NCBI GenBank assembly: GCA_019115805.1
Contig: DXCW01000109.1
Coordinates: forward strand, 1-32,598
Length of the DNA stretch: 32,598 nt
Source of the DNA: Candidatus Sphingobacterium stercorigallinarum
GTDB lineage: Bacteria > Bacteroidota > Bacteroidia > Sphingobacteriales > Sphingobacteriaceae
Direction: 5' to 3'
The notes under the pieces were generated by a model that worked only from the letters and a program-made list of their open reading frames with translations, searched no databases and was not told where the DNA came from. Positions 1 to 32,598 of this stretch are shown here, in pieces. Numbering within the stretch: position 1 is the stretch's first letter; every line of letters starts with the position of its first letter. The position numbers and the translations under genes were made by a program.

Positions 1-1317
1 ACGATTTCTCAAAAAGAGAACAGTATGCGTCAAAAGGAACAATCGCTCAATCAGCGGATGGAGAACTTCAATCGTGATAAACAAGAGCTGGAGAACAAGA
101 GCAAAAAGCTGGATCAATTGATCGAGCTCAATGAGCGCAAGAAAGAGGAGGTGGATCAAATGAAGGGTCAACATATTAAGCAATTGGAAAGTATTGCTGG
201 TCTTTCGGCGGAAGAAGCCCGCGAGCAATTGGTGCATTCTTTACGAGAAGAGGCACGCTCGCAAGCTATCATGCAAATTAAGGATATAGTCGATGAAGCA
301 AAATTAACAGCGTCTAAGGAAGCGAAGAAGGTGGTCATCCAAACGATTCAACGTACCGCTACGGAGTCGGCTATCGAGAACACGGTATCGATTTTTAATA
401 TTGAAAACGACGAAATAAAGGGACGAATTATCGGTAGAGAAGGACGAAATATTCGAGCATTGGAGGCCGCTACGGGAGTGGAGATCATCGTCGATGATAC
501 ACCTGAAGCGATCATTTTGTCTGGATTTGATCCAGTAAGAAGAGAAATTGCTAGACTTTCCTTACACCGCTTAGTTACCGATGGTCGTATTCACCCAGCT
601 CGTATCGAGGAGGTGGTCGCTAAAACACGTAACCAAATTGAAGAGGAAATTGTAGAAATTGGGGAGCGTACGGTGATCGATTTAGGGATACATGGGTTAC
701 ATCCGGAGTTGATTCGTATGGTCGGTAGAATGCGTTACCGCTCTTCGTATGGTCAGAACCTGTTGCAACACTCTAGAGAGGTGGCGAATTTTGCGGCAAC
801 GATGGCCGCTGAGCTAGGACTGAATGTGAAACATGCCAAACGCGCTGGCTTATTACATGATATTGGTAAAGTGCCAGATGATAATCCAGAGTTGCCACAC
901 GCGATTCTGGGCATGCAGCTCGCAGAAAAGTATAAGGAGCACCCTGACGTGTGTAATGCAATAGGTGCCCACCACGATGAAATCGAGATGACCTCAATGA
1001 TCTCTCCAGTGGTTCAAGCTTGTGATGCGATTTCCGGAGCTCGACCAGGAGCACGACGCGAGGTGGTGGAAAGCTACATCAAGCGTTTGAAAGAATTGGA
1101 GGATTTAGCACTATCTTACCCTGGAGTAGAAAAGACATTCGCTATACAAGCGGGCCGAGAGCTTCGCGTGGTTGTCGAAAGTGAAAAGGTGAACGATGAG
1201 CAGGCTGAGATTTTGGCTGCTGATATTTCCAATCGTATCCAAACAGAAATGACTTATCCAGGTCAGATCAAAGTAACGGTTATACGGGAAACCAGATCAG
1301 TCTCCTACGCGAAATAG
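1..1317 (+). CDS. rny: Ribonuclease Y, 5'-truncated by window edge
   Basis: RNase Y is a membrane-anchored endoribonuclease that initiates mRNA decay. The reading frame is open from base 1, so the ATG at 25 is internal. About 438 codons are present against roughly 520 for the family, and the N-terminal membrane anchor lies outside the window. What is visible is, in order, a long charged coiled coil (first ~110 codons), a KH RNA-binding domain with the [15 protein letters not shown] motif, and an HD phosphohydrolase domain containing LLQHSREVA and GLLHDIGKV, which carry the metal-binding His and His-Asp residues. The C-terminus is complete and is followed by a strong intrinsic terminator. The assignment is secure from the KH+HD order alone. 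Confidence 0.97.
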
Positions 1318-1342
1318 TGTGCATTGCGCATATCCTCGAATG

Positions 1343-1384
1343 AAAAAGGGTCGTCTACATTGGGATGTGGACGACCCTTTTTTA
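1343..1384 (+). terminator. Intrinsic terminator of rny
   Basis: A long hairpin with stem AAAGGGTCGTCTACA paired to TGTGGACGACCCTTT (one G-U pair, loop of about seven bases) runs straight into T residues. It lies 26 nt after the rny stop codon. The A-rich left edge could make it work weakly in the other direction too. Confidence 0.9.
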
Positions 1385-1435
1385 TTGTCAGGCAGGAAAT
1401 TCAGCTGTTCTGCGCGATGAGAAAATGGTTTTATT

Positions 1436-1453
1436 ATTGCCGGATCTGGCAAT
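1436..1453. promoter_or_regulatory. Inverted repeat in the promoter region of the DUF962-like gene
   Basis: ATTGCC and GGCAAT form a perfect 6-bp inverted repeat separated by six bases. It sits just upstream of a near-consensus -7 element (TATCTTAG, 1474-1481, one mismatch to TAnnTTTG) that ends 4 nt before the ATG at 1486. It could be an operator, but no regulator is identifiable nearby and a chance repeat of this size is possible. Confidence 0.25.
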
Positions 1454-1485
1454 GAGGTCTACGTATTTATCCGTATCTTAGCGGG

Positions 1486-2001
1486 ATGAAAAAGAAGCAA
1501 AAACAGGTTGTCCCAACTAAATTCGAGAGACCCGTAGACCGGTACTTTTTTCAGCTCGATCAAGAATTTAACCAAACGCCATACGCGTTATCCGCAATCT
1601 TCTTATTTCTCGTTTTTTTCGGCGTTATGGGGCTTATTTGGATGATTCCTTTTCCCCAACTTGAATTTTTGCAGAAATTAAACGCACAGACCTTTTTAAA
1701 TTGGGGCTCTTTCTTTATTGCTATTGTGATTTACAGCTACCTGAAATTGGCACCCACGCTGTCCTATGCGATGCTGTTTACTATTGGACTGATGAGCTAT
1801 TTTATCGTGCAACTCGAGTATGTGGAACGCGATGGGGGACCGGCCGTGGTCACGGTGTGCTCGATCATCGCTGTGTTGGCTGGACTTGCCTTATATCTAA
1901 CGGCTAAACCGAAGTCCCTTGGCAGTGGGATTAAACTTCTTGCGATTGGTCCGATTTGGCTCTGGTCGAAGTTATTCGACAAATTGAACTGGAAGTATTA
2001 A
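1486..2001 (+). CDS. Mpo1/DUF962-like membrane protein lacking the family histidines
   Basis: This 171-residue protein has about four hydrophobic segments (roughly residues 36-54, 68-86, 92-110 and 120-140) and a basic N-terminus. The N-terminal RPVDRYF, the loop ending GLIWMIPFP, and the C-terminal IKLLAIGPIWLW resemble the bacterial Mpo1-like family (DUF962, YGL010w), whose yeast member is an Fe(II)-dependent 2-hydroxy fatty acid dioxygenase. In that family an SHxNxxNxxIH-type segment follows the N-terminal motif; here the same place reads EFNQTPYALSAIF. The later GH motif is also absent. The protein may therefore be a non-catalytic relative. The family assignment rests on remembered motifs, without alignment. 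It is monocistronic, with terminators or opposing genes on both sides. Confidence 0.7.
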   Translation: MKKKQKQVVPTKFERPVDRYFFQLDQEFNQTPYALSAIFLFLVFFGVMGLIWMIPFPQLEFLQKLNAQTFLNWGSFFIAIVIYSYLKLAPTLSYAMLFTIGLMSYFIVQLEYVERDGGPAVVTVCSIIAVLAGLALYLTAKPKSLGSGIKLLAIGPIWLWSKLFDKLNWKY

Positions 2002-2179
2002 GCCGATAGCACCTCTTTTTTCTTGACTTTTGAGCGTTTCGCTCCGCGATGCGGCCCTACTGTTTTTCTAGACTCAGCCTCCCCAAGTTTACCACGAGAT
2101 ACAAATGGCCCAGATGCTGGCGAGAACCGATTGACGTCTTTGTAATTTTGACGGCGGGTGAGATGGACAGGCGATGAAT

Positions 2180-2698
2180 TTATGCAGACAGGAAATCCGT
2201 TTTGGATAAACTGTATAGCAGTTTGCCTGCTGCGCTAGCTTCCGTTGTCTCCGCTTCTTGTACCGCGCGAATTTTTTCAAGGGCTTTTTTTGAACGCTGA
2301 TTGTCCATTCCCACGTAGAAAAACACTCGGTCTACGTATTTGAAAGCATGGTTGAGCATTAGCGATTTGAGTTCTTTATTATAGCTTCCGCCCCAGTAAT
2401 TTTTGTTTAAGAAGGTATAACCTATCGTCACCGTCTTTTTTGCTTCATCATATTGGTAAAAAGCGCTAGCGCCTATAACCCGCTGCGTGGCTTTGTCGAC
2501 AATGACATAAGGGAGATCTGTACCCAAGAGTGTTCTGAAATATTTAGTAAACCCATAGGGCGTATAGCGCAGGGGATCAGGGTGCTGTGCCCATATTTCC
2601 GGGTCATTGGCAGCCAGGTAGAGCGATTCGTAATCTTCCTTCTCCAACGGAACCAGATCCAATCGGGTGCTGTTTAGGGGTTCCCTAGTACACATCAT
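2180..2698 (-). CDS. GNAT family N-acetyltransferase (RimJ/RimL-like)
   Basis: This 172-residue protein has the fold order of GNAT acetyltransferases: an N-terminal LxPLEKEDYESLYLAANDPEIW segment (split here across residues 15-36), a central strand VIGASAFYQYDE, the acetyl-CoA region GYTFLNKNYWGGSYNKELKSLML, and the late segment VGMDNQRSKKALEKI. Its Bacteroidota relatives act on small molecules or protein N-termini; the substrate cannot be told from sequence. The start codon overlaps the tyrA stop by 4 nt (ATGA), so the two are translationally coupled in one operon with the upstream aminotransferase. Two adjacent ATG codons make the exact start uncertain by one residue. Confidence 0.9.
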   Translation of the reverse strand: MMCTREPLNSTRLDLVPLEKEDYESLYLAANDPEIWAQHPDPLRYTPYGFTKYFRTLLGTDLPYVIVDKATQRVIGASAFYQYDEAKKTVTIGYTFLNKNYWGGSYNKELKSLMLNHAFKYVDRVFFYVGMDNQRSKKALEKIRAVQEAETTEASAAGKLLYSLSKTDFLSA

Positions 2699-3534
2699 TT
2701 TATAATTCGCTTTATTTTATTCGATTTCTTGATCCACTTATGAACGGCCGGGTAGTCTTCTTGGTCGATTTTCTGATAGATGTGTTGAAGCTGTTTGATG
2801 TGTTCTTCTAAGACCTCCAATACATTGGCTCGATTTTGTTTGAAAATCGGCGTCCACATATCGGGTGACGATTTGGCCAGGCGTACGGTTGATTCAAAAC
2901 CCGATCCGGCCAATTCGAAGATACGTCCCTGTGATTTTTCTTTTTCCAACACGGTCAAAGCGAGAGCAAATGAGGTCAGGTGTGAGATATGGGATACATA
3001 TGCGGTATGCATATCGTGTTCCTCAGCTGTCATAAACGAGGTCTTCATGGCAAGCTGCTCGGTCAACGCATCCGCCAATTCAAAGGCATCTTCATCCGAT
3101 CGGAAGGCTTCTACATACACCATCATTTTATTCTCAAACAATCCGGCTAATGCCGCGTCAGGGCCGGAGTACTCGGTTCCTGTCATGGGGTGTGCAGCGA
3201 CATACCGGCCTCGCTTGGGGTGATCCTTAATGCGTTCAAGTATGATCGACTTGGTAGAGCCCATGTCAATCACCACTTGCTCGTCTATGTGTTCCATGAT
3301 CTCGGGAAGCAAGTTTAGAATGGTGTCAACCGGAACGGTGAGCACGATGACTTTGCTGTTGTTGATCGCCTCAGATAAAGGTTGGATCTCGTCGACTAAT
3401 CCCAGTTGGAGGGCTTTCTTCTGGTGAGTTTCGTTTTTTTCGACTCCTATTATTTTGTCAAAGAAATGGGTTTGTTTGAGGCGAATGCCTATCGATCCAC
3501 CAATCAATCCCAATCCTATTATAGCGATATTCAT
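2695..3534 (-). CDS. tyrA: Prephenate dehydrogenase
   Basis: This enzyme oxidatively decarboxylates prephenate to 4-hydroxyphenylpyruvate in tyrosine synthesis. The 279-residue protein starts with a Rossmann dinucleotide-binding motif (IIGLGLIGGSIG, residues 4-15) and carries the prephenate-dehydrogenase segment AAHPMTGTEYSGP near residue 115, with the catalytic His in AAHPM. A later HISHLTSFALA segment belongs to the dimerising helical domain. Neither a chorismate mutase nor an ACT domain is fused to it. The gene lies 17 nt downstream of the aminotransferase and overlaps the acetyltransferase gene, giving a three-gene operon. The neighbouring aminotransferase could convert 4-hydroxyphenylpyruvate to tyrosine, which supports the assignment. 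Confidence 0.93.
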   Translation of the reverse strand: MNIAIIGLGLIGGSIGIRLKQTHFFDKIIGVEKNETHQKKALQLGLVDEIQPLSEAINNSKVIVLTVPVDTILNLLPEIMEHIDEQVVIDMGSTKSIILERIKDHPKRGRYVAAHPMTGTEYSGPDAALAGLFENKMMVYVEAFRSDEDAFELADALTEQLAMKTSFMTAEEHDMHTAYVSHISHLTSFALALTVLEKEKSQGRIFELAGSGFESTVRLAKSSPDMWTPIFKQNRANVLEVLEEHIKQLQHIYQKIDQEDYPAVHKWIKKSNKIKRIIK

Positions 3535-3551
3535 AAAAGCTGTACGTTATT

Positions 3552-4718
3552 TTATTGTAAAGTTTTACTTTTAATGCGGTTTATAACATCTTGATATACC
3601 TGTGTTTTTGCGCATAAACTAATCCGGATATAGGGGATGCCCTGTGACCCGAATATTCCGCCCGGTGTTAGAAAGACATGGTGTGTGTACAGTACCTCGT
3701 CTGACAATTCAAAACCGTCTTTGTACCGGCTTGGCACTCGAGCCCAAAGAAATAATCCCACCTGATCTTTTTGGTAACTGCAGCCCAGAAGATCCAATAA
3801 GGCATAGGCTTTGTCTCTTCGTTGTCTGTATTCCGCGTTGAGGCTGTCGTACCAGGAAGAGTCCAATTGCAAGGCTTTAGCGGCCGCAAGTTGTACCGGT
3901 AGGAACATACCCGAATCCATATTGCTTTTAAAGCGCATCACCTGACCAATACGTTCAGCCTGGCCGATCAACATACCGATTCGCCAGCCTGCCATGTTGG
4001 AGGATTTGCTCAGTGAATTCAGCTCGATTGCGACGTCCAAGGCGCCAGGTACCTGCAAGAGACTGATCGGTTGTTTGTTGAGAATAAAGCTGTAGGGATT
4101 GTCGTGGCAAATCAATATTTGATGTTTCTTCGCAAACCCTATCAATCGTTCAAAAAACTCAAGACTGGCCGAGGTTCCGGTGGGCATGTGGGGATAATTG
4201 ATCCACATCAATTTTACCTTCGATAGATCTCTTTTTTCCAGCGCATCCAGATCAATAAGCCAGTCGTCCTCTTCCCGAAGCTTATAATATACCGGGGTCG
4301 CTCCGGTAATGCGTACCGCACTGGCATAGGCCGGATAACCCGGATTGGGCAGCAGGGCCTGATCGCTTTCCTCCAGATAGGTCATGCATACGTGTACGAC
4401 GCCTTCTTTTGATCCAATGAGCGGAAGGACTTCACTATTCGGATCCACCGTAACCCCGTAGTAGGTCTGATACCACGACGCGATGGCGTTCCGAAGTTCG
4501 GGTGCCCCCTTATAACTTTGGTAACCGTGGGTGTGATCCAAAGCGGCCTGTCGCTGCAACGTTTCGATGACGTCAGGATGTGGGGGCAGATCGGGGCTTC
4601 CGATGCCTAAATTGATCACCTGGGCACCACGTTTTTTCATTTCTTCGATCTCTCGTAGTTTTTTTGAAAAGTAATATTCTTCGGTTCCCTGGAGCCGTTT
4701 GGCTACATCTATTTTCAT
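3552..4718 (-). CDS. PLP-dependent class I aminotransferase
   Basis: This is a fold-type I aminotransferase of 388 residues. The pyridoxal phosphate lysine is K238 in NSLSKSSNMAGWR, with the phosphate-binding Arg at R246. Other cofactor contacts are D206 and N174 in NYPHMPTG, a variant of the usual NYPNNPTG. The C-terminal substrate-binding Arg is in IPYIRISLC. As the first gene of an operon with tyrA it probably makes tyrosine and phenylalanine from their keto acids, although it resembles LL-diaminopimelate/aspartate-type enzymes enough that broader specificity is possible. The ATG at 4718 leaves a 251-bp divergent gap to the ABC exporter gene. A near-consensus -7 element (TAATTTTA) lies at 4738-4745. 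Confidence 0.92.
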   Translation of the reverse strand: MKIDVAKRLQGTEEYYFSKKLREIEEMKKRGAQVINLGIGSPDLPPHPDVIETLQRQAALDHTHGYQSYKGAPELRNAIASWYQTYYGVTVDPNSEVLPLIGSKEGVVHVCMTYLEESDQALLPNPGYPAYASAVRITGATPVYYKLREEDDWLIDLDALEKRDLSKVKLMWINYPHMPTGTSASLEFFERLIGFAKKHQILICHDNPYSFILNKQPISLLQVPGALDVAIELNSLSKSSNMAGWRIGMLIGQAERIGQVMRFKSNMDSGMFLPVQLAAAKALQLDSSWYDSLNAEYRQRRDKAYALLDLLGCSYQKDQVGLFLWARVPSRYKDGFELSDEVLYTHHVFLTPGGIFGSQGIPYIRISLCAKTQVYQDVINRIKSKTLQ

Positions 4719-4945
4719 TCTGTAAACAATTTGGGCTTAAAATTATGAAAAGTTAATTGCTTTTGCCTATAAAATTAAGGGATTCTCAAATTCCAACCGG
4801 CGGAGCGAGGAAATACCCCTTATACGCGCGTAAATGCCATTTTAAAGTCCATGTTGATCCCCTTGTGCACGGTCTGATTTTCGCTAGCCCTTCGTCACAT
4901 TCGTCTCAGATTTTTTCCATAACTGGGTGTCCCCGCAAATTTTAC

Positions 4946-4953
4946 TACTTTTG
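4946..4953 (+). promoter_or_regulatory. -7 promoter element of ABC exporter gene
   Basis: TACTTTTG matches the Bacteroidota -7 consensus TAnnTTTG exactly and ends 16 nt before the ATG at 4970. The expected -33 TTTG is poor here (CTGG at 4923-4926). Confidence 0.55.
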
Positions 4954-4969
4954 TAGATTCAGTTAGCTC

Positions 4970-6793
4970 ATGAAGACATACTTTAGACTGTTATCCTTTG
5001 CAAAGCCCATTGAGAAGTATGCGATACCTTATATCGTCTGTACTTTGATTATGGTCGTGTTCAGTACGTTGAACCTGGCACTTCTCGCGCCACTCCTACA
5101 TACTCTATTTAATGCTGGGGACGAACCCCCCCAGGTTGAAGAACCTGATGGGGTGACCGATCTAATGGGTTATTTCAATCACTTTGCGCACGATCTGAAC
5201 GAACGATTAGGAGCTTATGAGGCATTGAAATACATTTGTATCGTCATTGTCGCATCGGTTTTTATCAGCAATTTGTTTCGATACTTTTCGCAACGTATCA
5301 TGGAAAATCTTCGAATTCACACCTTGTTGAATTTGAGAAAATCGGTCTTTAATAACGTGATGAACCTGCACTTGGGGTATTTTTCCAATCAACGCAAAGG
5401 GGATATTATTTCTAAAATTGCATCCGATGTACAGGTGGTGCAATTCTCTGTTACCGGCACCCTGCAGGTGGCTTTTAAGGAACCTTTGCAATTGCTGGCT
5501 TATGTGGTCATGCTGTTCATTATTTCTGCTAAACTGACCTTGTTTTCTTTATTGGTGATTCCTGTTTCGGCATTTTTTATTTCTAGAATTGTCAAAACCT
5601 TGAAGCAGCAAGCCCAAGAGGGACAGTCGGTCTATGCCAATATGATCACCCTGTTGGAGGAGGCCCTTAGTGGGGTTAAAATCATCAAATCTTTTAACGC
5701 TGTTGAATTTATAAAAGGGCGCTTTAATTCGGAAAACGACCGCTACGCTACCATCAATAGGCGTATGGTTCGCCGGCAACAAATGGGCTCCCCGGTCTCC
5801 GAGTTGTTAGGCGTGTTTATGGTTGCTGTGATTTTGCTCTATGGGGGACATTTGGTGCTGAGCGGTCAGGGCGATCTGGAAGCTTCGGCGTTCATAGCCT
5901 ATATCGCTATCTTTTCTCAAGTCATGCGTCCGGCAAAAGCGCTGACCGATGCGTTTAGTAATATTCACAGCGGCATCGCCGCTGGTGAGCGGGTGCTTCA
6001 GCTGATTGATGAGCAGAATCAAGTGGCGGACCGGCCTGATGCGCGCGATATTGCCGCTTTCCATGATCAGATTGTTTTTGATCGGGTCAGCTTCTCCTAT
6101 GCCGAAACACAGGTATTGCATGAGATCGATCTGCAGATTAAAAAAGGACAGACGGTGGCTTTGGTTGGGCCTTCTGGTGGTGGGAAATCGACGTTAATTG
6201 ATCTGATTCCGCGGTTTATGGACGTCAATAGTGGCGGTGTATCGATCGATGGGGTGGATGTGAGGGATCTGCGACAAGAATCCTTACGACGTCTCATTGG
6301 TGTGGTCAATCAAGAATCGATTCTTTTCAACGACACCATTTTCAATAATATTGCGTTTGCCAATAGTGAAGCCACCGAGGCTGATGTCATCGAAGCGGCG
6401 AAGATTGCCAACGCCCATGAGTTTATCATGGGAACGGAACAAGGCTACCAGACGAACATTGGCGATCGTGGAGCGAAATTGTCTGGAGGGCAACGACAGC
6501 GTATATGTATTGCTAGAGCGGTACTGAAGAATCCTCCGATTATGTTGCTGGATGAAGCAACCTCTGCCTTGGATACCGAGTCGGAACGACTGGTTCAAGA
6601 TTCGTTGTATAGCTTGATGAAGAATAGAACGACGGTCGTCATCGCTCACCGCTTGAGCACGATTCAGAATGCCGATAATATTATCGTATTGGAAGCCGGA
6701 TGTATAGTGGAAACAGGATCTCATCTGGAATTACTAGCGAAAAATGGTTTGTACAAGCGCCTGATTGATATGCAACAGTTCGTTGAAGCATAG
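4970..6793 (+). CDS. MsbA-like ABC exporter, fused permease and ATPase
   Basis: This 607-residue half-transporter has a six-helix exporter domain (about residues 1-340) followed by a nucleotide-binding domain. The ATPase has every motif expected of an active enzyme: Walker A GPSGGGKST, the Q-loop in VNQESILFND, signature LSGGQRQR, Walker B IMLLDEATSALD and the switch histidine in IAHRLST. It should work as a homodimer in the inner membrane, exporting lipid or a hydrophobic compound; MsbA-type lipid A core flipping is a reasonable guess but not shown by sequence. It is transcribed from its own promoter, and mqnE behind it also has one, so the two are probably independent. Confidence 0.93.
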   Translation: MKTYFRLLSFAKPIEKYAIPYIVCTLIMVVFSTLNLALLAPLLHTLFNAGDEPPQVEEPDGVTDLMGYFNHFAHDLNERLGAYEALKYICIVIVASVFISNLFRYFSQRIMENLRIHTLLNLRKSVFNNVMNLHLGYFSNQRKGDIISKIASDVQVVQFSVTGTLQVAFKEPLQLLAYVVMLFIISAKLTLFSLLVIPVSAFFISRIVKTLKQQAQEGQSVYANMITLLEEALSGVKIIKSFNAVEFIKGRFNSENDRYATINRRMVRRQQMGSPVSELLGVFMVAVILLYGGHLVLSGQGDLEASAFIAYIAIFSQVMRPAKALTDAFSNIHSGIAAGERVLQLIDEQNQVADRPDARDIAAFHDQIVFDRVSFSYAETQVLHEIDLQIKKGQTVALVGPSGGGKSTLIDLIPRFMDVNSGGVSIDGVDVRDLRQESLRRLIGVVNQESILFNDTIFNNIAFANSEATEADVIEAAKIANAHEFIMGTEQGYQTNIGDRGAKLSGGQRQRICIARAVLKNPPIMLLDEATSALDTESERLVQDSLYSLMKNRTTVVIAHRLSTIQNADNIIVLEAGCIVETGSHLELLAKNGLYKRLIDMQQFVEA

Positions 6794-6827
6794 TCAGCCT
6801 TTCTTAGCTTTTTAGGCCAGTTTTTGC

Positions 6828-6842
6828 TACCTTTGTAAGGTA
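6828..6842 (+). promoter_or_regulatory. -7 promoter element of mqnE embedded in an inverted repeat
   Basis: TACCTTTG (6828-6835) matches TAnnTTTG exactly, with TTAG at 6804-6807 as a weak -33. The element lies inside a perfect inverted repeat TACCTT-TGT-AAGGTA. The ATG of mqnE follows 11 nt after the repeat. Confidence 0.55.
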
Positions 6843-6853
6843 AGAAATGCGAT

Positions 6854-8050
6854 ATGGAAGCTACAAAAAAACTGACTTTTTTAACAGGTAACAAAAATCT
6901 TTCGGAAGAATTAAGACGTATCGCTGAAAAGGTTCTTCATGAAGAACGAATCTCTTTTCAAGAGGCAGTCTATCTTTACGAACACGCCGAATTGGGTTAT
7001 CTGGGTGTGTTGGCCAATTATATACGGGAAAGCAAGCACGGTGACTACACCTATTTCAATCGAAACTTTCACATTGAGCCGACCAATGTCTGTGTATACT
7101 CCTGTAATTTCTGTTCCTATTCGCGGTTAATCAAAAACCGGACGGAAGGTTGGGAGATGGATGTGGATGGCATGATGGATATGGTGAAGAAGTATGATGG
7201 AGAGCCCGTTACCGAAGTGCACATTACCGGCGGGGTAGTGCCGAAACAAAATCTTGAGTTTTATGCGGAGTTTTTCAAGCGCTGTAAAGCACATCGGCCC
7301 GATTTACACATTAAGGGGCTTACGCCGGTGGAATATTACTATATTTTCAAGAAGGCAAAACTGAGTCATTACGAAGGCCTGAAATATTTGAAATCCTGCG
7401 GTTTAGATTCTATGCCAGGAGGGGGAGCTGAAATTTTCCATCCAGAAGTTCGAGAGAAAATCGCACACGATAAATGCAATGCGGAACAGTGGTTAGATAT
7501 TCATGAGCAAGCGCATAAATTGGGCATGCATACCAATGCAACCATGCTTTATGGGCATATCGAAGAGTATTGGCATCGCGTAGACCACATGGACCGGCTG
7601 CGTCAACTTCAAGATAAAACGGGCGGTTTTCAAACGTTTATTCCGTTAAAATTTCGGAATAAGGATAATCAAATGGACCACGTTCCCGAGGTTTCAGTGA
7701 TAGAGGATTTAAGAAACTATGCCATTGCGCGAATTTATATGGATAATTTTCCGCATATTAAAGCGTATTGGGCAATGATTTCTCGCCAAACCGCTCAGCT
7801 ATCACTTAGTTTTGGTGTAGACGACATCGACGGAACGTTAGACGATACGACGAAAATTTACAGTATGGCCGGCGCCGAAGAACAATCACCGGCGATGAGC
7901 ACGAAAGAGTTGGTTGAATTGATTAAACAGGTCGGGAGGCATCCTATAGAACGAGACACCCTGTATCGTGTCGTAACCGATTACAAGGATGTGGAATTTG
8001 AAGATACCGCACCGAAAAAGCAATACTACAAACTCCCAGTGGTTGATTAA
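6854..8050 (+). CDS. mqnE: Aminofutalosine synthase (radical SAM)
   Basis: MqnE joins the enolpyruvyl benzoate made by MqnA to the adenosyl radical, giving aminofutalosine, the second step of the futalosine route to menaquinone. The protein has 398 residues, normal for the family. The radical-SAM iron-sulfur motif is CxxxCxxC at C80, C84 and C87 (NVCVYSCNFCSYS), followed by the HITGG glycine-rich SAM segment and GLDSMPGGGAEIF, characteristic of the MqnE/MqnC group. The start at 6854 follows a promoter element at normal distance. It is followed after 60 nt by a phosphatase gene and then by mqnA, which supports MqnE rather than MqnC. Confidence 0.92.
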   Translation: MEATKKLTFLTGNKNLSEELRRIAEKVLHEERISFQEAVYLYEHAELGYLGVLANYIRESKHGDYTYFNRNFHIEPTNVCVYSCNFCSYSRLIKNRTEGWEMDVDGMMDMVKKYDGEPVTEVHITGGVVPKQNLEFYAEFFKRCKAHRPDLHIKGLTPVEYYYIFKKAKLSHYEGLKYLKSCGLDSMPGGGAEIFHPEVREKIAHDKCNAEQWLDIHEQAHKLGMHTNATMLYGHIEEYWHRVDHMDRLRQLQDKTGGFQTFIPLKFRNKDNQMDHVPEVSVIEDLRNYAIARIYMDNFPHIKAYWAMISRQTAQLSLSFGVDDIDGTLDDTTKIYSMAGAEEQSPAMSTKELVELIKQVGRHPIERDTLYRVVTDYKDVEFEDTAPKKQYYKLPVVD

Positions 8051-8066
8051 TAGGTTAATTGGAGCA

Positions 8067-8093
8067 CGCCACATAACAGGATAAGGTGTGGCG
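8067..8093 (+). other. Intercistronic hairpin between mqnE and the phosphatase gene
   Basis: CGCCACA and TGTGGCG form a perfect 7-bp stem around a 13-nt loop. On the plus strand it is followed by a run of A, not T, so it is not an intrinsic terminator. It may protect the upstream message or affect translation of the next gene, whose TTG start is 18 nt downstream. Confidence 0.45.
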
Positions 8094-8110
8094 AAAAAAA
8101 ACAGCATTCA

Positions 8111-8734
8111 TTGAAGAAAACACTTTACTTTATTCGACACGGGCAAACCGATTTGAATCTTAAAGGAATTGTTCAAGGTCGGGGAATTAACAGTCCGCTG
8201 AATCAGACCGGGCGGCAGCAAGCCCAGGCGTTCTATCAAGCCTATAAAGACGTCCCTTTTGATAAGATATACACTTCTACATTACTTCGAACCCATCAAA
8301 CTGTCGCGCCGTTTTTGAATGATGGCATTCCTATGGAAGAGCTACCCGGTTTAGACGAGATCAGTTGGGGGATCTATGAGGGACAACCACAAAATGAACA
8401 TATTCTTTCGGGCTTTGAAGAACTTGTAACAGCCTGGCGAAATAACCAGCTTGACCACGCGATTGAGGAGGGAGAATCCCCCAATCAGTTGGTGGCTCGA
8501 CAGAAACAGGCCATGGAATATATATTAGGAAAAGCTGACGAGCAGCAAGTGTTAATATGTATGCATGGGCGAGCGCTTCGGGTGATGCTTTGCCATTTAA
8601 CCGATCTGCCGGTTTGCCAGATGGATGATTTTCCACATACCAACACGGCGTTATATGTGCTTGAGTATGAGTTTGGTAAGATAAGGTTGGTTGACCATTA
8701 CAATACGAAACATTTGGAGAATATAGATGAATAA
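8111..8734 (+). CDS. Histidine phosphatase (phosphoglycerate mutase-like)
   Basis: This 207-residue protein belongs to the histidine phosphatase superfamily. The catalytic RHG motif is at residues 9-11 (YFIRHGQTDLN), a conserved Arg lies in IYTSTLLRTHQT, and the second catalytic His is in LICMHGRALRVM. The best start is TTG at 8111, which puts the RHG motif at its usual distance; a GTG at 8087 is an in-frame alternative but sits inside a hairpin. It is sandwiched between mqnE and mqnA and overlaps mqnA by 8 nt, so it is co-translated with menaquinone genes. Substrate unknown: a sugar phosphate, nucleotide or a pathway intermediate are all possible. Confidence 0.88.
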   Translation: MKKTLYFIRHGQTDLNLKGIVQGRGINSPLNQTGRQQAQAFYQAYKDVPFDKIYTSTLLRTHQTVAPFLNDGIPMEELPGLDEISWGIYEGQPQNEHILSGFEELVTAWRNNQLDHAIEEGESPNQLVARQKQAMEYILGKADEQQVLICMHGRALRVMLCHLTDLPVCQMDDFPHTNTALYVLEYEFGKIRLVDHYNTKHLENIDE

Positions 8735-9449
8735 AATTAGTATATCAGCCGTATCCTATACCAATACTTTACCCTTTCTTCAGGGAATCAAAGCGTCCGA
8801 TGTGATGGATGATATCGAGCTGAGTGTGGATTATCCCAGCGAATGTGCTCGAAAGGTTATTGCGGGTGAGTCGGATCTGGGCATTATTCCCGTCGCGGCC
8901 CTGCTCGACTTACCGGAGCATCATATCATTGGCGATTATTGTATTGGTAGTTTAGATTATGTAGATTCCGTGTTTATCTTTTCAGACAAACCTATCGAGG
9001 AAATCAGCACACTACGTTTGGATCCCCAGTCCAGGACATCAAACGGACTGGCACGAATTCTACTCAAACGTTTCTGGAAAAGAGATGACGTGAAGATCCT
9101 TACACAGGGAAATGCCGATGCTTTTGTGTTGATCGGTGATCGCACCTTCGGACAAAAAGAACACTACAGTTACTGTTACGATTTGGGGCATTTTTGGAAA
9201 GTGTTCACTGGTCTTCCTTTCGCCTATGCGGTGTGGGCATCCAATACGGTTTTGCCGGAGGACTTTGTCGTTCGATTTAATCGGGCGTTGGCGGACGGAC
9301 TATCGCGTATCCAAGAGGTTATTCCGGGACTTCCCCCTTTTGATAACTTTGATTATCAGACTTATTTAACCGTCAATCTGGATTATGCGCTCACCAGTGA
9401 AAAACGCCAAGCGATAGACCAGTATCTGACTTGGTACCGGGAATTATAA
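8727..9449 (+). CDS. mqnA: Chorismate dehydratase
   Basis: MqnA removes water from chorismate to give 3-enolpyruvyl benzoate, the entry step of the futalosine menaquinone pathway. The 240-residue protein is a periplasmic-binding-protein-like fold without a signal peptide. Its N-terminus ISAVSYTNTLPFLQGI is typical of MqnA, and SDLGIIPVAALL and SRTSNGLARILL are conserved substrate-pocket segments. MqnD is related, but the start motif and the mqnE neighbourhood favour MqnA. The ATG at 8727 overlaps the end of the phosphatase gene. A bidirectional hairpin follows, separating it from the convergent minus-strand genes. The other pathway genes (mqnB, mqnC, mqnD) are not in this window. Confidence 0.9.
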   Translation: MNKISISAVSYTNTLPFLQGIKASDVMDDIELSVDYPSECARKVIAGESDLGIIPVAALLDLPEHHIIGDYCIGSLDYVDSVFIFSDKPIEEISTLRLDPQSRTSNGLARILLKRFWKRDDVKILTQGNADAFVLIGDRTFGQKEHYSYCYDLGHFWKVFTGLPFAYAVWASNTVLPEDFVVRFNRALADGLSRIQEVIPGLPPFDNFDYQTYLTVNLDYALTSEKRQAIDQYLTWYREL

Positions 9450-9461
9450 ATTCTATCTAAG

Positions 9462-9493
9462 AGCTCGTGTGCGTTGCTACACACGCACGAGCT
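9462..9493. terminator. Hairpin between convergent mqnA and DUF423 genes
   Basis: AGCTCGTGTGCGT pairs with ACACGCACGAGCT through 13 positions with one mismatch and one wobble, loop of six. It lies exactly between the stop codons of two convergent genes, as expected for a shared terminator, but there is no good T-run on either side. Confidence 0.6.
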
Positions 9494-9496
9494 GAT

Positions 9497-9874
9497 TTAA
9501 CCGATCACTTGTAATAGAATCATTACCCAGCCCACAATCATAAACAGACCGCCCAATGGAGTTACTGGTCCGAGAAAACGTAAACTGAAGGGGAGCTTAT
9601 CTTTAAAGCTCAACAGGTAAATGCTGCCTGAAAAAAGGATAGTTCCAAAAAACAGACCATACACCGCCCAATCTGCTCTGGACGAGTCGAAATCAAAAGC
9701 GGATCCCACCCACAATAAAGCGAGAGCCATATACATTTGATAACGTACGCCTATTTCAAAAGACGAAAGTCGTTCACTGCTGAGAACTTTTTTCAAGGCA
9801 TGGGCTCCGAAGGCGCCGAGAATAATGGATACGATACCGAAGATCGCGCCGGATATAAGTGCAAATTCTTTCAT
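9497..9874 (-). CDS. DUF423 family membrane protein
   Basis: This 125-residue protein has four hydrophobic segments and the family's signature in the first helix pair, GAFGAHALKK, followed by a central FxxGxxxFSGSIYLLS region. It matches the DUF423 (YwdK/YgdD) family of small inner-membrane proteins, whose function is not established. The gene follows the rhodanese-thioredoxin gene by 29 nt on the same strand and is probably the last gene of an operon beginning with phnA. The C-terminal PVTPLGGLFMIVGWVMI also fits the family. Confidence 0.9.
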   Translation of the reverse strand: MKEFALISGAIFGIVSIILGAFGAHALKKVLSSERLSSFEIGVRYQMYMALALLWVGSAFDFDSSRADWAVYGLFFGTILFSGSIYLLSFKDKLPFSLRFLGPVTPLGGLFMIVGWVMILLQVIG

Positions 9875-9903
9875 AGATGCTGCATGGCTAAGGTCGTTAA
9901 AAA

Positions 9904-10602
9904 CTACTGAGTTTGAGTAAGTTGTTTAAGGATCGCCTCTTTAGTGATGAGTCCTTGATGCGCCCATAAGATCTCACCATTCTGATACAGGAAGAGTTGA
10001 GGGAGCTCTCGAACGTTAAGTACCCGCGTCAACGATTTATTTTCATCCGCATCCAGCCGGATCACTTTTATGGTCTGACTATACTCCTTTTCAATTTCAT
10101 CAATAACGGGCTTGAGCTCCTGACAGGGCGCACACCAAGTGGCGGAAAAATTGACCAAAACTAAATCCGAAGAGGCTGTGAGTGCGTCATACTGTTCGGT
10201 GCTCAGTCCGGCAGACTGGCTCGCTTGCGAGGGACTAACTTCAGGCTGATCCGAAGCGCGCCAATCCAGCATGCCCCCGCTGTAATTGTATACTTTAAAC
10301 CCTTGATCGATGAGGTAATCCGTTGCTTGCTGACTACGTCCTCCACTTAAGCAATACACATATAAGGGTTCGGTTTTGTCCAATTGCTCAACGGCCTTTA
10401 AAAATGATTGTTGATTTTTCCAATCTGCGTTTACGGCTTGTGGCAAATGTCCGCCTTCAAATTCTTGAGGTGTACGCACATCTAAAATCTGAGCTTGTGG
10501 ATTTGCTATGATGGCTTCCATCTGTTCGGTATCAACTTTCTGCTGTCCTTGCAGTCCGCAAACGCTTAGCATTAAAATCGCTACTAGTACTAATCTTCTC
10601 AT
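9904..10602 (-). CDS. Exported rhodanese-thioredoxin fusion protein
   Basis: The 232-residue protein has an N-terminal Sec signal (residues 1-20, basic then hydrophobic, ending LQGQ), a rhodanese domain (about 22-118) and a thioredoxin domain (about 133-230). The rhodanese active-site Cys is C84 in YCLSGGRSQQA. The thioredoxin domain has the WCAPC redox motif (C157, C160) and the cis-proline region at P201 (ELPQLFLY). Both domains therefore look catalytically competent. It presumably acts in the periplasm in sulfur transfer or thiol oxidation/reduction. C15 does not form a good lipobox (Val at -1). Neighbours phnA and DUF423 give no pathway clue. Confidence 0.9.
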   Translation of the reverse strand: MRRLVLVAILMLSVCGLQGQQKVDTEQMEAIIANPQAQILDVRTPQEFEGGHLPQAVNADWKNQQSFLKAVEQLDKTEPLYVYCLSGGRSQQATDYLIDQGFKVYNYSGGMLDWRASDQPEVSPSQASQSAGLSTEQYDALTASSDLVLVNFSATWCAPCQELKPVIDEIEKEYSQTIKVIRLDADENKSLTRVLNVRELPQLFLYQNGEILWAHQGLITKEAILKQLTQTQ

Positions 10603-10635
10603 CCGAAATTTCTTTTTGTTACGGGAGTTAGTCGC

Positions 10636-11211
10636 TTAGCCCTTTCTTAAGAATTTCGTCAGAATCACGATCATTTGACCGTCAATCTTACCCTCGATTT
10701 GATCTGTATTATCGGGTACCAAACGAATGTTCTTCACTACCGTTCCAAGTTTGGCAGAAAGGCTGCTGCCTTTGACCGGGAGTGTTTTAATGAGAACGAC
10801 TTGGTCTCCTTCAAAAAGACGTGTGCCATTCACATCTTGATGAAAGGCAACGGTAGCTTCGGCTTCGTGGTCACCGGTCTTTTTGGCCCATTCCAAAGCG
10901 TCTTCATCCAGGTACAGGATGTCCAATAAGTCGCTTGCCCACGCTTCTTGCCGAAGCCGGCTTAGCATCCGCCAAGCTACAATTTGGACGGGTAGATGTT
11001 CGGACCACATGGTCTCGGACAGCGTTTCCCAATGTGTGGGATCAAGTTGTTCTGTTTTTTCAATTTGCCCTTGACAGCTTGAACAGATCACTATACAGTT
11101 TTCGTCTGTTGCGGTCGTGTCAGGCGCTACGACATAGCGTTGCAGCTTATCGTTTCCTCTGCAAAGCTCACATTGATTCTGGCTGCGGCTTAACAAGGCT
11201 TCTAACTCCAT
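10636..11211 (-). CDS. phnA: PhnA-family zinc-ribbon protein
   Basis: The 191-residue protein has an N-terminal zinc ribbon built from CELCRG (C14, C17) and ICSSC (residues ~43-46), and the C-terminal PhnA domain DVNGTRLFEGDQVVLIKTLPVKGSS-type segment (split around residues 127-154) ending in LGTVVKNIRLV. It is longer than the short enterobacterial PhnA/YjdM because of a middle region (about 50-120). Despite the historical name the family is not a proven phosphonate enzyme, and its role is unclear. It is the probable first gene of a minus-strand operon with the rhodanese-thioredoxin gene (33 nt apart). A near-consensus -7 element, TATCTTTA, lies at 11235-11242, 23 nt upstream of the ATG. Confidence 0.88.
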   Translation of the reverse strand: MELEALLSRSQNQCELCRGNDKLQRYVVAPDTTATDENCIVICSSCQGQIEKTEQLDPTHWETLSETMWSEHLPVQIVAWRMLSRLRQEAWASDLLDILYLDEDALEWAKKTGDHEAEATVAFHQDVNGTRLFEGDQVVLIKTLPVKGSSLSAKLGTVVKNIRLVPDNTDQIEGKIDGQMIVILTKFLRKG

Positions 11212-11334
11212 TTTTATCTAAAATTTGTTTGCCGTAAAGATACGTATTTTAAACGAGCTACACGATGTGCTGATTGTCTGAAGCTGTGGCAAAGAATTTG
11301 CGGAAGACAAAATTGTAAATCAATTCTCAACTTT

Positions 11335-12195
11335 ATGAAATGGCAAGGTGGTCGCCGTAGCGGCAATATAGAAGACCGTCGAGGAATGTCAGGTGGGCAA
11401 AAGCTCACGCTGGGAGGAATCGGGGGTGTGATCGTACTGATCATTGGATTCTTGATGGGTGGTGACCCCAGCGAGTTGATCAATCAATTACCAGGAAATC
11501 CGACAAGCACGGTATCGGAAGAGTTCGAATCCAGTCCGGAAGAAGATCGATTGTTAGCCTTTGCCGATGTGGTGTTGGCCAGTACGGATGACGTGTGGGG
11601 GAATATATTTGAGCAAAATGGAAAAAGCTATCCAACACCAACGCTAGTGGTGTATCGGGATGCGGCTGAAACCGGTGGATGCGGTGTTGGTCAATCGGCT
11701 TTCGGACCTTTTTATTGTCCGGGCGATCAAAAGATTTATCTGGATTTGGCGTTTAATCGCGAACTTTCGGAAAAATATGGCGCAACAGGCGAATTTGCGT
11801 TGGCCTACGTGATCGCGCACGAGGTAGGACATCATATCCAACAGCTCTTTGGGGTACTTTCACAGAGTCAAGCCTTACGTTCGGAGCTGAGTGAGGCCGA
11901 GTACAATAAGGTTTCGGTCATGACCGAGTTACAAGCGGATTTTTATGCCGGTGTTTGGGCCCATCACTTAAATGCCATGACGGATGTCGAAATAACGTAC
12001 GACGATATTCTCGATGGGATGGAGGCGGCCGCTGCGGTTGGCGATGACCATTTGCAGACACAAGCGTATGGTCAGGCGAATCCGGAGTCGTTCACCCATG
12101 GCACCTCTGCGCAGCGCGTCTATTGGTTTAAAAAAGGGTATGAAAGCGGAGATATCAATGTAGGAAATACCTTTGATGATCCGAATCTACAGTAA
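11335..12195 (+). CDS. Neutral zinc metallopeptidase (YpfJ family)
   Basis: The 286-residue protein begins with the family's typical basic start MKWQGGRRSGNIEDRRG, then one membrane helix (about residues 27-43) that anchors it in the inner membrane with the catalytic domain outside. The metal site is AHEVGHHIQ (HExxH), with a downstream ELQADFYAGVWAHH segment that supplies a further ligand. The family fold also shows FGPFYCPGDQKIYLD just before. YpfJ proteins are putative proteases of undefined substrate. It is convergent with the LuxE-like gene and divergent from phnA. No exact promoter consensus was found upstream. Confidence 0.92.
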   Translation: MKWQGGRRSGNIEDRRGMSGGQKLTLGGIGGVIVLIIGFLMGGDPSELINQLPGNPTSTVSEEFESSPEEDRLLAFADVVLASTDDVWGNIFEQNGKSYPTPTLVVYRDAAETGGCGVGQSAFGPFYCPGDQKIYLDLAFNRELSEKYGATGEFALAYVIAHEVGHHIQQLFGVLSQSQALRSELSEAEYNKVSVMTELQADFYAGVWAHHLNAMTDVEITYDDILDGMEAAAAVGDDHLQTQAYGQANPESFTHGTSAQRVYWFKKGYESGDINVGNTFDDPNLQ

Positions 12196-12235
12196 CAGCA
12201 CAGGACTCGTGTGTATAGTCGTGAAAAGCACTATT

Positions 12236-13216
12236 CTATTGCACCAGTAAATTGCAACCCCGTATATCCGAGTGGTCGAAACGCCCCAATACTTCAAATT
12301 GTTCCTGTTCATGTTGCCGTCCCAAATCTTGTGTGGCGATAAAAGAGCATGAATGGTAGTTGGCCAGATCGATTACGTTGATCGCGCCTGTGCGGTGTTC
12401 CGGTAGCAGTGTCAGTGGGTCGTTGGTGTCCCGTATCAGTACCTTCATCCATGAGGGTGTTTGGAACCGTCCGTTGCCCTGCGAATAAGCCTGAGATAGG
12501 AGTTCGGTCATCCCGTACTCGGAATGAATGGAATCGACGCCAAAACCATGGCATAAAATACGGTGTAGTTCTTCGCGGATCATCTCTTTACGCTTGCCTT
12601 TCATACCTCCGGTTTCCATCACGATGAGATCCGGTGCATCGACGGTATAGCTTTCTAAGAAATCGAGTAGGGCATAGGTAACGCCGAAGAGCACCGTCTT
12701 CACATTCCGCTGTTTCAATTGCGCTATTCGCTCGAAAAGATCTTGATGATTATATAAGAAATATCCGCTCTCGGCATGTCCTGAACGCGCGATGAGGTCA
12801 TCCACCATATAAATAAGTGAAGAGCCAGATCGTTCCAAATAAGAGGGCAGGAGTGCCAGTATCGCTAGGTCTTCTACCGGTCCATAAAATTGATCAAACG
12901 CTTGGCGGAAACTACGCTTATACCAAGCGATATCTGCTACGGGATGCTGACTGGTCGTTGAACCTGTGGTTCCGGAGCTGGTAAATGTGATTTCCGGCCG
13001 CATATTTCGGCAGATCATGCGTTGGCTTTTAAAAAGCTCGATCGGTAAAAATGGAATGTCCTGATAGCGCGTTACCGCGGACTGACGGACACCCAAAAAC
13101 TTTAGGTATTGACGATAGATGGGGTTTTCCGCTGCTTGGTAAGCAAACACCTCGAGGCAACATCGGTCAAATTCTTCCGAACTCGTGATGTTAAATACGT
13201 GCTCACTGATTTCCAT
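12236..13216 (-). CDS. LuxE/acyl-protein synthetase-like adenylating enzyme
   Basis: The protein has 326 residues from the ATG at 13216 (MEISEHVF...). A longer reading frame exists upstream to 13294, but the -7 promoter element and the fabG terminator lie within that extension, so the shorter start is preferred. The TFTSSGTTGSTTSQH segment is the phosphate-binding loop of the adenylate-forming ANL/LuxE family, and HSEYGMTELLSQAY resembles the core motif that follows. LuxE activates fatty acids for bioluminescence; Bacteroidota homologues are annotated acyl transferases and their role is unknown. It could load an acyl group on a carrier protein. No luxCD partners are present. Confidence 0.85.
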   Translation of the reverse strand: MEISEHVFNITSSEEFDRCCLEVFAYQAAENPIYRQYLKFLGVRQSAVTRYQDIPFLPIELFKSQRMICRNMRPEITFTSSGTTGSTTSQHPVADIAWYKRSFRQAFDQFYGPVEDLAILALLPSYLERSGSSLIYMVDDLIARSGHAESGYFLYNHQDLFERIAQLKQRNVKTVLFGVTYALLDFLESYTVDAPDLIVMETGGMKGKRKEMIREELHRILCHGFGVDSIHSEYGMTELLSQAYSQGNGRFQTPSWMKVLIRDTNDPLTLLPEHRTGAINVIDLANYHSCSFIATQDLGRQHEQEQFEVLGRFDHSDIRGCNLLVQ

Positions 13217-13220
13217 GGTG

Positions 13221-13228
13221 CAAATATA
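13221..13228 (-). promoter_or_regulatory. -7 promoter element of LuxE-like gene, almost leaderless
   Basis: On the minus strand TATATTTG matches TAnnTTTG exactly and ends only 4 nt before the ATG at 13216. Transcription starting at the usual distance would begin at or within a few bases of the start codon. No clear -33 TTTG is seen. Confidence 0.5.
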
Positions 13229-13253
13229 CGATATCGCCGCGATTTCGTCCGAG

Positions 13254-13287
13254 AAAAAAACGCGGACGTTCATCAGGAACGTCCGCG
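13254..13287 (-). terminator. Intrinsic terminator of fabG
   Basis: CGCGGACGTTC and GAACGTCCGCG form a perfect 11-bp stem around ATCAG. Read on the minus strand it is followed directly by seven T residues. It lies 36 nt after the fabG stop codon. Confidence 0.92.
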
Positions 13288-13323
13288 CGTACAACCGAAT
13301 TGTACCGGTCTGTTTTTTTTATT

Positions 13324-14067
13324 TTAAATCATCCCTCCGCATACCGGCAATACTTGACCGGTCACGTAGGAAGAAAGATCCGATGCTAAAAATAGGCAGG
13401 CATTCGCGACATCTTCGGGGGCACCTGCTCGTTTTAATGGAATGTTGGCTTCCCAACCCGCCACTACTTTTGGATCCAGCACGTCGGTCATTTCCGTACG
13501 TATAAATCCGGGAGCGACCACATTCGTGCGAATGTTTCTGGAGCCCAATTCCTTTGCTATGGATTTAGAGAAACCGATGATTCCGGCTTTGGAAGCCGCG
13601 TAGTTGGCTTGTCCAGCGTTGCCTTGAATCCCGACGACTGAACTGACATTAATAATGCTTCCGCTTCGTTTTTTCATCATGACTTTACTGGCGGCTTTCG
13701 ATACGTTAAAGATGGATTTCAAATTCACGTTGATGACCTGATCCCATTGTTCTTCGGTCATGCGCATGAGCAGACCGTCTTGTGTGATTCCAGCGTTGTT
13801 TACTACAATGTCTAAAGCGCCAAACTCCTCCACAATATCCGTGATTAACGCATCAGCTTGTTGGAAGTCGGATGCGTCTGAACGAAATCCTTTCACTTGC
13901 GTTCCGTACTGTTGCAATTCTTTCTCCAGTGCCTCACCTTTTTCCACCGAAGAAAGGTAGGTGAATGCTACATTCGCGCCCTGTTGGGCGAATACTTCCG
14001 CTATTTTACGGCCTATTCCTTTAGATGCACCGGTAACGAGTGCGGTTTTGCCTTCTAATAATTTCAT
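13324..14067 (-). CDS. fabG: 3-oxoacyl-[acyl-carrier-protein] reductase
   Basis: FabG reduces 3-oxoacyl-ACP with NADPH in fatty acid elongation. The 247-residue short-chain dehydrogenase has the cofactor motif TGASKGIG (residues 12-19), NNAG at 90-93, and the catalytic triad S143, Y156 and K160 (NVSS and YAASK). The C-terminus LPVCGGMI is typical of FabG. It has a convincing Bacteroidota promoter and its own terminator, so it is a single-gene unit. The LuxE-like gene downstream may also act on acyl groups but is separately transcribed. Confidence 0.93.
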   Translation of the reverse strand: MKLLEGKTALVTGASKGIGRKIAEVFAQQGANVAFTYLSSVEKGEALEKELQQYGTQVKGFRSDASDFQQADALITDIVEEFGALDIVVNNAGITQDGLLMRMTEEQWDQVINVNLKSIFNVSKAASKVMMKKRSGSIINVSSVVGIQGNAGQANYAASKAGIIGFSKSIAKELGSRNIRTNVVAPGFIRTEMTDVLDPKVVAGWEANIPLKRAGAPEDVANACLFLASDLSSYVTGQVLPVCGGMI

Positions 14068-14103
14068 ATGCTTGATTCTTGTTCTTCGTTAAGTTGAATT
14101 GTG

Positions 14104-14134
14104 CAAAAGTCGAAAATTAACTGCATAATACAAA
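14104..14134 (-). promoter_or_regulatory. Promoter of fabG
   Basis: On the minus strand TTTG (14131-14134) is followed after exactly 19 nt by GACTTTTG (14104-14111), one mismatch from TAnnTTTG. It lies 36 nt upstream of the fabG ATG. Confidence 0.6.
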
Positions 14135-14203
14135 AAATGTAACGCATTCGGAAAAGATATCCTACTTCGTTAAGCCTCTCGGTGCGACGGCGATGGTGCG
14201 GTA

Positions 14204-14220
14204 AATTTTGATAAAATTTC
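14204..14220. promoter_or_regulatory. Inverted repeat between fabG and mqo
   Basis: AAATTTT-GAT-AAAATTT is a perfect 7-bp inverted repeat in the divergent fabG/mqo region, about 54 nt upstream of the mqo -7 element. It may be a regulator site; its AT-rich composition makes chance plausible. Confidence 0.25.
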
Positions 14221-14273
14221 ATTTATTTGAAACATTTCTGACAAAATTATTCGCTTTAATTTAAACTGAATAC

Positions 14274-14281
14274 TAATTTTG
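14274..14281 (+). promoter_or_regulatory. -7 promoter element of mqo
   Basis: TAATTTTG matches TAnnTTTG exactly and ends 17 nt before the ATG at 14299. The -33 is weak (TTCG, 20 nt upstream). Confidence 0.5.
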
Positions 14282-14298
14282 TATCACATTTTAAAACC

Positions 14299-15813
14299 AT
14301 GGGCAAAAAAACAAAAAAAACGGAAGTCGACGTTGTTCTGATTGGTGGCGGGATTATGAGCGCAACGTTAGGAACGTTGATTAACGAGTTGAATCCCGAT
14401 ATCAACATCGAAATACTAGAGCGTTTGGATGTCGTTGCTGCGGAGAGTTCAGATGCTTGGAACAATGCCGGAACCGGGCACTCGGCATTATGCGAACTCA
14501 ATTATACGCCGCAACAAGCAGATGGTAGTGTGAAAATTGATAAGGCCATACATATTGCAGAGCAATACGAGATATCGAAGCAATTTTGGGCCTATTTGGT
14601 GGAGAAAAATATTATCCGGAACCCCAGTCATTTTATTCGTCAGGTACCGCACATGTCGGCTGTATTTGGAGAAAAAGATGTGCGTTTTCTGAAGACCAGA
14701 TACGAAACGTTAACGCAACATGTTTTGTTTCAAGGCATGGAATATACTGAGGATAAAGATAAACTTGAACAGTGGGTGCCGTTAATGATGGAGGGCAGAG
14801 ATGCTCAAGAGCCTATAGCAGCCACGAAGATGGACATCGGTACGGATGTTAATTTTGGAGCGCTTACGCGCGACTTGATTCAATACCTTGATGGTAAAGC
14901 CAATATCAGATTGTCTTTGAATCAAGAGGTCAAAGATATAGAACGAGAAGACGATGGACGCTGGGAGGTAGAAGTTAAAGACACGAAAACGGGTCGGAAA
15001 CGGGAAATCGTTGCGAAGTTCGTTTTCATAGGAGCCGGCGGGCATTCCCTGTTATTATTGGAGAAATCAGGTATTCCAGAGGCTAAGGGCTATGGTGGAT
15101 TCCCAGTCGGTGGGCAATGGCTACGTTGCACCAACGAGGAAATCATTCGTCAGCATCATGCCAAAGTATATGGAAAAGCATCAGTCGGTGCGCCGCCGAT
15201 GTCGGTGCCGCATCTCGACACCCGTTATATTGATGGCAAGCAAGCACTTCTTTTTGGCCCTTACGCGGGATTTTCAACAAAGTTTTTGAAGAAAGGTTCG
15301 TACTTTGACCTGCCGGCATCGATTAAGCTTTCGAACATTCGCCCGATGCTGTCTGCAGGTTTAGACAATTTGCCATTGACAAAATACTTAATCACAGAGG
15401 TGATGAAAAAGCCACAGGATAAACTGGACTCATTAAAACAGTTTATGCCTACGGCTAAATTAGACGATTGGGAGATTGAGAAGGCGGGGCAACGTGTGCA
15501 GGTCATTAAAAAAGATCCAAAACACGGGGGGATTTTGGAATTCGGTACAGAGGTGGTGTCCAGTTCGGACGGATCGATTGCCGCTTTATTGGGGGCCTCA
15601 CCAGGTGCTTCTACCTCGGTCGCGATTATGATCAATTTGCTAAAACGCTGCTTCCCTGAACGAGCTAAATCAGAGGAGTACCGCAAGAAATTACGGGAAA
15701 TGATTCCATCGTGGGGTAAAAAGCTCGACGAGGATCCAGAACTTTGTCGTACGACAAGGGACCATACGCATCGGGTTTTGCGCTTGGATGTGGATGGAAC
15801 AACAAATACATAA
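14299..15813 (+). CDS. mqo: Malate:quinone oxidoreductase
   Basis: Mqo is a membrane-associated FAD enzyme that oxidises malate to oxaloacetate and passes electrons to the quinone pool. The protein has 504 residues, normal for the family. The FAD-binding motif is at the N-terminus (VLIGGGIMSATLG, residues ~14-26), followed by ERLDVVAAESSDAWNNAGTGHSALCELNYTP-type residues (about 41-71) that are highly conserved in Mqo. A late GASPGAST segment contributes to FAD binding. It is transcribed from its own promoter. No terminator is visible before the TPP riboswitch that starts 12 nt after the stop codon, so read-through into the riboswitch is possible. Confidence 0.95.
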   Translation: MGKKTKKTEVDVVLIGGGIMSATLGTLINELNPDINIEILERLDVVAAESSDAWNNAGTGHSALCELNYTPQQADGSVKIDKAIHIAEQYEISKQFWAYLVEKNIIRNPSHFIRQVPHMSAVFGEKDVRFLKTRYETLTQHVLFQGMEYTEDKDKLEQWVPLMMEGRDAQEPIAATKMDIGTDVNFGALTRDLIQYLDGKANIRLSLNQEVKDIEREDDGRWEVEVKDTKTGRKREIVAKFVFIGAGGHSLLLLEKSGIPEAKGYGGFPVGGQWLRCTNEEIIRQHHAKVYGKASVGAPPMSVPHLDTRYIDGKQALLFGPYAGFSTKFLKKGSYFDLPASIKLSNIRPMLSAGLDNLPLTKYLITEVMKKPQDKLDSLKQFMPTAKLDDWEIEKAGQRVQVIKKDPKHGGILEFGTEVVSSSDGSIAALLGASPGASTSVAIMINLLKRCFPERAKSEEYRKKLREMIPSWGKKLDEDPELCRTTRDHTHRVLRLDVDGTTNT

Positions 15814-15823
15814 TTTATGATCA

Positions 15824-15948
15824 TTGGGGTGCTTACGCAGTTTGGCAAAAAAGTCAAACGCTCCGGTAGGCTGAGATTATACCCACTTTCCTTAGGTTTA
15901 TCAAAAGGAAGCGAACCTGATCCAGATAATGCTGGCGTAGGGAAATAG
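15824..15948 (+). promoter_or_regulatory. TPP (THI-box) riboswitch
   Basis: The conserved thiamine-pyrophosphate aptamer elements occur in order: GGGGTGC (15826-15832), CTGAGA (15871-15876), ACCC (15881-15884), and ACCTGATC with CAGATAATGCTGGCGTAGGGAA to 15944 (given here in two overlapping parts). The segment before CTGAGA folds as GTTTG/CAAAC. Between ACCC and the ACCTGATC strand there is an extra 29-nt insert that can form its own stem (CTTTCCTT with AAGGAAG, one bulged T). The outer P1 stem is weak by hand folding. No terminator with a T-run follows, so control may be at translation initiation of pnuT, whose ATG lies in a short self-complementary segment (15993-16005). Confidence 0.95.
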
Positions 15949-16003
15949 AACACTGGGTTTTCAGTATATCATTCTTAAGCATCGCCGATAAAATGGATGA
16001 TCC

Positions 16004-16612
16004 ATGGGCGATATTTTTCAGTTATTTATTCAAGGCGTTCAACAGACCTCATGGTTGGAATGGGTGTCGGTGTTAGCGGGTGTAATTCAGGTTTTTCTAT
16101 CAAAAGAAAACAAGGTACTCACTTATCCGTTTGGCATCATCAGCATACTCACTGCGGTGGCCGTATTGTATCCCGCGAAACTTTATGCCGAAATGATACT
16201 TCAAGGGTATTACCTGGTGATGAGTGTTTATGGATGGTGGTTTTGGACCAACAAACAGAACGAGCCTAGACCGATCACCTACGCGAACCGGCGGGATTGG
16301 AAAATTGTCCTTCTCATCATTTTGCTGGGCTTCTTTTTGCTTCATACCGTCCTTCAACGTTGGACGGATTCCGATGTGCCAATTTGGGACGCTTGGGTGA
16401 GCTGTACGGCCTGGGCAGGTATGTGGCTGTTGGCGAAGCGGAAGATCGAAAATTGGATTCTTTTAAATATCAGTAACCTTTTTGCGGTTCCGCTCTTTAT
16501 CTATAAGGAGCTGTATTTGTTCGCTTTGTTAACGGCAGTTTTGTTTACTGTTGCTGTTTTTGGGTATTTAAAATGGACGCGAATTGTAAAGATTCAACGG
16601 AAGGAATTGTGA
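16004..16612 (+). CDS. pnuT: PnuC-family transporter, probable thiamine transporter PnuT
   Basis: The 202-residue integral membrane protein has about seven hydrophobic segments and PnuC-family features: an N-terminal WLEWVSVLAGVIQVFLS, the YPFGIIS loop, the VYGWWFW tryptophan motif and the C-terminal NWILLNISNLFAVPLFIYK. PnuC transporters carry nicotinamide riboside, but members controlled by a TPP riboswitch are assigned to thiamine (PnuT). The riboswitch ends 56 nt upstream, which decides the call here. The ATG at 16004 is chosen; an overlapping frame starting at 15997 is a shadow. The next gene starts 1 nt after the stop codon, indicating translational coupling. Confidence 0.88.
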   Translation: MGDIFQLFIQGVQQTSWLEWVSVLAGVIQVFLSKENKVLTYPFGIISILTAVAVLYPAKLYAEMILQGYYLVMSVYGWWFWTNKQNEPRPITYANRRDWKIVLLIILLGFFLLHTVLQRWTDSDVPIWDAWVSCTAWAGMWLLAKRKIENWILLNISNLFAVPLFIYKELYLFALLTAVLFTVAVFGYLKWTRIVKIQRKEL

Positions 16613-16613
16613 G

Positions 16614-17681
16614 ATGAAACTAGAGAAATCATTAATTGATCGTATTGTAAGCCTTCGATCGGAAGGTATTGCCGGAAAACAGCTCAGCCCGAGTCAGCTG
16701 GCATTAGTTTACCAAGAGAACTGGTTCAACTTGTGGGTGCCTAAAGATTTGGGAGGGTTGGCCGCGCCCTTTTCTACCGGTTTGAAGTTTCTTAGGGAGC
16801 TGGCCTATTGGGACGGGGGATTGGGGTGGACGGTGACGCTATGTGCAGGTGCCAATATGTTTGCTGGCTTTTTATCCCCTGCTACCGCAAGAGACATATG
16901 GAAAGAGCCTAAGGTTTGCTTGGGCGGTAGCGGGCAGGTCAACGGGCGGGCGCGCGTGGTGGAAAATGGATTTGAAATTTCCGGTACCTGGAAATACGCG
17001 ACTGGAGCGCCTCACTTGACCCATTTTACACTTAACGCATGGGTGGATGATGGGAGCGATTCGCTTGGGAACGAGCGTTATTTTTCGTTTTTAGTGCCAC
17101 GAGAACAGGTGAGGATTCACTCGGACTGGGATACGTTTGGTTTAGAATGTACAGCAAGTCATTCTTTTTCTCTGGATCAAGTCTTCGTACCCGTTGCGTA
17201 TCGCTTCGAGTTGACGCGAGAAGGGGTTAAGGCCGATGATAGTCTATATGCTATTTCGTTTATTAATTTCGCTGAATTGACGTTGTTTGTCAATTATTTG
17301 GGAATGTATCAACGATTTTTGGATATCATTATGACACAACTTTCTGAAAAAGTCGGGCGATCCGAATCTGATGATCTGCGTGTTCAGGAGCAAATCGATC
17401 GGTTGACTGGTTATTCAGCGGAGAATCAAGTCGAATTGGATTGGGGGATAGCAGTGGCAGATCGTTTAGAGCAGTTTGGTCAAGATCTGGAAGGTCAGTA
17501 TAGAGAAGAATTGGAGGCGGAAGTTGCACAACGGACCCGGGTATGTATTGCATTGATGAGAAGCCGAGTGGCCGAAATCATGCCTTGGGGTGGGATTAAG
17601 GCTGCGCAATATGAAGAAGAGCTCAATCAGGTCTTTCGCAATATTTTCACGGCAACACAACACGCCTTACTCAACCGATAA
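16614..17681 (+). CDS. Acyl-CoA-dehydrogenase-like flavoprotein in TPP-riboswitch operon
   Basis: The 355-residue protein has the acyl-CoA dehydrogenase fold: a helical N-terminal domain with VPKDLGGLAAPFSTGLKFL, a middle beta domain with GSGQVNGRARVVENGFEISG and WKYATGAPHLTHF, and a C-terminal helical bundle ending in TATQHALLNR. The middle segment resembles group D flavin monooxygenases and related dehydrogenases more than fatty acyl-CoA enzymes, so the flavin and substrate class are uncertain. It starts 1 nt after the pnuT stop codon and is therefore under the same riboswitch. This suggests a link to thiamine or pyrimidine/thiazole salvage, which is inference only. No terminator with a clear hairpin follows. 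Confidence 0.8.
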   Translation: MKLEKSLIDRIVSLRSEGIAGKQLSPSQLALVYQENWFNLWVPKDLGGLAAPFSTGLKFLRELAYWDGGLGWTVTLCAGANMFAGFLSPATARDIWKEPKVCLGGSGQVNGRARVVENGFEISGTWKYATGAPHLTHFTLNAWVDDGSDSLGNERYFSFLVPREQVRIHSDWDTFGLECTASHSFSLDQVFVPVAYRFELTREGVKADDSLYAISFINFAELTLFVNYLGMYQRFLDIIMTQLSEKVGRSESDDLRVQEQIDRLTGYSAENQVELDWGIAVADRLEQFGQDLEGQYREELEAEVAQRTRVCIALMRSRVAEIMPWGGIKAAQYEEELNQVFRNIFTATQHALLNR

Positions 17682-17734
17682 TTTTAATCGATTACTTAGC
17701 CATTGCCCTGAAAATAAGGAGTGCTGTGGGTTTT

Positions 17735-17827
17735 TTAATCTTCTTCCAGAAAAAGGTCGTCACCATCGTATAAAAATTCATCGACAGCGAAGTGAGGCTC
17801 TACGGTGTAATCGTCATCTTTGATCAT
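17735..17827 (-). CDS. Putative 30-residue acidic small protein
   Basis: A short reading frame starts MIKDDDYTVEPH and ends DDLFLEED. Eleven of 30 residues are Asp or Glu and there is one Lys. It has no recognisable family. On the minus strand an exact -7 promoter element (TATTTTTG, 17850-17857) ends 22 nt before the ATG, the spacing seen at other genes here. An alternative ATG five bases upstream is closed at once by a stop. The frame sits in an otherwise empty gap between the flavoprotein gene and the luciferase-like gene. It could be a chance frame; the promoter and the strongly biased composition argue for a gene. Confidence 0.4.
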   Translation of the reverse strand: MIKDDDYTVEPHFAVDEFLYDGDDLFLEED

Positions 17828-17849
17828 CTCATTTTGTTTTTGGTTAGTT

Positions 17850-17857
17850 CAAAAATA
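17850..17857 (-). promoter_or_regulatory. -7 promoter element of the small acidic ORF
   Basis: TATTTTTG on the minus strand matches TAnnTTTG exactly, 22 nt upstream of the ATG at 17827. The -33 element is not clear. Confidence 0.4.
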
Positions 17858-18001
17858 ACATCGGCAGGTTAGGTCTGCGTTAAATTACCATTAACTTTTA
17901 TGCTTGATGGTGGTTTAGGAAAAAATCTCATGGTATCCGGATGACACGTCCGTTCCAAACGAAAATCTTTTTGATTTCGAGGTTATGGATTCGCTGTGTT
18001 T
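17858..18001. other. Intergenic stretch without a recognisable gene
   Basis: The 420-bp gap between the flavoprotein gene (ends 17681) and the luciferase-like gene (stop at 18101) holds the small ORF and its promoter on one side and a terminator on the other. In the remainder I see only a weak hairpin at 17960-17979 (CGAAAATC/GATTTCG around TTTTT). Confidence 0.5.
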
Positions 18002-18062
18002 AAAAAAAGGAAAAAATGAACCGTGCGTCTCCAGAAGTGCCGGGGCTGCTGCTGGAGACGCA
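18002..18062 (-). terminator. Intrinsic terminator of the luciferase-like gene
   Basis: TGCGTCTCCAG (18024-18034) and CTGGAGACGCA (18052-18062) form a perfect 11-bp stem with a GC-rich loop. On the minus strand it is followed by two T-runs (six and seven T). It lies 38 nt beyond the stop codon of the gene. Confidence 0.88.
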
Positions 18063-18100
18063 TTCAGGTTCGATGTTGCTGGCGGCGGCAGTTTGCCTTT

Positions 18101-19135
18101 TTATTCTCTTTCTGTTTCCGAATGGCTGATCGCCTGTTTGTTGATTTCTTGAAATACTTCGTTTACGATTTGGAAACAGCGCAACCTCGCTTCGTCGTCA
18201 TAAATATAGTTGGTCATCATGATTTCATCTGCTTGATAAAGTTCAGCAAAATCACGAAGCTGAGCTGCAAGTGTCTCTTTGGTTCCCGTAAACGTCGTCG
18301 AAGTCATGGAATCTACCGCTCGTTCTATTTCTGGGATACCCGCATATATAGGTTCGGCAGTCGGTGGTGACAATGGGAAACGACTATTGGTCACAATGCC
18401 CGCGAATAAATTATATAAGCTCGTCGCTAAAAACTCGGCGGCCTGCTCGGTTTCCGCAGCAAAGATATTCACACAAGGCATAAAGTAAGGTGACTGCAAG
18501 TGTGTGGAGGGTTTAAAATTTTCTCTGTAAATCTTTGCGGCCGCTCCAAGCATTGCGGGAGCGAAATGAGCCGCAAACGCGTAGGGCAGTCCCAATTCTG
18601 CAGCTAGATGTGCGCTATCGGTACTTGAACCCAAAATCCAGATCGGAATTTCGAGCCCTTCTCCCGGGAAAGCGCGTACTTTCGCAGAATGGTTTTCTTC
18701 ACTAAAGAACGTTTGTAAAGCCAGTATGTCATCACGAAAATAGAAGGAGGTGTTGATGTTATTGCGACGCAATGCCATTGCTGTTAATTGGTCGGTACCG
18801 GGAGCTCGACCCAAGCCTAAATCAATGCGCCCGGGGTATAGCGATTCCAGGGTGCCGAATTGTTCGGCAATCACCAAAGGCGCGTGATTGGGGAGCATGA
18901 TGCCACCGGAGCCAACCCGGATTTTTTCGGTATGCTGGGCAAGATGGCCTATCAAAACCGAGGTAGCGGAGCTCGCAATATGCTCCATATTATGATGTTC
19001 GGCAAGCCATATGCGTGTATATCCCAGTTCATCCGCAATTTTTGCACCATCAACTGCTCGTTTGATCGCATGTGCAACGTCATTGTTTTTACAGACCGTG
19101 GCGAGTTCCAGAACGGAATGCTTTATTGTTTTCAT
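18101..19135 (-). CDS. LLM-class flavin-dependent oxidoreductase (luciferase-like)
   Basis: The 344-residue protein belongs to the bacterial luciferase-like family, of the single-component type often named MsnO8 or YhbW. Characteristic segments are YTRIWLAEHHNMEHIASSATSV (residues ~39-60, given here as a family landmark), IRVGSGGIMLPNH, VIAEQFGTLESLYPGRIDLGLGRAPG and IWILGSSTDSAHLAAELG. These enzymes use reduced flavin and oxygen; the substrate here is unknown. The true physiological reaction is undefined for most members. A near-consensus -7 element (TACCTTTA, 19141-19148) ends only 5 nt before the ATG. Although a LuxE-like gene is about 5 kb away, no luxAB pair exists and bioluminescence is not suggested. 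Confidence 0.9.
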   Translation of the reverse strand: MKTIKHSVLELATVCKNNDVAHAIKRAVDGAKIADELGYTRIWLAEHHNMEHIASSATSVLIGHLAQHTEKIRVGSGGIMLPNHAPLVIAEQFGTLESLYPGRIDLGLGRAPGTDQLTAMALRRNNINTSFYFRDDILALQTFFSEENHSAKVRAFPGEGLEIPIWILGSSTDSAHLAAELGLPYAFAAHFAPAMLGAAAKIYRENFKPSTHLQSPYFMPCVNIFAAETEQAAEFLATSLYNLFAGIVTNSRFPLSPPTAEPIYAGIPEIERAVDSMTSTTFTGTKETLAAQLRDFAELYQADEIMMTNYIYDDEARLRCFQIVNEVFQEINKQAISHSETERE

Positions 19136-19564
19136 GCCAATAAAGGTACACGTTCTTTATTAAGCCATCGCCATTCCGATGTCCTGAAATATCCTCAAAA
19201 TGTCAATTTTTTACGGGTAGTCATCGGCGAGGTAAAAAGATAGGCACCGGCTACCTATGGGGGGGTGATTGAACTGTACTCTTCTTTTTTTGTGGAGTAC
19301 GGTTACGGAAAACCAGGTGAAATCATTTTAGCAAAAACAGGGCGTTCGAAATCTTGTTCTGATTCAAGTCGGTTTTTCACATAAGTCGCTTATATTTAAT
19401 GTTTGTAGTGTGTTGCGTAAAATTTTATTCTGACTTTGATGTGCTGGTGTTGGTGGTTTGTTGGTTTTTATTGTGCTAAATTTATTTAAAAACTTTTTTA
19501 AGTATAATATTCTTTGTATCAGGTATTTATAGATGTGTATGTTGTACAATATGCTAAAAATAGG
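19136..19564. other. AT-rich intergenic region upstream of pckA
   Basis: About 430 bases between the luciferase-like gene and the pckA promoter contain no convincing gene. A minus-strand frame of 61 codons (19364-19549) is AT-driven and lacks family features. A small inverted repeat GTACTC/GAGTAC lies at 19276-19300 around a T-rich loop. The region is TG- and T-rich between 19390 and 19480, compositionally unlike its neighbours. Confidence 0.5.
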
Positions 19565-19595
19565 TTTGCTATTGCTAAATATATATCTAGATTTG
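19565..19595 (+). promoter_or_regulatory. Promoter of pckA-fbp
   Basis: TTTG (19565-19568), a 19-nt spacer and TAGATTTG (19588-19595) match the full Bacteroidota promoter consensus exactly. It ends 18 nt before the ATG at 19614 and lies inside the upstream extension of the reading frame, which decides the start codon. Confidence 0.8.
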
Positions 19596-19613
19596 TCAAC
19601 AAATAAATCTGAT

Positions 19614-21191
19614 ATGACGACGACAATACGTACTTATCTTAATGAATTGGGCATTCGGCCAGAAGTAGATGTCAAATTCCAACTCCCAGTTTCGGAATCG
19701 ATAGAAGACGCAGTTAAGGAAAAAATAGGCGCCTTATCGGATACCGGTGCGCTGTGTTTTACGACGGGAGAGTTCACGGGTCGTTCTCCCGGATCACGAT
19801 TTATTGTAAAAGATGCCACGACCTGGAAGCACGTGAACTGGAATCCGGTGAATCAACCCATTGATGGAGCGTTGTTTGATTCGCTTTTTGATCGGGTGGC
19901 CAACTATTTGTCCTCGAGTTCATCCTTGTATATACGGTGCGCAAGAGCTTGTCACCATCCTGGTTTTCAGCAGCATATTCTAGCCATAACTGAAAACCCC
20001 TGCCAAGATATTTTTGTCCATAATATGTTTTTACGAACAGACCCTCAGACGGTCAAAGAGATCGATTGGAGTGTGGTGGTAGCCTCCGGCCTCAAGCTTG
20101 ACGACTTTCAGGAGTTGGGCCTGCCGACCTCTCATTGCGTTTGTCTGGATTTTACGCGGAAACGTATTTTAATTATCGGAACAGCGTATACAGGAGAGAT
20201 TAAGAAGAGTGTGTTTTCCGCATTGAATTTCCATTTGCCACTATTTCACGACGTATTGTCGATGCATTGTTCAGCGAATGTTGGAGAGAAGGGGGACACG
20301 GCGTTATTTTTTGGTCTTTCAGGCACTGGGAAAACCACCTTGTCTTCTGATAAAGGGAGACGTTTAATTGGTGATGACGAGCACGGATGGGCGGATAACG
20401 ACGTTTTCAATTTCGAGGGTGGTTGTTACGCCAAGACCATCGGGCTTTCTGAAAAACAGGAGCCAGAGATTTTTAGGGCGATAAAATTTGGGGCGTTGGT
20501 GGAAAACACCTCATTTTATGACGGTACGCGAAAGATTGATTTTGACGATCGAACCCGTACCGAGAATACGCGGGTATCTTACCCTACCGATTTTTTGACC
20601 GCGGTGGAGCCCACGGGCCGAGGGCATTCCCCACAACATATATTCTTTCTGAGTGCCGACGCTTTTGGCGTGTTGCCTCCCATCGCAAAATTGTCATCGG
20701 AACAAGCCATGTTTTATTTTATCAACGGGTATACGGCAAAGGTCGCCGGTACCGAAATGGGCGTAAAAACGCCGACCGCCACCTTTTCAGCCGGCTTTGG
20801 TGCAGCATTTTTACCGCTACACCCCATGCATTATGCGACCATGCTAAAGCAAAAGTTAACGCAGCATACCGGTATCCATGTCTGGCTTGTGAATACCGGT
20901 TGGATTGCGGGGCCTTATGGGGTGGGGCGAAGAATTCCTCTAACTTATACCCGACAGTTGGTTCGCGCTGCACTGGATGGATCACTCGGTGATGCGGGTT
21001 TTCACTCTATCGCGCCGTTTGATTTGTCGATACCTCGCGAATGTGCCGGTATTCCTCCGGCGATTTTGGATCCACAGCAGATGTGGGACAATACCGAGGC
21101 GTATCGAGAGACTTCGGGAAAATTAAAGGACATGTTTGATGACAATTTCGCACGATACGCAGTGGATAATTTGGTCACCATAAATCAATAA
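19614..21191 (+). CDS. pckA: Phosphoenolpyruvate carboxykinase (ATP)
   Basis: PckA converts oxaloacetate and ATP to phosphoenolpyruvate, CO2 and ADP, the first committed step of gluconeogenesis. From the ATG at 19614 the protein has 525 residues, normal for the ATP-dependent family. The frame stays open upstream to 19533 but that part is hydrophobic, AT-rich and overlaps the promoter. Signature motifs are the substrate loop FTGRSPGSRFIV, the P-loop GLSGTGKTTLSSD, and the metal/kinase-2 region LIGDDEHGWADNDVFNFEGG. It is followed 6 nt later by fbp, so both irreversible gluconeogenic steps are made from one message. Confidence 0.96.
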   Translation: MTTTIRTYLNELGIRPEVDVKFQLPVSESIEDAVKEKIGALSDTGALCFTTGEFTGRSPGSRFIVKDATTWKHVNWNPVNQPIDGALFDSLFDRVANYLSSSSSLYIRCARACHHPGFQQHILAITENPCQDIFVHNMFLRTDPQTVKEIDWSVVVASGLKLDDFQELGLPTSHCVCLDFTRKRILIIGTAYTGEIKKSVFSALNFHLPLFHDVLSMHCSANVGEKGDTALFFGLSGTGKTTLSSDKGRRLIGDDEHGWADNDVFNFEGGCYAKTIGLSEKQEPEIFRAIKFGALVENTSFYDGTRKIDFDDRTRTENTRVSYPTDFLTAVEPTGRGHSPQHIFFLSADAFGVLPPIAKLSSEQAMFYFINGYTAKVAGTEMGVKTPTATFSAGFGAAFLPLHPMHYATMLKQKLTQHTGIHVWLVNTGWIAGPYGVGRRIPLTYTRQLVRAALDGSLGDAGFHSIAPFDLSIPRECAGIPPAILDPQQMWDNTEAYRETSGKLKDMFDDNFARYAVDNLVTINQ

Positions 21192-21197
21192 CAACAG

Positions 21198-22247
21198 ATG
21201 GCTTTTCAAACCCTAGAACAGTTTATTACCGTACAGCAATCTCGGTTTCCGAAAGCAAAGGGCGAATTATCTCGACTGTTACAAGCTATTTCCCTTGCCG
21301 CTAAAATCGTTCATCGTGAAGTCAATAAAGCCGGATTAGCCGATATTTTGGGGAAATATGGGCCGTTCAATGTGCAGGGAGAAGAACAGCAAAAACTGGA
21401 TGTTTTTGCGGATCGGGAATTTATGGATGCGCTTAAGAAAGGTGGGGACTGCTGTTATTTGGCTTCCGAGGAGCACGAACAAGGGATCGATTTAATGAAA
21501 AGCACGGGGTATGCCGGAGGAAAGTATATGGTCTATTTTGATCCCCTAGACGGTTCTTCGAATATAGATGCGAATGTGCCGGTAGGAACGATATTTTCCG
21601 TGTACAGACGTGTAAGCCATGAACAAAGTTTACTGCATGAGAGCGACTTCCTGCAAACCGGGCGGCAACAGGTGGCCTCTGGCTATGTAATATACGGGTC
21701 CTCAACCATGTTGGTTTACACCACGGGTCAAGGGGTGAACGGCTTTACCTTGGATCCTTCAATAGGCGAATTTTGCTTATCGCATCCGAATTTGTTCATA
21801 CCGGTTTGGGGAACGACGTATTCGGTTAATGAGAGTAATTATCAGGATTTTGCGCCGGAAATAAAACGTTTTCTTCAGTATTTTAAGAACAATGATGAGT
21901 CTGATCAGCGTCCATTTTCCTCTAGGTATATTGGGTCGTTAGTAGCCGATTTTCATAGAAATTTGATCCAAGGCGGGATTTTTATCTATCCGGCCACCCG
22001 GCGATATACCGAAGGTAAGTTGAGATTGATGTACGAAGCGAATCCGTTGGCTTTCATTGTCGAGCAAGCGGGCGGACTAGCGGTGAGCGGGCGTGAGCCG
22101 ATTTTGGATATTCTCCCTCAGGATTTACATCAACGTACGCCATTGATAATCGGGAGTCGCGATATGGTTTCACTCTTCGAGCAGTTTGTAGCAGATCAAG
22201 CATTAAATCCGCTCGATGCAGCAACTTCGTTCTTGTCGGAAAGCTAA
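21198..22247 (+). CDS. fbp: Fructose-1,6-bisphosphatase, class I
   Basis: Fbp hydrolyses fructose 1,6-bisphosphate to fructose 6-phosphate in gluconeogenesis. The 349-residue protein has the class I metal site YFDPLDGSSNIDANVPVG, preceded by the acidic ASEEHE segment, and the substrate-binding region GGIFIYPATRRYTEGKLRLMYE (landmark near residues 258-279). The C-terminal EQAGGLAVSGREPILDI part also fits. It starts 6 nt after the pckA stop and is followed by a strong terminator. It shares the pckA promoter. Confidence 0.96.
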   Translation: MAFQTLEQFITVQQSRFPKAKGELSRLLQAISLAAKIVHREVNKAGLADILGKYGPFNVQGEEQQKLDVFADREFMDALKKGGDCCYLASEEHEQGIDLMKSTGYAGGKYMVYFDPLDGSSNIDANVPVGTIFSVYRRVSHEQSLLHESDFLQTGRQQVASGYVIYGSSTMLVYTTGQGVNGFTLDPSIGEFCLSHPNLFIPVWGTTYSVNESNYQDFAPEIKRFLQYFKNNDESDQRPFSSRYIGSLVADFHRNLIQGGIFIYPATRRYTEGKLRLMYEANPLAFIVEQAGGLAVSGREPILDILPQDLHQRTPLIIGSRDMVSLFEQFVADQALNPLDAATSFLSES

Positions 22248-22290
22248 AACCTGTATTTATACGTATCCAATTCCAATTTTCATATATCGT

Positions 22291-22343
22291 GTTTCTGTGA
22301 GGTGCATCAGAAACAGAAAAGGCTGCGCGAGCAGCCTTTTTTT
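22291..22343. terminator. Tandem hairpins terminating fbp
   Basis: A first stem GTTTCTG/CAGAAAC (22291-22314) is followed by AAAAGGCTGC-GCGA-GCAGCCTTTT (22317-22340) and further T residues. The second hairpin is a strong intrinsic terminator on the plus strand. Its A-rich left arm also allows termination of the convergent peptidase gene. Confidence 0.9.
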
Positions 22344-22373
22344 ATTCATCGAAGTACAAAACTTCATTAGGTC

Positions 22374-24536
22374 TTAGATGTCCAATTCTTTGATGATAAA
22401 TTGTGCATCATCGATCTTATCGGCAATCCATAACACATAGCGTATGTCGACGCCAATGGAACGACTGTAGCTCTCGTGCCAAGCGAAATCATTGATGGTC
22501 GCGTCATATGCCCGGTCGAAATTTACGCCGATGAGCTCGCCATAGGCATTCATGATCGGAGATCCTGAGTTTCCGCCCGTGGTGTCCATGTTGTAAAGTA
22601 TATTCACAGGGACATCATCCAGATCTTTTTTAATATAATTTCCGAAGTTTTTATCTAACCAGTTTTGACGAATGGAGGCGGGGTATTGGAATTCCGGAAG
22701 ATCGGAGTTTCCTTTTTCGATAATCCCCTTGACAGTCGTGAACGGAGACATGTAGGTTGCATCAACCGGACTGTATCCTTTAATGTTACCGAAGGTGAGG
22801 CGCAGGGTGGAGTTGGCATCGGGTATAAAAGCGGTTTGTTGGAAACGCTCTTTAACGGCTACATAGTCCGCCATCAATTGATTTAATCTACCGTCTCTAC
22901 GTTTTAGTTCTGCGTAGAATGGAAGCATTTCTGCCTCCAGTTCCTTTTGGAATATAATTAAATGATCACTATAGTTTATGAAGCTATTCGCGTCTTTCAT
23001 AACGGTTTGTGTGAACAGTTCAGGGTCCCGCAACGCGCTGTTTGATAATGCCGAAGTGATGAAATTGCTCGCCGATGCTGAGGAATCGAAACCGTGATTT
23101 TTTATAAATGGAAGCTGATTTTCTCCATCGAACATAAAACCTTGTTCGAACATGTGTGCCGCAATCGCTTGGTCAGCCTCCAAGTGGTAGCTTTCGTATA
23201 ATCCATTCAATTGTGCAGTGAAGTTCTCGATATTTAGTTCAAAGAGTTGTTGGCGTTTAGCTTCTGAAGTTTCTTGTCCTAAAGCCTCTTGAAAACTACG
23301 GGTTAGACTGGCTACTTGTAGGAGTCTGATCCCTGAATAGATATTGTTGTACCACAACTCTTTTTCGGCGTCTTTGAATACGAGTTGATAGTGTTCGGAT
23401 ATATCCTTCATTAAGTCTCCGTATTGTTCGCTAAGATCAGGTCGGGAATTGATAAACGCAGCCAGATCTGCGTCTTCTTGCTTCTTATCTGCCAATAGAT
23501 TAATGTTTCGCAAGCCTTTTAGCTTCCCGCGATAATTCTTCATGACATTGGCGTTGCGTTTGATACGGGTCGCTAATGCCAGTTCTACAGCTTTATTATC
23601 TTCTCCTGCTTTTTCCAGTTGCTGATTTTGAAAATCGTATAAGGCTGATGTGTATGGAAGAAGGAATCGCTCTTGGTATTCAATATAGGGAGCAGGACGA
23701 TGGCGGAACGTTCGACCTGGGTAACCCAATATGAAAACAAAATCATTTTCATCCACTCCATTGGCATTGATTTTTAAATGTTTTTTCGGTTGATAAGGAA
23801 TGTTTTCCTCGGCGTATTTGGCCGATGAGCCATCTGGAGCGACGTAGGCTCGGAGGAAGGAGAAGTCTCCAGTATGTCTTGGCCAAACCCAGTTATCGGT
23901 CTCGCCGCCAAACTCTCCGATGTCCTGGCGTGGTATATAAACCAGACGGACGTCTTCTATGGTCTTGTAACGGAAGAGCACATAGCTTTTTCCAATAAAC
24001 ATCTCAGAGACCTCGGCACGGATGCTGGAGTCTTCTGCCTCAGCACGCTTGGCGATCTCTTGCCGCTTGGCATTGATTATATCAATGCGCTGACTGGGAT
24101 CTGTCGTACGGCTTGCAGCTGCGAGCACTTCTTCAGAAACATCCTGATAGGAATCGGTAATCCGAATGGTCAAGCCTTCAGCTGGAATTTCCTGTTCATG
24201 CGATGCTGCTACGAACCCGTTTTCTAAATAATTATGCTCTGGACTAGACGCGAGCTGTACGGCACTGAAGGCACAGTGGTGGTTGGTGATAATCAGACCT
24301 TGTGGAGATACAAAAGAACCCGAACATCCTCCGACTTGAACCAAGGCGTCGACCAATCCCACTTCGCCCGGTTTGTAAATGTCGTCTTCGCTAATCTTCA
24401 AGCCGGCTTTTTGTAATCCGGCACGGCTGAGTTCGCTGAGCGGGAACATCCCTTCGTCAGGAACCGATAGGGGGCCAAGTAGTGTTCCGGCACCTAACCA
24501 AAGGCTAATGAAGCCGGCCTTAAATATATTTAACAT
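22374..24536 (-). CDS. S46 family dipeptidyl-peptidase, DPP11-like
   Basis: S46 peptidases are chymotrypsin-fold serine proteases of Bacteroidota that release dipeptides from the N-terminus of oligopeptides in the periplasm. From the ATG at 24536 the protein has 720 residues, normal for the family, with a Sec signal at the N-terminus. The catalytic His is in TNHHCAF (about 86-87), the Asp in GGETDNWVWPRHTGDF, and the Ser at 657 in TTGGNSGSP. The residue 18 positions after the Ser is Arg (LIGVNFDR), which in this family marks the Asp/Glu-specific DPP11 type; DPP7 has Gly there. An in-frame TTG at 24566 is rejected because it lies within the promoter region. Confidence 0.92.
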   Translation of the reverse strand: MLNIFKAGFISLWLGAGTLLGPLSVPDEGMFPLSELSRAGLQKAGLKISEDDIYKPGEVGLVDALVQVGGCSGSFVSPQGLIITNHHCAFSAVQLASSPEHNYLENGFVAASHEQEIPAEGLTIRITDSYQDVSEEVLAAASRTTDPSQRIDIINAKRQEIAKRAEAEDSSIRAEVSEMFIGKSYVLFRYKTIEDVRLVYIPRQDIGEFGGETDNWVWPRHTGDFSFLRAYVAPDGSSAKYAEENIPYQPKKHLKINANGVDENDFVFILGYPGRTFRHRPAPYIEYQERFLLPYTSALYDFQNQQLEKAGEDNKAVELALATRIKRNANVMKNYRGKLKGLRNINLLADKKQEDADLAAFINSRPDLSEQYGDLMKDISEHYQLVFKDAEKELWYNNIYSGIRLLQVASLTRSFQEALGQETSEAKRQQLFELNIENFTAQLNGLYESYHLEADQAIAAHMFEQGFMFDGENQLPFIKNHGFDSSASASNFITSALSNSALRDPELFTQTVMKDANSFINYSDHLIIFQKELEAEMLPFYAELKRRDGRLNQLMADYVAVKERFQQTAFIPDANSTLRLTFGNIKGYSPVDATYMSPFTTVKGIIEKGNSDLPEFQYPASIRQNWLDKNFGNYIKKDLDDVPVNILYNMDTTGGNSGSPIMNAYGELIGVNFDRAYDATINDFAWHESYSRSIGVDIRYVLWIADKIDDAQFIIKELDI

Positions 24537-24554
24537 AATGCGGTTAATTTTTTT

Positions 24555-24571
24555 CAAAAATAACAAATCTA
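24555..24571 (-). promoter_or_regulatory. Overlapping -7 elements of the S46 peptidase gene
   Basis: Two exact TAnnTTTG matches lie in a row on the minus strand: TAGATTTG (24564-24571) and TATTTTTG (24555-24562). The first has TTTC 19 nt further upstream (24591-24594), three of four bases of the -33 TTTG. Both lie 18-27 nt before the ATG. Confidence 0.5.
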
Positions 24572-24717
24572 CTCGAGATGACGTGCGAGCGAAACGTGAC
24601 AGCGTAGAAATGATCAGCGTTCGAAGCGTCTGACTACAGCGGCCTTATGTGGGCATGGTGAATTTATAAATCTGATAAAAAAACGCCATCATTCAAGGTC
24701 AATCAATTCCTGATGCC

Positions 24718-24762
24718 TATATTTGTAACAGGTGAGATATATGGATTGGAAGTTTATATTTG
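24718..24762 (+). promoter_or_regulatory. Two -7 elements upstream of the ClC gene
   Basis: TATATTTG occurs twice, at 24718-24725 and 24755-24762, both exact matches to TAnnTTTG. They lie 59 and 22 nt before the ClC ATG. Use of the first would include a 14-codon ORF in the leader; use of the second would not. Confidence 0.45.
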
Positions 24763-24785
24763 ACGCGATAAATGCCTGGTTATAA
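24741..24785 (+). CDS. Possible 14-codon leader ORF upstream of ClC gene
   Basis: An ATG opens the frame MDWKFIFDAINAWL, whose TAA stop overlaps the ClC start as TAATG. The arrangement allows translational coupling. It is too short to judge by content and would be transcribed only from the upstream promoter candidate. Confidence 0.3.
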   Translation: MDWKFIFDAINAWL

Positions 24786-26575
24786 TGTTGTTAAATTTTT
24801 CTGAGAAATTAGAGCTTGTTAATAAGTGGCGCATGCAGCGCATTTCGAATCGGAACTTTTTAGTCATCCTGGCATTTATCGTAGGTATTGCGGGAGGATT
24901 GGCCGGTTCGCTATTGAAGCTGATGACGCATTCGATCGCGAAATTTCTTCAAGACGATATCGATTGGCACTATAAGTACTCTATCTATTTGTTTTTTCCA
25001 TTGATAGGTATATTCCTGAGTGTCTTGTTTGTGCGGAAATTCATTCGTGGGAAAAAATTGGAGCACGGGATTACGCCTATTATATACGCCATTTCACGCA
25101 GATCGAGTAAGATTGACGGGCATCATGTGTATTCTCAAATTGTGACCTCGGCAATCACGGTAGGCTTCGGTGGGTCCTGCGGTCTGGAAGCACCTATCGC
25201 GTTTAGCGGTTCCGCTATCGGTTCGAATATCGGTAGAATATTTGGCTTGAGTTACAAAGAAGTGACCATGCTACTGGCCTGTGGAGCGGCGGCAGGGATT
25301 GCTGGGGCATTCAATAGTCCCGTAGCAGGCATGATTTTCGCGATCGAAATTCTGTTGCCAGAGTTCTCTATCCCCGCTTTTATTCCCTTGCTGATTTCTT
25401 CGGCACTTTCGGCGGTGATTTCCCGGATACTTTATGCAGAACCACTTTTCCATCCCATTGCGACCGATTGGGAAGTCGGTGGAATTGTATTTTATATTTT
25501 ATTGGGCGGATTAGTGGGCTTGTACACGATTTATTTTTCCAAAGTGAGTCAATTGGTCAAGAACTGGTTCGGTAAAATTCAAAACCCCTATAACCGGGTA
25601 TGGCTGAGCGGTATTTCTTTGGGGGTGATGATCTTTATTTTCCCGGCACTATACGGCGAGGGTTACCTCGCTATACAGAACATGTTGGATGGACACTTTA
25701 ACGCTATTGTCAAAAATTCGTTATTTGTGGAGTATCGCGATATGGCCTGGGTGGTCGTCTTATACACTGTATTGACTTTATTTGCCAAGTCTTTTGCCTC
25801 TTTATTCACGCTCAGTGGTGGTGGAAACGGCGGCGTGTTCGGACCGAGTTTAGTCATGGGCGGGATGCTGGGGTTCGCCTTTGCCTATGGGGTGAACTTA
25901 ACCGGTTTTGTACAATTGAATGTGCCCAACTTCGTGATGGCGGGAATGGCCGGGGCACTTGCGGGCATTATGCACGCACCACTAACCGGTATATTTTTGA
26001 TTGCTGAAATCACTGGTGGATATACCTTGATGGTCCCACTTATGTTGGTGGCTTCCATTTCTTATTTTATCAACCGAGGGGCGCTCAAATATTCGATTTA
26101 TACGCAAGTGTTGGCTGAATCTGGCGATTTATTATCCTATGAAGATAAAGACCGCACCGTGTTGAGCATGATGAAGCTCAGGTACGTGTTGGAGACCAAC
26201 TTTGTGGTGCTCCGACCTCAAGAGACACCGACTGACCGCCAGAGTGATATTATTCATTCCAAACGAAATATTTTCCCTATTGTTGACGAGAAAGGGAAGC
26301 TGGTAGGTGTTATTTATAGTGAGCGTTTATTTTCAATTCTCTTAGGGGAAGAAGAAGGAAGAGATCAGACTTTTGAATCGCTTGCCCAGCGGCCTGCGGA
26401 TCTTATCATGGAAAGTGAAAACATGGAGGATGTGATGGTAAAGATGAACAAAGATGACGTCTGGATTTTACCCGTAGTTAATCAAGAGTACCAGTATTTG
26501 GGATTCGTTTCAAAATCTTCTGTCTTCAATAAATACCGGGGATTGCTAATTCGTCAAGGACAATACTTAGAATAG
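24785..26575 (+). CDS. ClC-family chloride channel/antiporter with CBS pair
   Basis: The 596-residue protein has a ClC membrane domain (about 25-450) and a C-terminal pair of CBS domains (about 470-590) that usually sense adenine nucleotides. The pore motif with the gating glutamate is GLEAP (E135), a variant of G(R/K)EGP, and the later GGNGGVFGPSL contains the conserved GxFxP. The usual GSGIP chloride motif is replaced by EHGITP. Since the gating Glu is present, transport of chloride coupled to protons is possible. It is a single gene read divergently from the S46 peptidase. Confidence 0.92.
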   Translation: MLLNFSEKLELVNKWRMQRISNRNFLVILAFIVGIAGGLAGSLLKLMTHSIAKFLQDDIDWHYKYSIYLFFPLIGIFLSVLFVRKFIRGKKLEHGITPIIYAISRRSSKIDGHHVYSQIVTSAITVGFGGSCGLEAPIAFSGSAIGSNIGRIFGLSYKEVTMLLACGAAAGIAGAFNSPVAGMIFAIEILLPEFSIPAFIPLLISSALSAVISRILYAEPLFHPIATDWEVGGIVFYILLGGLVGLYTIYFSKVSQLVKNWFGKIQNPYNRVWLSGISLGVMIFIFPALYGEGYLAIQNMLDGHFNAIVKNSLFVEYRDMAWVVVLYTVLTLFAKSFASLFTLSGGGNGGVFGPSLVMGGMLGFAFAYGVNLTGFVQLNVPNFVMAGMAGALAGIMHAPLTGIFLIAEITGGYTLMVPLMLVASISYFINRGALKYSIYTQVLAESGDLLSYEDKDRTVLSMMKLRYVLETNFVVLRPQETPTDRQSDIIHSKRNIFPIVDEKGKLVGVIYSERLFSILLGEEEGRDQTFESLAQRPADLIMESENMEDVMVKMNKDDVWILPVVNQEYQYLGFVSKSSVFNKYRGLLIRQGQYLE

Positions 26576-26689
26576 TGGAGGAGCCGGCGTCAACAGGAAA
26601 TAAAAGGCCTGAGTTTAAGGGTGTTTTGTTCGTTTTAAGCGAGACGTGAAAACCGTATGCTAACCACTCTGAAAGGGCGTAGATCGCAT

Positions 26690-26726
26690 AAAATTAACAA
26701 AATTTTAACCTGTTAATTTTTGTTAA
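26690..26726. promoter_or_regulatory. TTAAC/GTTAA half-site array upstream of RND operon
   Basis: Two nested perfect inverted repeats occur here: AAAATTAACA/TGTTAATTTT (26690-26699 and 26711-26720) and TTAACAAAA/TTTTGTTAA (26694-26702 and 26718-26726). They arise from four half-sites, TTAAC at 26694 and 26705 and GTTAA at 26712 and 26722, spaced 10-11 bp within each pair. This looks like an operator for a dimeric regulator. A further repeat AAATAA-TACG-TTATTT follows at 26744-26759. No regulator gene is present in the window. Confidence 0.45.
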
Positions 26727-26794
26727 ACGGTACAATTATTGTGAAATAATACGTTATTTAGCCGAAGTGTAATAAGAATATTACCAAACAAAGA

Positions 26795-27979
26795 GTGAAG
26801 AATAATAGAAAAAGTACTGTGAAGAAGAAATTATCATTATTTAAAGGATCCATTTTGATGTTGGGGGCCGTTACTATACTGGCCAGTTGTTCGGAGAGCA
26901 AATCCACAGAAAAGGAGAACGAAACCAAAGCGTTGGCCCTGCCAGTTCACGTGGTAGAGCGCGCGGATGCGGTGACGGTGAAGGATTATTTGGGTACCAT
27001 TGAGGGAAAAGTGAACGTAGAGGTTCGACCTCAGGTAGAGGGATTATTGGAAGAGATTTATGTCGATGAGGGTTCTTTTGTAAGAAAGGGACAAAAATTG
27101 TTTAAAATCGATCCATCCTTTTACCAAGAGGATCTTAATAATATGCTGGCCAATGAAAAAGTAGCACAGGCACAATTGAAAAATGCCAAGTTGGAAGTGG
27201 ATCGCTTGAGACCGCTGGTGGAAAACGATGTGATTTCTGAAGTGCGTCTAGCGTCTGCCGAATCGGATTATCAAGTGGCCAAGGCGAACCTCGATCAAGC
27301 TGCCGCAGAAGTGCGTTCCGCTAAGCTTAGTCGGGACTTTACCGTCATTACTGCGCCGGTTACGGGGTATATAGGTAGAATTCCGAAACGGATCGGTAAC
27401 TTAATCACTAAAGGTGACGATGAACCATTAACTATTTTGTCGGATATTCAGGAGGTGCATATATACTTTGCGATGAACGAGTCGGACTTTCTATATTTCT
27501 CGAAGGCGCAAGCACGTAAAGATAGCGTGGAGGGCCGAGAGTACGATAGAACAGGCCGTTTAACCTTTCCAGAGGTGACCTTGATGATGGCCGACGGTGA
27601 AGAATATCCCCTTAAAGGTGTGGTCGATGCGGTGAATGGACAGGTGGACCGAACAACAGGAGCGATATCCTTGCGTGCGACTTTCGCCAACCCGGATAAT
27701 ATTTTACGTTCCGGAAGTACCGGTACACTTAAAATTGCTGAAGTGAAAGAGGATGTACTCCAAATTCCTCACATTTCAACGAGCGAACTTCAGAATATTA
27801 CGTACGTTCATGTACTGGATGATAACAACAAAGTCGAGCGTCGTAATATCAAACTGGCAGGATCGAGTAAAGATATGTTTATCGTATCGGAAGGTCTTAA
27901 GGAAGGCGAACAGGTCGTCTTGAGCGGATTCGATAAGCTAACAGATGGCTCGGTGATAACGCCAGTGCTTGCTCATTAG
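26795..27979 (+). CDS. RND efflux periplasmic adaptor (membrane fusion lipoprotein)
   Basis: This AcrA/MexA-type adaptor links the inner-membrane pump to the outer-membrane channel. It has 394 residues from the GTG at 26795, with a second in-frame GTG at 26819; there is no ATG in the right place. The signal ends in the lipobox ILASC (C32 counted from 26795, C24 from 26819), so the protein is lipid-anchored in the periplasm. A biotinyl-lipoyl half motif VEVRPQVEGLLEEIYVDEGSFV, a coiled coil of about 100-180 and the second half ITAPVTGYIGRIPKRIGNLI follow (first motif given as landmark). It is the first gene of a three-gene RND operon. Confidence 0.93.
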   Translation: MKNNRKSTVKKKLSLFKGSILMLGAVTILASCSESKSTEKENETKALALPVHVVERADAVTVKDYLGTIEGKVNVEVRPQVEGLLEEIYVDEGSFVRKGQKLFKIDPSFYQEDLNNMLANEKVAQAQLKNAKLEVDRLRPLVENDVISEVRLASAESDYQVAKANLDQAAAEVRSAKLSRDFTVITAPVTGYIGRIPKRIGNLITKGDDEPLTILSDIQEVHIYFAMNESDFLYFSKAQARKDSVEGREYDRTGRLTFPEVTLMMADGEEYPLKGVVDAVNGQVDRTTGAISLRATFANPDNILRSGSTGTLKIAEVKEDVLQIPHISTSELQNITYVHVLDDNNKVERRNIKLAGSSKDMFIVSEGLKEGEQVVLSGFDKLTDGSVITPVLAH

Positions 27980-28005
27980 TTTTTTAATAAGATTTAGTAT
28001 CCATT

Positions 28006-28056
28006 AGGTTAGCATTCCTTTCGGGAGTTTGTCTTGCGATAGGAATGGCTGAACCT
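28006..28056 (+). other. Intercistronic stem-loop in the RND operon
   Basis: AGGTTAGC and ATTCCT on the left pair with AGGAAT, GGCT and AACCT on the right, giving a bulged stem of about 15 pairs around a 20-nt loop. It fills much of the 92-nt gap between adaptor and pump genes. It lacks a T-run, so it is more likely an RNA-stability or processing element than a terminator. Confidence 0.4.
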
Positions 28057-28071
28057 ACCTAAACTTTCTTT

Positions 28072-31000
28072 ATGCTTAAAACATTCGTTAGTCGTCCCGT
28101 TTTAGCGACCGTTGTGTCTATCATTCTCGTTATCCTGGGATTGGTTGGACTAAAATTACTACCCGTTACTCGATTTCCGGAAATTGCACCGCCAAGTGTG
28201 GTCGTCAATTTAAGCTATCCGGGTGCGACCGCAGAAACGGTTGCCGAGAGTGCGTTGGTTCCGGTCGAGGAAGCCATCAACGGCGTTCAGGATATGACGT
28301 ATATGCGGTCCACGGCTTCCAATTCAGGATCGGGTGCGGTGACTGTATTTTTTAAAACAGGTACGAATCCTGACATTGCTTCGGTTAACGTGCAAACCCG
28401 GATTTCCAAAGCCGTTTCTCAGATCCCCTCAGAAGTAAATCAAGAAGGAATTTCGGTAATGCCTCGTCAGAGTGGGGTGATTATGACGATCAACTTGTTC
28501 TCGAATCATCAAGATTCGGCCTATGACGAGACCTTTTTACAAGCTTTCGCGCAGATCAATTTGATGCGTCCTTTACTGCGGGTCGATGGTGTCGCTCAGG
28601 TCAGTCGCTTGGGTGCCCGAGATTATGCCATGCGCGTCTGGACAAACCCAGAAAAGCTGGCCTTGTACAATTTAGTGCCCCAAGACGTAACCGACGCGAT
28701 CAAAGATCAGAATTTTGAGATAGCGCCGGGTAAATTTGGGGAAGCCATCGAAGGGTCTTTTGAAACTGTAATTAAACACCAAGGGCGGTTTACTCGCCCC
28801 GAGCAATTTGAAGACATTGTCATCAAGACCAACAAGGACGGCTCGGTATTATTTTTGAAAGATGTCGCTCGCGTTGAATTCGGCGCGACGAATTTGAACT
28901 CAGATAACAAGGTGGATGGTGTTCCGGGCTTGACGCTGAACCTCACGCAGACCAGTGGTTCAAATGCGCACGATATCGACGTGGAAGTACGAAAGGTGCT
29001 CGCCGAACAGCGGCAATATTTCCCCGAGGGTATTGATTACGAGATTACCTATTCGGTTCGCGAACAAATCGATGAATCGATCAGCCAAGTCCAGCATACG
29101 CTTTTCGAGGCCTTTATCTTGGTGTTTATCATTGTCTTCATTTTCCTGCAAGACTTCCGATCCACGTTGATACCGGCGATTGCTATCCCCGTCTCGCTGA
29201 TTGGTACGTTCTTTTTTTTGCAACTATTTGGGTTCTCGCTCAACGTACTGACGATGTTTGCGCTGGTGCTCGCCATTGGTATTGTGGTGGATGATGCCAT
29301 TGTCGTGGTCGAGGCGATACACCATAAGATGCAATCCACGGGTATGAAGGCCAAAGAGGCCACCTTAACGACAATGTCCGAAATCACGGGTGCGATTTTA
29401 TCGATTACGATGGTGATGGCAGCTGTGTTCCTTCCGGTGGGGTTTATGGAAGGGCCATCCGGGATCTTTTTTAGGCAGTTTGCGTATACCCTGGCCACAG
29501 CGATTTTGATTTCCGCCCTGAACGCGCTGACTTTAAGTCCGGCCTTATGTGCCTTATTGTTGAAAGCGCCGAAAGACGAAGAGGAAAAAAAGGAAAAGAA
29601 AGGAAATAGATTTAATCAGTACAAGGAACGCTTTTTTATCGCATTTAACGCGTCGTTCGATCGCATGACCAATAAGTATATTGTAGGGGTTACACAGTTG
29701 ATTAAACATAAAACAATGGCTTGGTTGGGATTGATCGCTGTTACAGCTGTGGGAGTCATTTTCATGATGAATACGCCAAAGTCATTTATTCCGACAGAAG
29801 ATGATGGTTTCGTCACCTACAGTTTGGCCATGCCTGCTGGTGCTTCATTGTCTAGAACCACCGAGGTACTACGAAAAGCCGACAGCATCCTGAACAAATA
29901 CGATGATATTGCCAGTAAGACGACCGTATCGGGATACAATGCGTTAGACGCCAATACCAGCCCAGTTTTTGCGACGGGTTATATCAATATGCTGCCGCAT
30001 GCCGAACGGGTTGAGTTTAAAGGGATTGAAGAGTTTATGGACACGATCCGTAGAGACTTAGCTCAACTGCATGAGGCCACCTTCACGGTATTTCCTAGAC
30101 CGACCGTACAAGGTTTTGGTGACTTTGCCGGTATCGAAATGGTACTTCAAGACCGCTTAGGGGGAGATGTTCGGGATTTCAGTGCGCTTGCGGATACCGT
30201 TATTATGGGGTTAAATGATCTGCCTGAAATTGAAAGCGCGTATACGACGTTCAAGTCCACTTTCCCGCAGTACGAAATCAATATTGATATGGAGAAAGCC
30301 AAATCGTTAGGATTGAGTATCAATGGGCTGATGTCCACCGTGCGTCTGTATTTTGCAAGAGTGAAAGCGAGTGATTTCAATCGATTCGGCCGGCAGTACC
30401 GCGTGTATGTGCAGGGGGACTTTGCCTATCGTACCGATCCGGAGTCTTTTAATTCGATTTTTGTCCGAAATAAAGACGGGAAAATGGTGCCGATTAATAC
30501 CGTGCTTACGCTTAAAAAGATTACCGGTCCGGAAACCATCACGCGGTATAACTTGTTCAACGCCATTATGGTGAATGCCTCGCCGGCTTCCGGATACAGT
30601 ACCGGGGATGCCATGGAGGCGATTGAAACGTATGCAGCGGAGAATCTACCAGGAAATATCGGGTACGAATGGACGGGAATGAGTTATGAAGAAAGTCAAT
30701 CGGGATCACAGACCATGCTTATTTTTGCCTTGAGTATTCTGTTTATCTACTTCTTATTAGCGGCGCAGTACGAAAGTTATATTTTGCCGTGGGCGGTCTT
30801 GCTATCTGTGCCGGTCGGATTAATAGGGGTCTATGCAACCATTGGTTTGGTGGGGTTAGAGAATAATATCTACGTGCAGGTAGGATTGATTATGTTAATC
30901 GGTTTGCTCGCTAAGAATGCCATTTTGATTGTAGAGTTTGCCGTACAGGAGCGGGATAAAGGCTTGAGTATCGTAGATGCGGCGATTAATGGCGCAAGGT

Positions 31001-31230
31001 TGCGGCTTCGCCCGATCCTGATGACGAGTTTGGCCTTCGTTGCGGGGCTAATCCCATTGATGTGGTCAGTAGGGCCGTCTGCAATCGGTAACCACTCGAT
31101 AAGTTTCAGCGCTGCTGGAGGGATGTTATTTGGGGTGGTATTGGGTATCTTTATCATTCCCATGTTGTTCGTGGTGTTTAAATCATTAGACGAACAGGTC
31201 AGAAATAAATTGAAAACGGAAGAAGAATAA
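28072..31230 (+). CDS. RND multidrug efflux pump, HAE1 (AcrB/MexB) family
   Basis: The inner-membrane pump uses the proton gradient to export hydrophobic or amphiphilic compounds. The protein has 1052 residues, standard for the HAE1 family. Landmarks are the N-terminal helix and the [15 protein letters not shown] porter segment, the proton-relay DD pair in [17 protein letters not shown], the [19 protein letters not shown] region, and the second-half [14 protein letters not shown] with the relay Lys. The repeat structure (two halves of about 500) is complete. It is flanked by adaptor and outer-membrane factor genes as in MexAB-OprM. Substrates cannot be told from sequence. Confidence 0.96.
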
Positions 31231-31237
31231 TCTATCG

Positions 31238-32598
31238 ATGAACAAAAAATCAATAGCTAAGGCTTTAATGGCTTGTATATGTGTAGCTTTTATGCTCGTT
31301 CAGGGTTGTAAAGTAGGACAGCAGTATGAGCGCCCCGATTTGGATATACCGGATCAGTTCCGGGGTGATACGTTGGCGTATTTTGGAGATACATCGAGTA
31401 TCAGTCGCATATCGTGGAAAGAGTTTTTTCATGATCCAACGTTGAAAGAACTGATTGATTCAGCTTTGGTGAAAAATTACGATATGCAGACGGCATTGGC
31501 CAATATCGAAATCGCCAATAAGTGGCTGCGTCAGAATCGGATGAACTATTTACCTGAACTAGACGCCACCATCGCCAGTGCGAACAAACAGTACCGATCG
31601 ATTGAATATGGATCCTCGCCTTCGTCCAAGTGGCACGACCGAAAGGGCAGAGAACCTGCAGAAACGATGTTTACCTACCTTTCGCAGTTCGGAAGCGAAA
31701 TCGGATTTAGCTGGGAGATTGATATTTGGGGAAAGATCAGCAATGCTAAAGACCAGTTGTCTGCTGAATATCTCAACACGCAAGAGGTAAAGAACGCGAT
31801 TCAAACGAACCTGGTCGCCAATGTCGCTAAGGGGTATTTTAATTTGCTGATGCTGGACGCGAAGATCCAAGTGGCTAAGCGAAATGTACTGCTGAACGAT
31901 AGTACGCTACATATGATCGAACTGCAATACGAGGCTGGGGAGATCACTGCATTAGCTATTCAGCAAACCGAGTCACAACGTTTGATTGCAGCATCCTTAG
32001 TCCCAGAATTAGAAAAGGAAATTGTCCTACAGGAAAATGCGTTACGCATTTTGCTCGGACAGATGCCTGGAGAAATCAAGCGAGGAGCTAGTTTTGAGCA
32101 TTTATTTGCAGAGAACAAAGACATCTCATTGGGGGCTCCGATAGAAATTATTCGCAACCGGCCCGATGTGCGTGGAGCGGAATGGGAACTCATCGCGGCC
32201 AATGCAAACGCTAATATTGAGCAGGCCATGCGGTATCCGCGACTCACTTTAGAAGGTGTCTTCGGTGTCAATGCCATGATGCCGGAAAATTGGTTCTCTA
32301 TTCCCGGTGCCCTGCTCGGCGGAATTACCGGCGGACTGACTGCTCCTGTTTTTAAAAATAAGCGGCTGAAAACGCAATGGGAAGTAGCAAAATTGGAACG
32401 TGATAAATCTGAAATAGCCTTTCAACGCACCGTGATGGAGGCGGTCAGTGAGGTTTCCGATGCGGTGGTTACCGTGGAAAAACTACGGGAACAATTGGAG
32501 TTTGCAAAAGATCGCGTGGAGAACTCTCAAAAAGCAGTACGAAATGCGAACTTGCTTTTTAAAGGAGGCTTTGCGACCTATTTGGAGGTCATTACGGC
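31238..32598 (+). CDS. Outer-membrane efflux factor (OprM/NodT-like lipoprotein), 3'-truncated by window edge
   Basis: This frame opens 7 nt after the pump stop codon and runs past the window end, so about 453 codons are seen of a family usually 460-480 long. The N-terminus MNKKSIAKALMACICVAFM is a lipoprotein signal with lipobox LVQGC (C24), followed by KVGQQYERPDLDIPDQF, a typical OprM start. WKEFFHDPTLKELIDSAL, FSWEIDIWGKI and IEIIRNRPDVRGAEWEL are conserved landmarks of the two TolC-like repeats; the last is the RPDVR motif. The protein completes the tripartite pump as the outer-membrane exit duct. Confidence 0.94.
   Translation, partial: MNKKSIAKALMACICVAFMLVQGCKVGQQYERPDLDIPDQFRGDTLAYFGDTSSISRISWKEFFHDPTLKELIDSALVKNYDMQTALANIEIANKWLRQNRMNYLPELDATIASANKQYRSIEYGSSPSSKWHDRKGREPAETMFTYLSQFGSEIGFSWEIDIWGKISNAKDQLSAEYLNTQEVKNAIQTNLVANVAKGYFNLLMLDAKIQVAKRNVLLNDSTLHMIELQYEAGEITALAIQQTESQRLIAASLVPELEKEIVLQENALRILLGQMPGEIKRGASFEHLFAENKDISLGAPIEIIRNRPDVRGAEWELIAANANANIEQAMRYPRLTLEGVFGVNAMMPENWFSIPGALLGGITGGLTAPVFKNKRLKTQWEVAKLERDKSEIAFQRTVMEAVSEVSDAVVTVEKLREQLEFAKDRVENSQKAVRNANLLFKGGFATYLEVIT

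Follow-up and report, generated by a model that had tools for sequence, protein, structure and literature searches.

A flavin monooxygenase-like gene as a conserved partner of pnuT in a TPP-riboswitch-associated uptake module of Sphingobacteriaceae

What does a flavoenzyme do immediately behind a thiamine-type transporter, under a TPP riboswitch? The question is raised by a locus of Candidatus Sphingobacterium stercorigallinarum, located in a 32,598-nucleotide stretch of DNA (hereafter the window) that makes up contig 236 in an assembly totalling 3.1 Mb. The initial annotation had described a TPP aptamer followed by pnuT and, 1 nt further on the same strand, by a flavoprotein gene, and this order is borne out by the RF00059 and R1 covariance models, the PF04973 match and the ORF coordinates (Table 1). 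The interval that it delimited contains both genes but begins 8 nt inside the aptamer.

The partner of pnuT in gut Bacteroidetes is tnr3, a kinase that produces TPP from thiamine (PMC5613172). In these OMthi-pnuT-tnr3 systems, too, a TPP riboswitch goes with a TonB receptor and PnuT, encoded in a single operon or split over two; there, however, a kinase comes after pnuT, whereas here its place is taken by a monooxygenase-like protein and the thiamine pyrophosphokinase (TPK) is degenerate. The locus is thus distinct from a PnuT-TPK (tnr3) pair, since the flavoprotein follows pnuT. Our literature search found no report of a flavin monooxygenase-type partner of pnuT, nor any on thiamine salvage in Sphingobacteriaceae, so the earlier remark that such a partner was not a recognised one holds, tnr3 being the known partner in gut Bacteroidetes (PMC5613172).

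Table 1. Features of the riboswitch-pnuT-flavoprotein locus (window coordinates)
Feature	Position	Strand	Evidence
TPP riboswitch aptamer, central junction bearing an additional helix	15816-15953	+	RF00059 35.9 bits; R1 94.9 bits
Inserted hairpin between P2 and P4 (J2/4)	15885-15913	+	stem 15887-15893 with 15905-15911, by folding
Possible expression platform, hairpin ATCGCC...GGCGAT including the pnuT start codon	15981-16012	+	inferred only
pnuT, PnuC-family transporter, predicted thiamine-type, 202 aa	16004-16612	+	PF04973 E 1.5e-51
Flavin monooxygenase-like protein, HsaA/Rv3094c group, 355 aa, TPP-regulon member	16614-17681	+	

The aptamer and its additional hairpin

In a permissive scan of 281 bases, RF00059 aligned over its full length (1-105 of 105) to positions 15816-15960 of the forward strand (E 1.1e-5), with a score lower than the curated 54.3 bits of this family, and a TPP riboswitch was not listed by a default Rfam scan of the window. 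The aptamer core is complete, comprising GGGGTGC, GCTGAGA, TACCC, AACCTGATCC and GCTGGCGTAGGG, and the conserved elements that define RF00059 (P2, CUGAGA, P4/P5 and UAAUGC-GGCGUAGGG) are all present. The sub-threshold score is mainly caused by a 29-nt insertion in J2/4, which separates P2 (ACCC) from P4 (AACCTGATC). The R1 model, built from 24 related aptamers with the window's own among them, recognized positions 15814-15953. Aptamers carrying this hairpin fall under the Rfam cut-off and would be overlooked by default scans.

Comparison of 33 distinct sequences revealed that the inserted segment folds as a hairpin. At four stem positions, 96% of the pairs are complementary, versus 58% after re-dealing of the 3' arms, and none of 2000 shuffles reached the observed level, though these shuffles overstate the strength of the hairpin because the sequences are related. 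Sliding of one arm gave 43-60% pairing. The stem pairs vary among TA, CG, AT and GC, with several types per position, and the insert ranges from 16 to 45 nt in length across relatives; this range of pair types and lengths supports the J2/4 hairpin as a real structure. The helix lies at a site other than P3a, the optional helix of TPP riboswitches described by Barrick and Breaker (PMC2258182), in an aptamer that otherwise has the same core motifs as RF00059. Our literature search on J2/4 insertions in TPP aptamers found nothing on point.

In the window's genome, the hairpin is found in the two transport aptamers only and is missing from the three biosynthetic ones. It is also absent from the biosynthetic aptamers of genomes G008 and G256, and all these hairpin-less aptamers reach 68-82 bits with Rfam's own model. 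Among transport operons (pnuT, TonB receptor), the hairpin is carried by the aptamers of the window, L003-L030, L035, L067, L068, L071-L073, L077, L098, L105, L123, L127, L129 and L131, and the pnuT aptamer of L119 is devoid of it. No TPP site was found within the 1.5 kb flanks of canonical TPK genes of other Bacteroidota.

The position of the pnuT start codon within the downstream hairpin (15981-16012) would fit translational control, as deduced from the sequence. The calculated fold of this region is at chance level in a 77-nt segment (z 0.33) and weak in a 51-nt segment (z -1.48). In L003, L005, L012 and L030, CCATAAGT-type segments located 3' of the aptamer are complementary to its 5' end ACTTATGG, which suggests a possible switch that hides the start codon; this complementarity is weak in the window itself (15820-15832 with 15981-16012).

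The window also carries, upstream of the riboswitch, the malate:quinone oxidoreductase gene mqo (14299-15813), in an order common across the genus, and, at 6854-9449, neighbouring genes of the futalosine-type menaquinone pathway encoding an MqnE-like radical SAM protein and a protein of the VitK2_biosynth family.

Conservation of the pnuT-flavoprotein pair

Among the 400 genomes surveyed in the order, 277 encode the flavoprotein. In 41 of the 44 Sphingobacteriaceae loci sampled, which come from many genera, its gene stands next to pnuT in the same orientation, with a spacing of -71 to +138 nt when start codons are chosen mechanically. These counts rest on samples of relatives and on mechanically defined ORFs, and related genomes do not represent independent events. 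A single-protein scan of contigs recovered just three loci; whole-genome searches recovered more. Since the succession of aptamer, pnuT and flavoprotein gene is kept in relatives, its occurrence by chance is excluded.

A custom covariance model detected a TPP aptamer at 28 of the 41 pairs, 17 times directly before pnuT and 11 times before a TonB receptor-pnuT-flavoprotein operon; the other 13 pairs have no aptamer detectable with this model. Within the genus sample, the aptamer is present at 27 of 29 loci. In five pairs from one genus, g12 (L034, L036, L037, L054 and L055), pnuT follows mqo almost directly, no riboswitch was detected, and the pair seems, from the sequences, to have got free of TPP control.

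PnuT belongs to the PnuC fold family, lies under a TPP aptamer and forms an orthologue group separate from the NadR-linked PnuC; indeed, the second PnuC of the genome is followed by a NadR-like gene. The PnuC-NadR system for nicotinamide riboside salvage also joins a PnuC-family facilitator to a cargo-modifying enzyme, and it is represented by this separate paralogue in the same genomes. An orthologous pnuT is present in 19 of 21 carriers of the flavoprotein versus none of 13 non-carriers (Fisher p 1e-7, with relatedness not corrected for), and the sole PnuC of the non-carriers is the second, NadR-linked one.

Could the flavoprotein gene be unrelated to thiamine and stand beside pnuT merely through inherited gene order? 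The order mqo-pnuT-flavoprotein is common throughout the genus, as this explanation predicts. Outside the genus, however, the flanking genes vary (mqo, TonB receptor, gyrase-like and others) while the pair remains constant, and pnuT and the flavoprotein gene are gained and lost together. Such passive linkage is thus largely refuted and appears highly improbable.

In a tree of 64 proteins, the pnuT-linked flavoproteins form one clade (support 100/96), together with a few unlinked members. The pair also occurs outside the family, with an aptamer in L119, L123, L127 and L129 and without one in L124, and in L131 the gene of a divergent homologue immediately precedes an aptamer and a TonB receptor of thiamine type. 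pnuT does not adjoin the flavoprotein gene in L038, L042, L056, L118 and L120-L122. Homologues are mostly tied to pnuT and to TPP aptamers, an outcome of the homologue-linkage check proposed by the initial annotation that strongly supports the link to thiamine. Collectively, these genome comparisons show the flavoprotein gene to be a conserved member of a predicted TPP-regulated uptake module in Sphingobacteriaceae and some other Bacteroidota families.

Two apparent clues were discarded. A presumed PnuT-flavoprotein fusion in L124 is a long ORF that merely crosses pnuT in another frame, and the distant homologues with guanine deaminase/PhnCE neighbours (L132 and L133) are not members of the pnuT clade and lack a TPP aptamer.

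A predicted two-component-type flavin monooxygenase

The initial annotation had placed the 355-residue protein among acyl-CoA-dehydrogenase-like or monooxygenase-like flavoproteins. Profiles, fold and residues favour the second assignment, narrowed to the HsaA/Rv3094c group, over the first. Acyl-CoA dehydrogenase matches in Pfam are weak (E 0.0025, below the cut-off). In NCBIfam and PDB profile searches, the nearest profiles are HsaA and Rv3094c, the latter being the best (E 6e-38); the HsaA match (E 1.3e-21) has 76.9 bits, far from the 450-bit cut-off of the NF045629 equivalog, so that the protein is no HsaA equivalog. The AlphaFold2 model (pLDDT 93) superimposes with Z of 37-40 on Rv3094c, HsaA, XiaF and the HPA hydroxylase C2, and with Z of 31-33 on acyl-CoA dehydrogenases.

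FMN contacts of Rv3094c have been reported, and H351 is proposed there to donate a proton for the hydroperoxyflavin (PMC9904262). Most of these contacts are kept, as identical or conservative residues (W72, G105, Y128, T130, W172, L177, S182, T346 and H350), and H350 aligns with H351 of Rv3094c. W72, G105, W172, T346 and H350 show no variation across 44 sequences. Both the fold and the FMN contacts with the catalytic histidine are thus those of group D two-component flavin monooxygenases. The model and the residues support assignment as a two-component-type flavin monooxygenase, for which reduced flavin and O2 would be the cosubstrates; the protein is unlikely to be a classical acyl-CoA dehydrogenase. 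A true enzyme of the acyl-CoA dehydrogenase type, acting without O2, for example in aromatisation of a dihydrothiazole or in side-chain oxidation, would draw on the common fold and on the weak Pfam matches, but sequence and structure are clearly nearer to monooxygenases, including the histidine that supports the hydroperoxyflavin, and we regard this alternative as quite improbable.

Rv3094c (PDB 7f70/7f72/7f74; PMC9904262) shares the fold (Z 40), the FMN contacts and the catalytic histidine with our protein, but the two have only 19% identity and a different genomic context, and the C-terminal tail of our protein is about 20 residues shorter. The gate residue F221 of Rv3094c is replaced by the invariant A220, beside the near-invariant E221, and W115 by the invariant G107; one may speculate that a cationic thiazolium could be accommodated by an acidic residue close to the gate. 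HsaA, the 3-HSA hydroxylase, and the HPA hydroxylase C2 have in common with our protein the two-component fold and conserved Arg and His residues in the last helix, but, unlike in these systems, no genes for steroid or aromatic catabolism lie nearby. Inspection of the neighbourhood revealed no dedicated or conserved flavin reductase beside the flavoprotein gene. The luciferase-like gene at 18101-19135 was considered as a flavin supplier and set aside, its neighbourhood being limited to genus level.

Thiamine gene content and the proposed role in salvage

The window's genome has thiL and five TPP aptamers, located before thiM-thiE-thiD-tenA, the tenI-thiE-thiG-thiH-thiF cluster, thiC, a TonB receptor and pnuT-flavoprotein. 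Its de novo pathway is intact, and the module would therefore serve salvage, which is optional in this species. Many carriers lack genes of this pathway: thiC is missing in 45 of 79, and thiG too in 44 of these 45; G256 lacks thiC only. thiL is present in all 33 genomes tested and TenA in only 8 of 33. G008, which belongs to the same genus as the window, is devoid of thiC, thiG and TPK but retains a TPP-regulated operon made up of thiM, thiE, thiD and tenA.

Canonical TPK (PF04263) was found in none of 34 Sphingobacteriaceae genomes versus 194 of 395 across the phylum, an absence that rests on one Pfam model and a relic alignment. Instead, a 188-aa TPK-like protein matches in profile the canonical Flavobacterium-type TPK and has in common with it the N-terminus MSSHHIVR-QEPAL and the segment GQLLEWSP; the Sphingobacteriaceae protein is devoid of the GDFD, TDLEKA and TGKRADH motifs. 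By its sequence, it is a TPK relic that has lost its catalytic motifs. The copy of the window's genome lies at G000:C158:15292-15852 (L167). This family of about 190 aa (L041, L043, L053, L064-L066 and L167-L181) keeps MSSHHIVREKQEPALLI and GQLLEWSP, and its gene often adjoins those of a TonB receptor, PafA and a ThiE-like protein.

As the TPK is degenerate, thiC and thiG are often lost and thiL is kept, the leading reading is that the flavoprotein processes a thiamine precursor or breakdown product, as had been supposed from linkage. Low TPP would permit synthesis of PnuT and the monooxygenase; PnuT would admit thiamine or a thiamine-derived compound; the monooxygenase would oxidise this cargo, thereby trapping it and converting it to, or releasing, a pyrimidine or thiazole building block; and this block would be rebuilt to TPP by ThiD/ThiM, ThiE and ThiL. 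Entry at this point is postulated because, without a working TPK, thiamine could not be turned directly into TPP by that route. PnuC-type transporters are facilitators, and the neighbouring enzyme would therefore also trap the cargo, like the kinases elsewhere. Rebuilding of TPP from its moieties via ThiE and ThiL is the simplest reading of the gene content, and the monooxygenase that adjoins the transporter in the TPP regulon would be the best candidate for the moiety supplier, given that TenA is confined to a minority of the genomes. Sphingobacterium and its relatives thus probably use an oxidative step for vitamin B1 salvage. We hold the whole model, from import of a thiamine-related compound through its oxidation to rebuilding via ThiE/ThiL, tentatively, as a proposal that falls a little short of even chances.

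A more specific version, in which the monooxygenase replaces TPK by opening or cleaving thiamine, or one of its natural breakdown products, after import, with TPP rebuilt via ThiE and ThiL and the former kinase persisting as a conserved, catalytically dead protein, is possible but doubtful. The divergent pnuT-linked carrier G604, from outside the family, has a canonical TPK; this counts against the salvage model and limits the idea of TPK replacement at most to the main lineage. The transport operons of B. thetaiotaomicron, whose PnuT transports thiamine as cited in PMC5613172, do not respond to thiamine at the RNA level (PMC5613172), which also counts against it.

Two other functions would account for the same linkage with pnuT and the aptamer or for the chemistry. 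In the first, PnuT would import thiamine, a hidden kinase would make TPP, and the flavoprotein would repair or recycle co-imported oxidised or degraded thiamine. A precedent is yeast Tnr3, which deals with oxidised thiamine diphosphates. Thiazole-like sulfur chemistry would be within reach of the enzyme, as Rv3094c oxygenates a thioamide sulfur (PMC9904262). However, a monooxygenase adds oxygen and would hardly be suited to reversing an oxidation; the analysis turned up no kinase, and the TPK homologue is degenerate, which makes repair rather unlikely. In the second, the flavoprotein would inactivate antivitamins such as bacimethrin and methoxythiamine that enter by PnuT. Thiamine antivitamins are natural compounds (PMC12345177), a facilitator produced when TPP is scarce would admit analogues too, and oxidative demethylation suits a monooxygenase. 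The near one-to-one pairing with pnuT and the retention in auxotrophs nevertheless fit an essential salvage function better than an occasional defence, and we consider detoxification improbable.

If the salvage model is right, the flavoprotein is a candidate for the missing enzyme of B1 salvage in a large bacterial group from soil, plants and water, of which many members are unable to synthesise B1. If thiamine must indeed be dismantled and rebuilt, predictions of vitamin exchange that assume TPK would be wrong for this group.

In other genera, the module is sometimes followed by PafA, ThiE-like and TPK-like genes. The alkaline phosphatase gene pafA lies downstream of the flavoprotein gene in L041, L043, L052, L053, L062, L064 and L066, and its product could dephosphorylate external TPP ahead of uptake.
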